Assembly: GCF_014204915.1 (NCBI RefSeq)
Contig: NZ_JACHMH010000001.1
Span: 930,001 to 994,000, forward strand
Length of the DNA: 64,000 bases
From: Crossiella cryophila
GTDB lineage: Bacteria > Actinomycetota > Actinomycetes > Mycobacteriales > Pseudonocardiaceae
Direction of reading: 5' to 3'
Shown here: positions 1 to 64,000 of the stretch, piece after piece
How positions within the stretch are numbered: position 1 is the first letter of the stretch
How the letters are laid out: every line of letters begins with the position of its first letter
Translations under genes and position numbers: made by a program
The notes under the pieces: generated by a model
Told to the model about the DNA's origin: nothing
Database searches by the model: none
Seen by the model: only the letters and a program-made list of their open reading frames with translations

Positions 1-1262
1 CGGCGGAACCAGGGCAGCATGCCCAGCATCAGCGGCACCGCGATCGGGCCCATGGTGGCGGCCACCAGGTCGACCACGACCTTGAGCACGCCGTCGGTGG
101 TATCCAGGGACACCGCCATCAACATGCTCAGCCCGATGAAGCTGAACGTGGTCGCCCTGGCCAGTTTGAGCTGGGCGGCGCCGGTCATCCGTTTGGCGCC
201 CTTCCAGATCCTGGGCAGGATGTCCCTGGTGATCACCGCGGTGATCACGTTGGCGTCCGAGGAGACCATCGCCATGGTGTGCGAGAAGAACCCGGCCAGC
301 ACCAGACCGATCATGCCCGCGGGCAGCATCACCTTGCCCAGCTCGATGTAGGCATCGCCCGCCCTGGCGGCCAGGTCCGGCACGATCAGCGGCGCGGCCC
401 ACATCGGGAAGAACAGGACCAGCGGCCACACCAGCCACAGCACGCTGGACAGGATCGCCGAGCGCTTCGCCTCGCGGCCGGAGGGCGCGGCCATGTAGCG
501 CTGCGCCAGGTTCCACATGCCGCCGTTGTACTCCAGCGTCTTGATCACGAACAGCGCCATGAAGAAGGTCGCGGTGTAGGGCTCGCGCAGCGGCTCGCTG
601 TTGGCGGCCGGGAGCTTGTCCCAGATCTCCCACATGAACTGGATGCCACCGAAGTGCGCGGCCACCGCCACGAACATCACGATGCCCGCGGCGCCCTGGA
701 TGATGAACTGGCCGAAGTCGGTGAGCGCGTCCGCCCACAGGCCGCCGAGCACCGAGTAGATCATCGTGACCACGCCGACGATCAGGATGCCCCAGGCGAT
801 CGGCACCCCGGCGAAACCGCGCAGCAGGATGGCCACCGCGGACCACTTGGCCGCGATGTCGACCACCTTGAGCAGCGAGCCGGACCAGGCCATGAGCTGC
901 TGGGCTGGCACGTTGTAGCGCCGGGCCAGGTACTCCAGCGGCGAGGCCACCCCGTGCTTGGAGCGCAGCCGGTTCCAGCGCGCGGCGAACAGGAACGCCC
1001 CGATGCCGATACCGATGCCGATGGTCAGCGCCCACCAGACGTAGACGGTCAGGCCCAGCCGGTATGCCTCGCTGGCGAAGGCCACGAACATGACGGCGCT
1101 GTAGCCGGACATGTGGTGACTGATGCCGGAAAGCCACCACGGCATCTTGCCGCCTGCGGTGAAGAAGTCGACGACGTTGGCGATCCGGCCGCGCGACCAC
1201 CAGCCGATCGCCACCATGACGAAGAAATACCCAGCGACCACAACCCAGTCGAGGGTGCCCAT
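1..1262 (-). CDS. Sodium:solute symporter (SSS) family transporter, C-terminus cut off by window edge
   Basis: I translated this frame by hand. It opens at ATG 1262 behind a GGAGG Shine-Dalgarno 5 nt upstream and stays open to the window edge, giving about 420 codons. The product is highly hydrophobic and has the SSS layout: a first helix (MGTLDWVVVAGYFFVMV), then the family-typical FFTAGGKMPWW and SGISHHMSG segment where substrate and sodium sites sit in this family, and about ten helices before the truncation. Known family role: Na+-driven uptake of sugars, carboxylates or amino acids. The substrate cannot be told here. It is divergent from the LysE exporter, with two palindromes in the shared spacer. 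Translation of the family is secure, the substrate is unknown. Confidence 0.88.
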   Translation of the reverse strand, partial: MGTLDWVVVAGYFFVMVAIGWWSRGRIANVVDFFTAGGKMPWWLSGISHHMSGYSAVMFVAFASEAYRLGLTVYVWWALTIGIGIGIGAFLFAARWNRLRSKHGVASPLEYLARRYNVPAQQLMAWSGSLLKVVDIAAKWSAVAILLRGFAGVPIAWGILIVGVVTMIYSVLGGLWADALTDFGQFIIQGAAGIVMFVAVAAHFGGIQFMWEIWDKLPAANSEPLREPYTATFFMALFVIKTLEYNGGMWNLAQRYMAAPSGREAKRSAILSSVLWLVWPLVLFFPMWAAPLIVPDLAARAGDAYIELGKVMLPAGMIGLVLAGFFSHTMAMVSSDANVITAVITRDILPRIWKGAKRMTGAAQLKLARATTFSFIGLSMLMAVSLDTTDGVLKVVVDLVAATMGPIAVPLMLGMLPWFR

Positions 1263-1326
1263 GACACCTCCAGCATCAGTACCCGCCACGGGCTGGCGGT
1301 CCCTAAGTTGTGCTCCGTCTTACGAG

Positions 1327-1342
1327 GTAACCCTTGGGTTAC
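1327..1342. promoter_or_regulatory. 16-bp perfect palindrome, candidate operator
   Basis: GTAACCC-TT-GGGTTAC is a perfect 7-bp inverted repeat with a 2-bp centre. It lies in the divergent spacer 65 bp upstream of the symporter start and 114 bp upstream of the lysE start. It is probably a binding site for a dimeric regulator. The regulator is unknown. Confidence 0.45.
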
Positions 1343-1364
1343 GGAACGATTTCCCATGAACCGA

Positions 1365-1378
1365 GTCACATCTGTGAC
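1365..1378. promoter_or_regulatory. 14-bp perfect palindrome, candidate operator
   Basis: GTCACA-TC-TGTGAC is a perfect inverted repeat, 22 bp from the GTAACCC palindrome. The half-sites are CRP/FNR-like pentamers (TCACA, TGTGA), but in the opposite arrangement to a classical CRP site, so a CRP assignment is not supported. The local sequence is AT-richer than its surroundings, as expected for a promoter region. Confidence 0.4.
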
Positions 1379-1456
1379 GAACAGTCAGATATGTGAACAT
1401 GAATGTGATAAAGCGCCGCGGATCTCGCCCACTCGGTCGCTTGCGGTGACACTGTC

Positions 1457-2101
1457 ATGGTGGACCTCGTGACCTGGCCTTTCGTACTCACCTGCATCGC
1501 GGTGGTGGTCTCTCCCGGGCCGTCACTGGCGGTCATCGTCAATCAGGCGCTGCGCGCCGGGCGCACCACCGGCCTGGCGACCATCGCGGGCAACACCAGC
1601 GGGCTGGTGTTCTGGGCCGCGGCCTCCGCGCTGGGGCTGACCGCGCTGGTGCGCACCTCCGAGGTGGCCTTCGTGGCACTCAAGGTGGCAGGCGCGCTCT
1701 ACCTGTGCTGGCTGGGCGTGCAGACCCTGCTGCGCTCACGCAGGCACCAGGAGCAGCCGCCGGAGGACCTGGCCGCCGGGGAGCGCCCGCGGGGCCTGTG
1801 GTCGGCCTACCGGGCCGGGCTGCTGGCCAACCTGAGCAACCCCAAGGCCGCCGCGCTCTACCTCGCGCTGCTGCCCCAGTTCCTGCCGCCGGACGGCTCG
1901 GTGCTCTCCGGCACCGCGGTGCTGACCGTGGTGCAGATGGCGATCAGCGCGGGCTGGTACGTGCTGGTGGTGCTGGCCGTGGGCGCGGTCCGCCGGGTGC
2001 TGTCCAGGCCGACGGTGCGAGCGCGGTTGGACCAGATCAGCGGCTTGATCCTGGTCGGCATGGGAGTACGGATGGCCACCCTGACCCGTGCCACACTCTG
2101 A
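1457..2101 (+). CDS. LysE/RhtB family amino-acid exporter
   Basis: A 214-residue, almost entirely hydrophobic protein. It begins with a helix ending in the family-diagnostic PGP turn (VVVSPGPSLAVIV, residues about 16-28), followed by the GRTTGLATIAGNTSG loop and the KVAGALYLCWLGVQ helix typical of RhtB/LysE proteins. About six membrane segments are expected in the inner membrane. The family exports lysine, threonine, homoserine lactones or other amino acids; which substrate applies here cannot be read from sequence. Length matches the family norm of 200-215. ATG 1457 is chosen because it starts the first helix directly. The gene stands alone and is divergent from the symporter. Confidence 0.85.
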   Translation: MVDLVTWPFVLTCIAVVVSPGPSLAVIVNQALRAGRTTGLATIAGNTSGLVFWAAASALGLTALVRTSEVAFVALKVAGALYLCWLGVQTLLRSRRHQEQPPEDLAAGERPRGLWSAYRAGLLANLSNPKAAALYLALLPQFLPPDGSVLSGTAVLTVVQMAISAGWYVLVVLAVGAVRRVLSRPTVRARLDQISGLILVGMGVRMATLTRATL

Positions 2102-2152
2102 GTGAGCCGGGTCACAATCGACACTACCGCCAGAAGGGTGACCAGTCCCGCC

Positions 2153-2182
2153 TTGCCGAGGGTTACTCACAGGTAATACCCT
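2153..2182 (+). promoter_or_regulatory. Predicted fadE5 promoter
   Basis: A -35-like TTGCCG (2153-2158) and a -10-like TACCCT (2177-2182) are 18 bp apart, placing the transcription start near 2189 with a roughly 60-nt leader carrying a GGGAG ribosome site before the fadE5 ATG. The spacer coincides with the first 14-bp operator-like repeat. Confidence 0.4.
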
Positions 2183-2200
2183 GTTGTTACCGGCCAGTAG
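2163..2200. promoter_or_regulatory. Pair of 14-bp inverted-repeat operators upstream of fadE5
   Basis: TTACTCACAGGTAA (2163-2176) and TTACCGGCCAGTAG (2187-2200). The second matches 12 of 14 positions with TTACTGGCGAGTAG in front of fabG4 (20283-20296). One copy sits in the promoter spacer and the other at the predicted transcription start, the geometry expected of a repressor, perhaps a TetR-family fatty-acid regulator. The regulator identity is inference. Confidence 0.5.
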
Positions 2201-2248
2201 GGGACCGGCCCGGAAGGCCAGCACCCCGCACAACACGGGAGCGACGAG

Positions 2249-4084
2249 ATGGGCCACTACAAGAGCAACCTGCGCGACCTCGAGTTCAACCTGTTCGAGG
2301 TCTTCAAGATCCAGGACCGCCTGGGCAAGGCGCCCTTCGAGCAGGCGGATGAGGACACCGCGCGCGGGATTCTCGGTGAGCTGAACAACCTGGCGACCGG
2401 CCCGCTGGCCGAGTCCTTCGCCGACGCCGACCGCAACCCGCCGGTCTTCGACCCCAAGACGCACTCGGTGAAGCTGCCCGAGTCGCTGCGGTCCTCCTAC
2501 GCGGCCCTGCAGGACGGCGACTGGGGCAAGCTCTACCTGCCGGAGGAGCAGGGCGGCTACGGCCTGCCGCGCACCGTGCAGTGGGCCGCCGCCGAGCTGA
2601 TCCTTGGCGCGAACCCGGCCGTGTTCATGTACCTGACCGGTCCGAGCTTCTCCACCATCGTGCACCGCAACGGCACCGAGGAACAGCAGCGCTGGGCCCA
2701 GATCATGCTGGACAAGGGCTGGACGGCGACCATGGTGCTCACCGAGCCGGACGCCGGTTCCGACGTCGGCGCCGGCCGCACCAAGGCCGTGCTGCAGGAG
2801 GACGGCAGCTGGCACCTGGACGGCGTGAAGCGGTTCATCACCTCCGCCGAGCACGACCTCAGCGACAACATCATGCACCTGGTGCTGGCCCGCCCCGAGG
2901 GCCCCGGCATCGAGGCCAAGGCAGGCACCAAGGGCCTGAGCCTGTTCCTGGTGCCCAAGTTCCACTTCGACACCCAGACCGGCGAACTGGGCGAGCGCAA
3001 CGGCGCCTACGTCACCAACGTCGAGCACAAGATGGGCCTGAAGGCCTCCACCACCTGTGAGCTGACCTTCGGCCAGCACGACCTCCCGGCAAAGGGCTGG
3101 CTGCTCGGCGAGGTGCACGACGGCATCGCGCAGATGTTCCAGGTGATCGAGTACGCCCGGATGATGGTCGGCACCAAGGCGATCGCCACCCTGTCCACCG
3201 GCTACCTGAACGCGCGCGACTACGCCAAGGAGCGCGTGCAGTCGGCCGACCTGACCCAGATGCTGGACAAGACCGCGCCCAGGGTGGCCATCACCAACCA
3301 CCCGGACGTGCGGCGGATCCTGATGCTGCAGAAGGCCTACACCGAGGGCCTGCGCGCGGTGTACCTCTACACCGCCACCTTCCAGGACTCGATCATCGCC
3401 AAGGAGAACACCGAGCTGGCCGAGCGGGTCAACGACCTGCTGCTGCCCATCGTCAAGGGCGTCGGCTCCGAGCGCGCCTACGAGCTGCTCGCGCTGTCCC
3501 TGCAGACCCTTGGTGGTTCCGGCTTCCTGCAGGACTACCCGATCGAGCAGTACATCCGGGACGCCAAGATCGACACCCTGTACGAGGGCACCACGGCGAT
3601 CCAGTCCCTGGACTTCTTCTTCCGCAAGATCGTGCGGGACAAGGGCCAGGCGCTCGGCTTCATCGCGAGCGAGATCCAGAAGACGCTGGAGTCCGAGGTC
3701 GGCAACGGCAGGCTGAAGGAGGAGCGCGCGCTGCTCAAGACCGCCCTGGAGGACGTGCAGGGCATGCTGGGCGCGATGATCGGCTTCCTGACCACCGCGC
3801 AGGAGGACCCGCGCAACACCTACAAGGTCGGCCAGAACACGGTCCGGCTCTTGATGAGCGCGGGCGACCTGCTGGTCGGCTGGCAGCTGCTGCGCCAGGC
3901 CGAGATCGCCATCACCGCGCTGGACGGTGGCGCGGCCTCGGACAAGGACCAGGCGTTCTACCAGGGCAAGCTGGCCGCGGCCTCGTTCTTCGCCAAGAGC
4001 GTGCTGCCCGAGCTGACCGCCCGCCGCAAGATCGTGGAGACCACGGACAACGGGCTGATGGACCTGGACGTGGCCGCGTTCTGA
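2249..4084 (+). CDS. fadE5: Acyl-CoA dehydrogenase, FadE5 type
   Basis: A 611-residue FAD-dependent acyl-CoA dehydrogenase catalysing alpha,beta-dehydrogenation of acyl-CoA in beta-oxidation. The N-terminus ([17 protein letters not shown]) and the stretch [19 protein letters not shown] are characteristic of mycobacterial FadE5, which has the same length. Visible parts: N-terminal helical domain, the flavin-side beta domain around [18 protein letters not shown] (about residues 163-180), and the C-terminal helical domain. The segment [12 protein letters not shown] near residue 445 carries the likely catalytic glutamate. The extra C-terminal domain (to residue 611) distinguishes this long form from 380-residue short-chain enzymes. 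In M. tuberculosis fadE5 adjoins fadA2, fabG4 and htdX; here those genes lie about 16 kb away but share operator-like DNA. Confidence 0.93.
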
Positions 4085-4104
4085 GTCCAGCCACCTGACG
4101 CTGT

Positions 4105-4137
4105 CGGGGCCGCGACGGGATCTCCCTCGCGGCCCCG
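4105..4137. terminator. Bidirectional hairpin between convergent fadE5 and DUF1206 genes
   Basis: CGGGGCCGCGA / TCGCGGCCCCG, an 11-bp perfect stem with an 11-nt loop, 20 bp after fadE5 and 15 bp after the convergent gene. There is no clear U-tract. Confidence 0.6.
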
Positions 4138-4151
4138 CCGCATGTCCGGCC

Positions 4152-4958
4152 TCAGGCGCGGTGGCAGCGGGCCTCGGCGAAGCAGTAGACGCCGAAGGCG
4201 GCCACGCCAAGGCCGACCATGGTGAGCAGGTAGGGGCCGTACTGGGCCTCGGCCAGGGTGCGCAGCGCCGCGTCGAGTCCGCCGGCCTGCTTCGGGTCGT
4301 GGTTGACCGCGGCCAGTCCGATCAGCACGCCGACCACGCCGTAGGCCGCGCCCTTGGCCACGAAACCGGCCTGGCCCAGCCGCACGGTGAGCCGCTGGGT
4401 GCCCTCGGGCAGCTTGCCCAGTTCCAGCTCGTCGGTGAAGGTCTTGCGGATGCCCTTGACCGCGGCGGCCACCCCGACGCCGAGCACGATCAGCGCGAGC
4501 AGTCCGACCAGGAATTGCCCGTACGGCAAGGACATCAGCCAGCCGGTGATCTCCTGCTGGCTCTGATCTCCTTGGGTGGCACCGGATCCACTGATCAACT
4601 GCACCGCGACCACGGTCAGCACGGCTGCGGCGAACCCGTGCGCGGCGGCGGAAATCCTTTTGGTGAGCTGCCTTCTGCCGGAAAGCCAGCGGTAGCCGCC
4701 GACCGCGGTGAGCAGCTGCCAGATGGCGAAGAAGGCGAGTCCGGCGGCCAGCACGGTCAGCAGCACGCCACCGAGCGGCTGCTCGGCCAGCGCGGCCAGC
4801 GCGCCCTTCTGGTCCGCCTCACCGACGCTGTCCCCGAAGGCGATCTGGATGGCCAGCCAGGCCACCAGCAGGTGCACGATGCCGAAGCACACCGCGCCGA
4901 TCCGGCCCAGCAGCACGACCCACTGCCTGCCCTGTTGCGCACTCCGCGTGGACACCAT
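4152..4958 (-). CDS. DUF1206 integral membrane protein
   Basis: A 268-residue membrane protein built from three repeated two-helix units, each opening with a similar motif: LLGRIGAVCFGIVHLLVAWLA, AAAHGFAAAVLTVVAVQL and LGQAGFVAKGAAYGVVGVL. This triplicated pattern with short charged linkers is characteristic of DUF1206. No biochemical function is established for the family. The start ATG 4958 has no Shine-Dalgarno and lies at the loop edge of a perfect 13-bp inverted repeat, so translation may be structurally controlled. The gene is downstream of the VanW-type gene on the same strand but separated from it by an intrinsic terminator. Confidence 0.85.
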   Translation of the reverse strand: MVSTRSAQQGRQWVVLLGRIGAVCFGIVHLLVAWLAIQIAFGDSVGEADQKGALAALAEQPLGGVLLTVLAAGLAFFAIWQLLTAVGGYRWLSGRRQLTKRISAAAHGFAAAVLTVVAVQLISGSGATQGDQSQQEITGWLMSLPYGQFLVGLLALIVLGVGVAAAVKGIRKTFTDELELGKLPEGTQRLTVRLGQAGFVAKGAAYGVVGVLIGLAAVNHDPKQAGGLDAALRTLAEAQYGPYLLTMVGLGVAAFGVYCFAEARCHRA

Positions 4959-4979
4959 GTGCTTGGGGTGTCCACGCGG
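4944..4979 (-). promoter_or_regulatory. Perfect 13-bp inverted repeat enclosing the DUF1206 start codon
   Basis: CCGCGTGGACACC (4944-4956) and GGTGTCCACGCGG (4967-4979) are exact complements around a 10-nt loop. In the mRNA the AUG (4958-4956) straddles the loop/stem junction. It could be a translation-limiting hairpin or a DNA operator. Confidence 0.55.
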
Positions 4980-4986
4980 AGGAAGT

Positions 4987-5006
4987 CAAAACGGGCCGAA
5001 CGGCCC
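4987..5006 (-). terminator. Intrinsic terminator of the VanW-type gene
   Basis: On the minus strand GGGCCG-TT-CGGCCC is followed by GTTTTGA, immediately after the stop codon at 5009. It is a short GC-rich hairpin with a U-run, separating this gene from the downstream DUF1206 gene. Confidence 0.6.
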
Positions 5007-5008
5007 AG

Positions 5009-8000
5009 TCAGGGCGTCGGCGGCCCACAGACGATCTTGTCCTGCGCCTTGTAGGTCACCGTGCGCCGCTCGGTGCGGGTCTTGCCGGTGGCGATGTCCT
5101 TGATCGTCCGGGTGTCGGTGATCGTGAACCCGTCCAGGCCGGGGTTGGGCTTGCAGTCCGGCTTGTCGGTGACGTGCCGGGTGGCAGGCGAGGTGACGTT
5201 GCTGCGCTGGCCGTCCTGGCCCTGCACCTCGTAGGTCTTGGTGCCCCAGAGCTGCACCGTGATCGAGTTGGAGGTCCAGATGGTCTGGATGTAGATGCCG
5301 GTCTTGCTGTCGTTGCGGAACTTCACGTCGATCAGGCTCTGCCCGCTGGGGCCCTGGAAGACCGTGGCCTCCCGGCCCGCCGGGTAGCGGCTGATGTAGT
5401 TGCTGTGCTCCTTGTGCTCCACATCGACCATGCCCGCGTAGTAGGCGGCGTTGTAGATCGTGGTGGCCATCTGGGACACGCCACCGCCGACACCGCGGCC
5501 GGGCAGGCCGTGCTCCAGGATGCCGGCCTCGACGTAGCCGGTGGCCGCGGTGCGCGGACCGGTGCGGCCGTTGAGGCTGAAGGTCTCACCCGGCTTGACC
5601 ACCGCGCCGTTGATCTGCTCGGCGGCCCGCCGGATGTTCTGCCCGGAGTCGGCCGCGAAGCCCTTGGTCTCGAACCGGCTGACCAGTTCCTTGACGCCGA
5701 GCTGGTTGGCCTGGTCGGTGGTCAGCTTGGCTGGCTGGTCGCCGTACTCGGCCTTGATGGTGCGGTTGTCCGTGCGGCGCAACACCTCGGGCAGGCCGAC
5801 CAGGGTCTTCTCCCAGTCCACGCCCCGGCCGTCCGCGGACTCCTTGACCACCGGCTTGCCGCCCTCGAGGGCGAAGGTGGCGTCCTTGCCCGGCTTCTCG
5901 GTGGAGGCCAGCTGCGGCTTGGCGTTCTCGACCACCTTGCCGTTGTCCAGCTTGGGGATCAGGTTGCCGCCCTCGTCCACCTCGAACTTGAGCGCGTTGG
6001 CGATCGCGGCAGGCGGCACGTTGGCGTTCTTGCCCTCGCCCTGCACCACAACGGGTCCGGAGACCGCGGGCTTGGCGATCTCCTCCAGCGCCTTGCGCAC
6101 CGATTCGGGCGAACTCTTCACCTGGCTGGCGCTGACCGGCAGCTCGACGACCTTGCCGTCGGCCCAGTCCGCGACCATCGCCGCGCTGGCCTTCTCCACG
6201 TCCAGCTTCTGCCCGGACTTCGGGTCCACCGCGACCGGCTTGGCGTTCTGGAAGCGCACGGTGCCCTCGACCGGGTCCCGGTCGGTCTTGCCGCGCAGGC
6301 CCTCCATGGCCGTGGTGAGCTTGGGCCCGTCCGCGCGGGTGACCACGCCGACGTCCCTGGTGCCGAAGAAGGAGGTGAGGCGGGTCAACGGGTTCAGCGG
6401 CTGCGCGCCTGCCTGGTCCAGGGTGGCCGGCCAATCCAGGGTCAGTCCGGCCTCCTGCGGGTTGACGCCCGCTTCGACGTCACCGGCCCGCACGGTCACC
6501 GGCTTGGTCAGCCGCGGCTCGATCTGCTGCCGCAGCTTGGCCTCAGCCGCTGCCCGGTCCAGCCCGCCGACGTCCACCCCGGCGACGGCCACCCCACGCG
6601 GCACGTTGCCCTGGGTCAGCAGCAGGTCAACCCCGTAGAGCAGGCCGAAGACGCCGAACGCGGCGGCCACACCCATGATCGTCCGGCGCTTGCGCCTGCT
6701 GCGCCGCTCGTCCGCGCCACCCTCGTCGAACCCGTCCGTGGGTCCGCCCGGCGGCGTCGGCGGCAGCGCGGCCACCACGGTCGCGTCCGCCTCCCGTGCC
6801 GGCGCGGGCAGGTAGGAGGTGGCCTCGATCTTGGGGATCTGGATGGTGTCGGCGTCCGGATCGGGCTGCCGCCCGGCCCCGAGCGGCCGCGGGATGGACT
6901 GGGTGGCCTGTTCGATCGGGCGCGGACGCTGCGGCAGCGCCTGGGTGGGCTGCTCGACCTGCCGGGTCACCTGCTCGAAGGCCCTGGCCGGGATGGCCTG
7001 GGTCGGCCCGTCGACGGATCGCGCCTGCAACTGCTCCATGCCCCGCGGCGGGGTCTGCGGCCGGAGCTGGCCCCGTGGCGGCGTGCCGGGGCCCTGCGGG
7101 GCGCCCTGGCCGTCCTGGCCGCGCGGCGGGAGGTGCTGGGTCTGGTCGGCGAAACCCCGTGGCGGCGTGCCGGGGGCCTGGTTCTGGAACCCGCGGGGCG
7201 GCGTGCCCGGCGACAGGCTGGCGAAGCCACCGGGCGGGGTGCCGGGGGCCTGGTTCGCGAGACCGCCGGGCGGCGTGCCCGGAGCCTGGTTCGCGAGGTC
7301 CCGCGGTTGCGCTCCCGGCGCCGGGAACCCCGGTGCCTGGAATCCCGGCGGCGGCGTGCCCGGCCCCTGGCCGCCCTGCGGCGGGGTGCCGGGACGCTGA
7401 CCCTCGAAGCCACGCGGCGCGGGGCCCTGGCCGGGCGCGGTGAAGCCGCGGGCCGGGGTGCCGGGCTGCGGTGCCTGGTACGGCTCGGCAGGCCGGATCG
7501 GCGCGAACAAGCCCCTGGTCAGCGGCTCGGGCTGGACCGGAGGGTTCGGCGGCGGCGTGCTCTTGCCCTGCTCCGGGCTGTCCTTGGCCGATTCGGTCTC
7601 GGCCGCGGGAGTCTCCGGGGCGGTGTGCTGCGGAGCGGGCGCGGTGCGACCGGCCAGCTCGTCCAGCGGCGAACGCTCGGTGCGGGTGACCGGCTCCTCG
7701 GCGCGGTCCGCCGGGTCGTGCTGCGGGGACGACCCGTTCGAGGCGGCCGACGCGGACAGTCCCGCGAGCCTGGCCAGCTCGTCCTGCGGCGCGGCCCCGT
7801 TCCGGACCGGCTCAGCCGGGTCGCCGGCCGATGCCTGCACGGTCACCGAGGCCTGCACGGCCGCGGCGTCCGCCACCGCCGCCTCGACCTCGGGGCGCGC
7901 GGGAAGTCGTTGGGTGTGCGGGTCGAGCCCGTTGGCGGGCGTCCCGTCCTCGGCCGTGGGCTGCTCTACCGGCTGCGGGGCGGACAACACCGTCGTCTGC

Positions 8001-8038
8001 TCTGACCGCGGGCCGGGCCGCTGCTCTTCCTCCGGCAC
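5009..8038 (-). CDS. Large VanW-family envelope protein with disordered proline-rich N-terminus
   Basis: About 1009 residues in three parts (numbering from the upstream GTG 8068, 10 codons earlier). Residues 1-460 are a disordered, Pro/Gly/Gln-rich region with seven PGTPP repeats (about 225-330) and several TQ(A/S)(I/L)P motifs (355-412). One membrane helix (about 464-486) follows the basic run RRSRRKRRT, giving a cytoplasmic N-terminus. The extracytoplasmic part has putative peptidoglycan-binding YoaR-type repeats (about 495-760) and then a VanW domain (about 790-930; VVKPGETFSLNGRTG, GVGGGVSQMATTIYNAA). Family members act at the cell wall by an unknown mechanism. GTG 8038 is preferred over 8068 because AAGGGG precedes it. 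Downstream of the groES paralogue. Confidence 0.85.
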   Translation of the reverse strand: MPEEEQRPGPRSEQTTVLSAPQPVEQPTAEDGTPANGLDPHTQRLPARPEVEAAVADAAAVQASVTVQASAGDPAEPVRNGAAPQDELARLAGLSASAASNGSSPQHDPADRAEEPVTRTERSPLDELAGRTAPAPQHTAPETPAAETESAKDSPEQGKSTPPPNPPVQPEPLTRGLFAPIRPAEPYQAPQPGTPARGFTAPGQGPAPRGFEGQRPGTPPQGGQGPGTPPPGFQAPGFPAPGAQPRDLANQAPGTPPGGLANQAPGTPPGGFASLSPGTPPRGFQNQAPGTPPRGFADQTQHLPPRGQDGQGAPQGPGTPPRGQLRPQTPPRGMEQLQARSVDGPTQAIPARAFEQVTRQVEQPTQALPQRPRPIEQATQSIPRPLGAGRQPDPDADTIQIPKIEATSYLPAPAREADATVVAALPPTPPGGPTDGFDEGGADERRSRRKRRTIMGVAAAFGVFGLLYGVDLLLTQGNVPRGVAVAGVDVGGLDRAAAEAKLRQQIEPRLTKPVTVRAGDVEAGVNPQEAGLTLDWPATLDQAGAQPLNPLTRLTSFFGTRDVGVVTRADGPKLTTAMEGLRGKTDRDPVEGTVRFQNAKPVAVDPKSGQKLDVEKASAAMVADWADGKVVELPVSASQVKSSPESVRKALEEIAKPAVSGPVVVQGEGKNANVPPAAIANALKFEVDEGGNLIPKLDNGKVVENAKPQLASTEKPGKDATFALEGGKPVVKESADGRGVDWEKTLVGLPEVLRRTDNRTIKAEYGDQPAKLTTDQANQLGVKELVSRFETKGFAADSGQNIRRAAEQINGAVVKPGETFSLNGRTGPRTAATGYVEAGILEHGLPGRGVGGGVSQMATTIYNAAYYAGMVDVEHKEHSNYISRYPAGREATVFQGPSGQSLIDVKFRNDSKTGIYIQTIWTSNSITVQLWGTKTYEVQGQDGQRSNVTSPATRHVTDKPDCKPNPGLDGFTITDTRTIKDIATGKTRTERRTVTYKAQDKIVCGPPTP

Positions 8039-8109
8039 CGTGTCCCCTTCTGACGTGGGCGCGAGCACGCGCCTGGCTAGCTACCCGGCTGTCACGTCGA
8101 GGGCGCGGA

Positions 8110-8430
8110 TCACAGGTACAAACCCGTGCCGTGCTCGGCTTGCTCGCTGGCGACGGCGTGCAGATCGCGCTCGCGCATCACCAGGTAAGCCTGGCCCTGT
8201 ACCTCGACCTCGAACTGCTCCTCGGGGTTGAAGAGCACCCTGTCACCCACCTTGACAGTACGTACGTGATTCCCGACCCCGAAAACCTCGCCCCATGCCA
8301 GCCGTTTGGCCACCTGGGCAGTGGCCGGGATCACGATCCCGCCGCTGCTGCGTCGCTCGCCGCCCTCCTGCGCGATCCGCACCATCACGCGGTCGTGCAG
8401 CATCTGGATCTGGAGCTTGGCATCGGGCAC
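8110..8430 (-). CDS. GroES-family co-chaperonin paralogue
   Basis: A 106-residue Cpn10-fold protein: LHDRVMVRIAQEGGERRSSGGIVIPATAQVAKRLAWGEV resembles the GroES N-terminal strands and mobile loop, and VKVGDRVLFNPEEQFEVEVQGQAYLVMRERDL resembles the C-terminal roof. No groEL lies beside it and no CIRCE element was seen, so it is probably the divergent second GroES-like protein found in many actinomycetes rather than the main co-chaperonin. GTG 8430 appears leaderless: a -10-like TAAACT ends 6 nt before it and there is no Shine-Dalgarno. Whether it still caps a GroEL ring is unknown. Confidence 0.82.
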   Translation of the reverse strand: MPDAKLQIQMLHDRVMVRIAQEGGERRSSGGIVIPATAQVAKRLAWGEVFGVGNHVRTVKVGDRVLFNPEEQFEVEVQGQAYLVMRERDLHAVASEQAEHGTGLYL

Positions 8431-8494
8431 CTTCGGAGTTTACTTGCCCTGCCGAGGCAGACGTGGGGCGGCTCTGTCTGCCCTATACCCCGGA

Positions 8495-8531
8495 GCACGC
8501 TGTTGAGCAGGCAGCCTGCCCAACAGCGTGC
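8495..8531 (-). terminator. Hairpin downstream of the thioredoxin/NHL gene
   Basis: GCACGCTGTTG / CAACAGCGTGC, an 11-bp perfect stem beginning 6 bp past the stop codon. There is no U-run, but position and stability suit an actinobacterial terminator. Confidence 0.5.
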
Positions 8532-8537
8532 GGCAGA

Positions 8538-10409
8538 TCACACCCCGGATTCGTCCATTCCGCCCATAACAAGCGCGAGCCGTACGGGCGCAGCCGTCCG
8601 GATCTGGACAGGGACTCCCCAGTCCTGCCTGCTCAGACGGCAGGCGGGGTGCTCGACTCCCTCGTCACAGCTTGCTGCCTGGGCGACCACGTGGAGTACA
8701 CCCGATGGCACGTCCGGGGCGATCACCAGTCGCCGCACCAGATCCGTGCCGACCCCGGCGCCCTCGAGCAGCAGCTCCGGCGGCGAGGCGGTGACCTCCA
8801 GCCGGGTGGACGGCCCGTAGCGCTCGTCCAGCTTCTGCCCCGGCGGCGGCACGAACACCACCGCCAGCTCCACCGGCCCCGCGGCCAGCTCACTCGGCGG
8901 CCGCCGAACCTGTTGTGCCGCACCGGAGACCAGCTTCGCCGCCACCCCTGGCGGCACCGGCCGCTCCAGCCGGTGCGCGGCGGAGGCGACCACGACCACC
9001 TCGCCGTCGAGCACCACCGCGCCGGAGGGCTCGGCCAGCTCGCCGGCGAGCGTGCTCACCTGGCCGGATTCCGGGTCGTAGCGGCGCAGCGCGCCGTTGT
9101 AGGTGTCGGCCACCGCGATGCTGCCGTCGGGCAGCACGGCCACCCCGAGCGGATGCTGCAACAGCGCCTGCCCGGCCGGACCGTCCCGGTGCCCGAAGTC
9201 GAAGAGCCCGGTGCCGATCACGGTGCGCACGGTGAGCACGCCGTTGTCGTAGGCCAGGTACCGCAACGCCGAGGTCTCGGAATCGGCCAGCCACAACCGT
9301 TCCCGGGCCGGATCGACCGCCAGTCCCGAGGTCTGCGCGAAGAACGCCTCCGCCGCGTCCCCGTCCCGCAACCCCTCCACCGTGGTCCCCGCGAACCGCG
9401 ACACCGTGTCCGCCACCGGATCGAACAACCCGATCGTGTGGTTCCCCGCCAACGCGATCACCACTCCGCCAGCAGGCTCCCACCAGGCCACGTCCCACGG
9501 ACTGGTGAGGTCGATTTCCGTTGCCACGCCATCGGTCTCGCCGTCCCGCCACTGCTCACCGGTACCGGCCACAGTGGACACGAACCCATCACTGAGCCGC
9601 ACCCCGCGCAACAGGTGGTTCACCGTGTCCGCCACCACGACGTCGTACCCGACCCGCTCCGCGACCTCTGCCGGCAACAGCGAAAGCCCGGCAGGCTCAG
9701 AGAAACTGGCCACCCCGGCCGCCCCATCAGCCCGCCCACGGACCCCGGAACCAATGCGCCGCAACAGGGTCTCCCCACCCGCGGCCAGCTCGGCCAGCGA
9801 ATGCCGGGCCGAATCCGCCACCAGCAGGGTCTGCCCCGGCGTGACGATCGCCTTGGCGGGGAACCGGAGTTCGGTCGCCGCGGCCTCCGGCGGCACGTAC
9901 AACCCGTCCCCACGGTGCAACGTGCCCTTGGCGGTGTGCTCGGCGACCAGCTCGGTCAGCACCCGCCGCAACGCCTCGACATGCCCCTCCCCCGCGGCCA
10001 CGTGCACCACGTAACCCTCGGGATCCACCAGCACCAGCGTCGGCCACGCCTTGACCGCGTATGCCTGCCAGGTCACCAGTTCCGGATCGTCCAGCACCGG
10101 GTGGTGCACCTCGTACCGCTCCACCGCCGCGGCCAGCGCCACCGGATCCGCCTCATGCGCGAACTTCGGCGAGTGCACCCCGACGGTGACCAGCACATCG
10201 GCGAACTCCGCCTCCAGCGGCCGCAGCTCGTCCAGTACGTGCAGGCAGTTGATGCAGCAGAAGGTCCAGAAGTCGAGCAGGGTGATCTTCCCGCGCAAGT
10301 CCGCGAGCCGGATGTCCTTGCCGCCGGTGTTCAGCCAGCCACGTCCGGTCAGCTCGGGGGCACGGACACGGGCACGACGTTTCGCAGTGGTCACATCCGT
10401 AGTCAACAC
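8538..10409 (-). CDS. Thioredoxin-like / NHL beta-propeller fusion protein
   Basis: About 623 residues. The N-terminal domain is a TlpA/thioredoxin fold with the redox motif CINC inside LLDFWTFCCINCLHVLDELRP and the cis-Pro segment KAWPTLVLVDPEG. Next comes a six-bladed NHL-type propeller with recurring patterns such as YDVVVADTVNHLLRGV, RLWLADSETSALRYL and GSIAVADTYNGALRRYD. A C-terminal beta domain resembling the disulfide-isomerase N-like extension closes the protein. Homologues are annotated as NHL domain-containing thioredoxin family proteins; function is unproven but thiol redox is likely. No signal peptide is seen. The start is uncertain: an upstream ATG at 10541 overlaps the divergent gene and encodes unlike sequence, so GTG 10409 (or 10394) is preferred. 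Confidence 0.85.
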   Translation of the reverse strand: MLTTDVTTAKRRARVRAPELTGRGWLNTGGKDIRLADLRGKITLLDFWTFCCINCLHVLDELRPLEAEFADVLVTVGVHSPKFAHEADPVALAAAVERYEVHHPVLDDPELVTWQAYAVKAWPTLVLVDPEGYVVHVAAGEGHVEALRRVLTELVAEHTAKGTLHRGDGLYVPPEAAATELRFPAKAIVTPGQTLLVADSARHSLAELAAGGETLLRRIGSGVRGRADGAAGVASFSEPAGLSLLPAEVAERVGYDVVVADTVNHLLRGVRLSDGFVSTVAGTGEQWRDGETDGVATEIDLTSPWDVAWWEPAGGVVIALAGNHTIGLFDPVADTVSRFAGTTVEGLRDGDAAEAFFAQTSGLAVDPARERLWLADSETSALRYLAYDNGVLTVRTVIGTGLFDFGHRDGPAGQALLQHPLGVAVLPDGSIAVADTYNGALRRYDPESGQVSTLAGELAEPSGAVVLDGEVVVVASAAHRLERPVPPGVAAKLVSGAAQQVRRPPSELAAGPVELAVVFVPPPGQKLDERYGPSTRLEVTASPPELLLEGAGVGTDLVRRLVIAPDVPSGVLHVVAQAASCDEGVEHPACRLSRQDWGVPVQIRTAAPVRLALVMGGMDESGV

Positions 10410-10464
10410 AGCGACTGACCAGCGGTGTTCCCCGGCCCACCAGGTGAGACGGCAGCATGACCGC

Positions 10465-10938
10465 ATGAGCGAGTTGCGCTGGGACGAGGTCGCGGACCTG
10501 TTCGACCCCGACAACGGGATACTGCCGGACGTCGAGGTCACCGGAACGACCGTGGCGGACTGGCAGACGGTGTTCGACCTGGTGCGGGCGCGCGGCTGGC
10601 AGCACCGGTACGTGCCGGAGGTGGGCGAGGCCGAACTGCCCGCCGCGGCGGAGATCTTCGCCGGTGGGACGGTGCTGGACGCGGAGTTGCACGTCTTGCC
10701 TGCGCCGGCGATGGTGGCGATCTTCCGGTTCTACCGGGCGGAAACCGTGGACTTCGACGTGCACCTGGAGGAGTTGCAGGGGCAGGGGCCGTTGGATGTG
10801 TTGTGCGGGTTCTATCGCGACATCGGGCGGGCGTTGGGCAAGTCGGTGGTGATGACCTTCGAGGGGCATCGGGAGCTGCCGATGATCGGTTATGACGTTC
10901 GGCTGGACCGGGTGGTCCGGCTCGCGCCGCCGGACTAG
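10465..10938 (+). CDS. Conserved hypothetical protein, 157 aa
   Basis: I do not recognise a named family. The product (MSELRWDEVADLFDPDNG...) is acidic, soluble and without a signal peptide or membrane helix. It reads like a compact alpha/beta domain with repeated hydrophobic strands (VLDAELHVLPAPAMVAIFRFY, VDFDVHLEELQ) and a GKSVVMTFEGHRE segment. ATG 10465 is used because the nearby ATG 10456 is followed by a stop after three codons. It ends 9 nt before the NUDIX gene on the same strand, so the two are probably co-transcribed. The only functional hint is this operon. Confidence 0.7.
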   Translation: MSELRWDEVADLFDPDNGILPDVEVTGTTVADWQTVFDLVRARGWQHRYVPEVGEAELPAAAEIFAGGTVLDAELHVLPAPAMVAIFRFYRAETVDFDVHLEELQGQGPLDVLCGFYRDIGRALGKSVVMTFEGHRELPMIGYDVRLDRVVRLAPPD

Positions 10939-10947
10939 GGGGACGCG

Positions 10948-11343
10948 GTGGGCTATCCGGTGTCGATCAAGGGTGTGTTGGTCCGGGCGGGGCGGGTGTT
11001 GTTGTTGCGCAACGACCGGGGGGAGTGGGAATTGCCAGGGGGGCGGATCGAGGCCGGGGAGACGCCGGAGTTGTGCCTGGCCAGGGAGATATGGGAGGAG
11101 ACCGGGTGCGCGGTGACCGTCGGGCCGATCCTGGACTCCTGGCTGTACCTGATCGAGCAGGTCGGGCGGGAGGTGTTCGTGGTGACCTACGGCTGTCATC
11201 CGGCCGACGACGTGGCGCCGACACTGTCCGCCGAGCACCGGGAAGTCGGCTTCTTCGCGGCGGATCAGGTGGCGGGGCTGGTCATGCCCGAGGGGTATCG
11301 GCGGTCGGTGGCGCACTGGTTCGCAGACCCACGGAGATTGTGA
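10948..11343 (+). CDS. NUDIX hydrolase
   Basis: A 131-residue single-domain NUDIX protein that hydrolyses a nucleoside diphosphate linked to another group, using Mg2+. The Nudix box is intact: GGRIEAGETPELCLAREIWEETG matches Gx5Ex7REUxEExGU at about residues 32-54. The substrate class cannot be inferred. Start GTG 10948 gives MGYPVSIKGVLV, a normal first strand. Follows the 157-aa hypothetical by 9 nt. Confidence 0.9.
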   Translation: MGYPVSIKGVLVRAGRVLLLRNDRGEWELPGGRIEAGETPELCLAREIWEETGCAVTVGPILDSWLYLIEQVGREVFVVTYGCHPADDVAPTLSAEHREVGFFAADQVAGLVMPEGYRRSVAHWFADPRRL

Positions 11344-11641
11344 CGCCGGTCACACGTTGAACCGGGGCTGGGATTTGCTCGTCTTCGAGTCTGAAGCAAG
11401 GGACGAACAGGGACGGATGGGCCGGTCGGGCTCTTGATCCGCTGGTGCTGGGTGGCGCTGGTGGGGCGGGGTCCGGGCGGTGCCGGGGTGCTCGGTGGGA
11501 CGGGGTCAGTCGGTTCGGGCGGTGCCGGACCGGGTGGTTCCCGGCGAGTGCGGAACCGGTGTGGACCGTCCCTGGGGACCCCGCGGCGCAGGGGCAGCGC
11601 TGTTCGGGTCTCGGGTGGCCTGTCCATGGGCGGACAGGTCG
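11344..11641 (+). other. Noncoding stretch, possible small transcript
   Basis: About 300 bp between the NUDIX stop and a strong plus-strand terminator with no convincing gene; open frames here are low-complexity Gly/Arg. At 11359-11383 it carries GAACC-N16-CGTC, an ECF sigma-like promoter pattern on the plus strand. It could yield an untranslated RNA of about 290 nt. This is inference only. Confidence 0.35.
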
Positions 11642-11693
11642 CCGCGGTCGCGCGCCGGCTACTCCACACCGGCGCGCGGCCGCGGTTCTTTTT
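11642..11693 (+). terminator. Very strong intrinsic terminator
   Basis: CCGCGG-T-CGCGCGCCGG (11642-11658) pairs with CCGGCGCGCG-G-CCGCGG (11669-11685), a 17-bp stem with one G:U, followed by TTCTTTTT. The U-run shows plus-strand orientation. It lies 300 bp past the nearest plus-strand gene. Confidence 0.75.
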
Positions 11694-11771
11694 CCTTTTC
11701 CGCCAACGGGAAGCTCGCCCGTACCCCCACGGCCGGACGGCCTTCCCCGCTCGCGCTCATGGCGTGGCTGC

Positions 11772-12380
11772 TCAGTTCTGGCCGGCGCGGCGGCGGCTCA
11801 GGGCGAAGCCGCCGAGGCCGAGGCCCGCGGCGAGCACCGAGCCGCCGACGAGGTAGCCCACGGTGTTGTCCTCGGCGGTGGCGCCGCCGCCGGTCTCCGG
11901 GGCGCCCTTGGGCTTGACCGGGACGGCCGCGGTGCTGGTCGTGGTGGTGGGCTTGGGCTTTGCCGGGCTGGTGGTGGGCTTGACGGAGGTGACCGGCGGC
12001 TTGGGCGCGAGCACCTGGAACTTCACGTGCGCGCGGTATCCCTTGTGGCACACGATGGTCAGCTGGTGCTCGCCCGGCTTGGCCTTGCCAAGCAACACCC
12101 GGGTGGACAGCCTGCCGTCGTGCTCGATCAGCTCGTCGGTCCCGAACAGCGGCGACTCGACGACCGGCTTCTCGACCTTCGGGCAGGTCTTGGGGTCCAC
12201 CCGGATGGTCAGCTCCTTCTCCGCCTGGACCCCGTTGCGGCCGCCGGTCTCCAGGTAGGTGACGGACAGGCTCGGGCTGATGTCGATGGTCTGGAACTGA
12301 CCGGCGGAAGCCAGCGGCGCGGTCAGCACGAGCGCGCCCGCGGCGAAGGTGACGGCGGCGATCGCGGTCTTGGCGTTCAT
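11772..12380 (-). CDS. Secreted surface protein with sortase-like anchor (paralogue 1)
   Basis: A 202-residue exported protein. It has a signal peptide (MNAKTAIAAVTFAAGALVL..., cleavage near ASAG), a compact extracellular domain with two cysteines (DPKTCPKVEKPVVES and LTIVCHKGYRAHVKFQVL), a Pro/Thr/Lys linker, and a wall-sorting tail: KPKGAPETGGGAT, a hydrophobic helix (YLVGGSVLAAGLGLGGFAL) and SRRRAGQN. APETG is a variant LPxTG-type motif, so anchoring by a sortase is likely. No sortase gene is in the window. ATG 12380 has GGGGAGAA upstream. It is the last of three tandem paralogues and shares an ECF-like promoter with them. Function unknown; adhesion or envelope coating is possible. Confidence 0.78.
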   Translation of the reverse strand: MNAKTAIAAVTFAAGALVLTAPLASAGQFQTIDISPSLSVTYLETGGRNGVQAEKELTIRVDPKTCPKVEKPVVESPLFGTDELIEHDGRLSTRVLLGKAKPGEHQLTIVCHKGYRAHVKFQVLAPKPPVTSVKPTTSPAKPKPTTTTSTAAVPVKPKGAPETGGGATAEDNTVGYLVGGSVLAAGLGLGGFALSRRRAGQN

Positions 12381-12428
12381 GGTGTTCTCCCCAGTTCTCA
12401 GCACCGCGCTGCTGCGCCGTGTTCGTCT

Positions 12429-12459
12429 CCTACACGTCCGGGCGGCGGTGCCGGTTGCC
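12429..12459 (-). promoter_or_regulatory. ECF-type promoter of surface paralogue 1
   Basis: On the minus strand GGCAACC (12459-12453), 16 bp, then CGTGTAGG (12436-12429), 48 nt upstream of the ATG. The same elements precede the other two paralogues. Confidence 0.5.
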
Positions 12460-12543
12460 GGGAAAATCGGCCAATATTGCCGAATTTCCGAGGCAACCCC
12501 GAGGTGCTCTCAGACGTCGAACACTGTTGGCGGACAAGAAGAA

Positions 12544-12568
12544 GGGGAGCCCGGAAACCGGACTCCCC
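12544..12568 (-). terminator. Intrinsic terminator of surface paralogue 2
   Basis: On the minus strand GGGGAGTCCGG-TTT-CCGGGCTCCCC (one T:G pair) is followed by TTCTTCTTG, 18 bp past the stop codon. It makes the middle gene a separate transcript. Confidence 0.65.
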
Positions 12569-12586
12569 TGTGGACGGTCAGCTAGT

Positions 12587-12967
12587 TCATTCGAGCACCC
12601 GCACGTTCACCTGCACCCGGTGCGTGGGGGTGCAGCCCACGGTCACCTGGTACTGGCCGGGCTCGGTCTCGGCCATCGGGACGGTGGCGTAGAGCACCTC
12701 TGCCGGCTTGGCCAGCGGGGTGGCCGGGAACAACGCGGACTCCACCCACGGCGACTCGAGCCGGGGGCAGAGACGGTCGTCCACCACGATGGCGATGTCG
12801 TTGCCTGCCAGCACCCCCTGCCGGTCGCCGGGGATACCGCTGTAGCTCACCGTCTGATCCGCGTTGATCTCGATGACCTGCACCGTGCCCGCGCTGGCCA
12901 GTGGCGCGGCGAGCACCGCGGTCCCCATGGCGATGGCGAGCGCGGCGAAAGCGGTCTTGCTCCTCAT
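12587..12967 (-). CDS. Secreted protein, anchor-less paralogue (paralogue 2)
   Basis: A 126-residue exported protein: signal peptide MRSKTAFAALAIAMGTAVLAA with cleavage near ASAG, then one domain clearly related to paralogue 1. Compare DDRLCPRLESPWVESALF with DPKTCPKVEKPVVESPLF, and GQYQVTVGCTPTHRVQVNVRVL with GEHQLTIVCHKGYRAHVKFQVL. Both cysteines are kept. Unlike its neighbours it stops right after the domain, with no linker, APETG motif or membrane tail, so it should be released or held non-covalently. ATG 12967 has GGGAGGA upstream. Own promoter and terminator. Function unknown. Confidence 0.75.
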   Translation of the reverse strand: MRSKTAFAALAIAMGTAVLAAPLASAGTVQVIEINADQTVSYSGIPGDRQGVLAGNDIAIVVDDRLCPRLESPWVESALFPATPLAKPAEVLYATVPMAETEPGQYQVTVGCTPTHRVQVNVRVLE

Positions 12968-13016
12968 GCTTTTCCTCCCAGTGGTGACACAGCGCCCCCG
13001 CGCCGTGTTCGCTTCA

Positions 13017-13046
13017 CTGGACGTGCGGGCGGGGCCGTCGGTTGTC
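13017..13046 (-). promoter_or_regulatory. ECF-type promoter of surface paralogue 2
   Basis: On the minus strand GACAACC (13046-13040), 16 bp, then CGTCCAG (13023-13017), about 49 nt upstream of the ATG. The 12-mer GCGCCGTGTTCG downstream of it also occurs upstream of paralogue 1, indicating duplication of the upstream region together with the gene. Confidence 0.45.
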
Positions 13047-13130
13047 GGCGAAACCCGGCGAGACTCGCTGGATTTTCCGGGCAACCGGCGGCCCCGCCGG
13101 ACGTCTGAAGGTATTGCGATACAAGCGCTT

Positions 13131-13703
13131 TCAGCTCTGCGCGCCACCCCGGCGACGGCGCAGCGCCCAGCCGCCGAGTGCGGCACCGGCCAGCAGTGCG
13201 CCGCCACCGGCGAGCACCCCGCCGAGGCCGGAGTCCGCGGTGGCGCCGCCACCGGTCTCCGGGGCGCCCTTCGGCTTGGTCGGCACCGCCGCGCTGGTAC
13301 TGGCGCTGGGCCGGGGACGGGAGGTCGCGGGCGGCGGGGCCTGGATGGTGAACTCGCCGCGGTAGGCGACCGGGCCGCAGCTGAAGGTCATGGTGTGCTT
13401 GCCGCCCTTGACCCCCTTGGGGATGGTGAACTCGCCCATCGCCACCCCGGCGCTGCCGCCGTTGAGCTGGATCTCGCCCATCCCACTGATCTTGACCTTG
13501 CTCGCCTTGTCCGGCGCGCAGTCGGTGCCGATCATCACCCTGGCCGGCAGATGGAAGGTGCTGCCTGCGCCGAAGGCGGTCTTCCCGCCTTCGAAGTCCA
13601 CGGTGTAGGCGTTGGTGCCAGGCTGGGCCATGGCGGCCGGTGCGGCGAGCAATGCCGCGCCCGCGGCGAGGGCGAGGGTGGCGAGGGCGGTCCTGGTCTG
13701 CAT
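13131..13703 (-). CDS. Secreted surface protein with sortase-like anchor (paralogue 3)
   Basis: A 190-residue exported protein. Signal peptide MQTRTALATLALAAGAALLAA (cleavage near AMAQ), an extracellular domain with two cysteines (MIGTDCAPDK and MTFSCGPVAYRGEFTIQA), a Pro/Ser linker, then KPKGAPETGGGATA, a hydrophobic segment and RRRRGGAQS. The 13-residue sorting region KPKGAPETGGGAT is identical in paralogue 1, whereas the extracellular domain has diverged further (GEIQLNGGSAGVAMGEFTIPKG). Probably covalently attached to peptidoglycan by a sortase encoded elsewhere. First of three tandem genes on the minus strand, with an ECF-like promoter 38 nt upstream of the ATG. Confidence 0.77.
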   Translation of the reverse strand: MQTRTALATLALAAGAALLAAPAAMAQPGTNAYTVDFEGGKTAFGAGSTFHLPARVMIGTDCAPDKASKVKISGMGEIQLNGGSAGVAMGEFTIPKGVKGGKHTMTFSCGPVAYRGEFTIQAPPPATSRPRPSASTSAAVPTKPKGAPETGGGATADSGLGGVLAGGGALLAGAALGGWALRRRRGGAQS

Positions 13704-13741
13704 GGCGAGTCTCCCCGACTGTCTTGCCGTGACTGGTGACT

Positions 13742-13773
13742 CCTACACGTTGTTAGCGCACTAGTTGGTTGCC
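13742..13773 (-). promoter_or_regulatory. ECF-type promoter of surface paralogue 3
   Basis: On the minus strand GGCAACC (13773-13767), 17 bp, then CGTGTAGG (13749-13742). Both elements are identical to those of paralogue 1. Confidence 0.5.
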
Positions 13774-13802
13774 TGTTGACGAGAAAATCCCGGGGAGGAT
13801 CT

Positions 13803-14549
13803 GTGACCGGCGAACTCAACACCTACGACACCGCGACCGCGGCCGCGTACCGGCAGGCCAGGGAGATCCCGAGGGCCGGGCTGACGCACTGGCGGGCGGC
13901 CATCGAGCGGCACCTCGCCCCGGCCGCGGGCGCGTGCGTGCTCGACCTGGGCGCGGGCACCGGGCTGTTCACCACCGCGCTGGCCGACTGGTTCGGCGTG
14001 CGGGTGCTCGCGATCGAACCCGCCGAGGCCATGCGCGCGCACATCCCGGCGCACCCGCTGGTGACGGTGCGGCCGGGAGACGCGGCGCACATCCCGGCCG
14101 AGGACGGCTCGCTGGACGGGGCCTGGCTCTCCACGGTGATCCACCACGTGCCGGACCGGGTGGCCGCCGGGCACGAGCTGCGCCGGGTGCTGCGGCCGGG
14201 CGCGCCGGTGCTGATCCGGGGGATCTTCCGGGAGCGGCCGCTGGAGTTGAACGTGCTCCGGTACTTCCCGGAGGGCATCAGGGCGCTGGCGGGCTTCCCG
14301 ACCGTGACGGAGGTCCGCGCGGACCTCGGGGTGGCCGGGTTCGAGCAGGTCAGCCTGGAGTCGGTCGCCCAGACAAGTGCACCCGATCTGGGGACAGTGC
14401 TCGGCCGGATTCAGCAGAACGGTGACACTTTGCTGCGGGGGCTGCGCGCCGAGGAATATGCCGCGGGCCTGGACCGGCTACGGGCGGCAGTGGCGGCCGG
14501 CGCCAGCGGTCCGATCATCGACCGGCTTGACCTGCTGGTTCTGCACTGA
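13803..14549 (+). CDS. Class I SAM-dependent methyltransferase
   Basis: A 248-residue soluble enzyme with a Rossmann-type SAM fold. Motif I is VLDLGAGTGLFTTAL (about residues 44-58); the acidic residue ending strand beta-2 is in VLAIEPAEAMRAH; motif post-II is VRPGDAAHIPAEDGSLD and motif III is LRPGAPVLIRG. This is the Methyltransf_11/25 pattern of small-molecule methyltransferases. The substrate is unknown. GTG 13803 follows GGGGAGGA and is preferred over an ATG nine codons upstream that lies inside the ribosome-binding region. Divergent from surface paralogue 3, with no other neighbour to suggest a role. Confidence 0.85.
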   Translation: MTGELNTYDTATAAAYRQAREIPRAGLTHWRAAIERHLAPAAGACVLDLGAGTGLFTTALADWFGVRVLAIEPAEAMRAHIPAHPLVTVRPGDAAHIPAEDGSLDGAWLSTVIHHVPDRVAAGHELRRVLRPGAPVLIRGIFRERPLELNVLRYFPEGIRALAGFPTVTEVRADLGVAGFEQVSLESVAQTSAPDLGTVLGRIQQNGDTLLRGLRAEEYAAGLDRLRAAVAAGASGPIIDRLDLLVLH

Positions 14550-14565
14550 CCCGAGATATGGGAAA

Positions 14566-14608
14566 CCCCGCGGTGCTGCCAGGTCGGGGGTCCGACAGCA
14601 CCGCGGGG
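14566..14608 (+). terminator. Terminator of the methyltransferase gene
   Basis: CCCCGCGGTGCTG (14566-14578) and CAGCACCGCGGGG (14596-14608) form a 13-bp perfect stem 16 bp past the stop codon. Confidence 0.65.
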
Positions 14609-14657
14609 TCATCTAGAACATCGCTACGCCCCCCAAAGGCGTTACACCCGATTGGGT

Positions 14658-14675
14658 AAGTGACGTGGGTCACTT
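14658..14675. promoter_or_regulatory. 18-bp inverted repeat
   Basis: AAGTGAC-GTGG-GTCACTT, perfect 7-bp arms, in the spacer between two terminators. Purpose unknown. Confidence 0.3.
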
Positions 14676-14704
14676 CAGCGATGCGTGATTGTGCAGGTGA
14701 AACA

Positions 14705-14743
14705 GCACGACCCCGACCGGCGGGAGGCAAGTCGGGGCCGTGC
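14705..14743 (-). terminator. Terminator of the 48-aa Arg-rich gene
   Basis: GCACGACCCCGAC (14705-14717) pairs with GTCGGGGCCGTGC (14731-14743), 12 of 13 positions, about 70 bp downstream of the small gene's stop. Confidence 0.5.
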
Positions 14744-14815
14744 GTCTTCCCCCGTGGGGTCACGGCGACGGGAGGGCTCGCCCAATCGAGGTAGGGCGTC
14801 CGCGCCGGACCGGGC

Positions 14816-14962
14816 TCAGCGGAGGGAGGTCACCTGGGCGGCGGCAATGGCCATCAGTTCGTGCCGCATGGCCGGAGTGGCGGCGGCGTCGATCGCGCGG
14901 TTCACGGCTCGCCGGGTGCGGGCCTGTGCACGGCGGGACCGGATCTTCGCGACGAGGTTCAT
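14816..14962 (-). CDS. Small Arg/Ala-rich helical protein, 48 aa
   Basis: Too short for routine gene calling. ATG 14962 to TGA 14816 encodes MNLVAKIRSRRAQARTRRA followed by VNRAIDAAATPAMRHELMAI and AAAQVTSLR. Nine arginines, Ala-rich, predicted as one or two amphipathic helices. The pattern of basic helix, then AIDAA.TPAMRHELMAIA, resembles short conserved actinobacterial proteins of unknown function. An AAGGGG lies 11 nt upstream of the ATG and a dedicated hairpin terminator follows. Nucleic-acid or membrane binding is possible from the charge; no function is claimed. Confidence 0.6.
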   Translation of the reverse strand: MNLVAKIRSRRAQARTRRAVNRAIDAAATPAMRHELMAIAAAQVTSLR

Positions 14963-15118
14963 CTGAGTTGCATCCCCTTAGTAAGCATCTCGTTGTCTGT
15001 GCCTCAAGTATGCACCACCCAAACCCCGATTGCACCCGATTATCCGGTGAGACGGGCCACAGGCCGATGATTCATCGGCACCGACCGGGAAGTAACCGGC
15101 GATTCGTCCGGTGTTCAC

Positions 15119-16312
15119 CTAGTCACCAGCGGTCAGCAGGAACCGGCCGAAATGCGGCACGGTGAAGGCGATCCGGCCGCGTTCGGCCGAGTAGACCAGG
15201 CCTTTCTTGATGAGGGCGTCCCGCGCCGGGGACAGCGAGGAGGGCTTGCGGCCCAGGTGTCGCGCCAGGTCGGCGGTGCCGACCGGCTCGTCCCGGCCCT
15301 CGCTGAGCACCGCCATCCCGTGCAGGTACTCCCGTTCGGCCGGGGTGGCCCGCTCGTAGCGGGAGCCGAAGAAGCCCACCGCCAGCTCGCCCGCGGCCTC
15401 CGGCTCGGCCACCGCGACGTCCTCGGCGGTGATCGGATCCCCTGGCGCGGCGTCCCAGGCGGCCTTGGCGTATGCCTGCACGAAGTACGGGTAGCCGCCG
15501 CTGGCCTCGAACAACGCCGCCAGCGCCGCCGGGGCGATGGCCGCTTCCTCACGTTCGATCGGCGCGGTCACCGCGCGGTCGTGCTCGGCCCGGTCCAGCC
15601 GGTCGATCTTGACGTAGCGGAACAACCGCTCGGAGTAGGACTTGCCGGCCGAGAGCACCGCGGGCAGGTGCGGCAGCCCGGCGCCGACCACCACCAGCGG
15701 CGCGCCGGACTGGGACAGCTCGTGGCAGGCCGCGCACAGCGCCGAGACGTCCTCCGGCGGCACGTCCTGCATCTCGTCGATGAGCAGCGCGACCCCGGTG
15801 CCCACGTCCGCGGCCAGCTCGGCCACGTCGGTGAACAGCTCCACCAGGTCGATCTCGATATCGCCGGAGTCGGCCCGGCCGCTGGCCGCCGGCACGTCGA
15901 TGCCGGGCTGCCAGCGGTCCCGCAGCTTGGCGCCCTCCGGGGTGGACCGCAGCGCGAACGCCTTGAGCACGCCCAGCACCTGCTCCACCCGGTCCGGCGC
16001 GCGGTGCCGGACGGCCAGCTCGCGCACGGCCCGGTGCAGGGCGGCCGAGAGCGGCCTGCGCAGCCCGGAGTCCGGGCGGGCCTCGATCTTGCCCGCACCC
16101 CAGCCCCGCCGGATGGCCATCGAGCGCAGTTCGCCGAGCAGCACGGTCTTGCCAACCCCGCGCAGTCCGGTGAGCACCAGGCTGCGTTCCGGGCGGCCCC
16201 TGGCGATGCGCTCCAGCACCACCTCGAACGCGGCGACCTCCCGGTCCCGGCCGGCAAGCTCGGGCGGCCGCTGGCCTGCCCCTGGGGCGAAGGGATTGCG
16301 CACCGGGTCCAC
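15119..16312 (-). CDS. AAA-type P-loop ATPase with C-terminal winged helix
   Basis: A 397-residue soluble ATPase. Walker A is GLRGVGKT (residues 49-56) and Walker B is VALLIDEMQDV (about 174-184), followed by a sensor-1-like stretch GAPLVVVGAG. The C-terminal 90 residues (ATPAEREYLHGMAVL...TADLARHLGRKPSSLSPARDALIKKGLVYS) form a winged-helix domain. This is the layout of Orc1/Cdc6-like and archaeal-type ATPase (COG1672-like) proteins, common as orphans in actinomycetes. A role in DNA binding or signalling is plausible but unproven. GTG 16312 looks leaderless: TACGGT ends 6 nt before it. Confidence 0.8.
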   Translation of the reverse strand: MDPVRNPFAPGAGQRPPELAGRDREVAAFEVVLERIARGRPERSLVLTGLRGVGKTVLLGELRSMAIRRGWGAGKIEARPDSGLRRPLSAALHRAVRELAVRHRAPDRVEQVLGVLKAFALRSTPEGAKLRDRWQPGIDVPAASGRADSGDIEIDLVELFTDVAELAADVGTGVALLIDEMQDVPPEDVSALCAACHELSQSGAPLVVVGAGLPHLPAVLSAGKSYSERLFRYVKIDRLDRAEHDRAVTAPIEREEAAIAPAALAALFEASGGYPYFVQAYAKAAWDAAPGDPITAEDVAVAEPEAAGELAVGFFGSRYERATPAEREYLHGMAVLSEGRDEPVGTADLARHLGRKPSSLSPARDALIKKGLVYSAERGRIAFTVPHFGRFLLTAGD

Positions 16313-16454
16313 GATCGGACCGTATCGGCGTTTCTAGGTCCACTCCGATACTGCGGCAGAAAGACCGGCCCGCGTGTCGGCGGCGTCAAGATCGCTGTGG
16401 GCGGGCTCAGGATCGCGTCAAGGAGGCCGGGCGCGGTCGTGCCAGGACCGCACA

Positions 16455-18242
16455 GTGCGGCGTGTGCTGACCCTGACTCGGACCGAGGCCGGTGAGAACC
16501 GGCACCGGCTGACCGCCACCACCGGCGTGGCCGCCCTCGGCCTGGACGCGCTCGCCTCGGTCTCCTACGGCCCGCAGGCCATCGTGCTGGCGCTGGCCGC
16601 GGCCGGGGCGGCCGGCATCGGCTGGACCCTGCCGGTGACCATCGCGATCGTGCTGCTGCTGGTGGTGCTGGTGGCCGCGTACCGGCAGGTGGTGCACGCC
16701 TACCCGGACGGCGGCGGCGCGTACACGGTGGCCCGGCGCAACCTGGGTGAACGGGCCGGACTGGTCGCGGCGGCCGCACTGATCGTGGACTACGTGCTCA
16801 ACGCGGCGGTGGCCACCGCGGCCGGGGTGGCCGCGCTGACCTCGGCCGTGCCCGCCCTGCTGCCCTGGACCACCGAGCTGTGCCTTGCCGTGCTGGTGCT
16901 GGTCACCCTGGTGAACCTGCGCGGGGTGGCCACCAGCGCCCGCGCCTTCGCCGCGCCGACCGCGTTGTTCGTGCTCGCGGTGCTGGTGGTGATCGGCATC
17001 GGGCTGCTGCGCGGCGCACCGCTGAACCCGTTGCCCGATCCCGCGCCCACCCAGACCACCGCGGCCGTCGGCGTGCTGCTGGTGCTGTCCGCCTTCGCCA
17101 ACGGCTGCGCCTCGCTGACCGGGATCGAGGCGATCGCCAACGCCACCCCGTCCTTCCGCGCCCCGCGCCCGCAACGCGCCGCCCGCGCGCAGACCCTGCT
17201 CGGCCTGCTGCTCGGGGTGATGCTGCTGGGCCTGGCCGCCCTGGTCGAGCTGTTCGACCTGCGCCCGGTCGAGGGCCGCACGGTGCTGTCGCTGCTGGTG
17301 CAGGGCGCGGTCGGGGACGGCGCGATCTACCTGGTGGTGCAGTTCACCACGGTGGTGCTGCTCGCGCTCTCGGCCAACACCTCCTTCGGCGGCCTGCCGG
17401 TGCTCGCTGCCCGGCTGGCCGCCGATCACTACCTGCCGCACGCCTTCGGGCTGCGCGCGGACCGCCTGGTGCACCGGATCGGCGTGCTGGTGCTGGCCGC
17501 GCTGGCCGCGGCGCTGATCATCGGTTCCGGCGGACAGCTCGACGTGCTGGTGCCGATGTTCACCATCGGTGTCTTCGTCGGGTTCGCGCTGTGCCAGACC
17601 GGGATGGTGCGGCACTGGCTGACCCGCGGCGAACGCGGCAGGCGGCTGTGGCTCAACCTGGTTGGCGCGGTGCTGAGCACGGTGGCCGCGGTGGTGGTGA
17701 CGATCGTGAAGTTCACCGAAGGCGCCTGGCTGGTGGTGCTGGTGCTGCCGCTGCTGGTGTTCGGGCTGCGCCGGGTGCACCGGGCCTACGCGGTGCTCGG
17801 GCGGCAGCTCGGCCTGGGTTCGCTGCCCGAGCTGCCCCGGCCGGAGGCGGCGCTGGTGGTGGTGCCGGTGGCCGGGCTGTCGGTGCTCACCTCGCACTGC
17901 CTGAGCACCGCGTTATCCTTGGGGCACAAGGTGATCGCGGTGCACGTGGCAGGTGGCGGGCAACCGGCGGAGTGCCAGCGCGAGCTGGGCGCGGTGTGGA
18001 CCGCGTGGCATCCGGACGTGCCGCTGGTGCTGCTGGAGCGGACCCGCGGCGGACTCGGCGCCACCATCGCGGCCTACGTGCGCGGCATGCCGGAGAAGCA
18101 GGTGGTGGTGCTGATCGGCGAACTGCGGCCGCGCAGCGGGTGGATCCGGTTGCTGCTCAACGGTCAGGGCGGCGGCATCGCGCGGGCGGTGCGCGGCCGC
18201 AGCCAGGCCGCGGTGTGCCGGATGCACTACCGGCTGCCCTGA
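16455..18242 (+). CDS. APC-superfamily permease with cytosolic C-terminal domain, KimA-like
   Basis: About 595 residues. The N-terminal 440 residues hold roughly 12 helices with APC motifs: GLDALASVSYGPQAIVLAL in helix 1, YPDGGGAYTVARRNLG after helix 2 and LTGIEAIANATPSF near helix 6. The C-terminal 140 residues are soluble, with an alternating strand/helix fold (GHKVIAVHVAGG, DVPLVLLERTRGGLGATIAAYVRG, KQVVVLIGELRPRS) like universal-stress-type domains. The same layout occurs in KimA, a proton-coupled K+ importer, so K+ uptake is a reasonable guess, though amino-acid transport is possible. GTG 16455 or 16464 starts the conserved part. Single gene, divergent from the ATPase. Confidence 0.82.
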   Translation: MRRVLTLTRTEAGENRHRLTATTGVAALGLDALASVSYGPQAIVLALAAAGAAGIGWTLPVTIAIVLLLVVLVAAYRQVVHAYPDGGGAYTVARRNLGERAGLVAAAALIVDYVLNAAVATAAGVAALTSAVPALLPWTTELCLAVLVLVTLVNLRGVATSARAFAAPTALFVLAVLVVIGIGLLRGAPLNPLPDPAPTQTTAAVGVLLVLSAFANGCASLTGIEAIANATPSFRAPRPQRAARAQTLLGLLLGVMLLGLAALVELFDLRPVEGRTVLSLLVQGAVGDGAIYLVVQFTTVVLLALSANTSFGGLPVLAARLAADHYLPHAFGLRADRLVHRIGVLVLAALAAALIIGSGGQLDVLVPMFTIGVFVGFALCQTGMVRHWLTRGERGRRLWLNLVGAVLSTVAAVVVTIVKFTEGAWLVVLVLPLLVFGLRRVHRAYAVLGRQLGLGSLPELPRPEAALVVVPVAGLSVLTSHCLSTALSLGHKVIAVHVAGGGQPAECQRELGAVWTAWHPDVPLVLLERTRGGLGATIAAYVRGMPEKQVVVLIGELRPRSGWIRLLLNGQGGGIARAVRGRSQAAVCRMHYRLP

Positions 18243-18243
18243 T

Positions 18244-18269
18244 CTAGCACTTTCTAGGGTTCAAGCTAG
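18244..18269. promoter_or_regulatory. Three CTAG tetramers in the SIMPL gene leader
   Basis: CTAG at 18244, 18254 and 18266, about one helical turn apart, in a short AT-rich stretch after the permease stop codon. A possible binding site. Noted because CTAG is generally rare in bacterial genomes. Confidence 0.25.
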
Positions 18270-18327
18270 ATATATGTATACGCCGGAATCATTGCGGGGC
18301 GAGCCCAGGGCGAGTTGGGTGGGTGGC

Positions 18328-18942
18328 GTGGCTGAAGTTGTGACGAAGGGGACCGGAGAAGTCGAGCGAACCGCGGACCGCGCCCAGCTGTGGGTGAGTT
18401 TCACCGCGAGCGCGGGCGATCGGACCGAGGCGGTCACGCTGCTCGGGCAGCGGGTGGCCGGGGTCGAACCACTGCTGGAACAGGACGGCGTCGAGGTTCG
18501 CTCGCGGCGGCTGTCCGTGCAGCCGAACTGGCAGGGCGACCGCCAGATCGGCGCCAACGCGGAACAGCACTACCAGCTGCGGGTGGCCGATCGGGCCACG
18601 CTGGAGCGGGTGGTCGCGGCACTGGTCGCGGCCGAACCGGCCGCGCTGAACGGCCCGGACTGGGAGTTGAGCGAGCAGGCCGAGGCCGCGCGGGAAGCCC
18701 AGGTGCTCGCGGTCGCCGACGCCCGGCGGCGCGCGGAGGGCTATGCCAGCGCGCTCGGAGTGCGGCTCGGACCGCTGCTGCGGATCAGCGACGGCGAGGA
18801 CGCCCACTACGCGCCGATGGCCAGGGCAGGCGGTTACGCGATGGCCGCGGAGGTGAGCCCGGCGGTGCAGGCGCTGAACCTGGAACCGCAGGCGATCACG
18901 GTCGGCGCGCGCTGCACCACCACCTGGTCGCTGCTGGACTAG
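18328..18942 (+). CDS. SIMPL domain (DUF541) protein
   Basis: A 204-residue protein matching the SIMPL/DUF541 pattern: N-terminal TKGTGEVERTADRAQLWVSFTA, central VRSRRLSVQPNW...HYQLRVADRATLERVVAALV, and C-terminal VADARRRAEGYASALGVRLGPLLRISDG and ITVGARCTTTWSLLD. Related proteins include BP26/OMP28 and are often exported, but no signal peptide is visible, so this one is probably cytosolic. Function unknown. GTG 18328 is chosen since homologues begin just before TKGTGEV; an in-frame ATG lies at 18274. The stop codon overlaps that of the convergent thiolase by 4 nt. Confidence 0.8.
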   Translation: MAEVVTKGTGEVERTADRAQLWVSFTASAGDRTEAVTLLGQRVAGVEPLLEQDGVEVRSRRLSVQPNWQGDRQIGANAEQHYQLRVADRATLERVVAALVAAEPAALNGPDWELSEQAEAAREAQVLAVADARRRAEGYASALGVRLGPLLRISDGEDAHYAPMARAGGYAMAAEVSPAVQALNLEPQAITVGARCTTTWSLLD

Positions 18943-20219
18943 CGCTCCAGGATCGCGGTGACGCCCTGGCCGCCTGCTGCGCAGATGGAGATCAGGCCCC
19001 GGCCGGATCCCCTGCGGGCCAGCAGTTTGGCCAGGGTGGCCACGATCCGGCCGCCGGTGGCGGCGAAGGGGTGGCCCGCGGCCAGTGAGCTGCCGTTGAC
19101 GTTGAGCTTGGCGCGGTCGATCTCGCCGAGCGGGGCGTCCAGGCCGAGTTTCTCCTTGCAGAAGGCGGGGTCGGTCCAGGCTTTGAGGGTGGCCAGGACC
19201 TGGGAGGCGAATGCCTCGTGGATCTCGTAGTAGTCGAAGTCCTGCAGGGTGAGGCCTGCTCGGGCGAGCATCCGGGGGACCGCGTAGGCCGGGGCCATCA
19301 GCAGGCCCTCGCCGCCGTGCACGAAATCGACCGCGGCGGTCTCGCACTGGGTGAGGTAGGCCAGCGGGGTCAGCCGGTGCGCGGTCGCCCACTCCTCGCT
19401 GGCCAGCAGCACCGCGCTGGCGCCGTCGGAGAGCGGGGTGGAGTTGGCCGCGGTCATGGTGGCGCCCTCGCCCTTGCCGAAGACCGGCTTGAGCTTGGCC
19501 AGCTTCTCCAGGCTGGAGTCGGCGCGCAGGTTCTGGTCGCGTTCCAGGCCCAGGTACGGCGTGACCAGGTCGTCGAAGAAGCCGGTGTCGTAGGCGCGGG
19601 CCAGGTTCTGGTGGCTGGCCACGGTCAGCTCGTCCTGCGCCTCACGGCTGATCTCCCACTCCGCGGCGGTGATCGCCGCGTGGTCGCCCATGGACAGGCC
19701 GGTGCGGGGTTCGCCGTTGCGCGGGATGTCCGGGACGATGTGCGTCGGCCGCAGCCTGGTCAGCAGGCGCAGCCGCTTGCCGAGGCTCTTGGCCCGGTTG
19801 AGGTCGAGCAGCACCTGGCGGAAGTCCTCGTTGACGCCGATCGGGGCGTCGCTGGTGGTGTCCACGCCACCGGCCACGCCGACCTCGATCTGGCCGAGCG
19901 CGATCTTGTTGGCCACCAGGATGGCCGCCTCCAGGCCGGTGCCGCAGGCCTGTTGCACGTCGTAGGCGGGGGTTTCCGGGGCGAGCCTGCTGCCCAGCAC
20001 GGTCTCCCTGGTCAGGTTGAAGTCCCGGCTGTGCTTGAGCACCGCGCCCGCGACCACCTCGCCCAGCCGTTCGCCCTGCAGGCCGAACCGGCTGACCAGG
20101 CCGTCCAGCGCGGCGGTGAGCATGTCCTGGTTGGATGCCCTGGCGTAGGGGCCGTTGGAACGGGCGAAGGGGATCCGGTTGCCACCCAGGACCGCCACTC
20201 GTCGCGTGCTCGCGGACAT
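18939..20219 (-). CDS. fadA2: Acetyl-CoA acyltransferase (thiolase), FadA2-like
   Basis: A 426-residue thiolase of the FadI/FadA2 type, cleaving 3-ketoacyl-CoA with CoA in the last step of beta-oxidation. The nucleophilic cysteine is C92 in VQQACGTGLEAA, the catalytic histidine is in YYEIHEAFAS and the second catalytic cysteine in SICAAGGQG; NVNGSSLAAGHPFAATGGR is the conserved C-terminal glycine-rich loop. Divergently transcribed from fabG4-htdX through an 87-bp spacer, the same grouping as M. tuberculosis Rv0241c-Rv0243. On the minus strand a TATCCT (20264-20259) may be its -10 element, next to the operator pair. Confidence 0.92.
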   Translation of the reverse strand: MSASTRRVAVLGGNRIPFARSNGPYARASNQDMLTAALDGLVSRFGLQGERLGEVVAGAVLKHSRDFNLTRETVLGSRLAPETPAYDVQQACGTGLEAAILVANKIALGQIEVGVAGGVDTTSDAPIGVNEDFRQVLLDLNRAKSLGKRLRLLTRLRPTHIVPDIPRNGEPRTGLSMGDHAAITAAEWEISREAQDELTVASHQNLARAYDTGFFDDLVTPYLGLERDQNLRADSSLEKLAKLKPVFGKGEGATMTAANSTPLSDGASAVLLASEEWATAHRLTPLAYLTQCETAAVDFVHGGEGLLMAPAYAVPRMLARAGLTLQDFDYYEIHEAFASQVLATLKAWTDPAFCKEKLGLDAPLGEIDRAKLNVNGSSLAAGHPFAATGGRIVATLAKLLARRGSGRGLISICAAGGQGVTAILER

Positions 20220-20266
20220 CGCGCCTCCTCGCCGGGATCTCTGGCTGCTAGCCTAGCGAGGATAAC

Positions 20267-20296
20267 CTACTGACGAGTAGTCTTACTGGCGAGTAG
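20267..20296. promoter_or_regulatory. Pair of 14-bp operators between fadA2 and fabG4
   Basis: CTACTGACGAGTAG (20267-20280; perfect 5-bp arms, 4-bp centre) and TTACTGGCGAGTAG (20283-20296), centres 16 bp apart. They overlap a possible fabG4 -10 (TAGTCT, 20278-20283) and its ribosome-binding region, and lie just upstream of the fadA2 -10. The same motif occurs twice in front of fadE5. Confidence 0.55.
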
Positions 20297-20306
20297 GGAG
20301 TGTCAC

Positions 20307-21653
20307 ATGACCGATCGGTACCAGAAGCTGGCGCGCTCCGCGGTGGGCCGCACGCTGGTCAAACGGCTCGGCCTGCCCAATCCCGCCAGGCTGCGCCGCC
20401 ATCAGCCGGGGCAGCCGGTGGTGGACGGGCCGGTGCTGTTCGGCTCGGCGCCCAAGGGACGGCTCGGCGAGGCGGTGCTGGACCTGCTCAAGGCGGTCGA
20501 GGCCACCGTGCTGACCAGCGCGGCCGAGGCCGACCCTGAACACCGCTACGGCGCGCTGGTCTTCGACGCCACCGGCATCGAGCGCAGCGAGGACCTGCAC
20601 GAGCTGTACCGCTTCTTCCACCCGGTGATCCGCCAACTCGGCGGCAACGGCCGGGTGATCGTGCTGGGCACTCCCCCCGAGCTTCTCGACTCGCCGCGGC
20701 AGTCGGTGGCGCAGCGCGCGCTGGAGGGCTTCACCCGCGCGGTCGGCAAGGAGGTCCAGCGCGGCGGGACCGCCCAGCTGGTCTACGTGGCACCCGGCGC
20801 CGAGGCCAACCTGGCCGCCACGCTGCGGTTCTTCCTCTCCGCCCGCTCCGCCTACGTCTCCGGGCAGGTGGTCCGGATCGGGACCGCGCCGGTGGTCGAA
20901 CCCGCCGACTGGGACAGGCCCCTCGCGGGCAAGGTCGCACTGGTCACCGGGGCCGCGCGCGGGATCGGCGAGGCCATCGCCGAGGTGCTGGCCAGGGACG
21001 GCGCGCACGTGGTCTGCCTGGACATCCCGGCCGCGGGCGAGGACCTGTCCAAGGTGGCCAACCGGGTCGGCGGCACCACCGTGCAGCTCGACATCACCAG
21101 CGCCGAGGCGCCCGCGATCCTGGCCGCGCACCTGAGCGAGCGGCACGGCGGGGTGGACGTCGTGGTGCACAACGCGGGCATCACCAGGGACAAGACGCTG
21201 GGCCGGATGGACGACGCGCGCTGGGACTCCGCGATCGACGTCAACCTCTCCGCGCAGGAGCGGATCAACGAGGTCCTGTTGCGGGACAACGTGATCCACG
21301 ACGGCGGACGGCTGATCGGGCTGTCCTCGATCAGCGGGGTCGCGGGCAACTTCGGCCAGACCAACTACTCCACCTCCAAGGCGGGCGTGATCGGCGTGGT
21401 GCAGGCGCTGGCCCCCGCGCTGCGCGAGCGGGGCATCACGGTCAACGCGGTCGCGCCAGGGTTCATCGAGACCCGGCTTACCTCCGCGATCCCGTTGTTC
21501 ACCAGGGAAGCCGGTCGCCGGATGAACAGCCTGGCGCAGGGCGGACTGCCGATCGACGTCGCCGAGACCATCGCGTGGTTCGCCAGTCCGGGTGCGGGCG
21601 GGGTGACCGGGAACGTGGTGCGGGTCTGCGGCCAGAGCCTGCTCGGAGCCTGA
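20307..21653 (+). CDS. fabG4: High-molecular-weight 3-oxoacyl reductase, FabG4-like
   Basis: A 448-residue NAD(H)/NADP(H)-dependent short-chain dehydrogenase that interconverts 3-ketoacyl and 3-hydroxyacyl thioesters. Two Rossmann-like domains are present. The N-terminal one (to about residue 200) is degenerate (GPVLFGSAPKGRLGE), as in mycobacterial HMwFabG. The C-terminal one has the cofactor loop GAARGIGEA, HNAG in VVVHNAGITRDK, the catalytic serine in LSSISGVAG (near 341) and YxxxK in TNYSTSKAG (near 354-358). ATG 20307 has AGGGAG upstream, within the operator region. Overlapping regulation and a 1-nt gap to htdX indicate a two-gene operon. Confidence 0.92.
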   Translation: MTDRYQKLARSAVGRTLVKRLGLPNPARLRRHQPGQPVVDGPVLFGSAPKGRLGEAVLDLLKAVEATVLTSAAEADPEHRYGALVFDATGIERSEDLHELYRFFHPVIRQLGGNGRVIVLGTPPELLDSPRQSVAQRALEGFTRAVGKEVQRGGTAQLVYVAPGAEANLAATLRFFLSARSAYVSGQVVRIGTAPVVEPADWDRPLAGKVALVTGAARGIGEAIAEVLARDGAHVVCLDIPAAGEDLSKVANRVGGTTVQLDITSAEAPAILAAHLSERHGGVDVVVHNAGITRDKTLGRMDDARWDSAIDVNLSAQERINEVLLRDNVIHDGGRLIGLSSISGVAGNFGQTNYSTSKAGVIGVVQALAPALRERGITVNAVAPGFIETRLTSAIPLFTREAGRRMNSLAQGGLPIDVAETIAWFASPGAGGVTGNVVRVCGQSLLGA

Positions 21654-21654
21654 T

Positions 21655-22503
21655 ATGTCCACAGTGGAGGTTCAGGAACTCGACGGCGCGCCCGGTCTCG
21701 GGCTGCTCTACCCCAAGGCCGTGCTGACCGGATTCACCCGCTCTGGCAAGGAGTTGCCGGGCACCGGCTACCTGCGCCGCGCGGTCGAGGTGGACCGGAC
21801 GCAGCTGGCCCAGTACAGCCGGGTGTGCGGGTTCGGGGTCACCGACACGCTGCCGGTGACCTATCCGCACATCCTCACCTTCCCGATGGCGATCAAGCTG
21901 ATGACCGCGCCCGGCTTCCCGTTCCCGCTGGTCGGGCTGGTGCACATCGGCAACCGGATCCACCAGCTGCGTCCGGTGCGGGCCGGGGAACCGCTGGACC
22001 TGCGGGTGTGGGCGCAGAACCTGGGTGACCACGACCGGGGCCGCCAGTTCGAGGTGGTCAGCGAGGCCGCGGTGGGTGAAGAGGTCCTCTGGCGCGAGGT
22101 CAGCACCTACCTGCGGCGGGAGAAGTCCAGTGGTGCCAAGGAATCCCGGCCGGAAACGCCGGAGCTGCCCGAGGCCGCCGCGCTGTGGCGGGTGCCCAAG
22201 GACATCGGTCGGCGCTACGCCAAGGTCTCCGGTGACAGCAACCCGATCCACCTGTACCCGTTGAGCGCCAAGCTGTTCGGCTTCCCCCGGCACATCGCGC
22301 ACGGCATGTGGAGCAAGGCCCGCTGCCTGGCCGCGTTCGAGGGACGGCTGCCCGATGCCTACACCGCCGAGGTGAGCTTCAAGCTGCCGATCCTGTTGCC
22401 GGGCAAGGTCGCCTTCCGCACCGAGCGGATCGGCGACGGCTGGGAGTTCGACCTGCGGGCGGCCGGGGACGGCCGCCCGCATCTGGCCGGAACCATCAGT
22501 TAA
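21655..22503 (+). CDS. htdX: MaoC-like 3-hydroxyacyl dehydratase, HtdX-like
   Basis: A 282-residue double hot-dog protein. The C-terminal half has the R-hydratase signature YAKVSGDSNPIHLYPLSAKLFGFPRHIAHGMW, with the catalytic Asp and His near residues 194 and 199. The N-terminal half has a degenerate hot dog (TLPVTYPHILTFPMAIKLM). It hydrates enoyl thioesters or dehydrates (R)-3-hydroxyacyl thioesters, acting with FabG4 and FadA2 in fatty-acid turnover or synthesis. The same fabG4-htdX order is known in mycobacteria. It begins 1 nt after the fabG4 stop. Its TAA stop overlaps the stop of the convergent TAXI gene within TTAA. Confidence 0.9.
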   Translation: MSTVEVQELDGAPGLGLLYPKAVLTGFTRSGKELPGTGYLRRAVEVDRTQLAQYSRVCGFGVTDTLPVTYPHILTFPMAIKLMTAPGFPFPLVGLVHIGNRIHQLRPVRAGEPLDLRVWAQNLGDHDRGRQFEVVSEAAVGEEVLWREVSTYLRREKSSGAKESRPETPELPEAAALWRVPKDIGRRYAKVSGDSNPIHLYPLSAKLFGFPRHIAHGMWSKARCLAAFEGRLPDAYTAEVSFKLPILLPGKVAFRTERIGDGWEFDLRAAGDGRPHLAGTIS

Positions 22504-23504
22504 CGCAAGGACTCCAGGGCCTTCGACGCGCCGGGGTGCATCGGGATCGGGTCGATCACGGTCGCCTTGTGCACGTCGATGTCCTTGGCCGCCGGGTGCA
22601 CCTTGGCCAGGTCGTCCTTCTTGTCATAGATCAGCTTGGTGATCGCGCAGGCGTTGCCTGCCGGGAAGTCCTCGCGCACCAGCAGCACGTTCGGGATCAC
22701 CACGGTGGGCACCTCGGCCGGGGTGCGGTAGGTGGCCGCCGGGATCTTCGCCTGGTCGTAGACCGGGTTGATCTGCTTGAGCTTGCCAAGCAGCCCGGTC
22801 ACGTCGACGAACTTCGCCCGGTCCTTCAACGTGGTGGTCAGATCGGTGATCTGCGCGGTGGGCAGGCCGCCGACCCAGACCAGGCCGTCGATGGTGCCGT
22901 CCTTCATACCGTCCACGGTCTTGGTCAGGTCCAGCCGCTGGGCCTGCACATCGCTGTCCGGGTTCAGTCCGGCCGCCTGCAGCAGCCGGTTCGCGATCAC
23001 CTCGGTGCCCGAGCGCGGTGAACCGGTGGAGATCCGCTTGCCGCGCATGTCGGTGATCGAGTTGATGCCGGCGTCCGCGCGCACCAGCACGTGCACGTAG
23101 TTGAGGTGGATCCGGGTCAGCGCCTGCACCTTCTGCGGCTTGCCGTTGAAGGAGTCCCGACCGGCCACCGCGTCCGCCGCGGTGTCGGCGAGGGAGAAGG
23201 CGATGTCGTAGTCACCGGCGACGAGTTGCTGGATGTTCTGCACCGAGGCCCCGGTCTCCGCGGCGGTGGCCTTGAGCTTGCTGTTGCCGCTGATCACCTG
23301 GGCCAGGCCGCCGCCGAGCACGTAGTACACGCCGCCCGCGTTGCCGGTGGCCAGGGTGACCCGGCCTTCGCTCGCCTCGCACGGCGCGGCATTGGCGTTG
23401 GTGGCCGAGGTGTCCCGCTGTTTGCCGCCACAGCCCGCGGCGAGCAGGCTCAGCGCGGCGACGGCGGCGAGAACTCTGGTCAATCGCATCGGTGCTTCCC
23501 TCAT
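22500..23504 (-). CDS. TAXI family TRAP transporter solute-binding lipoprotein
   Basis: A 334-residue exported lipoprotein with lipobox LAAGC (Cys25). The mature part is a TAXI-type periplasmic-binding fold: EGRVTLATGNAGGVYYVLGGGLAQVI is the family-defining N-terminal loop, followed by AGDYDIAFSLADTAADAV and GKRISTGSPRSGTEVIANRLL. It captures an organic anion, possibly a dicarboxylate or glutamate as suggested for other TAXI systems, and hands it to the TRAP permease. ATG 23504 overlaps the permease stop codon as ATGA, so the two are translationally coupled. An internal ATG at 23489 with GAGGGA upstream is an alternative start. Confidence 0.88.
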   Translation of the reverse strand: MREAPMRLTRVLAAVAALSLLAAGCGGKQRDTSATNANAAPCEASEGRVTLATGNAGGVYYVLGGGLAQVISGNSKLKATAAETGASVQNIQQLVAGDYDIAFSLADTAADAVAGRDSFNGKPQKVQALTRIHLNYVHVLVRADAGINSITDMRGKRISTGSPRSGTEVIANRLLQAAGLNPDSDVQAQRLDLTKTVDGMKDGTIDGLVWVGGLPTAQITDLTTTLKDRAKFVDVTGLLGKLKQINPVYDQAKIPAATYRTPAEVPTVVIPNVLLVREDFPAGNACAITKLIYDKKDDLAKVHPAAKDIDVHKATVIDPIPMHPGASKALESLR

Positions 23505-25480
23505 GTTGTCCCCACGGGTTCGCGTTTGCGCGTCACGACATGCAGCACCACCGCCGCCGCGAACACCACGAGACCCGCGGTGATCGTCCACGGCTGCAGG
23601 TAGAGCAGGAGCAGCGCGGCCAGCACGCACAGCGTGCGTTCCGGCCAGCGCGCCGGGCCGAACAGCCAGCCGCCGGTGCTGATCGCCAGGGCGGCCACAC
23701 CGAGCACGGACACCCCGAACACCCACAGCACCTCGACCCAGGACCGCTGCAACAGCAAGGCGGTGCCGTGTTCGGTCAGCACGAAGGCGATCGGCACCAG
23801 GAAGGCGGGCAGGGTGTACTTCCAGGTCTGCCACATGGTGCGCATCACCGAGCCGCCGGTGATCGCGGCCGCGGCCACCGAGGCCAGCGCGGTCGGCGGG
23901 GTCACCTCGGAGAGCACCGCGTAGTAGAACAGGAACATCGCCCGCGCCGGATCGGAGACGCCGAGTTCGGCCAGGGCCGGGCCGAGCACCACCCAGGCGA
24001 TGATGAAGGACGCGGTCACCGGCACCGCCAGGCCGAGGATGCTGACCGCGATCGCGGCGAACAGCACGGTCAGCAGCAGCACCAGGGTGGGGTTGCCGGT
24101 GAGGAACCGGGCCGCGGAGACCAGTCCGGAGGAGAGTTCCTGGCCGAGGCCGGTCTTGGTGATGGTGGAGGTGATCACCCCGGCCGCCGCGCAGACCGCG
24201 ATCACCGGCAGCGCGCTGCGCACCCCGGTGGACAGCGCGGTGAACATGTCCAGCGCCCAGCTCCGCGACCAACCGTCCTGTTTGGACAGAACGCGCTGGG
24301 CGAGCGCGAACAGCGCGGCCAGTCCGGTGGCGTAGACCACCGCGGAGAAGGCCGGGATACCCAGGGCCAGGAACAGCACGATGATGCCCAGCGAGGCGAA
24401 GTGGTAGCCGCCGGTGAGCAGCAGCCGCCAGGGGCTTGGCGTGTCCACCTCGACCGCCTTGGCGCCGAAGCGGCGGGCGTCGGCCTCCACCGCGAGCACG
24501 ATGCCCAGGTAGTAGAGCACCGTGGGCAGACAGGCCCACAGCAACACGTCCAGGTAGGGCACCCGCAGGTACTCGGCGATGATGAACGCGGCCGCGCCCA
24601 GCGTGGGCGGGGACAGGATCGCGCCGATGCCGGAGGCGGCCAGCAGTCCGCCCGCGTTCTCCTTGGGGTAACCGGCCTTGCGCAGGATCGGCCAGGTGAC
24701 CGCGCCCAGGCTGACCGTGGTCGCGGTGCCCGAGCCGGAGACGGTGCCGAGCAGGAAGCCGGAGAGCGCGGTGGTGCGGCCGGGCGCGGTCGGCGAGTTC
24801 TTGAAGCTGGCGAAGCTGATGTCGACGAAGAACTTGCCCGCGCCGGAGACGTCCAGCATCGCGCCGTAGATGGTGAACAGCACGATGTAGGTGGCGGCCA
24901 CGTCCAGCGGGGTGCCGTAGAAGCCGCTGGCGTCGTTGTAGAGGGCGTTGACGATCTGGTCGAAGTCGATGCCGGAGTGCGCGATCAGCCAGCCAGGCGG
25001 CAGGAACCCGCCGTAGTAGGCGTGCGCGAGGAAGAGCAGGCAGACCGCGGGCAGCACCAGGCCGGTGGTGCGCCGGGTGGCCTCCAGGATCAGCACCAGC
25101 AGCACCGCGCCCGCGATGACGTCCATCGTGGACAGTGAGCCCTGCCGGTCCAGGAAGCCGTTGAAGCCGGTGACCACCGGATAGAGCCCGGTGGCCAGGG
25201 ACAACGCGGCCAGCAGCCAGTCGACCGGATGCGGGTCGTCGGCGCCGGTTCGTCTTTTCAGCGCAGGGCGGTAGACCAGGAAGACCAGCGGCAGGGTCAG
25301 CCCGAGGAAGACGATCAGGTAGTACTGGCTGCCCGCGCTGAACGGGAAGAACACCTGGCGCAGCACCAGCAGCGCGATGGCGAAGGTCACCACCGCGATC
25401 CCGAGGTCCCATCGCCTGCTCAGCCGCCGGGCCGGACGTTCCTCGTCCCCTTCGGCCACCAGCTCCTCGACCGCGGTCAC
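23501..25480 (-). CDS. TRAP transporter fused permease (TAXI type)
   Basis: A 659-residue polytopic membrane protein combining the small (DctQ-like) and large (DctM-like) TRAP permease subunits, the usual form in TAXI systems. An N-terminal cytoplasmic segment of about 20 residues precedes the first helix (WDLGIAVVTFAIALLVLRQV). The DctM part includes GKFFVDISFASFKN, SGFLLGTVSGSGTATTVSLGAVTWPILRKAGYPKENAGGLLAASGIGAILSPPTLGAAAFIIAE and the repeat-like TPPTALASVAAAAITGGS. Solute uptake is driven by an ion gradient. GTG 25480 is chosen because residues upstream are not protein-like. Operon with the binding protein. Confidence 0.87.
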   Translation of the reverse strand: MTAVEELVAEGDEERPARRLSRRWDLGIAVVTFAIALLVLRQVFFPFSAGSQYYLIVFLGLTLPLVFLVYRPALKRRTGADDPHPVDWLLAALSLATGLYPVVTGFNGFLDRQGSLSTMDVIAGAVLLVLILEATRRTTGLVLPAVCLLFLAHAYYGGFLPPGWLIAHSGIDFDQIVNALYNDASGFYGTPLDVAATYIVLFTIYGAMLDVSGAGKFFVDISFASFKNSPTAPGRTTALSGFLLGTVSGSGTATTVSLGAVTWPILRKAGYPKENAGGLLAASGIGAILSPPTLGAAAFIIAEYLRVPYLDVLLWACLPTVLYYLGIVLAVEADARRFGAKAVEVDTPSPWRLLLTGGYHFASLGIIVLFLALGIPAFSAVVYATGLAALFALAQRVLSKQDGWSRSWALDMFTALSTGVRSALPVIAVCAAAGVITSTITKTGLGQELSSGLVSAARFLTGNPTLVLLLTVLFAAIAVSILGLAVPVTASFIIAWVVLGPALAELGVSDPARAMFLFYYAVLSEVTPPTALASVAAAAITGGSVMRTMWQTWKYTLPAFLVPIAFVLTEHGTALLLQRSWVEVLWVFGVSVLGVAALAISTGGWLFGPARWPERTLCVLAALLLLYLQPWTITAGLVVFAAAVVLHVVTRKREPVGTT

Positions 25481-25644
25481 GCCAGGGACGCTACCTGTGC
25501 CGGAGGTCACAATTGAAGACACAAGTTGCCATGGGCTGAAATACCTGGCGTTCACCACGCGGTTCACCGGGGTTGGCCCTACGGTGGCCCGCACGACGCC
25601 ATCCCGGGTGAAGGTGGCCCTTACTGAACGAGGAGGTCAGCACG

Positions 25645-26784
25645 ATGTCTCATCCGTTACGGGCACTTCGGCTCGTCAGCGTCGCCGCCATGGCGCTCGC
25701 CGTGCTGGGCAGCAGCACCCTGGCAGCCGCCCCTGCCACCGCCCTGGAGGTGAACATCGACCTGTCATTCGGCAAGAAGCCGGAGAAGTTGCTGGTGGTG
25801 GGCCACCGCGGGGCTTCGGGCTACCGTCCGGAGCACACCCTGGCCTCCTACGAGCTGGCCGCTCGGATGGGCGCTGACTACATCGAGCCGGACCTGGTCT
25901 CGACCAAGGACGGCGTGCTGGTGGCCCGGCACGAGAACGAGATCAGCGGCACCACCGACGTGGCCGCGCACCCGGAGTTCGCCGGGCGCAAGGCGACCAA
26001 GGTGATCGACGGCACCAGCCTGACCGGTTGGTTCACCGAGGACTTCACCCTGGCCGAGCTGAAGACGCTGCGGGCCAAGGAGCGCATCCCGCAGTTCCGG
26101 CCGAACAACGTGATCTACGACGGCCGGTTCCAGGTGCCCACCTTCCAGGAGGTGCTGGACCTGCGCGCCCGGCTGTCGCTGGAGCTGCGGCGGGACATCG
26201 GGGTGTACCCGGAGACCAAGCACCCCACCTACTTCCGCACCATCAAGCTCCCGCTGGAGCCGGCGCTGGTGCGCACGCTGAACAAGAACGGGCTCAACCA
26301 CCGCTCCGCCAAGGTGTTCGTGCAGTCCTTCGAGGTGGGCAACCTCAAGGCGCTCAGCCGCGAGCTGCGGGTGCCGCTGATCCAGCTGCTGGACTCCGCG
26401 GGCGCGCCGTATGACTTCGTGGTCTCCGGCGACAAGCGCACCTACGCCGACCTGGTGACCCCCAAGGGGCTCAAGGAGATCTCCGGGTACGCCGCTGGCA
26501 TCGGGCCGTACAAGGAAATGGTGATCCCGCGTGGCGCGGACGGGAACCTGACCTCGCCGACCCAGCTGGTGCCGGAGGCGCACAAGGTCGGCCTGAAGGT
26601 GCACCCGTACACCTTCCGCAGCGAGAACAACTTCCTGCCGCCGAACATGCGGCTGCCAGGGGCGCCCTCGGTGCACGGCAACGCCTTCGCCGAGTACGAG
26701 GCGTACTTCAAGGCCGGGGTGGACGGCGTGTTCGCCGACAACCCGGACACCGCGATCGAGGCGCGCAGCACGTTCAAGCGCTGA
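25645..26784 (+). CDS. glpQ: Secreted glycerophosphodiester phosphodiesterase
   Basis: A 379-residue exported enzyme with a signal peptide (hydrophobic core VSVAAMALAVLGSSTLAAA, cleavage near TALE). It is a TIM-barrel GDPD with catalytic GHRGASGYRPEHT (His54, Arg55, Glu63), the metal ligands in YIEPDLV (Glu81, Asp83) and general acid His96 in LVARHEN. Typical GlpQ length. It hydrolyses glycerophosphodiesters outside the membrane, yielding glycerol-3-phosphate for phosphate or carbon supply. GAGGAGG-like ribosome site upstream of ATG 25645. Single gene with its own terminator. Confidence 0.92.
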   Translation: MSHPLRALRLVSVAAMALAVLGSSTLAAAPATALEVNIDLSFGKKPEKLLVVGHRGASGYRPEHTLASYELAARMGADYIEPDLVSTKDGVLVARHENEISGTTDVAAHPEFAGRKATKVIDGTSLTGWFTEDFTLAELKTLRAKERIPQFRPNNVIYDGRFQVPTFQEVLDLRARLSLELRRDIGVYPETKHPTYFRTIKLPLEPALVRTLNKNGLNHRSAKVFVQSFEVGNLKALSRELRVPLIQLLDSAGAPYDFVVSGDKRTYADLVTPKGLKEISGYAAGIGPYKEMVIPRGADGNLTSPTQLVPEAHKVGLKVHPYTFRSENNFLPPNMRLPGAPSVHGNAFAEYEAYFKAGVDGVFADNPDTAIEARSTFKR

Positions 26785-26798
26785 GCTGACAAGGCAAC

Positions 26799-26842
26799 AG
26801 CGGCGCCGCTCGGTTCACCAGGCCGAGCGGCGCCGCTGCTTT
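26799..26842 (+). terminator. Intrinsic terminator of glpQ
   Basis: AGCGGCGCCGCTCGG (26799-26813) and CCGAGCGGCGCCGCT (26823-26837), a 15-bp perfect stem followed by GCTTTTTCC. The stem may also serve the convergent ssuD gene. Confidence 0.85.
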
Positions 26843-26857
26843 TTCCTCACCCCCGGC

Positions 26858-27961
26858 TCAGTCCCACTCTTGACCGAGCAGGCCACGGGCGGCGAGTTCG
26901 GGGCGGACCCCTTCGCCGAACCAGTAGGCCTCCTCCAGATGCGGGTAGCCGGACAGGATGAACTCGGACACGCCCAGCGCGTGGTACTCCTCGATCCGGT
27001 CGGCGACCTCGCGGTGGCTGCCCACCAGCGCGGTGCCCGCGCCACCGCGGACCAGGCCGATCCCGGCCCACAGGTTGGGCGCGACCTCCAGGCCGTCCCG
27101 GTTTCCGTTGTGCAGGGCCACCATCCGCTGCTGCCCGACCGACTGACTGGCGGCCAGCGCCTGCTGCGACTTGGCCACCGCCGCCGGGTCGAGTGCGTCG
27201 AGCAGCCGCTGGGCCTCGGCCCAGGCGTCCTTGGCCGAGTCCCTGGTGATGGTGTGCAACCGGATGCCGAACCGCAGCTCCCGGCCTTGCGCCGCAGCCA
27301 GTTCGCGCACCCGGCCGATCTTCTCGGCCACCGCAGCCGGGGGCTCGCCCCAGGTCAGGTAGACGTCCGCGCGCTTGGCCGCCACCGGCAGCGCGGCCTC
27401 GGAGGACCCGCCGAAGTACACCGTCGGCAGCGGGTCCGGCGGGGCCAGCAGGGTGGCGCCCTCGGTGCGGTAGAAGGAACCCTCGTGATCCACCGGCTTG
27501 CCGTCCCAGATCGCGCGCACCAGCGCCAGGAACTCATCCGTGCGGGCGTAACGCTGGTCGTGGTCCTGCCAGTCGCCGAAACGGCGCTGCTCCACGGTGT
27601 CCCCGCCGGTGACCACGTTGAGCAGCAACCGACCGCCGGAGATGCGCTGGTAGGTCGCGGCCATCTGCGCGGCCAGGGTCGGGGAGAGCACGCCTGGCCG
27701 GAAGGCGACCAGGAACTTGAGCCTGCGGGTCTCCCTGATCAGCGCGGCCGTGGTCAGCCAGGCGTCCTCACACCATGTGCCGGTCGGGGTGAGCACGCCG
27801 GTGAAGCCGAGCTTCTCCGCGGCGTGCGCGATCTGGGCAAGGTAGTCGATGTCGGGCGGCCGGTGCGCCGGCGCGCCGCCGTCGGTGGAGTTGTGGAAGC
27901 GGTCCAGCACGGTGCGGCCATCGCCCGCGGTGGGCAGGAACCAGTGCAGTGCGACGCTCAT
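26858..27961 (-). CDS. ssuD: FMNH2-dependent alkanesulfonate monooxygenase
   Basis: A 367-residue LLM-class flavin oxidoreductase. It matches SsuD: HWFLPTAGDGR at the N-terminus, LGFTGVLTPTGTWCEDAWLT (the Cys of SsuD near residue 64), FRPGVLSPTLAAQMAATYQRISGGRLLLNVVTGGD and the C-terminal SGYPHLEEAYWFGEGVRPEL. It desulfonates alkanesulfonates to aldehyde and sulfite for sulfur assimilation when sulfate is scarce. A flavin reductase partner (SsuE) is not encoded nearby. Last gene of the ssuC-B-A-D operon, 10 nt after ssuA. Confidence 0.92.
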   Translation of the reverse strand: MSVALHWFLPTAGDGRTVLDRFHNSTDGGAPAHRPPDIDYLAQIAHAAEKLGFTGVLTPTGTWCEDAWLTTAALIRETRRLKFLVAFRPGVLSPTLAAQMAATYQRISGGRLLLNVVTGGDTVEQRRFGDWQDHDQRYARTDEFLALVRAIWDGKPVDHEGSFYRTEGATLLAPPDPLPTVYFGGSSEAALPVAAKRADVYLTWGEPPAAVAEKIGRVRELAAAQGRELRFGIRLHTITRDSAKDAWAEAQRLLDALDPAAVAKSQQALAASQSVGQQRMVALHNGNRDGLEVAPNLWAGIGLVRGGAGTALVGSHREVADRIEEYHALGVSEFILSGYPHLEEAYWFGEGVRPELAARGLLGQEWD

Positions 27962-27971
27962 GCCGGTCCTC

Positions 27972-28973
27972 TCACTTCAGCGCGGTCTGGGTGTCGGCGT
28001 CGAACCGGGTGTCCACGAACTCGGCGAAGTTCACCTTGCCGGGCAACACCTTCGCCGCGGTGAAGGCATCCGCCAGCTCCTGCTCGGACTTGATCACCCC
28101 GGCGTCCAGCGGCACGTACAGGTCGACCCCTCGGTCCACCGCGGCGGTGGCCACCGGCAGCGACAGCCCGGTCTCCTCGGCCCAGGTCTTGGCCCGTTCC
28201 GGCCGGTGCGCGTCCGACCAGCGCTGTGCCTTGGCCAACCGGGACAGGTAGTCCTTGATCGCGCCGGTCTTGCGGCTGTCGGTGAGCGCGGCCCGGCTGG
28301 CCACCTGGAAGCTGTAGCCGTTGGCCACGCCCGCGCCGTCCACCAGCACCCGCGCCTTGGCCTCCAGCAACGCCTGCGAGGTGTAGGGATCCCAGACCGC
28401 CCAGGCGTCCACCCGCTTCTGGGTGAAGGCCGCGTATGCCTCGGCCGGGGCCAGGAACACCGGCTTCACATCGCTGAGCTGGAGTCCGGCGCGTTGCAGC
28501 ACCAGCAGCAGCGAACCGTGCGCGGAACTGCCCTTGGCCACCGCGATCTGCTTGCCGCGCAACGAACCCGCGTCGGTCAGCGGCGAGCCCTCCGGCACCA
28601 GGATGGCATCACTGCTGGCATCGCCCTGGGCCGCGGCCACCACGGTGATCTTCGCGTTGGCCGCCGCGGCGAAGATCGGCGGTGTGTTGCCGACCCCGCC
28701 GAGGTCGATGGCCGCGGCCGAGGCCGCCTCCAGCAGTGGCGGACCGCTGGTGAAGGTGGACCACTCGATCTTGTACGGCAGGTCCTTGAGCAGCCCGGCC
28801 GCGCTCAGCAGCGACTGCGAGTTGCCCTTCTGGTCGCCGACCTTGAGCACCAGCTCGCCGGACTCCGCCGCACCCGGCGCGCACCCCGAGAGCAGCAGGG
28901 CCGAGACGATCACCCCGGCCAGCCGGGTTCGCTTGTCCCGCAACAGGGTCAGCCAGTCATCGCGCCAGTTCAT
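27972..28973 (-). CDS. ssuA: Aliphatic sulfonate ABC transporter substrate-binding lipoprotein
   Basis: A 333-residue exported lipoprotein with lipobox LLSGC (Cys31) after a basic N-terminus. The mature domain is an SsuA/TauA-type binding protein (LVLKVGDQKGNSQSLLSAAGLL, AIDLGGVGNTPPIFAAAANAKITVVAA, IAVAKGSSAHGSLLLVLQRAGL, VDAWAVWDPYTSQALLEAKARVLVDGAG). It delivers alkanesulfonates to SsuBC. ATG 28973 overlaps the ssuB stop by 17 nt, consistent with coupled translation. Confidence 0.9.
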   Translation of the reverse strand: MNWRDDWLTLLRDKRTRLAGVIVSALLLSGCAPGAAESGELVLKVGDQKGNSQSLLSAAGLLKDLPYKIEWSTFTSGPPLLEAASAAAIDLGGVGNTPPIFAAAANAKITVVAAAQGDASSDAILVPEGSPLTDAGSLRGKQIAVAKGSSAHGSLLLVLQRAGLQLSDVKPVFLAPAEAYAAFTQKRVDAWAVWDPYTSQALLEAKARVLVDGAGVANGYSFQVASRAALTDSRKTGAIKDYLSRLAKAQRWSDAHRPERAKTWAEETGLSLPVATAAVDRGVDLYVPLDAGVIKSEQELADAFTAAKVLPGKVNFAEFVDTRFDADTQTALK

Positions 28974-29658
28974 GATCGATCACTCCCAGGTCGGCGAGCA
29001 CCAGCTCGCGCAGGTGTGCGAGGTCGGCGCCCTCGGTCCGGTGCTCGGCGATGATGCGTCCGTCGGCGAGCACCAGGATCCGGTCGGCAAGACGCAGTGC
29101 CTCGTCGATGTCGTGGGTGACCAGCAGCACCGAGGGCCGGTGCGCCAGCCACAACTCCCGCACCAGGCGGTGCATGGCCAGCCGGGTCAGCGCGTCCAGC
29201 GCGCCGAAGGGCTCGTCCAGCAGCAGCAGGTCCGGCTCCCGGACCAGCGCGCGTGCCAGCGAGACCCGTTGCGCCTCACCGCCGGAGAGGGTCAGCGGCC
29301 AGGCGTCGGCGTGCCCGGTGAGCCCGACCTCGGCCAGTGCCTTGGCGGCCACCGTGGTCGCGTCCGGACGGCGCAGCCCGAGCGAGACGTTCTGCCCGAC
29401 CTTGCGCCAGGGCAGCAACCTCGGTTCCTGGAAGGCCACCGACACCGTGCCCGGCACGCCAGCCTCGCCGGTGTAGCCGGTGTCCAGCCCGGCCAGCACC
29501 CGCAGCAGGGTGGACTTGCCGGAACCGCTGCGCCCCAACAGTCCCACGAACTCCCCCGGCGCGATGTCCAGGTCGAGATCGTCCAGCACCACCCGTTCGC
29601 CGAAGACCTTCCGCAGCCCGCGAACGGTCAGTGCACCGTGGTCACGCTGTGCCGCCAT
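28957..29658 (-). CDS. ssuB: Aliphatic sulfonate ABC transporter ATP-binding protein
   Basis: A 233-residue ABC ATPase: Walker A GRSGSGKST (42-50), Q-loop in VSVAFQEPRLLPWRKV, signature LSGGEAQRVSLARAL, Walker B LLLLDEPFGALD and switch His in LLVTHDIDEAL. The LPWRKV sequence after the Q-loop is typical of the SsuB/TauB subfamily. ATG 29658 follows GGAGGG. The longer open frame upstream reads through ssuC in another frame and is not used. The first 31 nt overlap ssuC. Confidence 0.91.
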   Translation of the reverse strand: MAAQRDHGALTVRGLRKVFGERVVLDDLDLDIAPGEFVGLLGRSGSGKSTLLRVLAGLDTGYTGEAGVPGTVSVAFQEPRLLPWRKVGQNVSLGLRRPDATTVAAKALAEVGLTGHADAWPLTLSGGEAQRVSLARALVREPDLLLLDEPFGALDALTRLAMHRLVRELWLAHRPSVLLVTHDIDEALRLADRILVLADGRIIAEHRTEGADLAHLRELVLADLGVIDHELAR

Positions 29659-30407
29659 GCCAGTGCCCTCCTCTCCAGTGCCCGCACCAGCGCGTCGGTG
29701 CCAAGGCCGAGCAACGCGTAGACCAGCAGCCCGACCACGATCACGTCGGTGCGCAGGAACTCCCTGGCGTTGTTGATCAGGTAGCCGAGGCCGGCCTCGG
29801 CGTTGACCTGCTCGCCGATCACCAGCGACAGCCAGGCCACGCTGAGCCCCTGGCGCAGCCCGACCATGGTCTGCGGCAGCGCCGAGGGCAGCACCACGTG
29901 CTGGATCCGCTCCCAGCCGGTGTAGCCGAGCACCGTGGTGGCCTCGATCAGCCGCCGGTCCACACCGCGGATCCCGGCGTGCGTGTTCAGGTAGATCGGG
30001 AAGGTCACGCCGAGCGCGACCAGCGCGATCTTGGGTGCCTCGCCGATGCCGAACCACAGGATCAGCAACGGGATCAACCCGAGGAAGGGCAGCGTGCGCA
30101 GCATCTGCACCGGTGGGTCCACCAGCGCGTCCCCCCACCGGGACACCCCGGCGAGCAGGCCGAGGCCCAGTCCGGCGAACAATCCGATGGCGAAGCCGAG
30201 CACAACCCGTTGCAGGGACACCGCGAACGCGGTCAGCAGCTCGCCGCTGAGCACGAGTTCGACCGCGGAACTCAGCACGGTCAGCGGGGCGGCGAGTTTG
30301 TCCGGTGGCAGCAGGCCGGTGGTGCTGGCCAGCTGCCAGAGCAGGACGATCGCCACCGGGCTCAGCCAACGGCGTGGCCGTTTTTTGTCCACAGTGGACA
30401 CAGACAT
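29628..30407 (-). CDS. ssuC: Aliphatic sulfonate ABC transporter permease
   Basis: A 259-residue BPD-type permease with about six helices and the EAA loop in DRRLIEATTVLGYTGWERIQHVVLPSALP. The C-terminal region GEQVNAEAGLGYLINNAREFLRTDVIVVGLLVYALLG is typical of SsuC/TauC proteins. First structural gene of the operon: GGGAG lies 7 nt upstream of ATG 30407, and the leader peptide gene ends 86 nt upstream. A small GACGGC-CTTC-GCCGTC hairpin (30452-30467) lies in that leader. Confidence 0.91.
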   Translation of the reverse strand: MSVSTVDKKRPRRWLSPVAIVLLWQLASTTGLLPPDKLAAPLTVLSSAVELVLSGELLTAFAVSLQRVVLGFAIGLFAGLGLGLLAGVSRWGDALVDPPVQMLRTLPFLGLIPLLILWFGIGEAPKIALVALGVTFPIYLNTHAGIRGVDRRLIEATTVLGYTGWERIQHVVLPSALPQTMVGLRQGLSVAWLSLVIGEQVNAEAGLGYLINNAREFLRTDVIVVGLLVYALLGLGTDALVRALERRALAWRHSVTTVH

Positions 30408-30493
30408 GAAGGGGCTCCCGGACGCGGGGAGAACAAGGGCAGGCGAAAGCGGACGGCGAAGGCCGTCACGAAGTCAGAGCAGAAGGGAAAAGC

Positions 30494-30574
30494 TCAGCGC
30501 GGACAACAGAGGGCGCTGGCGTGCCGTCGCAGGTCGACGTGCAGCCGCGCAACAAGCTCCGTGCGCTGGGTCAT
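30494..30574 (-). CDS. Cys-Cys leader peptide of the ssu operon, 26 aa
   Basis: ATG 30574 to TGA 30494 encodes MTQRTELVARLHVDLRRHAS followed by ALCCPR. This matches the short putative leader peptides found upstream of sulfur-assimilation genes in actinobacteria, with basic residues and consecutive cysteine codons near the end. Known for related mycobacterial uORFs: ribosome progress over the Cys codons senses cysteine supply and controls the downstream genes. Here the tandem UGU UGU codons are codons 23-24, and 86 nt with a small hairpin separate the stop from ssuC. It appears leaderless: CAGGCT ends 7 nt before the ATG. Confidence 0.8.
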   Translation of the reverse strand: MTQRTELVARLHVDLRRHASALCCPR

Positions 30575-30580
30575 GAAAAA

Positions 30581-30629
30581 GAGCCTGACCGCCCAGCCGT
30601 GATCATGTCAACGGCGGGCGGTCAGGCTC
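30581..30629 (-). terminator. Intrinsic terminator of purA
   Basis: On the minus strand GAGCCTGACCGCCC (30629-30616), a 21-nt loop, GGGCGGTCAGGCTC (30594-30581), then CTTTTTC-like U-run; a 14-bp perfect stem 22 bp past the purA stop. The ssu leader promoter is nested inside it. Confidence 0.85.
30582..30611 (-). promoter_or_regulatory. Predicted promoter of the ssu leader, inside the purA terminator
   Basis: Perfect -35 TTGACA (30611-30606) in the terminator loop, 18-bp spacer, -10-like CAGGCT (30587-30582) in the descending stem. The predicted start site coincides with the leader peptide ATG at 30574. Confidence 0.6.
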
Positions 30630-30650
30630 CCAGTGTCCGGGATCGTTTGC

Positions 30651-31991
<1,341 letters not shown>

Positions 31992-32009
31992 TTAAACCAG
32001 GAGCGGAAC

Positions 32010-32690
32010 GTGCGTGTACTAGCCCTGTCCTGCGGAAACGACGACGTCGACGCAGAGTTGCAAACGTTGACCGAACGTGAGGGTATCTCACTGCGTTCGG
32101 GACCGGCTTTACCGGCAAAAGACGTGGTAGATCCCCTTTTGGCCGAGCTGGACGGTGCTCGGCTGCTGGTGCACGGGAGTGACGCGGATCTCGCCGCGGT
32201 GGTGCTGCGGGTGCTGCGTCAGGACCGGCTCGGCGAGGTCACGCTGGGCTACCTGCCGACCGATCCGAGTAGCCGGATCGCCCGATTGTGGGGTCTGCCG
32301 ACCGAGTTGGACGCGGCCTGGCGGGTCGCTGTGGGCGATGGTCCGGTTGGCGTGCCGCTGCTGCGCGACGACGTGGGCGGGGTGCTGCTCGGGCACGGCG
32401 AGATCAGTCCGGTGAAGGGCTCGGCCTACTGCGACGACGTGCACGTGCTCAAGGGCACGGCCACCCGGCTGACGGTGCGCCCTGATCCGGCGGGTGGCGA
32501 GGGGCTGCTGGTGCGGGTGCGTCGGCGGGGCCTGTTCGGGCGACGCACGATCGTGCAGCCCGGTCGCGCACTGCAGCTGGCCTGCGAGCCGGCCACGGTG
32601 CTCAGGGATGGCGTCCCCCATGCCCGCCTGATGGAGAAGTGGACCTGGTACCGCCATACCGCTGACCTGCGGCTGGTGCGCGCGGGCTGA
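32010..32690 (+). CDS. Diacylglycerol-kinase-like protein, probably degenerate
   Basis: A 226-residue soluble protein. The segment LLVHGSDADLAAVVLRVLRQDRLGEVTLGYLPTDPSSRIARLWGLPTELDAAWRVAVGDG mirrors the DAG/lipid-kinase core (GGDGT...LGILPLGTGNDFARxLGIP...A), but the GGDGT catalytic loop is replaced by HGSDAD and the TGNDFA element by DPSSRIA. The C-terminal part (VHVLKGTATRLTVRPDP...) fits the beta domain of this fold. Phosphotransfer activity is therefore doubtful. GTG 32010 follows CAGGAGCGG. Divergent from purA with a 69-bp spacer. Assignment rests on pattern similarity only. Confidence 0.55.
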   Translation: MRVLALSCGNDDVDAELQTLTEREGISLRSGPALPAKDVVDPLLAELDGARLLVHGSDADLAAVVLRVLRQDRLGEVTLGYLPTDPSSRIARLWGLPTELDAAWRVAVGDGPVGVPLLRDDVGGVLLGHGEISPVKGSAYCDDVHVLKGTATRLTVRPDPAGGEGLLVRVRRRGLFGRRTIVQPGRALQLACEPATVLRDGVPHARLMEKWTWYRHTADLRLVRAG

Positions 32691-32699
32691 CATCGGGCC

Positions 32700-32729
32700 G
32701 ACAGCGGGGAGCCATCCCGCTGTCACCTT
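32700..32729 (+). terminator. Terminator of the lipid-kinase-like gene
   Basis: GACAGCGGG (32700-32708) and CCCGCTGTC (32716-32724), a perfect 9-bp stem with a 7-nt loop, followed by ACCTTTTCG. Confidence 0.75.
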
Positions 32730-32805
32730 TTCGTGTTGCGTAAGTCACTCCAGTGGGTGACGGTCATGTCGTAGACGTGATCACCCCCACCACCTGGAGG
32801 TTGGA

Positions 32806-33444
32806 GTGAACGGCGCACGCCCCATCAGGGCCCTGCTCACCACCCTGCTGATCACCGCGGCGATCTCGCTCGGTCTGTCCGCCCCTGCCGGCGCGGAACC
32901 GCCGAACATCCCCAGCGCGAGCACCGCCCGGACCTGGCTCAACGGCCTGACCGTGGCCCCTGCCGGTTCGATGACCGGCTACTCGCGGGAGAAGTTCCCG
33001 CACTGGATCACCATCTCGGGCGCCTGCAACACCCGGGAGACCGTGCTCAAGCGGGACGGCCGCAACGTGCAGGTCAACGCGAGCTGCGCGGCCACCTCGG
33101 GCTCCTGGTACAGCCCGTACGACGGCGCGACCTGGACCGCGGCCAGTGATGTGGACATCGACCACATCGTGCCGCTGGCCGCGGCCTGGCGCGCCGGCGC
33201 GGCGAACTGGGACACGGCCAAGCGCCAGCGGTTCGCCAACGACCTGACCAACTCCCAGCTCATCGCGGTCACCGACAACGTCAACCAGGCCAAGGGCGAC
33301 AAGACCCCCGACCTGTGGAAGCCGCCGCTGGGCTCGTATCACTGCACCTACGCCCGGATGTGGACCGGCGCCAAGCACGCCTGGGGGCTGACCGTGACCT
33401 CGGCGGAGAAGGGCGCGCTCAGCGGCATGCTCAACGGCTGCTGA
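32806..33444 (+). CDS. Secreted HNH (DUF1524-type) nuclease
   Basis: A 212-residue exported protein with a signal peptide (LLTTLLITAAISLGLSAPAGA, cleavage near residue 30). The catalytic region is SDVDIDHIVPLAAAWRAG (Asp119-His120) with downstream asparagines in NDLTNSQLIAV and NVNQAKGDKTPD, the DUF1524/HNH pattern of a metal-dependent nuclease. Four cysteines (SGACNT, ASCAAT, YHCTY, NGC at the end) suggest two disulfides. Probably degrades DNA outside the cell, for nutrition, competition or mycelial recycling. GTG 32806 is preceded by GGAGGTTGGA. No immunity gene is recognisable next to it. Confidence 0.85.
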   Translation: MNGARPIRALLTTLLITAAISLGLSAPAGAEPPNIPSASTARTWLNGLTVAPAGSMTGYSREKFPHWITISGACNTRETVLKRDGRNVQVNASCAATSGSWYSPYDGATWTAASDVDIDHIVPLAAAWRAGAANWDTAKRQRFANDLTNSQLIAVTDNVNQAKGDKTPDLWKPPLGSYHCTYARMWTGAKHAWGLTVTSAEKGALSGMLNGC

Positions 33445-33543
33445 TTCACCCGTGCTGCCCTGGGTACCCCGCTCCTCGCGGATGGCCGAGTGCCGTACTT
33501 GGCGCTACGTTGCCGCGAGGAGCGACCCCAGGGAGGGTGTGTC

Positions 33544-33795
33544 GTGGAGGAACTGCGAACCCTGTTCAAGGCCGGACCCGGTGGTGTGATGACCGACGAC
33601 GTCGGCGTGATCACCGGTGATCTCGAGCTGCTGACCCGCTGCGATCCGGCCGGCGAGGTGACGACGCTGGTCACCTACGAGGGTGCCGAGGAGTGGTACC
33701 GGCTCACCGGCGGCAGCACCCACCTGCACGACGCCAAGGACCACGAGCCGCTGCACCGCACGCTGGCCGCGGTGTTGAATCGCCCGATCGGTTAG
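33544..33795 (+). CDS. Conserved hypothetical protein, 83 aa
   Basis: Unrecognised small acidic protein (MEELRTLFKAGPGGVMTDDVGVITGDLELLTRCDPAGEVTTLVTYEG...). No signal or membrane segment. Alternating strands and helices, ending LHRTLAAVLNRPIG, suggest a small alpha/beta domain. GTG 33544 has GGGAGG upstream, and codon use is typical. It lies downstream of the secreted nuclease with a 99-bp gap and is convergent with the FUSC gene (14-bp gap). A link to the nuclease is not demonstrated. Confidence 0.65.
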   Translation: MEELRTLFKAGPGGVMTDDVGVITGDLELLTRCDPAGEVTTLVTYEGAEEWYRLTGGSTHLHDAKDHEPLHRTLAAVLNRPIG

Positions 33796-33809
33796 AGCGG
33801 CGGCTGATC

Positions 33810-34883
33810 TCAGAGTGGCGGCAGCGCCGCGATCGCGTCGTCCCGGCTGACCCCGGTGGCCTGGAGCAGGTCGACCGCCAGCGAACGCAGCTGAGCGACC
33901 ACCACACGCACCGAGAACCCGCCTTCGCCGATGAGGGCCACGCTGGCCTGTTTCGCCGCCTCCAGGGCCAGCTGGCGGGCCGCGAGGGGCTCGTCACCGG
34001 CGGCCAGCTCGGCCCGCAGCAGGTCGACCGCGTCGGCGAGCTTGGTCAGCACCACTGGCAGCTCGGCAGGCGCGGGCTCACCGTCCCGCAACGCGGCCAG
34101 CGCGCGCCGGATGAGCACCCTGGTGTTGCGCATGGCGTGGTCCAGCGGGACCGCGGCGGCCAGGTAGTTCTCCAGGTCGGCCCGGCGGCGCCAGCGGATC
34201 GGCGCGATCCGGGCGATCTCCGCGCCGGTGTCCAGCGCGGTGCGGAAGTCCTCGAACGCCTTGGTGGTCTTGCGCGCCCGGCTCAGCGCCGCGGCCGCCT
34301 GGCCCGGATCCCGCCCGGTCACCGCCTCGGCCACCGCGCGCAACGCGGCGGCCAGCTCACCGAGCAGCACCTTGCCCTGGCGATGCGCCACGGTCAGCGG
34401 GTTGGCAGGCAGCAGGGCGGCCACGGCGAGCGCGACCAGGCCGCCGATCAGCGCGTCGACCATCCGGTCCAGACCGCCGGAATCACCCGGTGGCAGCAAC
34501 GTGGCGACCAGCACCGCCGAGGATCCGGCCTGCATGGCGATGACCGTGCCGCTGTCCAGCAGCACCGCCGTGATCAGCGCCAGCGCCACCACCAGCATGA
34601 TCTGCCAGGTGCCGGACCCGATCTGCAGGATCAGCAGGTCGCCGACGCCGATGCCGATACTCACCCCGGCCACCAGCTCGGCCACCCGCCGCAGCCGCTG
34701 GCCGAGGGAGACGCCGAGGCAGATCACCGCGGCGATCGGGGCGAAGAACGGGCGGGCGTGCCCGATGAGATCCGCCGCGATCAGCCAGGCGATCCCGGCG
34801 CTGATCGCGCTGTGCAGGATCGGCAACGCGGTGCGCCGCAACCGCAGCAGTCGACGGCTCAGCTCCTCGCGTACCCGGTGCAC
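33810..34883 (-). CDS. FUSC-family membrane protein
   Basis: About 357 residues. The N-terminal half has roughly six helices with the FUSC/aromatic-acid-exporter-like pattern (LHSAISAGIAWLIAADLIGHARPFFAPIAAVICLGVSLGQRLRRVAELVAGVSIGIGVGDLL; LDSGTVIAMQAGSSAVLVATLLPP). The C-terminal half is a long alpha-helical cytoplasmic domain. Relatives export aromatic acids or similar solutes, or have unknown roles. GTG 34883 begins 4 nt after the SRPBCC gene stop, so the two form an operon. The longer upstream frame is the SRPBCC gene in another frame. Confidence 0.8.
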   Translation of the reverse strand: MHRVREELSRRLLRLRRTALPILHSAISAGIAWLIAADLIGHARPFFAPIAAVICLGVSLGQRLRRVAELVAGVSIGIGVGDLLILQIGSGTWQIMLVVALALITAVLLDSGTVIAMQAGSSAVLVATLLPPGDSGGLDRMVDALIGGLVALAVAALLPANPLTVAHRQGKVLLGELAAALRAVAEAVTGRDPGQAAAALSRARKTTKAFEDFRTALDTGAEIARIAPIRWRRRADLENYLAAAVPLDHAMRNTRVLIRRALAALRDGEPAPAELPVVLTKLADAVDLLRAELAAGDEPLAARQLALEAAKQASVALIGEGGFSVRVVVAQLRSLAVDLLQATGVSRDDAIAALPPL

Positions 34884-34887
34884 GCGG

Positions 34888-35484
34888 CTAAGTCTGCCTC
34901 CTGCGCAGGACCGCGAACGCCAGGAGCGCGGCGGCGGCGAGTCCGGCCAGCAGCGGGGTGCTCGCCGAGCGGCCCGGCGGGGGCGGCACCGCCTCCCGTT
35001 CGGCCGCGCTGGCCGCGGCCCGGCGGGCCAGTTCGAGTTCCAGGCTGCGCAGGCCCTTGGCCATGGCCCAGTTGTGGTTGGCCGAGAACACCGGCTTGAA
35101 CACCGGCGAGCCCAGCCGTAACAGCGGTTTGTCCGCGCGGACCCGCCAGTCGAAGTCGACCTCGACCCGGTCGCCCTGCTGGCGCAGCCGCCACACGCCC
35201 TCACCGTCGAGGTCGCCCTCGGCGGTGAAGGTGGAGGTGGTCGCCTGGTCGTGGCTGACCACCCGCATCCGCCAGCGCAGCGTGTAGGGCAGCCAGCCCT
35301 TGGTGTAGAGGTCGAAGGCGGAGCCGATGCCGCGCTCGTCGCCCTCGGCGGCGCGGCGGACGTCCATGTACACCGACGGCCACCAGCGGACCAGGTCCTC
35401 CGGGTCGAAGAGCACGTCGGCGACCTCGGCCACCCGGCCCGGCACCGACCAGCGGGTGTGGAATGCGTAGTCGTTGCCGGGCAC
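34888..35484 (-). CDS. SRPBCC (START-like) protein with C-terminal membrane anchor
   Basis: A 198-residue protein. Residues 1-150 match a polyketide-cyclase/START-like fold (YAFHTRWSVPGRVAEVADVLFDPEDLVRWWPSVYMDVRRAA...VDFDWRVRADKPLL). A Pro-rich linker follows, then a single helix STPLLAGLAAAALLAFAVL and RRRQT. The domain typically binds a lipid or hydrophobic ligand in a deep cavity; tethering to the membrane next to a FUSC exporter suggests a substrate-handling partnership, which is inference. Confidence 0.75.
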   Translation of the reverse strand: MPGNDYAFHTRWSVPGRVAEVADVLFDPEDLVRWWPSVYMDVRRAAEGDERGIGSAFDLYTKGWLPYTLRWRMRVVSHDQATTSTFTAEGDLDGEGVWRLRQQGDRVEVDFDWRVRADKPLLRLGSPVFKPVFSANHNWAMAKGLRSLELELARRAAASAAEREAVPPPPGRSASTPLLAGLAAAALLAFAVLRRRQT

Positions 35485-35505
35485 GGGTCGCTCCGTCAGT
35501 TCAGT

Positions 35506-35925
35506 TCAGGCGAGGCCGGTCGCGGCGGGCGCGGCCGGGTCGGAGTCGGCGAGGAAGGTGGCGCACCGCTCGTGCTCCTCGGTCTCGCCGATCTCGCCCG
35601 CGGACCTGGCCAGTGCGGCCAGCGCCCGCAGGAAGCCCTGGTTGGGCGCGTGCGACCACGGCACCGGGCCGTGGCCCTTCCAGCCCGCACGGCGGAGCTG
35701 GTCGAGACCGCGGTGGTAGCCGGTGCGGGCGTAGGCGTAGCCGGTGACCGGGTCACCGGCGGCCAGCGCCCGCTCGGCCAGTGCGGCCCAGGCAGCGCTG
35801 AAGTCCGGGAACTCCCGCGCCACCTCGGAGGGGTCCTTGCCCGAGTCCAATGCCGACTGCGGACCGGGCCGCTCCGGCAGCAGGGTGTCGGGCGGGCCGC
35901 CGAAGAGGTTGCCGAACTGGGTCAT
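35506..35925 (-). CDS. DUF3151 protein
   Basis: A 139-residue soluble actinobacterial protein. It matches DUF3151 in composition and in NLFGGPPDTLLPE, AREFPDFSAAWAALAERALA, DPVTGYAYARTGYHRGLDQLRRAGWKGHGPVPW and NQGFLRALAALARSAGEIGE. The helical-repeat content suggests a TPR-like fold. Function unknown. It starts 5 nt after fba on the same strand, a linkage common in actinobacteria and suggestive of a role near glycolysis. Confidence 0.85.
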   Translation of the reverse strand: MTQFGNLFGGPPDTLLPERPGPQSALDSGKDPSEVAREFPDFSAAWAALAERALAAGDPVTGYAYARTGYHRGLDQLRRAGWKGHGPVPWSHAPNQGFLRALAALARSAGEIGETEEHERCATFLADSDPAAPAATGLA

Positions 35926-35930
35926 GGCGG

Positions 35931-36965
<1,035 letters not shown>

Positions 36966-37152
36966 CGAACCGTCCTCCTCATGGGCGCCTTTGTGCGTGC
37001 CACATCCTACGAGGCGGCACAGCGGCCTTCGTCACACGGCGGCGCTAGCCGGAAGTTCCCCCGGTGGGTCGATCTTGAATTCCTCGAACTCTCGGTAGTC
37101 TTCCGGGTGCCGGTGGTGACCTAGTGCCCCGCCACCGGCGCCGGAGGTGGAG

Positions 37153-37536
37153 ATGAGCTGGGACGTGCCCTGCCCCAGGTGCTCGGGCACCGGGAAGAAC
37201 ACCGAACCGGGAGCGGAAGAACTGAGCCAGGAGGAACTGCGCCTGCGCCGCCGTGCGGCCCAGTTCGTCCGCTCGGCCCCGGTGGCCCAGAAGCTGGCCG
37301 ACCTCAAGGAGGAGTGGGAGGAACTGAAGGCGCTGGCCACCAGCAAGGCCGCCGACGCCGAGGTGATCCCGTTCCAGGAGTACATCGAGCTGCGCGAGGG
37401 CGACAACGTGATCACCCGCGCGCACAAGACGGCCAACACCCACCCGGCCTGCCCCGACTGCAAGGGCAAGGGCAAGGAGCTGACCGCGGAGGGCAAGGCG
37501 TTGTTGGAGTTCATCAAGCGCTGGCCGCCGGAGTGA
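37153..37536 (+). CDS. Small protein with DnaJ-like CxxC pairs, 127 aa
   Basis: An unnamed 127-residue protein with two separated knuckles, CPRCSGTGK (residues 6-14) and CPDCKGKGK (about 99-107). Each is a CxxCxGxGx element as in the DnaJ zinc-finger domain, so one Zn2+ may be bound between them. The central 80 residues are charged and helical (LSQEELRLRRRAAQFVR, LADLKEEWEELKALATSKAAD), possibly a coiled coil. ATG 37153 is inside a GGAGGTGGAG ribosome site with good spacing. Divergent from fba. A chaperone-like or RNA-binding role is conceivable but not shown. Confidence 0.7.
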   Translation: MSWDVPCPRCSGTGKNTEPGAEELSQEELRLRRRAAQFVRSAPVAQKLADLKEEWEELKALATSKAADAEVIPFQEYIELREGDNVITRAHKTANTHPACPDCKGKGKELTAEGKALLEFIKRWPPE

Positions 37537-37815
37537 TTGGCGCGGGGTGACCAGCGCGGAGGATCAGCGCAGGGTGATCCGGGCTGCGCGATCAGCGCGG
37601 CGTAACCGGCCCGGCGTGACCAGTGCGGGGTGACCAGCGCGAGGTGACCGGCGCTGCGCAATCAGCACGGCGTGACCGGCACGGCGTGACCGGCACGGCG
37701 TGACCAGCGTGGGGTGATCAGCCCAGCGTGATCAAGCTGCGTGATCGGCGGGGCGACCAGCTCAGCGTGACCAGCGCGGGGTGACCGGGGCTGCGTGCTC
37801 AGGGCTGCGTGATCA
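37535..37815. repeat. Minisatellite of about 20 copies of a 14-bp unit
   Basis: Contiguous degenerate copies of TGACCAGCGCGGGG (variants TGACCGGCACGGCG, TGATCAGCGCGGCC) fill the space between two convergent genes. Two neighbouring copies of TGACCGGCACGGCG are identical; most others differ at one to four positions and some are 13 or 15 bp. Because 14 is not a multiple of 3 the array does not encode a peptide repeat. The last copy forms the final codons of the convergent hydrolase gene. Confidence 0.85.
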
Positions 37816-38479
37816 GCGCGGCCAGTTCGCGGGGCTTGGTCAGCGGCAGCAGGTGTCCGGCGCCGGGCACCAGGTCCAGCCTGCCGTTGCCGCAGGCGGC
37901 CAGGAACAACCGCTCGTCTGCCCGGAAGTGGTCGCGGGCGCCGTTGACCAGTCGCACCGGCCCCGGATAACGCCGCAGGTCGGCGAGCGGGTCCAGGCCC
38001 AGCAGCCCGTCGAGCACCGCAGGCACCGCCGCGTGCGACACCCCGCCCGAGGTGAAGGCCGCACCCGGTCCGGCCCCGAGGACCAGCCGCGCCAGCCGGG
38101 TGGTGAGTGCGAGCCCGCCATCCGGCAGCCCCGCCAGCGCCGCGGCCGCCCACCGATAGGGCCGGACCAGGGCAGGGGTCAGTCGCAGGGTGCAGCCCAC
38201 CGGAATCAGCTCGGCCACCCGTTCTGGGTGCGCGGCCGCGGTGGCGATGGCCAGGTAGCCACCCAGTGAGTGCCCGACCAGCACCGCCCGCCCGCCGACC
38301 TCGTCGATGGCCGCCCTGATCACCTCGACCGCCCCGGCCACGGTGAACCGCTCACCTCGCCGGGTCCCGTGTCCCGGCAGGTCAGGAGCCCGCACAACGG
38401 TTCCCCCTGACAACGCCCGCTGAGCCAGCCACATGCTCCCGCTGACCCGGATCCCGTGCACCAGCACAATCGGCGTCAT
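37799..38479 (-). CDS. Alpha/beta hydrolase
   Basis: A 226-residue alpha/beta hydrolase. Oxyanion-side motif VLVHGIRVSGSMW, nucleophile elbow LVGHSLGGYLA (Ser near residue 81), acid residue in NGARDHFRADERLF and catalytic His in VPGAGHLLPL. The C-terminus LAALITQP runs into the 14-bp repeat array. ATG 38479 with AAGGGGG upstream is preferred over a start 13 codons earlier that lies inside the operator. Divergent from the tetR gene, with two palindromic operators between them, so it is very probably the repressor's target. Substrate unknown. Confidence 0.87.
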   Translation of the reverse strand: MTPIVLVHGIRVSGSMWLAQRALSGGTVVRAPDLPGHGTRRGERFTVAGAVEVIRAAIDEVGGRAVLVGHSLGGYLAIATAAAHPERVAELIPVGCTLRLTPALVRPYRWAAAALAGLPDGGLALTTRLARLVLGAGPGAAFTSGGVSHAAVPAVLDGLLGLDPLADLRRYPGPVRLVNGARDHFRADERLFLAACGNGRLDLVPGAGHLLPLTKPRELAALITQP

Positions 38480-38489
38480 GCCCACCCCC

Positions 38490-38523
38490 TTCGAATGCAA
38501 CGCAACGTCGCGTTGCATTCGAA
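38490..38523. promoter_or_regulatory. 34-bp perfect palindromic operator (TetR type)
   Basis: TTCGAATGCAACGC (38490-38503), AACGTC centre, GCGTTGCATTCGAA (38510-38523). It lies immediately upstream of the hydrolase ribosome site. Confidence 0.7.
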
Positions 38524-38542
38524 GCTACGTCGACCACCCGGC

Positions 38543-38562
38543 GCAACGCAACGTCGCGTAGT
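38543..38562. promoter_or_regulatory. Second copy of the TetR-type operator core
   Basis: GCAACGCAACGTCGCGTAGT repeats 17 of 20 bases of the core of the 34-bp palindrome, 46 bp away centre to centre, and overlaps the tetR -10 element TAGTGT. Confidence 0.6.
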
Positions 38563-38571
38563 GTTTTCCGC

Positions 38572-39153
38572 ATGGTGAACGCGGCACGCCGGCCTGGCGA
38601 CGGCCCCCGCCAGGCGCAGGCGATCTTCACCGCCACCCTGGAGCTGCTGGCCGAACGTGGCTACGACGGCCTGACCATGGAGGGCGTGGCCGCACGCAGC
38701 GGCGTGCACAAGACCACGATCTACCGCTGGTGGACGGACAAGGACGCGCTGCTCGGCGCCGCCCTGCTGAACTCGGCCCTGCTGGAACTCCCGGCCCCCG
38801 ACACCGGCACCCTGCGCGGCGACCTGCTCGCCCTGACCGGCCACGTGCTCCGGCTGCTGACCACCGAGCCCAGCGCGTCCGTGATCACCGCGGCACTGAC
38901 CGCCGCGGGCCGCCCGGTGCTGTCCCGGCTGGCCCACGAGTTCTTCGCCGACCGCCTGGCCGGTGAACTCGTCATCTTCGACCGCGCGCGGCAGCGTGGC
39001 GAGATCGCCGCGGACATCGATCCGAAGCTCGTGGTGGACCTGCTCGCCGGCGCGATGTGGACCCGCGTCCTGCTCCGCCAGGAACAGCCACCCCCTGGCT
39101 TCGCCGCGCAGGCGGTCGACCTGGTGCTCACCGCGCTCGGCTGGTCCGGCTGA
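38572..39153 (+). CDS. TetR-family transcriptional regulator
   Basis: A 193-residue regulator: N-terminal HTH in RQAQAIFTATLELLAERGYDGLTMEGVAARSGVHKTTIYRWWTDKDALLGAAL, then an all-helical ligand domain (TetR_C-type, LARLLAGAMWTRVLLR-like ending). Likely represses the divergent alpha/beta hydrolase and itself through the two operators. ATG 38572 appears leaderless, with TAGTGT (38559-38564) ending 7 nt before it. The last 26 nt overlap the convergent 183-aa gene. Confidence 0.9.
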   Translation: MVNAARRPGDGPRQAQAIFTATLELLAERGYDGLTMEGVAARSGVHKTTIYRWWTDKDALLGAALLNSALLELPAPDTGTLRGDLLALTGHVLRLLTTEPSASVITAALTAAGRPVLSRLAHEFFADRLAGELVIFDRARQRGEIAADIDPKLVVDLLAGAMWTRVLLRQEQPPPGFAAQAVDLVLTALGWSG

Positions 39154-39679
39154 CCGGCCCGTCCAGCAGCGCGAACTCGCTGGCCTGGCCCATGACGTCC
39201 AGGCGCACCCGGTCGCCGTCGACCCGGTAGTCCCACGGCGGTTCCGCCCAGGCCGACCAGCGTCGTTGTCCGTCCGCGGACCAGCCGGTCAGTCCAAGCT
39301 CGGCCCGTCCCAGCACCAGGTCGCCGTGCTGCGCCCAGCCGAAGAACCCCAGTTCGGCGACGTCCTGGTCCACCCGGCGCACCTGGCCGGGGGTCAGCGC
39401 GTAGGTCAGCAGGTCCCGCCCGGCGCCGACGAAGAGGGTCTCGGCCGAGGGCATCAGGTGGATCGCGGGCAGGCAGACCTCGTCGGTCGGCGCGTAGGTC
39501 AGGGCCAGCGCGAGGCCGGGTGGCGCGCCCGCACGGCCGGCGACCAGGTGCACCGTGCTGGTCTGGCCCGGCTCGAACCGGCCCTCACCCTGGTGCTCGG
39601 TCAGCTCGGCGGACTCGCCAGGGGCGGACCAGTGCACAGCCACGATCAGGCCGCCCGTGGAGAAACGGGTGGAACGCAT
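39128..39679 (-). CDS. Conserved hypothetical protein, 183 aa
   Basis: Unrecognised. It contains MRSTRFSTGGLIVAVHWSAPGESAELTEHQGEGRFEPG near the start and is rich in short beta strands (LFVGAGRDLLTYALTPGQVRRVDQDVAELGFFGWAQHGDLVLGRAELGLTGWSADGQRRWSAWAEPPWDYRVDGDRVRLDVMG), a pattern like a beta-propeller or sandwich fragment. No signal or membrane helix. Start set at the ATG 39679 rather than the frame's ATG 39769, which overlaps the divergent reductase. Ends within the 3' end of tetR. Confidence 0.62.
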   Translation of the reverse strand: MRSTRFSTGGLIVAVHWSAPGESAELTEHQGEGRFEPGQTSTVHLVAGRAGAPPGLALALTYAPTDEVCLPAIHLMPSAETLFVGAGRDLLTYALTPGQVRRVDQDVAELGFFGWAQHGDLVLGRAELGLTGWSADGQRRWSAWAEPPWDYRVDGDRVRLDVMGQASEFALLDGPVSRTSRAR

Positions 39680-39762
39680 GCCGGTCAGCCCAGCAGTGTC
39701 AAATCGAAAAGTCCAAGCGAATACCCGGAATGTCGCCGTCGAGCAGGGTGTTTGCTTAGGTC

Positions 39763-40698
39763 GTGGCAAGAATCGGCACGAGTGACCTGGACGTCTACCC
39801 GCTTTGCCTCGGTGGCAACGTGTTCGGCTGGACCTCGGACGAGCAGCAGTCGTTCGCGGTGCTGGACGCCTACGCGGCGGCTGGCGGGAACTTCATCGAC
39901 ACCGCGGATGTGTACTCGGTCTGGGCCGAGGGCAACTCGGGCGGGGAGTCCGAGACCGTCATCGGCCGCTGGCTGGCCCGCCGCGGTCGCCGCGACGACC
40001 TGGTGATCGCGACCAAGGTCGGTCAGCTGCCCACCGCCAAGGGCCTGTCCGCGGCCAACATCAAGGTCGCCGTGGAGGGGTCGCTGCGCAGGCTGGGCAC
40101 CGGGCACATCGACCTGTACTACGCGCACATCGACGACAGCACGGTTCCGCTGGCCGAGACGCTGGGCACGTTCACCGAGCTGGTCAAGGAAGGCAAGGTC
40201 CGGTACCTGGCCGCCTCCAACTACGACACCGACCGGCTGGCCGAGGCGCTGGAGATCAGCAAGCGGGAGAACCTGGCGAGCTACGTCGCGCTCCAGCCCG
40301 AGTACAACCTGGTCGAACGCGAGGGTTACGAGGGCAAGCTCGCGGCGCTGGTGGCCATCGAGGGCCTGTCCGCGGTGCCGTACTGGGGCCTGGCCAAGGG
40401 CTTCCTGACCGGCAAGTACCGCCCCGGCGTCACGGTGGACAGCCCACGCGCCGCCGGTGCGGGCGCCTACCTGGACGAGCGTGGCCTGCGGGTGCTCGCC
40501 GTGCTGGACGAACTCGCCGCCGCACACCGCAGCTCGGTCGCCTCGGTGGCGCTGGCCTGGCTGGGCGCCCAGTCGACGGTGGTCGCCCCGATCGCCAGCG
40601 CGCGCACCGTCGAACAGCTCGACGACCTGCTCGGCGCGGCCACCCTGGAGCTGGCCGAGGGCGAGATCCAGCGGCTCACCGAGGCCAGCGCCCGCTAG
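39763..40698 (+). CDS. Aldo/keto reductase
   Basis: A 311-residue NADPH-dependent TIM-barrel oxidoreductase. The tetrad is visible: Asp and Tyr in NFIDTADVYSVW, Lys in VIATKVGQ and His in DLYYAHIDD. Cofactor-side motifs include ALQPEYNLVERE and PYWGLAKGFLTGKYRPG, as in YhdN/Tas-like AKRs. It reduces carbonyls or sugar-type substrates; the specific substrate is unknown. GTG 39763. A bidirectional hairpin terminator follows. Confidence 0.93.
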   Translation: MARIGTSDLDVYPLCLGGNVFGWTSDEQQSFAVLDAYAAAGGNFIDTADVYSVWAEGNSGGESETVIGRWLARRGRRDDLVIATKVGQLPTAKGLSAANIKVAVEGSLRRLGTGHIDLYYAHIDDSTVPLAETLGTFTELVKEGKVRYLAASNYDTDRLAEALEISKRENLASYVALQPEYNLVEREGYEGKLAALVAIEGLSAVPYWGLAKGFLTGKYRPGVTVDSPRAAGAGAYLDERGLRVLAVLDELAAAHRSSVASVALAWLGAQSTVVAPIASARTVEQLDDLLGAATLELAEGEIQRLTEASAR

Positions 40699-40708
40699 TC
40701 ACCGGGTT

Positions 40709-40734
40709 CCCGGCGGCCAGTTCCGGCCGCCGGG
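40709..40734. terminator. Bidirectional terminator between the AKR and YciI genes
   Basis: CCCGGCGGCC (40709-40718) and GGCCGCCGGG (40725-40734), a perfect 10-bp stem with a 6-nt loop, exactly between convergent genes. Confidence 0.7.
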
Positions 40735-40748
40735 ACGCGGGCGTGCGC

Positions 40749-41033
40749 TCAGCCGGTGACCCACGCGCCGGTGACCACGGTCCACTCCCGGATCCGGGTC
40801 TCGGCGATCACGTCGGCCGAGGCGTAGGGGTCGCTGTCCAGGATCTTGGCCAGCTCGTCCCGGTCAGCCGCCTCCAGCACGACCTGCGCGCCGGTGTCGT
40901 TGGCCCACGGCCCACCGGCCAGCAGAACCCCCTGTTTGGCCTGCTCAGCAGCCCACTCCCGGTGTGCGGGCCGGACCGCCAGCCGCTCGTCCCGGTTGGT
41001 CCCGAAGACCCACTCCACCACGAACCGCGCCAT
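40749..41033 (-). CDS. YciI-like protein
   Basis: A 94-residue YCII-related dimeric alpha/beta-barrel protein. Conserved features: FVVEWVFGTNRDERLAVRPAHREWAAEQAKQGVLLAGGPW (family His and Asp region), ADRDELAKILDSDPYASADVIAETRIREWTVV. Relatives act on small aromatic or chlorinated compounds, but most are uncharacterised. ATG 41033 follows GAGGAGGGG; the longer frame upstream is Arg-rich and not protein-like. Confidence 0.85.
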   Translation of the reverse strand: MARFVVEWVFGTNRDERLAVRPAHREWAAEQAKQGVLLAGGPWANDTGAQVVLEAADRDELAKILDSDPYASADVIAETRIREWTVVTGAWVTG

Positions 41034-41182
41034 CGCGCCCCTCCTCGGCAGAACCCAGCCCCGCCGGCAGGCGGGACGACACGCCGACGCTACTCGCGGG
41101 CCCCGCCGCCGGGCCCTGCCCGGGGAGGTGATCCCAGGCACCGAGATCGCCAGCCCTTGACCAGCGCGGGTACCTTCTGTGC

Positions 41183-41806
41183 GTGGGTTGGGACGCGCCG
41201 CGCGGGGACAGCCGTGCCACCGGAAATCAGGCGCCGAACGTCGAAGCGACGGTCGAGCGCACCTTCAGCCATCTCCGGACCCTGGACGGCAACACACCAC
41301 AGACCAGTGGTGTCCAGGCTCCCGAAGCGCCTTTGACCTTGGAAGACCTCTACCGCCAGCACCGCATGCGCCTGGTCCGCCTGGCCATCCTGCTGGTCGA
41401 CGACCCGGCCACCGCCGAGGACGTCGTGCAGGAGGCGTTCACCGGCCTGCACCGCAACTGGGGCGGTCTGCGCGACGGCGCGGCGGCCGTCGGTTACCTG
41501 CGGACCGCCGTGGTCAACGGCAGCCGCTCGGTACTCCGCCGCCGCAAGACCGCCCGCGAGTACCAGCCACCGCACCTGACCACGGCCCGCTCGGCCGAGT
41601 CCCTGGCCATGCTGACCGCCGAACACCAGGCCGTGGTCAGCGCCCTGGGCCAGCTCCCGCCCCGCCAGCGCGAGGTGCTGGTGCTGCGGTACTACGGCGG
41701 CCTGTCCGAACAGGAGATCGCCGAGTCCACCGGCATCTCCCGCGGCACGGTGAAGTCCACCGCAAGCCGCGCCCTGGACGCGTTGCAGAAGGTGCTCAAG
41801 GGCTGA
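41183..41806 (+). CDS. ECF RNA polymerase sigma factor (SigE-type family)
   Basis: A 207-residue group-4 sigma factor. An N-terminal extension of about 50 residues precedes region 2 (DLYRQHRMRLVRLAILLVDDPATAEDVVQEAFTGLHRNW), and region 4 is LPPRQREVLVLRYYGGLSEQEIAESTGISRGTVKSTASRALDALQ. It directs RNA polymerase to a subset of promoters. No anti-sigma gene lies downstream, so its control is unclear. GTG 41183 is probably leaderless: TACCTT (41171-41176) ends 6 nt before it. Whether it reads the GGCAACC/CGTGTAGG promoters at 12.4-13.8 kb is an open idea. Confidence 0.9.
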   Translation: MGWDAPRGDSRATGNQAPNVEATVERTFSHLRTLDGNTPQTSGVQAPEAPLTLEDLYRQHRMRLVRLAILLVDDPATAEDVVQEAFTGLHRNWGGLRDGAAAVGYLRTAVVNGSRSVLRRRKTAREYQPPHLTTARSAESLAMLTAEHQAVVSALGQLPPRQREVLVLRYYGGLSEQEIAESTGISRGTVKSTASRALDALQKVLKG

Positions 41807-42028
41807 GGCCGCGCTCGCCGCGTGGGCGTCGCCCACGCTGGGGCGCCGGTTGCGCGGACGTCGCTGCCATCGCCTTCCTGGCTGTCCTCACCACCCGGCG
41901 TGCGGGGTCCGGTCGGGTCCCGGGGTGTCGGCCGCGGCCTCGGCGCCTCGGCAGCCCGAGCACGCGAAATCGCGCTTGGAATCGCTCTCACGCGCAATTT
42001 GTGGCATTCCCGTGGGCGTCGTTCGCGC

Positions 42029-42044
42029 AGAGGTCTAGACCAGA
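42029..42044. promoter_or_regulatory. dre-like DasR operator
   Basis: AGAGGTCTAGACCAGA contains the perfect palindrome GGTCTAGACC and matches the DasR consensus (A-C/G-T-GGTCTAGACCA-C/G-T) at 14 of 16 positions. It is 28 bp upstream of a ROK kinase-nagA operon, a classical DasR target. Confidence 0.75.
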
Positions 42045-42071
42045 GTCGTCGCATGCCCCAGGATTCGAGTT

Positions 42072-43001
42072 GTGCCCAGCTCGCGAACCGTGGTCGCCGT
42101 TGACGTCGGCGGCACCGACATCAAGGCAGCCCTGGTCGAGGGCGACCCCGCCGCGCCCGTGCTGGTCGACCGGCTGCGGCGGGCCACGCCGCGTGGCGCC
42201 ACCGGTGCGGAGACCGCGGACGCCCTGGTCAGCCTGATCGCCGACCTGGTCAAGACCTGGTCGGCCGAGTCGGCCAACCCGATCGAGGCGGTCGGCGTCG
42301 TGGTGCCGGGCATCGTCGACGCCGAGGCCGGGGTGGGCGTGTTCTCGGCCAACCTCGGCTGGCGCGACTACCCGTTCCGCGCCGCCTTGCGCGAACGCCT
42401 CGGCCTGCCGGTCGTCTTCGACCACGACGTGCGCGCGGGCGGCCTGGCCGAGGCGCGACTGGGCGCGGCGCGCGGTTTCACCGACGCCGTGGTCATGCCC
42501 ATCGGCACCGGTATCGCCGCCGCCCTGCTGCTCGGCGGCCGACTGCACTCCGGCGGCGGCTACGCGGGCGAGGTCGGCCACCTCTCCCTCGGCGCCGGTG
42601 AGCGGTGCGGCTGCGGCCAGCACGGCTGCCTGGAGCTGCGCGCCTCCTCCGCAGCGGTGGCCCGCCGCTACACCGAACGCACCGGCCGCCCCGTGCGCGG
42701 TGCGATCGATGTCGCCAACGCGGTCCGCGCGGGCGATCCCGACGCCGCCGCCGTCTGGGCGGAGGCGGTCGAGGCACTGGCCCAGGCCGTGATCCTGTTG
42801 ACCACCCTGCTCGGGTTGCAGGCCGTGGTCCTCGGTGGTGGCCTGGCCATGGCGGGTGAGCTGCTGCTCGCCCCCCTTGGCGACCGGCTGGACGAGCTGG
42901 TCTCGTTCCAGCGCCGACCCGAACTGCGGTTGGCGGCGCTGGGTGACGAGGCAGGTTGCCTCGGAGCCGCGCTGCTGGCCATGGACCTGTTGGAGGGTTG
43001 A
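42072..43001 (+). CDS. nagK: ROK family sugar kinase, probable N-acetylglucosamine kinase
   Basis: A 309-residue ROK protein without an HTH, hence a kinase rather than a NagC-type repressor. ATP-binding VVAVDVGGTDIKAAL at the N-terminus, catalytic Asp in VVFDHDVRAGGLAEARLGAA, and the ROK zinc signature GEVGHLSLGAGERCGCGQHGCLELRAS. Paired with nagA and preceded by a dre-like site, it most likely phosphorylates GlcNAc to GlcNAc-6-P, although glucose is possible. GTG 42072 has AGGA 7 nt upstream. Its TGA overlaps the nagA ATG by 1 nt. Confidence 0.85.
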   Translation: MPSSRTVVAVDVGGTDIKAALVEGDPAAPVLVDRLRRATPRGATGAETADALVSLIADLVKTWSAESANPIEAVGVVVPGIVDAEAGVGVFSANLGWRDYPFRAALRERLGLPVVFDHDVRAGGLAEARLGAARGFTDAVVMPIGTGIAAALLLGGRLHSGGGYAGEVGHLSLGAGERCGCGQHGCLELRASSAAVARRYTERTGRPVRGAIDVANAVRAGDPDAAAVWAEAVEALAQAVILLTTLLGLQAVVLGGGLAMAGELLLAPLGDRLDELVSFQRRPELRLAALGDEAGCLGAALLAMDLLEG

Positions 43002-44140
43002 TGAAACTCGTCGGCGGCAAGGTCGTCACTCCTGGCGGTGTGCTCGATGACGGCTGGGTTCGGGTCGAGGGCGGACTGATCACCGAGGTCGGCGCGGGCT
43101 CGTCCAACGGTCAGCGGGCGACCGAGGAGGTCGTCGACGTCACCGGTCAGTGGGTGGTCCCCGGGTTCGTGGACATCCACTGCCACGGCGGCGGCGGCGA
43201 ATCGTTCTCCAACCCCGACCAGCAACGGGTGCTCAAGGCCGCCACCGCGCACCGGCGGCACGGCACGACCACCCTGCTCGGGAGCCTGGTGTCCGGGTCC
43301 ATCCCGGCCATGTCCCGGCAGATCGCGGCGCTGGCCGAACTGACCCAGGACGGCCTGCTCGCGGGCGTGCACCTGGAGGGCCCGTTCCTGTCCGCGGCCC
43401 GCTGCGGCGCGCACGACCCGGCGATCCTGCGCCCACCGGCCAAGGCCGATGTGCAGACCCTGCTGGACGCCGGTCGCGGCACCGTGCGGATGGTGACCCT
43501 GGCCCCCGAGCTGGACAACGGCGTGGAAGCCGTCCGCCAGCTCGTCGACCAGGAGGTCATCGCCGCCATCGGCCACACCGACGGCACCGAGGCCCAGGTC
43601 CGCCCCGCGGTGGACGCCGGAGCCAGCGTGGCCACACACCTGTTCAACGGCATGCGCCCACTGCACCACCGCGAGCCCGGCCCGATCGGCGCCCTGCTGG
43701 ACGACGAGCGGGTGACCGTGGAACTGATCTGCGACCTGGTGCACCTGCACCCGACCGCGATCCGGCTCGCCGCCCGGCACGCCGGGCTCGGGCGCACCGT
43801 CCTGATCACCGACGCCATCGCGGCCGCCGGGGTCGGCGACGGCGTGTACGACGTCGGCGGCCTGGAGGTCACCGTGACCGACGGCGTGCCAACGCTTGCC
43901 GGCGGCGGTTCACTGGCCGGCAGCACCCTGACCATGGACGCGGCCTTCCGCAACCTGGTCCTGGAGTGCGGCCTCAGCGTCACCGACGCGGCAACCGCCT
44001 GCTCGACCCGCCCCGCGGCCCTGCTCGGCCTGACCAAGGTGACCGGCTCGATCAGCGCGGGCCTGGCCGCCGACCTGGTCGTGCTGGACGCCGGACTCCG
44101 GCCCACCCGGGTACTGCACCGCGGCGAGTGGGTGTCCTGA
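43001..44140 (+). CDS. nagA: N-acetylglucosamine-6-phosphate deacetylase
   Basis: A 379-residue amidohydrolase-fold enzyme removing acetate from GlcNAc-6-P. Metal and catalytic motifs: VVPGFVDIHCHGGGGESF, AGVHLEGPFLS (Glu ligand), AAIGHTDGTEAQ and VATHLFNGMRPLHHREPG (His ligands), and VLITDAIAAAG with the catalytic Asp. Complete NagA length. Acts right after the upstream kinase to feed amino-sugar carbon and nitrogen into metabolism. ATG 43001 overlaps the kinase stop (TGATG). Confidence 0.94.
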   Translation: MKLVGGKVVTPGGVLDDGWVRVEGGLITEVGAGSSNGQRATEEVVDVTGQWVVPGFVDIHCHGGGGESFSNPDQQRVLKAATAHRRHGTTTLLGSLVSGSIPAMSRQIAALAELTQDGLLAGVHLEGPFLSAARCGAHDPAILRPPAKADVQTLLDAGRGTVRMVTLAPELDNGVEAVRQLVDQEVIAAIGHTDGTEAQVRPAVDAGASVATHLFNGMRPLHHREPGPIGALLDDERVTVELICDLVHLHPTAIRLAARHAGLGRTVLITDAIAAAGVGDGVYDVGGLEVTVTDGVPTLAGGGSLAGSTLTMDAAFRNLVLECGLSVTDAATACSTRPAALLGLTKVTGSISAGLAADLVVLDAGLRPTRVLHRGEWVS

Positions 44141-44176
44141 GCGCGCATCTGCCGCACACCGCACTACGGTGTTGGC

Positions 44177-44446
44177 GTGGCCGCCTCGGACAATCCGGAG
44201 AAGCTGCTCGCTGACGCCCTGCGCGCCCAGGCAGCGGGCAGCCCGAGCATGCCTCCGGCCGAGGCTCCGTTCCCGCCGATGCCGGTGCTCCCGCTGAGCA
44301 ACGACACCGGACCGACGGACCGGTTCACCTCGGCCCGCGGCATCGGCCTGCCACCGCCGTCACTCCCGGCCTGGGTGCTGCTGTTGTTCGCTGTGCTGCT
44401 GGGGCTGGCCGCGGGTGCGGTCATCGGTGTGCTGACACTTTGGTGA
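44177..44446 (+). CDS. Small single-pass membrane protein, 89 aa
   Basis: Unrecognised. A Pro-rich, uncharged N-terminal 60 residues (SPSMPPAEAPFPPMPVLPLSND) are followed by one C-terminal helix, PAWVLLLFAVLLGLAAGAVIGVLTLW. Probably tail-anchored, with the N-terminus in the cytosol. GTG 44177 is likely leaderless (TACGGT ends 6 nt upstream). It follows nagA by 36 bp but has its own promoter pattern. Function unknown. Confidence 0.6.
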   Translation: MAASDNPEKLLADALRAQAAGSPSMPPAEAPFPPMPVLPLSNDTGPTDRFTSARGIGLPPPSLPAWVLLLFAVLLGLAAGAVIGVLTLW

Positions 44447-44520
44447 TCACCTCCGGGTCTGGGGTCTGTCGCTGCTGAGTGGCGGCGGGTGCGGGCGGTT
44501 CGGTGAGTGCGGGCTGATTT

Positions 44521-44580
44521 TGGTGTGGGCTGGGTGGGTTCGGGCTGTGTTGGTGCGGGCTGGGTTGGTGCGGGCTGGGT
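44521..44580 (+). repeat. Four tandem copies of a 15-bp unit
   Basis: TGGTGCGGGCTGGGT at 44551-44565 and 44566-44580 (identical), preceded by two diverged copies at 44521-44535 (one mismatch) and 44536-44550. Confidence 0.75.
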
Positions 44581-44646
44581 TGGTGGGCGCGCCTGGGACC
44601 AGGTTGTCGTGACTCTGGGTTGTCGGCAAGTGGCTGGGGCGCGGGC

Positions 44647-44673
44647 TGTGGATAACTGGGGCTTTGTGGATAA
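44647..44673 (+). promoter_or_regulatory. Two perfect DnaA boxes
   Basis: TGTGGATAA (reverse of TTATCCACA) at 44647-44655 and again at 44665-44673, same orientation, 18 bp apart. They lie in the noncoding island. Two boxes alone do not make an origin. Confidence 0.6.
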
Positions 44674-44940
44674 GTGCGGATCTTGGGGGCTTTGAGCTGC
44701 TGTTTTGTCGGGGCTGGGCGGTAGCGTTGATGTCGTGGGGGTCCCCCTCGGGCGCGCGCGGGGTGGTGGGGATGGGTTGCGCGGTGTGATGGGCGGGGGA
44801 GTTGGGGGCTGTTTGGCCGGGTTGCGGGCGGGGCAGGGCTGAGGCGCGTTGTGGCTGAGCGGGGATGAGCGAGAACTGGGGGCTCTGGGCTTAGGCGGGG
44901 CTGGGCGAGGGCTGGGGTGGGGCGGGTTGTGGGTGGGGCG

Positions 44941-44985
44941 GGTCCTGGTGGGGCGGGTCCTGGTGGGGCGGGTCCTGGTGGGGCG
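44941..44985 (+). repeat. Three perfect tandem copies of a 15-bp unit
   Basis: GGTCCTGGTGGGGCG repeated three times without mismatch, flanked by partial copies (GGTGGGGCG before, GGGGC after). G-quadruplex-capable G-runs recur every 7-8 bp. Confidence 0.8.
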
Positions 44986-45475
44986 GGGGCTCGCGTTACG
45001 CGGGGCTGATGCAGGTTGACGGCGTGGGCTGAGGTGAGGTCGGGGCCGCTGGGCGGCTTGCGCTGGAGCGAGGCTGGCTCAGGTCGGTGGCTCCCGCTGG
45101 AACGGGGCTGGGGAGCTTGCGTGGGGTGAGGTCCTGAGGTGTGGGGCTGGCACGGCGCAGGGAAGTGTTGGGGGCGTTGGGCTTACCTGGGGCGGTTGGT
45201 GGGTGCGACGGGGTGGCGGGTGGGTGGCGACTTGCGGGCCCGGGAGGGTTTGCGGGGCGGCGTGGCCTCGACGGCTGTGCGGCCTTGGGTGCTGCGGGAT
45301 CTCGGCAGTGAGAGGTCGTGGCGGTGGAGTCTCGCGGTGGCAAGGTCTCGGGGCTTGGGGCGTGGTCGCTGATCTCGGTGGTGGTGGGACTCGGGGGCGA
45401 CGGCGGTTCGTGCAGCGATCGGACTTGCTGCGATCGCTGGGTACCGATGAGTCGCGATCGGCTTGAGCCCTGATG

Positions 45476-45523
45476 GGCTTCAGTTGTGGTCGGCTTCAGC
45501 TGCGGTCGGCTTCAGTCGCGATC
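45476..45523 (+). repeat. Three tandem copies of a 16-bp unit
   Basis: GGCTTCAGTTGTGGTC, GGCTTCAGCTGCGGTC and GGCTTCAGTCGCGATC, head to tail. A partial copy (GATCGGCTTGAG) precedes them. Confidence 0.7.
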
Positions 45524-45807
45524 AGCGTGGGGTGCCGTGCGGGCCTGGATGCGATGCGGACTGGGGCGCGTTCCGTCTGTTTCCTCGCGCTGGAGCTGCG
45601 CTGCGGCGGAGTTGGACCCAAGCAGGGTGGTTGTGCGGTCGGCGGGGGACCGTTTTCTTGGGTGGGGCGAGGATGGTCACATTGTCCGGTTTGTCGGGTG
45701 GTTGGGGCTGGTGGGGGTGGGTTTTCGGCGTGGCGGGATCCAGGGGAGTGGGGGTGTTGTGGTAGTCCGGGGCGGGTTGGGGTGGGGGTCCCTGTACCGT
45801 GGGCGGG

Positions 45808-46515
45808 GTGACGACCGTTACGAGTGCGGCCGTGCCGCTCGCTCTTTTTGGAATCGACTGGCTGAATCCGGTCTTCCTCATTCAGCAGATGGGGACCTTC
45901 GCGCTCGTCGGTCTGTGCCTGATCGTGTTCGCCGAGTGCGGGGCCTTCGCGTTCTTCCTGCCTGGTGACTCGCTGCTGTTCATCGCGGGGTTCTTCGCCG
46001 CCACTGGCGCCTTCGGGGTGCCGGTTTGGGTTGTCGCTTTGTTGCTGACGATCTCGGGCATCCTCGGCAACGCCGTGGGGTACTGGATTGGCTGGAAGGC
46101 CGGGCCCGCGTTGTTCAACCGGCCCAACTCCAAGATCTTCAAGCAGGAGTACCTCGAGAAGACGCATGAGTTCTTCGAGCGGTATGGCGCTCGGGCGATC
46201 ATCCTGGCCCGGTTCGTGCCGGTGGTGCGGACCTTCATCACCGCGGTGGCCGGGATCGGCCGGATGGACGCGAAGAAGTACTTCACCTACTCGGTCATCG
46301 GCGGTATCGCCTGGGCCGCTGGGTTGACCTTCCTCGGGGCCGCGCTGGGTGATGTGCCGCTGATCAAGAACAACATCGAGGCCGCGCTGATCCTGATCGT
46401 GTTCCTCTCGATCCTGCCGATCATCTTCGAGTTCGTGCGGGAGCGGCGGAAGAAGCGCAAGCAGGGGCCGGTTGACCTCGGTGAGCAGCACACCCAGGTG
46501 ATCCCCAAGATCTGA
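45808..46515 (+). CDS. DedA family membrane protein (first copy)
   Basis: A 235-residue DedA/SNARE-associated protein: FAECGAFAFFLPGDSLLFIAGFFAA (family motif with acidic residue and F-PGD), GNAVGYWIGWKAGPALF, and ARFVPVVRTFITAVAGIGRMDAKKYFTYSVIGGIAW (the RF.P..R...AG..M re-entrant loop). Several helices, inner membrane. DedA proteins are linked to lipid carrier (undecaprenyl phosphate or phospholipid) translocation. The C-terminus is a basic tail (RERRKKRKQG). GTG 45808 is probably leaderless, with TACCGT (45795-45800) ending 7 nt before. A paralogue lies at 50193. Confidence 0.9.
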   Translation: MTTVTSAAVPLALFGIDWLNPVFLIQQMGTFALVGLCLIVFAECGAFAFFLPGDSLLFIAGFFAATGAFGVPVWVVALLLTISGILGNAVGYWIGWKAGPALFNRPNSKIFKQEYLEKTHEFFERYGARAIILARFVPVVRTFITAVAGIGRMDAKKYFTYSVIGGIAWAAGLTFLGAALGDVPLIKNNIEAALILIVFLSILPIIFEFVRERRKKRKQGPVDLGEQHTQVIPKI

Positions 46516-46527
46516 GTTCACTTCTCG

Positions 46528-46564
46528 AACACCCCGTGCCGGGCTCCGGTGCGGGGTGTTTTTT
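46528..46564 (+). terminator. Intrinsic terminator of the first dedA gene
   Basis: AACACCCCGTGCCGG (46528-46542), GCT loop, CCGGTGCGGGGTGTT (46546-46560) and TTTT; 15-bp stem with two G:U pairs, 12 bp after the stop. Confidence 0.85.
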
Positions 46565-46595
46565 CGTGCTTCCCCGGTAGTTCGTGACTGGGCTA

Positions 46596-46628
46596 CATTA
46601 GTAAACAGTACTGTGCTGTTAACTAATG
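46596..46628. promoter_or_regulatory. 33-bp inverted repeat over the monooxygenase start (TetR operator)
   Basis: CATTAGTAAACAG (46596-46608) and CTGTTAACTAATG (46616-46628) match at 12 of 13 positions around a 7-bp centre. It overlaps a -10-like TACATT (46594-46599) and reaches the ATG. The co-operonic TetR protein is the probable ligand-responsive repressor. Confidence 0.65.
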
Positions 46629-48131
46629 GGGGTCCCGGTGGAGACAGCGGTGCTGGTGGTTGGAGCCGGGCCCAGTGGGCTGGTGCTGGGGTGTTCGTTG
46701 CTGCTGCGGGGAGTGGCGGTGCGGATTGTGGATCGGGCGCCCGCGCCCGCGGTCACCTCGCGGGCGCTGGGGTTGCAGGCTCGGGGGGTGGAGGTGCTGG
46801 ATCGGTTGGGGGCGTTGGGGGATCTGCCGGAGCGGGCGGTTCGGGTGAGCGGGGTCAGCGTCAGCGCGAACGGGACCGAGCTGGTGCGGATCCGGGTGGA
46901 TCAGGTGCCGTTGGGGAGCAGGCATCGGACGTTGTTGATCTCCCAGGCCGCGGTGGAGGGGCAGTTGCGGGAGTTGCTGGAGCGGTTGGGGGGCAAGGTC
47001 GAGTGGGGGCATGAGGTGGTTGGGCTCAGCCAGGACGGGGGTGGGGTGTCGGTGGAGGTTCGGCACGGCGCTGACGTCGCGGTGAGCCGGGCAGGCTGGG
47101 TGGTGGGGTGCGATGGGGCGCACAGCGCGGTTCGGCGGCTGGGGCGGTTCGGGTTTCCTGGGGCGCAGGTGGTGGAGAACTTCCTGCTCGCCGACGTGTA
47201 CCTGGATTGGGGGCTGCCCAGGGACACCGCCGCTGCCTGGATCAGTCCGGACGGGGTGTTCGCCGCGTTCCCGTTGCCGGAGTCGAACCTGTGGCGGCTG
47301 GTCGCGCCCTGTGAACGCGGGGTCGGCGCGGACGACGTGCTGGGGCAGTTGAGCGAGTTGCTGCCCGCGCGCACCGGCTATCGCGGGGTGCGTTTCGACG
47401 GGGCCGTGTGGACCTCGGTGTTCCGCATCCACCGGCGGCTGGCCGAGCGTTACCGCCAGGGCCGGGTGTTGCTGGCCGGGGATGCCGCGCACATCCACAG
47501 CCCGTTCGGCGGGCAGGGCCTCAACACCGGGCTCGGCGACGCGGACAACCTGGGCTGGAAGCTGGCACTGGTGGCTTCCGGGCGGGCGGACGCGGCACTG
47601 CTGGACAGCTACCAGGCCGAGCGGCGGCCGGTTGCCGCCGCCGTGCTGGAGGGGACCACCGGGGCGACCCGGCTGGCATTGGGGGACGGGCGGGTGCGGC
47701 GGGTGCTGCGGGATCGGCTGGCCGCGCCGTTGCTCAACCTGCCCTCGGTGCAGCGGCGGCTGGCCAGGGCCGCCTCCCAACTCGGCGTGCACTACCGGCG
47801 TGGGCCGTTGGCGCCCTGGCGGTTCGCGCCGCTGGACACCGGGTTGCGGGCCGGGGAGCGGGTGCCGGACCTGATCTGCAGGCGGGAGGACGGCACGGCG
47901 ACCCGGTTGCACGCCGAACTGCGCGGGCGGTGGGCGCTGCTGGGCCGGTACGAACCGCTGGCCGCGGTGGTGCGGGAGCTGCTCGGGGACGAGGTGGTGT
48001 TGCTGGAGCGGCCGATGGCGCAGGCCTGGCTGGTGCGGCCGGACGCGCACCTGGGTTGGCGTGGGCGGCCGGTACCGGCGAAGCTGCACCGGTGGCTGGC
48101 GAACGTGCTGCGGACCGGGCGGGCCGGATGA
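46626..48131 (+). CDS. FAD-dependent aromatic-ring monooxygenase
   Basis: A 501-residue class A flavoprotein hydroxylase (PheA/TfdB, anthracycline-type). Motifs: VLVVGAGPSGLVLG (FAD dinucleotide fold), GWVVGCDGAHSAVRR (DG motif) and RVLLAGDAAHIHSPFGGQGLNTGLGDADNLGWKLA (GD motif). The C-terminal 110 residues form a thioredoxin-like domain without catalytic cysteines. It hydroxylates an aromatic compound or antibiotic using NAD(P)H and O2; resistance or catabolism is possible. ATG 46626 is in the operator; GTG 46638 four codons later is an alternative with GGGGG upstream. Its stop overlaps the tetR start (ATGA). Confidence 0.9.
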   Translation: MGVPVETAVLVVGAGPSGLVLGCSLLLRGVAVRIVDRAPAPAVTSRALGLQARGVEVLDRLGALGDLPERAVRVSGVSVSANGTELVRIRVDQVPLGSRHRTLLISQAAVEGQLRELLERLGGKVEWGHEVVGLSQDGGGVSVEVRHGADVAVSRAGWVVGCDGAHSAVRRLGRFGFPGAQVVENFLLADVYLDWGLPRDTAAAWISPDGVFAAFPLPESNLWRLVAPCERGVGADDVLGQLSELLPARTGYRGVRFDGAVWTSVFRIHRRLAERYRQGRVLLAGDAAHIHSPFGGQGLNTGLGDADNLGWKLALVASGRADAALLDSYQAERRPVAAAVLEGTTGATRLALGDGRVRRVLRDRLAAPLLNLPSVQRRLARAASQLGVHYRRGPLAPWRFAPLDTGLRAGERVPDLICRREDGTATRLHAELRGRWALLGRYEPLAAVVRELLGDEVVLLERPMAQAWLVRPDAHLGWRGRPVPAKLHRWLANVLRTGRAG

Positions 48132-48733
48132 GGGGCCGTCCCCGCGATCCGGGGAATGACACCGCGATCCTGCGGGCCGCCCTGGACATGTTCATCCAGG
48201 GCGGGGTGGAGGGCACCAGCATCGAGCAGGTCGCCAAGCGCGCCGGGGTCGCCAGGCTCACCGTGTACCGGCGGTGGGCGAGCAAGGAACTGCTGCTGGC
48301 GCAGGCGATCGAGTTCGGGCGGGACCGGTTCATGAACCCGGCCGAGGTGCTGGCCATGTTCGCCGACGGCGAGGTCACCAGGGCCAAGCTGGTGGAGATC
48401 CTGGTGCGGGCGGTGGGCGATCCGGACTTCCGGCAGCTGGTCGGGCGGCTGGCCAGCACCGCGACCAGCCACCCCGAGCTGATGCGGGCCTACTCCGAGA
48501 CCTACGTGCGGCCGCGCAAGGAGGTGGCACTGCAGGTGTTCCGGCTGTTGCAGGAGCACGGCGAACTGCCGCTGGGCATCGACCTGGAGATGCTGATGGA
48601 GAGCCTGGCGGGCGTAGTCACCTACGTGATGCTGATGAACCCGGTGCGGCGCGAACCCGAGGAGGTCCGCGCCTACCTGAACCGGTTCCTGGACCTGGTG
48701 ATCAGTCCAGCGCGAACATCGAACCCGGGTTGA
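48128..48733 (+). CDS. TetR-family regulator of the monooxygenase operon
   Basis: A 201-residue regulator. HTH region: NDTAILRAALDMFIQGGVEGTSIEQVAKRAGVARLTVYRRWASKELLLAQAI. C-terminal TetR_C-like helical domain (LVGRLASTATSHPELMRAYSETYVRPRKEVALQVFRLLQEHGELPLGIDLEMLMESLAGVVTYVML). ATG 48128 overlaps the monooxygenase stop, so the two are co-translated and the operator at 46596 probably autoregulates the pair. Ends 32 nt inside the convergent flavoprotein gene. Confidence 0.9.
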   Translation: MRGRPRDPGNDTAILRAALDMFIQGGVEGTSIEQVAKRAGVARLTVYRRWASKELLLAQAIEFGRDRFMNPAEVLAMFADGEVTRAKLVEILVRAVGDPDFRQLVGRLASTATSHPELMRAYSETYVRPRKEVALQVFRLLQEHGELPLGIDLEMLMESLAGVVTYVMLMNPVRREPEEVRAYLNRFLDLVISPARTSNPG

Positions 48734-50105
48734 ACAGGTTGTCCGGGTCCAGCGCGCGCTTGATCGCCCGGTGCGCGCCGATCCCGACCTCGCCGATCTC
48801 CCTGGCCAGCCACTCCCGTTTGATCTTGCCGATGCCGTGTTCGCCGGTGACCGTGCCGCCGAGGGCCAGGCCGACCTCCAGGATCTCGTCGAAGGCCAGC
48901 TTGGCCCGCTCGAACTGGTCGGCGTCGGTCGGGTCGTAGGCGATGGTGGGGTGCATGTTGCCGTCGCCGGCGTGCCCGACCACCGCGATCAGCAGCCGCT
49001 GCCGGGCGCTGATCTCCGCGCAGCCGCTGATCAGCTCGGCGATCCTGGTACGCGGCACGCAGACGTCGTCGGTGAGCCAGGCGCCGTAGACCTCCAGCGC
49101 GGTCAGCACCGCGCGGCGGGCGGCCAGCAGCATCCGGCCCTCGGCCACGTCGGTGGTGACGTAGGCGAGTTCGGCGCCCGCGGACAGGCAGAGCTGTTCG
49201 ATCTTCTCCAGCTCCCGCTTGGCCACCTCGCCGCCCGCGTCGGACTGGCAGATCAGCAGGGCCGCGCTGCCGCTGCCCGCGCCGAGTTCGGTGTTGAGGT
49301 GGGCCTCCACGGCCCGGATCGAGGCCGCGTCCATGATCTCCATCAGGGACGGGACCAGGCCCTCGCGCACCACACCGGCCACCGCGACGCCCGCGGCTTC
49401 GGTGGAGGGGAAGGCGGCGACCATGGTGGCCGGGGCCTGCGGCAGCGGGCGCAGCGCCAGGGTGGCCTGGGTGATCACGCCCAGGGTGCCCTCGGAGCCG
49501 ACGAACAGCTTGGTCAGGTCGTAGCCGGCCACACCCTTGACCGTGCGGCGGCCGGTGCGCAGCAGTTCACCGCTGGCCAGCACGACTTCGAGGCCGAGCA
49601 CCGAATCGGTGGTCACCCCGTACTTCACGCAGCACAGGCCGCCCGCGTTGGTGGAGACGTTGCCGCCGATGGTGCACCAGTCGTAGCTGGAGGGGTCCGG
49701 TGGGTAGAACAGGCCCTCCTTCTCCACCTCCTGCCGCAGGTCGAGGTTGACCACGCCGGGTTCCACCACCGCGAGGCGGTTGTCCGGATCGATCTCCAGG
49801 ATGCGGTTCATCCTGGTCATGGCCAGCACCACGCAGCCGTCGACCGCGTTGGCCGCGCCGGAGAGGCCGCTGCCGGCCCCGCGCGGCACGATCGGCGTGC
49901 CCGCCGCCGCGCAGGCCCGGACCACCGCCTGGACCGCCGCGGTGTCCGCCGGCAGCACCACGGCCAGCGGCGCGCCTGCCGGGGCGAGCGGCATCATGTC
50001 CCGGCGGTAACTCTCGGTGACATCCGGGTCGGTGATGACCCCGTCCGGCCCAAGAACGCGGCGGAGCTGGTCAAGCAGTTCGACGCTTTTCACCCGATCG
50101 TTCAC
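48702..50105 (-). CDS. FAD-linked oxidase, glycolate oxidase GlcD-like
   Basis: About 467 residues. A PCMH-type FAD-binding domain (VVLPADTAAVQAVVRACAAAGTPIVPRGAGSGLSGAANAVDG; CTIGGNVSTNAGGLCCVKYGVTTDSVLGLEVVLASGELL; LTKLFVGSEGTLGVITQATLAL) is followed by the FAD-oxidase C-terminal domain with metal/active-site VGHAGDGNMHPTI and GTVTGEHGIGKIKREWL. Such enzymes oxidise 2-hydroxyacids (glycolate, lactate) or related substrates. No GlcE/GlcF partner adjoins. The start is placed at GTG 50105 because the region upstream is not conserved in character; GTG 50093 is possible. Confidence 0.9.
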   Translation of the reverse strand: MNDRVKSVELLDQLRRVLGPDGVITDPDVTESYRRDMMPLAPAGAPLAVVLPADTAAVQAVVRACAAAGTPIVPRGAGSGLSGAANAVDGCVVLAMTRMNRILEIDPDNRLAVVEPGVVNLDLRQEVEKEGLFYPPDPSSYDWCTIGGNVSTNAGGLCCVKYGVTTDSVLGLEVVLASGELLRTGRRTVKGVAGYDLTKLFVGSEGTLGVITQATLALRPLPQAPATMVAAFPSTEAAGVAVAGVVREGLVPSLMEIMDAASIRAVEAHLNTELGAGSGSAALLICQSDAGGEVAKRELEKIEQLCLSAGAELAYVTTDVAEGRMLLAARRAVLTALEVYGAWLTDDVCVPRTRIAELISGCAEISARQRLLIAVVGHAGDGNMHPTIAYDPTDADQFERAKLAFDEILEVGLALGGTVTGEHGIGKIKREWLAREIGEVGIGAHRAIKRALDPDNLFNPGSMFALD

Positions 50106-50192
50106 CCGTCCACGGTAGTTCCACAGAAACACGCGCACGAGACGGAAAAAGTCGATGATGCGTTCACCGTGAGCCACGTAGTCTCGGATGTG

Positions 50193-50867
50193 ATGAGCGC
50201 GTCAAGTGTGTCCACGACACTGGCCTGGTCCCCGCTGGACTCCGCGGGCCCGGCGCTGGTGTGGATCATCGTGACCACGTTCATCTTCGCCGAGTGCGGT
50301 CTGATCATCGGCCTGTTCCTGCCCGGCGACTCGCTGCTGTTCGCCGCGGGCGTGGTGCTGGCCAACCACGACCGGCCGATCGACGCCTGGGCGCTGGCCG
50401 GGGTGAGCACGCTGGTGGCGATCCTGGGCAACGAGTTCGGCTACTTCGTCGGCGCCAAGACCGGGACGAGGATGCTGGCCCGCGAGGGCGGCAAGGTACT
50501 CAACCAGCAGAACCTGCAGCGCGCCAAGGACTTCTTGGACAAGTACGGGTTCTGGGCGATCGTGGCCGCGCGCTGGCTGCCCTGGGTGCGCACGCTGGCC
50601 CCGGCCATCGCGGGCGCGGCAGGCATGGACCGCAAGCGCTACACCTGGGCCACCATCACCGGCGCGCTGACCTGGTCGCCGATCCTGATCCTGCTCGGCT
50701 ACTACGCGGCTGGCCTGCTCAACCGGTACCCGTGGCTGCAGACCGTGGCGGTGATCGGGTTCGTGGCCTTCTTCGTGGTGGGCACCAGCTACGGCGTGTA
50801 CCGCTACCGCCAGGAGATGCGGCGGCCGATGCACGAGGAGTCCGACGTCAAGAACGGGCCGAGCTGA
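50193..50867 (+). CDS. DedA family membrane protein (second copy)
   Basis: A 224-residue DedA protein with FAECGLIIGLFLPGDSLLFAAGVVLA, GNEFGYFVGAKTGTRML and AARWLPWVRTLAPAIAGAAGMDRKRYTWATITGALTW. It shares motifs with the copy at 45808 but differs between them, so duplication is old. A C-terminal helix and RQEMRRPMHEESDVKNG tail follow. ATG 50193 looks leaderless (TAGTCT ends 8 nt upstream); GTG 50169 is an alternative. The last 20 nt overlap the convergent kinase gene. Confidence 0.88.
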   Translation: MSASSVSTTLAWSPLDSAGPALVWIIVTTFIFAECGLIIGLFLPGDSLLFAAGVVLANHDRPIDAWALAGVSTLVAILGNEFGYFVGAKTGTRMLAREGGKVLNQQNLQRAKDFLDKYGFWAIVAARWLPWVRTLAPAIAGAAGMDRKRYTWATITGALTWSPILILLGYYAAGLLNRYPWLQTVAVIGFVAFFVVGTSYGVYRYRQEMRRPMHEESDVKNGPS

Positions 50868-51513
50868 CCTCCGGCCACCGGATCCCGCTCAGCACCAGGT
50901 CGGCCAGCTCGCCGGTGGAGTTCACCCGGACCGCGTTGTCCTGGTCCGAGCCGAGTGCGCGCTGCCGGGCCTGGGACTCGCTGCGGCCGAACTCGCGGTG
51001 CCGGGCGATCAGCCGGGACAGCCGCAGGTCCTCGGCCGGGGCCAGGAACCACGCCTCGTCCAGCGCCGCGCGCACCCCTGACCAGGGGTCCTCGGTCAGC
51101 AGCAGGTAGTTCCCCTCGGTGATGACCAGCGGCGTGTCGGGGAAAACCGGGACCGCGCAGGCCACCGGCTCCTCGATCTCCCGGCGGAACTCCGGCGCGT
51201 ACACGGTGACCGCGCCGGGGGTGTCCGGGCCGTTGGCGCGCAACCGGGTCAGCAGGTCGAGGTAGCCGTGGCCGTCGAAGGTGTCCGGGGCGCCCTTGCG
51301 GTCGGCCCTGCCGAGCCGGTCGAGTTCGCGCTGGGCCAGGTGGAAGCCGTCCATGCCGACCAGCACCGCCTTGCCGGGCAGGGCCTCGGCCAGCCGCTGG
51401 GCCAGGGTGGACTTGCCCGCGCCTGGCGCGCCGGCGATGCCGAGCAGCTGCCGCCGCCCGGCCGCGGCGAGCCGGTCCGCCCTGGCCACCAGCTCGCTGA
51501 AGTCCGCGATCAC
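50848..51513 (-). CDS. Nucleoside/sugar kinase-like P-loop protein (FrcK-like)
   Basis: A 221-residue PRK/uridine-kinase-like P-loop protein: Walker A GIAGAPGAGKST, VLVGMDGFHLAQRELDRLGRADRKGAPDTFDGHGYLDLL with the catalytic Asp, VYAPEFRREIEEPVACAVPVFPDTPLVITEGNYLL (Walker B region). The same family occurs as frcK at the end of rhizobial frcBCAK fructose operons, and the gene order here (binding protein, permease, ATPase, kinase-like) is identical. It probably phosphorylates the imported sugar or a derivative; this is not proven for the family. GTG 51513 overlaps the ATPase stop (GTGA). Confidence 0.83.
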   Translation of the reverse strand: MIADFSELVARADRLAAAGRRQLLGIAGAPGAGKSTLAQRLAEALPGKAVLVGMDGFHLAQRELDRLGRADRKGAPDTFDGHGYLDLLTRLRANGPDTPGAVTVYAPEFRREIEEPVACAVPVFPDTPLVITEGNYLLLTEDPWSGVRAALDEAWFLAPAEDLRLSRLIARHREFGRSESQARQRALGSDQDNAVRVNSTGELADLVLSGIRWPEVSSARS

Positions 51514-52334
51514 GTGCCGGTCTCCCCCGTCCGCAGCCCGGTGGTCACCGCGTGCGCGACCTCGGCCAGCTGCCCGTTCTCGTCAATGCGCAGCGCGCCG
51601 GTGATCAGGCCGACCACCTCGTTCATGGTGCGTTCCCTCGGGGACACCAGGGCCACCCGCTTGCCCAGCCGGTGCACGTGCACCCGGTCGGCGATGTCGA
51701 ACACGTGCGGCATGTTGTGGCTGATCAGCACCACCGGCAGGCCGCGCTCGCGGATCCGGTTGATCAGTTCCAGCACCTTGCCCGACTCGGCGACGCCGAG
51801 CGCGGCGGTGGGCTCGTCCATGATCACCACGCGGTTGCCGAACGCGGCCGCGCGGGCCACCGCCACGCCCTGCCGCTGCCCGCCGGAGAGGGTTTCCACG
51901 GCCTGGGTCATCGAGGAGATGCCGATGCCCAGCTCGCCGAGCACCCTGGCCGCCTCGGCCCGCATGCCCTTGGTGTCCAGCAGCCGGAAAACCGAGCCGA
52001 GCACCCCGGCACGGCGGCGTTCCCGGCCGAGGAAGAGGTTGCTGGCGATGTCCTGGGCCGGTGCGAGGGCCAGGTTCTGGTAGACGGTCTCGATGCCGTG
52101 CCTGCGCGCGTCCAGCGGTCCGGAGAGCCGGACCACCTCGCCGTCGATGCGGATCTCGCCCTCGTCCGGGATCAGCGCGCCGGAGAGCGCCTTGATCAGG
52201 CTGGACTTGCCGGCGCCGTTGTCGCCGACCACGGCCAGCACCTCGCCGGGCTCCAGGTCGAAGTCGGCGCCGTTGATCGCGGTCACCTTGCCATAGCGTT
52301 TGACCAGGCCACGGGCCTGCAGCACCGGGGTCAC
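51510..52334 (-). CDS. Sugar ABC transporter ATP-binding protein
   Basis: A 274-residue single ABC domain, unlike the double-domain RbsA/XylG type: Walker A GDNGAGKSS, GIETVYQNLALAPAQDIASNLFLGRE (Q-loop region), signature LSGGQRQGVAVARAA, Walker B VVIMDEPTAALG and His loop in LPVVLISHNMPHVF. The single-domain form with GIETVYQ.LAL is characteristic of FrcA-like fructose-family importers. GTG 52334 follows GGGAGG. It overlaps the permease stop by 4 nt. Confidence 0.9.
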   Translation of the reverse strand: MTPVLQARGLVKRYGKVTAINGADFDLEPGEVLAVVGDNGAGKSSLIKALSGALIPDEGEIRIDGEVVRLSGPLDARRHGIETVYQNLALAPAQDIASNLFLGRERRRAGVLGSVFRLLDTKGMRAEAARVLGELGIGISSMTQAVETLSGGQRQGVAVARAAAFGNRVVIMDEPTAALGVAESGKVLELINRIRERGLPVVLISHNMPHVFDIADRVHVHRLGKRVALVSPRERTMNEVVGLITGALRIDENGQLAEVAHAVTTGLRTGETGT

Positions 52335-53281
52335 GCCTGCCTCCCTCGGGAGAAGCGGTCCACCGCGACCGCGACGATCACCAGCACGCCGGTGGCGACG
52401 TCCTGGTAGAGGCTGTCGATGCCGGCCTGGGTGAGTCCGGAGCGCAGCACCGCCACGATCAGCGCGCCGACCAGGGTGCCGAGCACGCTGCCGCGGCCGC
52501 CGAACAGGCTGGTGCCGCCGAGCACCACCGCGGTGATCGAGTCCAGGTTGCCGGTCTGGAAGGCGTTCGGGTCCGCGTTGGGCACCCGGCCCAGCGCCTG
52601 CCAGGCGGCGATGCCGTAGACCAGCCCGGCGACCAGGTAGACGCTGAGCACGGTGCGGCGGACCTTGATGCCGGAGAGGCGAGCGGCCTCGATGTCGTTG
52701 CCGACGGCGTAGACGTGCCTGCCCCATGCGGTGCGGGTCAGCGCGTACCAGGCGATCAGGTACATCACCAGCGCCAGGCCCATGCCGACGGTGACCTCGA
52801 CGTACCCGAACAGGTACTGCCGGGTGCCGAGGAAGGTGAGCAGCTCGTCGGTGACCGGGTAGCTCTGGCCGCCCGCGTAGATGCGGGCCGCGGCGGTGAC
52901 GATGGTGAGCATGCCCAGGGTCACGATGAACGGCGGCAGGCTGATCCCGGTGACCACGCCACCGGTGATCGCGGCGATGCCGATGGCCACCAGGATCCCG
53001 AGCAGCAGCGCCAGCGGGGCCGAGGTGCCGCCGAGCACGAGCTGGGCCATCAGCAGCGTGCCGAGCACCGCGATGGCCGCGTTGGCCAGGTCGATGCCGC
53101 TGGTGAGGATGACCAGGGTCTGGCCGAGGGCGAGGGTGCCGATGACCAGGGACTGCTGCACGACCAGGGACAGGTTGTCCGCGGTGGCGAAGGTGTCGGT
53201 GGTCAGCGAGAAGATCAGCACCGCGGCCAGCAGCGCGAGCGCCGGGCCGACCGCGGGGGTGCGCAGTACCAGGGCCTTCAT
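52331..53281 (-). CDS. Sugar ABC transporter permease (RbsC/FrcC family)
   Basis: A 316-residue BPD_transp_2 permease with eight to ten helices: QQSLVIGTLALGQTLVILTSGIDLANAAIAVLGTLL, the family core, GGVVTGISLPPFIVTLGMLTIVTAAARIYAGGQSYPV, and GRHVYAVGNDIEAARLSGIKVRRT, the EAA-like loop contacting the ATPase. Ends LDSITAVVLGGTSLFGGRGSVLGTLVGALI. ATG 53281 begins 2 nt after the binding-protein stop, with GGGGCTGAGG serving as ribosome site. Confidence 0.92.
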   Translation of the reverse strand: MKALVLRTPAVGPALALLAAVLIFSLTTDTFATADNLSLVVQQSLVIGTLALGQTLVILTSGIDLANAAIAVLGTLLMAQLVLGGTSAPLALLLGILVAIGIAAITGGVVTGISLPPFIVTLGMLTIVTAAARIYAGGQSYPVTDELLTFLGTRQYLFGYVEVTVGMGLALVMYLIAWYALTRTAWGRHVYAVGNDIEAARLSGIKVRRTVLSVYLVAGLVYGIAAWQALGRVPNADPNAFQTGNLDSITAVVLGGTSLFGGRGSVLGTLVGALIVAVLRSGLTQAGIDSLYQDVATGVLVIVAVAVDRFSRGRQA

Positions 53282-53283
53282 CC

Positions 53284-54294
53284 TCAGCCCCAGCAGTTCT
53301 GCAGGCCCCAGGCGGTGTCCTTGGCCTGGATGCCCGGCACCGGCTTGTCCGCGATCACGGTGACCCCGGTGTTGGTGAACCCGCTCGGCTTCTTGCCGCT
53401 CCTGGTGAACTCGACCCCGGCCTTGACGCCGTCCTCGGCCATCTTCTTGGGGAACTGCATCACGGTCAGCGCGTACTTGCCGTCCTTGACATCGCGCACG
53501 CCCTGGCAGCCGCCGTCGACCGAGCCGACCACGACCTTGTCCGCCAGTCCCTTGGCCTGCAACGCGGCGAAGCCACCGCGGGCGGCCGGCTCGTTGATCG
53601 TGTAGACCGCGTTGACCGCGGCGGCGCGCTGGAGCAGGTTCTCCATCGCCTGCTGGGCCTTGTTCTGGTCGCCGTTGGTGGACTCCTTGCCGAGCACCTT
53701 CGGGTCCGACTCGGTCAGGCCGATGCCCTGCAGGAAGCCGTTGTGCCGCTGTTCGTCCACGGTGCCGCCGGGGCTGCCGTCGAGCATCAGCAGCTGCGGA
53801 ACGCGGTCGCCGAGGGCGGCTTTGACGTACTGGCCCTGCAGCTTGCCGGCCTCGAGGTTGTCGGTGGCGAAGGTGGCGTCGACGGCGTCCTTCGGGTTGG
53901 TCTCGGTGTCCAGGGCGATCACCAGGATGCCCTTCTCCCTGGCCTTCTTGATCGCGCCGAGGATGCCGGTGGAGTTGCTCGGCGTGACCAGGATGGTGTC
54001 CACGCCCTGCTGGACCAGGTTCTCCAGTGCGGCGACCTGGCCCTCGTTGTCCCCGTCGAACTTCCCGGCCAGCGCGATCAGTTCCGCGCCGTCCTTGCCT
54101 GCCTGGGCCTTGGCGGCCTCGCGCAGGGCGACGAAGAACGGGTTGCTGTCGGTCTTGGTGACCAGCCCGATCTTGATCTTGCCGTCGTCGTTGCCCCGGC
54201 CGTCGGTGGCCTTCTGACTGGAACAGGCGGTGCCGGCCATGGCGATGGCGCCGGTGGCGAGCAGTGCGACCAACTGAGGACCTCGTCGTCCCAT
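53284..54294 (-). CDS. Sugar ABC transporter substrate-binding lipoprotein
   Basis: A 336-residue exported lipoprotein with lipobox AGTAC after a Tat/Sec-like basic N-terminus (MGRRGPQLVALLATGAIAMAG). Peripla_BP_4 type: KIKIGLVTKTDSNPFFVALREAAKAQAGKDG, VDTILVTPSNSTGILGAIKKAREKGILVIALDTETNP, LLMLDGSPGGTVDEQRHNGFLQGI, AVNAVYTINEPAARGGFAAL. The pattern is closest to fructose- or ribose-type binding proteins. GGAGG precedes ATG 54294. First gene of the operon and divergent from lacI. Confidence 0.92.
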   Translation of the reverse strand: MGRRGPQLVALLATGAIAMAGTACSSQKATDGRGNDDGKIKIGLVTKTDSNPFFVALREAAKAQAGKDGAELIALAGKFDGDNEGQVAALENLVQQGVDTILVTPSNSTGILGAIKKAREKGILVIALDTETNPKDAVDATFATDNLEAGKLQGQYVKAALGDRVPQLLMLDGSPGGTVDEQRHNGFLQGIGLTESDPKVLGKESTNGDQNKAQQAMENLLQRAAAVNAVYTINEPAARGGFAALQAKGLADKVVVGSVDGGCQGVRDVKDGKYALTVMQFPKKMAEDGVKAGVEFTRSGKKPSGFTNTGVTVIADKPVPGIQAKDTAWGLQNCWG

Positions 54295-54348
54295 GGCTGC
54301 CTCCAACAAGCGTGTGGCGCGCAACGCTAGTGAGCGGGTTCACTGGCG

Positions 54349-54372
54349 GCAAGCGTTTGCGCAAGCGCTTGC
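54349..54372. promoter_or_regulatory. Two abutting LacI-type operators
   Basis: GCAAGCGTTTGC (54349-54360) and GCAAGCGCTTGC (54361-54372). Both fit the LacI-family core AAnCGnTT; the second is a perfect palindrome. They lie between the sugar ABC operon and the lacI-family gene. Confidence 0.75.
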
Positions 54373-54386
54373 GGGAGGTGGGTCGG

Positions 54387-55381
54387 ATGGTCACCATGCG
54401 GGACGTCGCCGAGCTGGCCGGCGTGTCGATCACGACGGTGTCGCATGTGGTGAACGGGACCAGGCAGGTCGCCGAGGACACCCGCGGCCGGGTGCTGGCC
54501 GCGGTCGCGCAGACCGGCTACACCGGAAACGCGATCGCTCGTTCGCTGGTCACCGGGGGTACCCGCACGCTGGGGGTGGCGATCTCGCTGGTGGCCAACC
54601 CGTACTTCGCCGAGCTGATCCAGGCGGTGGAGGGCGAGGCGGCCGCGGCCGGGTTCACCCTGTTGTTGATCGACACCCACGACGAGCCCTCGGCCGAGCA
54701 GGCCGCGGTGCGCGCGTTGCGCTCGCGGCGGGTGGACGGACTGTTGCTCACCCCGTCGGCGGGCGCCTCCGGCACCTTGCTGCCGGAGTTACGCCAGCTC
54801 GGCACGCCGGTGGTGCTGATCGACCGGCTGCCCAGTCACGGCCTGCTGGACCAGGTCGGTCCGGAGAACGCGGGCGCGACCGCGGCGCTGGTGGCGCATC
54901 TGGCCGAACTCGGCCATCGGCGGATCGGGCTGGTCAGCGGGGCGGCCGGGCTGACCACGACCAGTGAGCGGGTGCACGGCTACCGGCTCGGCCTTGGCCG
55001 GGCCGGACTGCCGGTGGACGAGGCGCTGATGGTCTCCGGGGAGTCGGCGGTGGCGCAGGCGGCGGTGGCGTTGCGGCGGTTGCTGGCGTTGCCGGAACCG
55101 CCGACCGGGGTGATCGCCGGGAACAACGCGATGCTGGTCGGGGTGCTGCGCACGCTGGGCGAGCTGGGGTTGCGGGCCGGGCGGGACCTGGCACTGGTGG
55201 GCTATGACGAGGTGGAGTGGGCGGATCTGGTGGATCCGCCGCTGACCACGATGGCGCAGCCGATCACCGAGATCGGGCGGACGGCGGTGCGGATGCTGCT
55301 GGCCCGGATCGCCGAGCCGGACCGGGCGCCGCGCACGGTGCGGCTGCCCGCGCGGTTCGTGCACCGGCGGTCCTGCGGTTG

Positions 55382-55388
<7 letters not shown>
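54387..55388 (+). CDS. LacI-family repressor of the sugar ABC operon
   Basis: A 333-residue regulator with [55 protein letters not shown] and the hinge helix that follows. The effector domain is Peripla_BP_3-like ([86 protein letters not shown]). Probably senses the transported sugar or its phosphate and represses both divergent units from the twin operators. ATG 54387 has GGGAGGTGGG upstream. The final 7 nt overlap the convergent cobW gene. Confidence 0.92.
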
Positions 55389-56518
<1,130 letters not shown>

Positions 56519-56525
56519 GGTTGTG

Positions 56526-56544
56526 AATGATAACGGTTATCGTT
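56526..56544. promoter_or_regulatory. Zur/Fur-like box
   Basis: AATGATAACGGTTATCGTT: perfect GATAAC-G-GTTATC core, extended 19-bp palindrome with one mismatch pair. Position 8-26 bp upstream of cobW and 38-56 bp upstream of the TIM-barrel gene start, so it could control both. Confidence 0.65.
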
Positions 56545-56581
56545 AGCGTCAGTGCTGGTGGTTCTGTCCAGGGAGGGCGTT

Positions 56582-57340
56582 GTGATCGTTCCGGGTGTGG
56601 TGTCGGTGACCTTTCGGCGGCTGGCCGCGACCGAGGTGGTCGAGCTGACCGCGTCGGCCGGGCTGTCCGCGATCAGCTGGGCCGGGGACGTACACGTGCC
56701 AGCCGGTGCACTCGCGGTGGCGCGGCAGGTCGGCGCGGCCACCACCGCGGCCGGGCTGACCGTGGAGGGCTACGCCTCCTACTTCGACGCCGGGGACAGC
56801 GAGCCTGCCGCCTTCGACGAGGTGCTGCGCACCGCGGTGGCGCTGGGCGCGCCCACGATCCGGGTCTGGGCCGGCAAGCGGGCGCCGGAGGATTCCGACG
56901 CCGAGCACCGGGCGCGGGTGGTGCGGGAGCTGGTGCGCTGTGCCGGACTGGCCGCTGCCGAGGGCATCCGGGTGGCGGTGGAGTTCCACGTGCACACGCT
57001 GACCAAGACGCTGGATTCGGCGGTGAAGCTGTTCGCCGAGGCGGGTCAGGAGAACCTGGTCCCCTACTGGCAGCCACGCGAGCTGCCGGAGGTCGAGGAG
57101 TGCCTGACCGAGGTGCGCGCGCTGCTGCCCGCGGTGGCCGCGGCGCACGTCTTCTCCTGGGGCGCGGACGGCTACGACGAGCGGCTGCCGCTGGATGCCC
57201 GGCCCGATCTGTGGCAGCCGGTGCTGGCCGAACTGGCCGCGGACGGGGTGCGCAGGCACGCGCTGCTGGAGTTCGTGGTGGACGACGACCCCGCGGTGTT
57301 CAAGCGGGACGCGGCCACCCTGCTGGGCTGGCTGGGCTGA
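56582..57340 (+). CDS. Sugar phosphate isomerase/epimerase-like TIM barrel
   Basis: A 252-residue AP-endonuclease-2/xylose-isomerase-like barrel. Strand-end motifs: PGVVSVTFRRLAATEVVELTASAGLSAISWAGDVHVP, GLTVEGYASYFDAGD, LGAPTIRVWAGKRAPED, IRVAVEFHVHTLTKTLDSA (Glu and His metal ligands) and VVDDDPAVFKRD. The substrate is unknown; relatives isomerise sugars or inositol derivatives with a divalent metal. GTG 56582 has AGGGAGG upstream. Divergent from cobW across the Zur-like box, so zinc-responsive expression is possible. Ends 2 nt before the convergent lipoprotein gene. Confidence 0.82.
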   Translation: MIVPGVVSVTFRRLAATEVVELTASAGLSAISWAGDVHVPAGALAVARQVGAATTAAGLTVEGYASYFDAGDSEPAAFDEVLRTAVALGAPTIRVWAGKRAPEDSDAEHRARVVRELVRCAGLAAAEGIRVAVEFHVHTLTKTLDSAVKLFAEAGQENLVPYWQPRELPEVEECLTEVRALLPAVAAAHVFSWGADGYDERLPLDARPDLWQPVLAELAADGVRRHALLEFVVDDDPAVFKRDAATLLGWLG

Positions 57341-57342
57341 GG

Positions 57343-58401
57343 TCAGCCCAGCCCGACCTCGGCCAGCAGCTTCAGCGAGTCCTGCACGCTGACCAGCCGG
57401 TTCAGGTTCAGGTCCGGACCCTTGATCTCGGCCAGCGGCGGCAGCCGGTGCCTGGTCGAGCTGATCCCGGCGCGCACCGGGTACTCGGCGAGGTGGTCGG
57501 CGAAGAACTGCTGGGCCGGTGCGGAGAGCAGGTACTCCACCGCCTTGTGCGCCAGCGGCACATCGTCCCCGCGCAGCGCGCCGACCCCGGCGATGTTGAC
57601 CAGCGCGGCCGGATCGCTGCCGGTGACGTGGTGCAGCTGGGCACGCATCTTGTCCACGCCGACCCTGGCCGACTTCTCGAACCAGTAGTAGTGGTTGAGC
57701 AGGCCCAGCGGGACCTCGCCGCTGTCCACCGCGTCCAGCAGCTGCGGGTGGCTCTCGTAGCGGCGCGGGTTGTTGGCCTTGAACCCCAGCAGCCAGGAGC
57801 GGGCGCCGTCCTCGCCGCGCAGCACCCGCAGCGCGGTGACGAAGGAGAGCCAGGAGGCGTTGCCGGGGACGAAGCCGATCTTGCCCCGCCAGCGTCGCTG
57901 GATGAGGTCGTCGGTGCCGCGCGGGATGTCGGCCTTGGCGACCTGCCTGGGGTCGTAGCCGATCACCCTGGCCCTGGCCGAGGTGCCCACCCAGTGGCCG
58001 CTGACCGAGCGGAAGGCGCCCGGCACCGACTGCCGGAGGCCGTCGGGCAGTTCGGCCAGCAGGTCCTTGCTCTCCAGCAGGCCGAGCGTGCCCGCGTCCT
58101 GGGAGATGAACAGGTCGGCCGGGCTGTCCTGGCGTTCGGCCACCAGCTGGTCGGAGAGCTTGCTGGTGTCGCCGTAGCGGACGTCCAGTTTCACCCCGAT
58201 GGCCTGCGCCATCTGACCCAGGATCGGGCCGATCTGCGCTTCGGTGCGGCCGGCGTAGATCACCAGTGTGCGCTGCTGCGGCGCGCCGGGTGCTGGGGCG
58301 GGTTGTTCGGTCGCGCAGGCGCTCAACGGGCTTAGGATCCCCACAAGCACCAGGCAGGACACGGTGGTTCTGCCCCGTGTCCGTGGATGGAGCTTGATCA
58401 T
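57343..58401 (-). CDS. Fe(III)-type ABC substrate-binding lipoprotein, orphan
   Basis: A 352-residue exported lipoprotein (lipobox LSAC region in SCLVLVGILSPLSACATE). The fold is the FutA/FbpA type: TLVIYAGRTEAQIGPILGQMAQAIGVKLDVRYGDTSKLSDQLVAE, ADLFISQDAGTLGLLE, WVGTSARARVIGYDPRQV, RWRGKIGFVPGNASWLSFVTALR and GLLNHYYWFEKSA with the paired tyrosines that ligate iron in this family. No permease or ATPase gene adjoins, so its partner must be elsewhere or it works with another system. ATG 58401 follows GGGAGAA. Confidence 0.85.
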   Translation of the reverse strand: MIKLHPRTRGRTTVSCLVLVGILSPLSACATEQPAPAPGAPQQRTLVIYAGRTEAQIGPILGQMAQAIGVKLDVRYGDTSKLSDQLVAERQDSPADLFISQDAGTLGLLESKDLLAELPDGLRQSVPGAFRSVSGHWVGTSARARVIGYDPRQVAKADIPRGTDDLIQRRWRGKIGFVPGNASWLSFVTALRVLRGEDGARSWLLGFKANNPRRYESHPQLLDAVDSGEVPLGLLNHYYWFEKSARVGVDKMRAQLHHVTGSDPAALVNIAGVGALRGDDVPLAHKAVEYLLSAPAQQFFADHLAEYPVRAGISSTRHRLPPLAEIKGPDLNLNRLVSVQDSLKLLAEVGLG

Positions 58402-58693
58402 GTGTTCTCCCGCCGAGTCAGCCGACACCCCTGAGCAAGGTAGGGGGATCGTCGGATGTTGCCCAGGGTGGGTGGTCTGTCGCGCTGCGTTCTTGATCAA
58501 CCTGTCACCGGGACCACCGGCGTGTGGTTGGCATCACTGGAAAGAGTGATCGCATGTCAGGATGAGGCGAGTGACCGTCAACGCCGACGGTTGATCACGT
58601 GCCATCTCAACCAGATGGCGGCGGCGATGGTCGGCGCCGTCGCGCCCGACCGTCACAAGCGGTCGGCCGGCCCTGCAGACGAGGAGAGGACAG

Positions 58694-59920
58694 ATGTCGT
58701 CGCCGGAGTACTGGACGCAACCCCGTGCGGGTGAACCGGATGCGCCCCATCCCGGAGTCCCCGCCGCCACCGCGGCCCGACCGACCGCGGAGCAGGTCAT
58801 CGCGGGCCTGCGGGAGACCGATGCGGGTGGCGCTGACCTGGTGCAACTGCTGACGCCGGAGGGCGAGCGGGTGCACCACCCCGATTTCGACATCGACATC
58901 AGCCCCGAGGAGCTGCGCGGCCTGTACCGGGACATGGTGCTGGTCCGCAGGGCCGACCGGGAGGCCAACGCGCTGCAGCGGCAGGGCCAGCTGGGCATCT
59001 GGGTGCCGCTGCTGGGTCAGGAGGCCGCGCAGATCGGCGCCGGGCGGGCGATGCGGCCCACCGACATGGCCTTCCCCAGCTACCGCGAGCACGGGGTGGC
59101 CTGGTGCCGGGGCATCGACCCGGCACAGATCCTGAGCATCTTCCGGGGCACCGACCACGGTGGCTGGAACCCGCTGGAGAAGCGGTTCCACCTCTACACC
59201 ATCGTGATCGGCAACCAGTGCCTCAACGCCACCGGTTACGCGATGGGCCAGAAGTTCGACGGCGTCGTCGGCGATTCCGAGGGCGAGGCCACCATGGTCT
59301 TCTTCGGTGACGGCGCGACCAGCCAGGGCGATGTGCACGAGGCCATGGTGTGGTCGGCGGTCTACGACGCGCCGGTGGTCTTCTTCTGCCAGAACAACCA
59401 GTGGGCCATCTCCGAGCCGCTGGAGCGGCAGACCAGGGTGCCGCTGTACCAGCGGGCCAGCGGGTACGGCTTCAAGGGCATCCGGGTGGACGGCAACGAC
59501 GTGCTGGCCTCGCTCGCGGTGTCCAGGTGGGCGCTGGAGGAGTGCCGCAGCGGCAACGGCCCCGTGCTGATCGAGGCGTTCACCTACCGGATGGACGCGC
59601 ACACCACCTCCGACGACCCGACCCGCTACCGGCTGGCCGACGAGCTGGAGATGTGGAAGCTGAAGGACCCGATCGAGCGGGTCAAGGTCTACCTGGTGCA
59701 CCAGCAGTGGGCCGACGCCGAGTTCTTCGAGGCGGTGCAGGCCGAGGCGGACGAACTCGCCGCCCAGCTGCGCGAGACCTGCGTCAACATGCCGGATCCG
59801 GCGCCGGCGCAGATGTTCGAGCACGTCTACAGCGAGCAGACCGCGCAGCTGGACAAGCAGCGCGCCGACTACCTGTCCTACCTGGACGGTTTCGCCACGA
59901 CCGCCGGGGGTGAGCGCTGA
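58694..59920 (+). CDS. pdhA: 2-oxoacid (pyruvate) dehydrogenase E1 component, alpha subunit
   Basis: A 408-residue TPP-dependent E1 alpha. The TPP motif is VFFGDGATSQGDVHEAMVWSAVYDAPVVFFCQNNQWAIS. Other family marks: LVRRADREANALQRQGQLGIWVPLLGQEAAQIGAGRAM, FPSYREHGVAWCRGIDP, VPLYQRASGYGFKGIRVDGNDVLA and FTYRMDAHTTSDDPTRYR (phosphorylation-loop-like). An N-terminal 70-residue extension contains VQLLTPEGERV, as in actinomycete PdhA. It decarboxylates pyruvate or a branched-chain 2-oxoacid; the two are not separable by eye. ATG 58694 follows GAGGAGAGGA. Its stop overlaps the beta-subunit ATG by 1 nt. Confidence 0.9.
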   Translation: MSSPEYWTQPRAGEPDAPHPGVPAATAARPTAEQVIAGLRETDAGGADLVQLLTPEGERVHHPDFDIDISPEELRGLYRDMVLVRRADREANALQRQGQLGIWVPLLGQEAAQIGAGRAMRPTDMAFPSYREHGVAWCRGIDPAQILSIFRGTDHGGWNPLEKRFHLYTIVIGNQCLNATGYAMGQKFDGVVGDSEGEATMVFFGDGATSQGDVHEAMVWSAVYDAPVVFFCQNNQWAISEPLERQTRVPLYQRASGYGFKGIRVDGNDVLASLAVSRWALEECRSGNGPVLIEAFTYRMDAHTTSDDPTRYRLADELEMWKLKDPIERVKVYLVHQQWADAEFFEAVQAEADELAAQLRETCVNMPDPAPAQMFEHVYSEQTAQLDKQRADYLSYLDGFATTAGGER

Positions 59921-60942
59921 TGGCCGCGCCGACCATGGACCGCGACACCGAGACCACGGTGCCCAAGACGCAGAAGGTCACCATCGGCAAGGCGCTCAAC
60001 CTGGGGTTGCGCGCGGCGATGGAGGCCGACCCGAAGGTGCTGGTGATGGGTGAGGACGTCGGCAAGCTCGGCGGCGTCTTCCGGGTCACCGACGGCCTGC
60101 AGAAGGACTTCGGCGAGCAGCGGGTGATCGACACCCCGCTGGCCGAGTCCGGCATCATCGGCACCGCGATCGGCCTGGCCCTGCGCGGCTACCGGCCGGT
60201 GTGCGAGATCCAGTTCGACGGGTTCATCTTCCCCGGCTTCGACCAGATCGTCTCCCAGCTGGCCAAACTGCACTACCGCTCGCGCGGGCAGCTCAAGATC
60301 CCGGTGGTCGTGCGGGTGCCCTTCGGCGGCGGGATCGGCGCGGTGGAGCACCACTCGGAGTCGCCGGAGTCCTACTTCGCGCACACCGCCGGCCTGAAGG
60401 TGGTGGCCTGCTCCAACCCGGTGGACGCCTACTGGATGATCCAGCAGGCCATCCGCTGCGACGACCCGGTGCTGTTCTTCGAGCCCAAGCAGCGCTACCA
60501 CGAGAAGGCCGAGCTGGACACCACGGTGACCCCGGGTCCGCTGTTCGCCTCCCGGGTGCTGCGCAAGGGATCCAGCGTCACCGTCGCGGCCTACGGCCCG
60601 ACCGTGAAGACCTGTCTGGACGCCGCGGCCGCGGCCGCCGAGGAGGGGCTGGAGCTGGAGGTCATCGACCTGCGCGCGCTGTCCCCGCTGGACCTGGGCC
60701 CGGTGTTCGAGTCGGTGCGCCGCACCGGACGGCTGGTGCTGGTCAGCGAGGCGCCGCCGGAGGCTTCGATCACCTCCGAGATCACCACCAGGGTGCAGGA
60801 GGAGTGCTTCTACTCGCTGGAGGCGCCGATCCTGCGGGTCACCGGCTTCGACACCCCGTACCCGGCCTCCAAGCTGGAGGACGACTTCCTGCCCGACCTG
60901 GACCGGGTGCTGCACGCCGTCGAACGCTCGCTGGGCTGGTGA
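59920..60942 (+). CDS. pdhB: 2-oxoacid (pyruvate) dehydrogenase E1 component, beta subunit
   Basis: A 340-residue E1 beta: VTIGKALNLGLRAAMEADPKVLVMGEDVGKLGGVFRVTDGLQKDFGEQRVIDTPLAESGIIGTAIGLALRG holds the TPP-domain and the catalytic Glu. PFGGGIGAVEHHSESPESYFAHTAGLKVV contains the conserved His pair. The C-terminal transketolase-like domain includes GSSVTVAAYGPTVKTCLDAAAAAAEE, EVIDLRALSPLD and VTGFDTPYPASKLEDDFLPD. Forms the alpha2beta2 E1 with the upstream subunit. Translationally coupled (TGATG). Confidence 0.93.
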   Translation: MAAPTMDRDTETTVPKTQKVTIGKALNLGLRAAMEADPKVLVMGEDVGKLGGVFRVTDGLQKDFGEQRVIDTPLAESGIIGTAIGLALRGYRPVCEIQFDGFIFPGFDQIVSQLAKLHYRSRGQLKIPVVVRVPFGGGIGAVEHHSESPESYFAHTAGLKVVACSNPVDAYWMIQQAIRCDDPVLFFEPKQRYHEKAELDTTVTPGPLFASRVLRKGSSVTVAAYGPTVKTCLDAAAAAAEEGLELEVIDLRALSPLDLGPVFESVRRTGRLVLVSEAPPEASITSEITTRVQEECFYSLEAPILRVTGFDTPYPASKLEDDFLPDLDRVLHAVERSLGW

Positions 60943-60951
60943 GGGGACACA

Positions 60952-62289
60952 ATGCCGCAGTTCAAGCAGTTCCCCCTGCCCGACACCGGTGAGGGACTGA
61001 CCGAGGCGGAGATCCTGACCTGGCACGTCAAGCCGGGCGATGTGGTCACCGTCAACCAGATCATCGTGGAGATCGAGACCGCCAAGGCCGCGGTCGAGCT
61101 GCCCTGCCCGTTCGCCGGGGTGGTCACCCAGCTGCACGCCCAGCCTGGGGAGACGGTGGAGGTCGGGGTGCCGATCATCACCGTGGACGTCGACCCCGGC
61201 GGCGCGCCTGCCGCCGAGCCGCCGGTCTCCGACGGCAAGATCGGCGAGGAGATGCCGGGCGGGCGGATCGCCACCCTGGTCGGCTACGGCCCGCGCACCG
61301 GAGCGGCCAAACGCCGGGCCCGCAAGGGATCCGCGCCGGTGGCCGCGCCGGAACCGGTCGTGGCGGCGGCGCCCGTCGCCGCGCCGGTGACGCCGGAACC
61401 GGTGGCCGCCGGTGGCTACGTGCCGCTGGCCAAACCGCCGGTGCGCAAGCTGGCCAAGGAACTCGGCGTGGACCTGCGGGCGCTCAACGGCTCCGGCCGG
61501 GACGGCGTGATCACCCGCGAGGACGTGGAATCGGCTGCCCGCAACGGTTCCGATGTGTCCACTGTGGAGGCTCCGGCCTACGATCCGGCCACCAGGGAAC
61601 GCCGGGTGGCGGTGCGCGGGGTGCGCAAGGCGACCGCGCAGGCCATGGTGGACAGCGCGTTCACCGCCCCGCACGTCACCGAGTTCCTCACCATCGACGT
61701 CACGCCGATGATGGAACTGCGGGCCAGGCTCAAGACGCATCCCGGCTTCCGCGACGTCAAGCTCACCCCGCTGGCCTTCGCGGCGCGCGCGGTGTGCCTG
61801 GCGATCCGGCGCACCCCTGATGTGAACGCGAGCTGGGACGCGGCGGCGAACGAGATCGTCTACAAGTCCTACACGCACCTGGGCATCGCCGCGGCGACCC
61901 CGCGTGGCCTGGTGGTGCCGAAGGTGCGGGACGCGGACGCGATGTCGTTGCGGGAGCTGGGGATCGCGCTGGAACAGCTCACCGCGACCGCCCGCGACGG
62001 CAAGACCACGCCCGCGGACATGCAGCACGGCACCTTCACCATCACCAACATCGGCGTGTTCGGGGTGGACACCGGCACCCCGATCATCAATCCCGGCGAG
62101 TCCGCGATCCTGGCCCTTGGCGCGATCAGGGACATGCCGTGGGTGGTGGACGGGCAGGTGGTGCCGCGCAAGGTGTGCCAGCTCGCGCTGAGCTTCGACC
62201 ACCGGGTGGTCGACGGGCAGCAGGGTTCGCAGTTCCTGGCCGATGTCGGCGCGCTGCTGGCCGACCCGGCGATGGCCTTCACCTTCTAG
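60952..62289 (+). CDS. 2-oxoacid dehydrogenase E2 dihydrolipoamide acyltransferase
   Basis: A 445-residue E2 with one lipoyl domain (lipoylated Lys45 in EIETAKAAVELP), a flexible Ala/Pro/Val linker (VAAPEPVVAAAPVAAPVTPEPVAAGG), a peripheral subunit-binding domain (VRKLAKELGVDLRALNGSGRDGVITREDVESA) and the catalytic acyltransferase domain ending in SFDHRVVDGQQGSQFLADV, with His and Asp of HxxxD. It moves the acyl group from E1 to CoA. GAGGGG precedes ATG 60952, 9 nt after E1 beta. No E3 (lpd) is in the operon, so a shared E3 is used. Confidence 0.93.
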   Translation: MPQFKQFPLPDTGEGLTEAEILTWHVKPGDVVTVNQIIVEIETAKAAVELPCPFAGVVTQLHAQPGETVEVGVPIITVDVDPGGAPAAEPPVSDGKIGEEMPGGRIATLVGYGPRTGAAKRRARKGSAPVAAPEPVVAAAPVAAPVTPEPVAAGGYVPLAKPPVRKLAKELGVDLRALNGSGRDGVITREDVESAARNGSDVSTVEAPAYDPATRERRVAVRGVRKATAQAMVDSAFTAPHVTEFLTIDVTPMMELRARLKTHPGFRDVKLTPLAFAARAVCLAIRRTPDVNASWDAAANEIVYKSYTHLGIAAATPRGLVVPKVRDADAMSLRELGIALEQLTATARDGKTTPADMQHGTFTITNIGVFGVDTGTPIINPGESAILALGAIRDMPWVVDGQVVPRKVCQLALSFDHRVVDGQQGSQFLADVGALLADPAMAFTF

Positions 62290-62912
62290 GTCAGCAGTAG
62301 TTCCAGGCCGAGGTAACCACCACCACCGGCCAGGATGCCGACGGCGCCGCCGACGAGCACCTGGCCGGTGGTGTGGTCCCGCAGGGCGACCCGCGACCAC
62401 ATCACCCAGGCCGCGAGCAGAGCGCCCAGCCACAGCCATGGCCCGTAGACGAGCACCAGCATCACCACCGCGCCGGCGGCGACCGCGGCGTGCAGCGAGA
62501 TCTTCCAGCGCGCGCCCAGGGTGATCGCCACACAGGCGAGCAGCGAGACGAACATGGCCGCGGCCAGCGAGATGAGCTGGTGCGGGGCCTGGCCGAGGAA
62601 GAGGATCAGCCAGCCGGTGGACAGCGAGGCCAGGCAGAGCAGCAGCGGGACGGTGCGGCCCTCCCGGTTGTGCACGTGGTGGGTGTCGTAGCGGCCGGCC
62701 TTGGCGCCGCGCAGGATCACCAGCATCGGGAGCACCGCGCCGGTGACCCCGACCACCAGTCCCCACAACAGGGTCGGGCCGATCCGGTGCCCGGTGGCCG
62801 GCCAGGCGACCAGCAGTGGCAGCGCCAGCACCCAGACCCAGGGCGCGAGCATCTCGGTGGCGATCCGGGCCGCGAGCGGCCGGGCCAGGGTTTCCGGTTG
62901 TTCGGTGGTCAC
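62286..62912 (-). CDS. PAP2-like integral membrane protein, active site incomplete
   Basis: A 208-residue membrane protein with about six helices. It resembles membrane PAP2 phosphatases in layout, with GAKAGRYDTHHVHNREGRTVPL, KISLHAAVAAGAVV at the usual PSGH position and SRVALRDHTTGQVLVG at the usual SRxxxxxHxxxD position. The SGH serine-glycine is altered (SLHA) and the final Asp is replaced by Gln, so phosphatase activity is uncertain. GTG 62912 overlaps the stop of the upstream regulator (GTGA). Convergent with the E2 gene, overlapping it by 4 nt. Confidence 0.72.
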   Translation of the reverse strand: MTTEQPETLARPLAARIATEMLAPWVWVLALPLLVAWPATGHRIGPTLLWGLVVGVTGAVLPMLVILRGAKAGRYDTHHVHNREGRTVPLLLCLASLSTGWLILFLGQAPHQLISLAAAMFVSLLACVAITLGARWKISLHAAVAAGAVVMLVLVYGPWLWLGALLAAWVMWSRVALRDHTTGQVLVGGAVGILAGGGGYLGLELLLT

Positions 62913-63337
62913 CGGTCGGTCTCCCGTTTCTCCAGCTCGCCGACCTGCTCGATCATCACCATGATCAGGTGCTGGTGCAGCGGGGACAGCTCGCGCACCC
63001 GGTCCAGCAGCGCGTCGGAGGCCCCGGCCTGCGCTACCCGGCCGTCGAGTTCGGCCCGGACCCGCTCGTGCACCGGCGCGTCCAGGAAGTAGCCGGCAGG
63101 CACGTCGAAGGCGGTGGCCAGGGCCCTGAGGTGGCTGGCCTTGGGATCGTCGCGCTGACCGTTGCGCAGCATCCAGATGTAGCTCTGCGTGATGGCGCCG
63201 CCGTTCGCGCGAATGGCGGCCGCGATGTCCTCGTTGCTGAACATCCGGCCGTCGGCTCGCCTGCGCTTGTCGAACAGCAGGTTCAGCGCCTCGGCGAAGG
63301 GCGGTGGCCCCTCGCCATCGTGTTCCCCAGTACCCAC
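62909..63337 (-). CDS. XRE-type DNA-binding protein, EspR-like
   Basis: A 142-residue regulator. The N-terminal HTH (FAEALNLLFDKRRRADGRMFSNEDIAAAIRANGGAITQSYIWMLRNGQRDDPKASHLRALATAFDVPAGYFLDA) is followed by a helical dimerisation tail, VRELSPLHQHLIMVMIEQVGELEKR. This is the architecture of EspR, the mycobacterial nucleoid-associated regulator, and of related actinobacterial XRE proteins. GTG 63337 appears leaderless: -35 TTGTTT (63373-63368), 17-bp spacer, -10 TACCCT (63350-63345), 7 nt to GTG. It shares an operon with the PAP2-like gene. Targets unknown. Confidence 0.85.
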   Translation of the reverse strand: MGTGEHDGEGPPPFAEALNLLFDKRRRADGRMFSNEDIAAAIRANGGAITQSYIWMLRNGQRDDPKASHLRALATAFDVPAGYFLDAPVHERVRAELDGRVAQAGASDALLDRVRELSPLHQHLIMVMIEQVGELEKRETDR

Positions 63338-63390
63338 CTTGAGCAGGGTACTTTCACATGGGTGGAGAAACAACGGGGGTCATCTTCACT

Positions 63391-63405
63391 ACTGTTGACA
63401 ACAGT
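63391..63405. promoter_or_regulatory. 15-bp perfect palindrome upstream of the EspR-like gene
   Basis: ACTGTTG-A-CAACAGT, centred about 60 bp upstream of the predicted start site. It is a candidate autoregulatory or accessory site. It also contains TTGACA on the plus strand. Confidence 0.45.
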
Positions 63406-63544
63406 TGGCAACCTGTGATTACCTGAGCGGGCTTCAACGGGGGTGAAGACAGGGGGGCCTGATTTCGACGGCGGTGAACGTCGCCGAATGGCTTCACCGC
63501 AGGGGGGACACACTGGGGGACCCTCATGCCCGTTGACGCTCCAG

Positions 63545-63583
63545 CCGCGGCTCCGCTTGGTCCCCAGTCGAGCGGAGCCGCGG
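63545..63583 (-). terminator. Terminator of the histidine kinase gene
   Basis: CCGCGGCTCCGCT (63545-63557) and AGCGGAGCCGCGG (63571-63583) form a 13-bp perfect stem directly after the kinase stop at 63585. Confidence 0.65.
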
Positions 63584-63584
63584 T

Positions 63585-64000
63585 TCAGGGCAGCGGTACT
63601 TCCCAGCTCACCGTGGTCCCACTGCGCGGCGAGGACGCCACCCGGCAGCGCCCGCCGGCAGCGGCCGCCCGCTCCTCGATGTGCCGCAGCCCGCGCCGGG
63701 TCACCCCGCGCGGAATCCCGCAGCCGTCGTCGGCGACCTGCAGCCGCAGCCCGTCCACATCCCGGTTCACCCGCACCCACACCGAACGCGCGCCGGAGTG
63801 CCGGACCACATTGGACAGTGCCTCGCGCAACGCGGCCCGCGCGTGGTCGGCCACCGCGGTCGGCACATCGGTGAGATCGCCGTTGATCTGGAGTTTGGGT
63901 TGCACACCAAGGAGTTCACCCGCGATGGCGATCTCCGCGCGAACCGAGTCGACCAGGTCGGGGGCCCGGTCCGCGCCGTCCGGATCGGCCGAGCGCAGGG
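63585..64000 (-). CDS. Histidine kinase (DevS/NarL-family type), N-terminus cut off by window edge
   Basis: The C-terminal 138 codons of a two-component sensor kinase, open to the window edge. HATPase_c motifs: N-box REALSNVVRHSGARSVWVRV, G1 box VADDGCGIP, and GLRHIEERAAAAGGRCRVASSPRSGTTVSWEVPLP. The preceding DLVDSVRAEIAIAGELLGVQPKLQINGDLTDVPTAVADHARAALREAL is the linker typical of HisKA_3 kinases such as DevS/DosT. It ATP-phosphorylates itself and a NarL-type regulator; the sensory domain and partner are outside the window. Confidence 0.88.
   Translation of the reverse strand, partial: LRSADPDGADRAPDLVDSVRAEIAIAGELLGVQPKLQINGDLTDVPTAVADHARAALREALSNVVRHSGARSVWVRVNRDVDGLRLQVADDGCGIPRGVTRRGLRHIEERAAAAGGRCRVASSPRSGTTVSWEVPLP

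Follow-up and report, generated by a model that had tools for sequence, protein, structure and literature searches.

Predicted Promoter of ssuCBAD Within the Putative purA Terminator Hairpin of Crossiella, Ahead of a Putative Cysteine Leader

Introduction

The leaderless polycysteine short ORFs of mycobacteria, treated by Canestrari et al. in 2020, reportedly act as cysteine-responsive attenuators. The locus described here, from Crossiella cryophila, resembles them in having a short ORF, predicted to be leaderless, with Cys codons close to its end and sulfur genes behind it, in the presence of several such ORFs per genome, and in the attenuation by ribosome stalling that is predicted for it. 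It differs from them in carrying one or two Cys codons instead of a run, in having its promoter inside the terminator of the upstream gene, and in the finding that no structure masking the Shine-Dalgarno (SD) sequence is common beyond the genus.

The existence of cysteine leaders upstream of cys operons was predicted by Seliverstov et al. in 2005 (PMC1262725), and such leaders have been detected in mycobacteria by ribosome profiling (PMC4633059); the available parts of both sources bear out the first-pass annotation of this DNA, according to which Cys-rich upstream ORFs before sulfur genes were already known. In the available text of PMC1262725, the leaders share with the present one the Cys codons near the stop and the lack of an attenuator-type terminator after them; unlike it, they belong to other genera and operons and have no nested promoter. 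The promoter is best compared with the leaderless promoters of Streptomyces lividans, for which the available part of PMC8079986 gives the hexamer rule TTGACn and a -10 with A2 and T6. Both hexamers and the ATG start are found here as well, while the T1 of TAnnnT, reported in that part in 63.8% of leaderless cases, is missing, and the sequence is, unlike in the cases presented there, common to a terminator.

The kind of leader is therefore already known, and it is the overlap of promoter and terminator that appears to be new and unusual. A literature search for promoters within terminators, in a collection with few subscription papers, found nothing relevant, which is weak evidence. With a probability of roughly 0.7, we hold that a cysteine-sensing leaderless leader ORF controls ssuCBAD and that in this genus its housekeeping-type promoter is superimposed on the purA terminator hairpin. 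One short sequence would then be under two separable constraints, as an RNA hairpin for purA and as a DNA promoter for ssu, and the overlap and its cost would become directly testable.

Organization of the Locus

The window, that is, the whole 64,000-nucleotide stretch of C. cryophila DNA that was analysed, carries on its minus strand, in this order, purA, a hairpin, a 26-codon ORF, ssuC, ssuB, ssuA, and ssuD (Table 1). The match of ssuC to its model (E 2.7e-74, 249.9 bits) lies under the cut-off of 347; among the named records listed, the nearest for SsuC is that of Crossiella sp. SN42 (92%). An Rfam scan of positions 30300-30800 gave four matches, every one far under the gathering score.

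Table 1. Features of the purA-ssu region, with positions in the window
Feature	Position	Strand	Basis or remark
purA, adenylosuccinate synthase	30651-31940	-	NCBIfam PRK01117 and TIGR00184, above cut-off
purA 3' hairpin, predicted intrinsic terminator	30579-30631	-	RNAfold -43.3 kcal/mol, z -8.33
GGGA box, candidate activator site, 20 nt 5' of -35	30628-30631	-	in 25/32 leaders
Predicted -35 hexamer TTGACA, hairpin apex	30606-30611	-	TTGACn spacing in 32/43 leaders
Predicted -10 hexamer CAGGCT (NANNNT), descending stem	30582-30587	-	NANNNT in 31/32 leaders
Leader ORF MTQRTELVARLHVDLRRHASALCCPR, 26 codons, TGT TGT as codons 23-24	30494-30574	-	NF042934
GGGAG, ssuC Shine-Dalgarno, predicted buried	30415-30419	-	computed P(unpaired)
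ssuC, sulfonate ABC permease; the operon's first main gene	29628-30407	-	top match PRK11365 SsuC
ssuB	about 29658-28957	-	SsuB top match, below its cut-off
ssuA	28973-27972	-	SsuA_fam, above cut-off
ssuD	27961-26858	-	SsuD top match, below its cut-off
Palindrome GTCCACNGTGGAC	30387-30399	+	in ssuC codons near the start

The Leader ORF and Its Family

The leader ORF, whose product ends in ...ALCCPR, scores 33.1 bits (E 2.8e-8; cut-off 27) against the NCBIfam model NF042934, named "putative leader peptide", and 31.4 bits against the same model in a six-frame search; against NF042936 (Ms4527A) it reaches 20.2 bits, under the cut-off of 45. Being a short ORF with Cys codons near its end and with ssuCBAD downstream, it has the make-up of a cysteine attenuator leader, and by family score and position it is a predicted member of a known actinobacterial kind. 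The earlier reading of a 26-codon leader peptide with consecutive UGU codons near its end, placed before ssuCBAD, is upheld by coordinates, codon positions, family score, and comparison. The ORF is retained in all five genomes of the genus that were compared and contains Cys codons in four; the UGU UGU pair itself holds for the window's own genome and for the congener G002, but the remaining two ssu-carrying genomes have one UGU at that place. Most of the relatives' leaders that are listed likewise have a single Cys codon at this position.

Leaders scoring above the NF042934 cut-off number six in this genome and are present in 55 of 60 genomes of the same taxonomic family and in 78 of 118 genomes of the class. 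Besides the one before ssuC in the window, the own-genome leaders precede sfnG (SfnG dimethylsulfone monooxygenase, above cut-off), a sulfite/nitrite-reductase-like gene, a dicarboxylate-type symporter-like gene, and a gene without family; the sixth stands at another ABC-transporter locus, identified by eye, where a permease resembling SsuC (36%) is encoded about 2 kb further downstream. Within the family, the network of leaderless cysteine leaders would thus extend to ssu, sfnG, and sulfite-reductase-like genes, with a common promoter signature.

A side observation concerns codon usage in 66 NF042934 leaders (L004-L009 and L109-L168), made up of 60 of the best-scoring listed places of two samples and the six from this genome. 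TGT encodes the conserved last Cys in 50 of them (30/30 in the class sample, 20/36 in the remainder), while the other Cys codons of the same ORFs comprise 59 TGC and 16 TGT (Fisher p 6e-11). The downstream gene was scanned for seven TGC leaders, and four of these, like the TGT leader L164, were found to stand before sulfite/nitrite-reductase-like genes. Folds had further suggested that the codons for RLHVDLRRQA form a stem, and codon choice looked constrained; upon synonymous recoding, this leader-internal hairpin was rejected as a common feature, with a mean z of -0.20 over the 66 leaders (z -2.45 for the window's own leader).

The Promoter

Upstream of the leader ATG (30574), TTGACA is followed by an 18-nt spacer, CAGGCT, and 7 nt, the hexamers and their distance being as in the first-pass annotation. 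TTGACn, the A2 and T6 of the -10, and their spacing are those of a leaderless promoter of the housekeeping sigma factor; the T1 of the -10 is absent, and CAGGCT is a poor match (2/6) to TATAAT. A simple scan called neither a promoter nor a minus-strand terminator at the locus, because it demands at least four of six matches per hexamer and a loop no longer than 8. Within the 64 kb, the pattern TTGACN, 16-18 nt, NANNNT, 6-8 nt, RTG occurs twice (0.43 expected), and it was found at least twice in 6 of 100 shuffles; taken alone it is weak, and it is the comparative data that make the predicted promoter convincing.

These data come from 43 distinct HVDL-type leaders in fetched loci of the same family, found by DNA similarity to the window's spacer, by purA neighbourhood, or among the own-genome HMM matches, after removal of one false leader (from L009) out of 44. 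TTGACn is located 29-32 nt upstream of the leader start in 32 of the 43, the window and congeners included, a count that is non-independent since many of the leaders are closely related. NANNNT follows at a spacer of 17-18 in 31 of these 32, against a shuffle background of 9.1% for the range 16-19. The leader start codon was partly picked by its distance to TTGAC; an independent count, anchored on the conserved HVDL codons, places 35 of the 42 TTGAC occurrences within the upstream 140 bases at a distance of 66-72 nt. A strict -35 is missing in 11 of the 43 leaders, at least two of which (L004 and L077, the latter being the same place as L136) precede symporter-like genes.

By this conserved spacing, the earlier placement of the start site on the leader ATG is supported, and a leaderless transcript would probably begin at 30574. 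In L038 and L088, the leader is lost and the in-frame ATG of the first operon gene (ssuD or ssuC) stands at promoter distance, a placement that would fit a start site on the ATG regardless of the ORF present. The loci L044 and L047 retain the promoter before a short ORF without the HVDL motif. Further upstream, a GGGA box is found 17-22 nt from the -35 in 25 of the 32 leaders, against a shuffle background of 3.7%. The window has this box and the congeners L019 and L020 lack it; it is possibly a binding site for a sulfur activator.

The Hairpin and Its Conservation in the Genus

The hairpin had been described as a 14-bp purA terminator containing the promoter. The nesting and 14 perfect outer pairs (30629-30616 with 30594-30581) stand, but the structure is longer, extending from 30631 to 30579, with a U-run at 30580-30576. 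None of 200 shuffles reached so good a folding energy. The RNAfold structure has one bulge and a small internal break; TTGACA, which had been assigned to the loop, does lie at the apex but is partly paired.

Among the five genomes of the genus, which have four distinct hairpin sequences, 6 of 24 pairs are changed on both sides, and 97.9% of the cells of the alignment pair, while a control with a slid partner gives 0-1 such changes. The hairpin is thus stable and kept by compensatory change, as befits an intrinsic terminator, on the basis of only four distinct sequences, and the covariation is supportive rather than conclusive. Directly after the stem, the window and G002 have a TTTTT run and G001 has TTTT; only CTTGTC follows in G003 and G004, for which intrinsic termination is less sure. 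In the window, purA transcription is predicted to end at this hairpin.

At sequence level, the predicted promoter is nested in the purA hairpin and this arrangement is kept in the genus. All 9 pairs involving a base of the -35 or -10 are invariant in the ssu-carrying congeners, compared with variation in 7 of the 15 others (p 0.019), or in 6 of 15 without the indel (p 0.037), in a comparison that was chosen post hoc and covers three distinct ssu-carrying sequences with 7 variable pairs, one of them variable by indel. The fifth genome, G001 (L021), has no ssuC orthologue; its best match is 37%, against 92-98% in G002-G004, and within 4.8 kb behind purA there is no ssu match. In this genome TTGACA has become ATGACA, CAGGCT has become CAAGCT, and the leader has no Cys codon, while the hairpin is intact, both promoter changes being matched by partner bases. 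The change in the -35 is the informative one, because CAAGCT still fits NANNNT. The leader of G001 seems to have decayed, and the constraints on hairpin and promoter appear to be separable. The ssuC-less congener, having kept the hairpin and lost TTGACA and the Cys codons, is a natural control, although one genome amounts to one natural experiment.

Origin of the Nested Arrangement

That the nesting is unusual had already been proposed, together with a comparison of spacers from relatives. This comparison covered 22 TTGAC-containing purA-ssu spacers, drawn from seven other genera of the same family, and agrees with the proposal, as no strong stem encloses both the -35 and the -10 in any of them. 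A stem scoring at least 10 is located upstream of the -35 in 19 of them, and L044 and L088 have weak stems only. Partial overlap is seen in L043, where a 16-pair stem starts from the last base of the -35 and covers the -10; L028, L047, L050, and L052 have weak stems of 6-8 pairs around the -35. Of 80 named ssuC loci that were sampled, 10 have purA, leader, and -35 in place, and the only nested one is a Crossiella locus, possibly from the same organism as G003. The nested arrangement looks derived, and in the simplest history the purA terminator would have been re-formed, in the ancestor of the genus, over an ssu promoter that was already there.

Proposed Mechanism and Alternative Explanations

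In the proposed scenario, RNA polymerase leaving purA would halt in the U-run. As this run ends 1 nt ahead of the predicted ssu start, both transcription units would abut. A second polymerase would recognise TTGACA and CAGGCT, at the apex and in the descending arm of the hairpin, and would begin ssu transcription on the A of the leader AUG. As no SD sequence is seen upstream of the leader ATG, leaderless translation would be needed, performed by a 70S ribosome; a readthrough transcript from purA would carry the hairpin and would probably translate the leader poorly. When Cys-tRNA is short, the ribosome would pause on UGU and ssu expression would rise, which is the presumed cysteine response of the leader. 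Eventually, the stalled ribosome would either open the RNA that hides the ssuC SD or block Rho.

Since termination and initiation share one DNA sequence, interference between purA readthrough and ssu firing is possible, while the mutual exclusion of the two suggested by the first-pass annotation is conjectural. A stronger version, in which polymerases ending purA halt over the ssu -10 and start, so that high transcription for purine synthesis represses sulfonate use and the bases co-evolve, is unlikely. If it were true, sulfur and purine supply would be coupled via one 50-bp sequence, and the strengths of purA termination and of the ssu promoter would be forced to evolve together.

Alternatives to this scenario concern either the promoter-hairpin overlap or the function of the leader. 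The least probable of them is that the hexamers are in the hairpin by chance and that leader and ssu are transcribed by purA readthrough or from another promoter. It could draw on the two pattern occurrences where 0.43 are expected and on the simple scan, which called no promoter, but in genera whose terminator lies elsewhere, -35 and -10 still stand at the conserved distance from the start codon, and the -35 is altered in the congener without ssuC. The palindrome might instead be mainly a DNA operator of a sulfur regulator and not a terminator, for which an inverted repeat of 20-odd bp spanning -35 to -10, as well as the missing of a good U-run in two congeners, would be suitable; co-change of the arms with pairing kept in 6 of 24 pairs, however, is easier to reconcile with RNA pairing than with an invariant protein-binding site, and with the palindrome also persisting in G001, which has no ssuC, an operator is very improbable. 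That the leader ORF has lost cysteine sensing and merely couples translation to ssuC would accord with the single Cys codon of most leaders listed and with the lack of an HVDL-type leader in 8 of the 22 purA-ssu spacers outside the genus; with UGU kept in all four ssu-carrying genomes of the genus and absent in G001, it is improbable. We therefore keep to a cysteine-sensing leader, for which the last step before ssuC may take one of two routes.

On the SD route, the probability of the window's ssuC SD being unpaired is computed as 0.03 in the free RNA; a ribosome on the Cys codon raises this to 0.17, and one on the stop codon to 0.19. In all four ssu-carrying congeners, access rises from 0.03-0.05 to 0.13-0.25 with a ribosome on Cys, and in two of the four the stop-codon ribosome opens the SD equally (G000 0.19, G002 0.22). 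In eight other spacers, stalling barely changes SD access (five) or lowers it (three). Beyond the genus, general SD masking is thus unsupported, and in two of the four congeners it lacks specificity for stalling. It is nevertheless placed slightly ahead of Rho, because mycobacterial work favours SD masking, and for no other reason.

On the Rho route, which has the same architecture and a last step that is transcriptional, the C-rich and G-poor RNA after the stop codon would load Rho once the leader is finished, and a ribosome stalled at UGU would mask this RNA. This is a tentative alternative, less likely than not, with both the mycobacterial work and the buried SD of the four ssu-carrying congeners speaking against it. 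In its favour, computed SD access does not clearly prefer stalling, and C outnumbers G in the post-stop spacer in all 12 cases measured (13 given, one without a recognised SD), a figure confined to leader spacers. Rho had also been proposed for terminator-less cys leaders in 2005, a prediction called "rather weak" in the available text of that paper (PMC1262725).

A Palindrome within ssuC

Apart from the hairpin, the first codons of ssuC contain a short palindrome (Table 1). It has 504 copies in this genome and 359-520 in four congeners, against 0-1 for the backward-read control. Across 50 genomes of the family, its copy number ranges from 1 to 660 and that of the control from 0 to 3, a few of the genomes showing no excess. 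The palindrome resembles what we take to be two overlapping convergent DnaA boxes.
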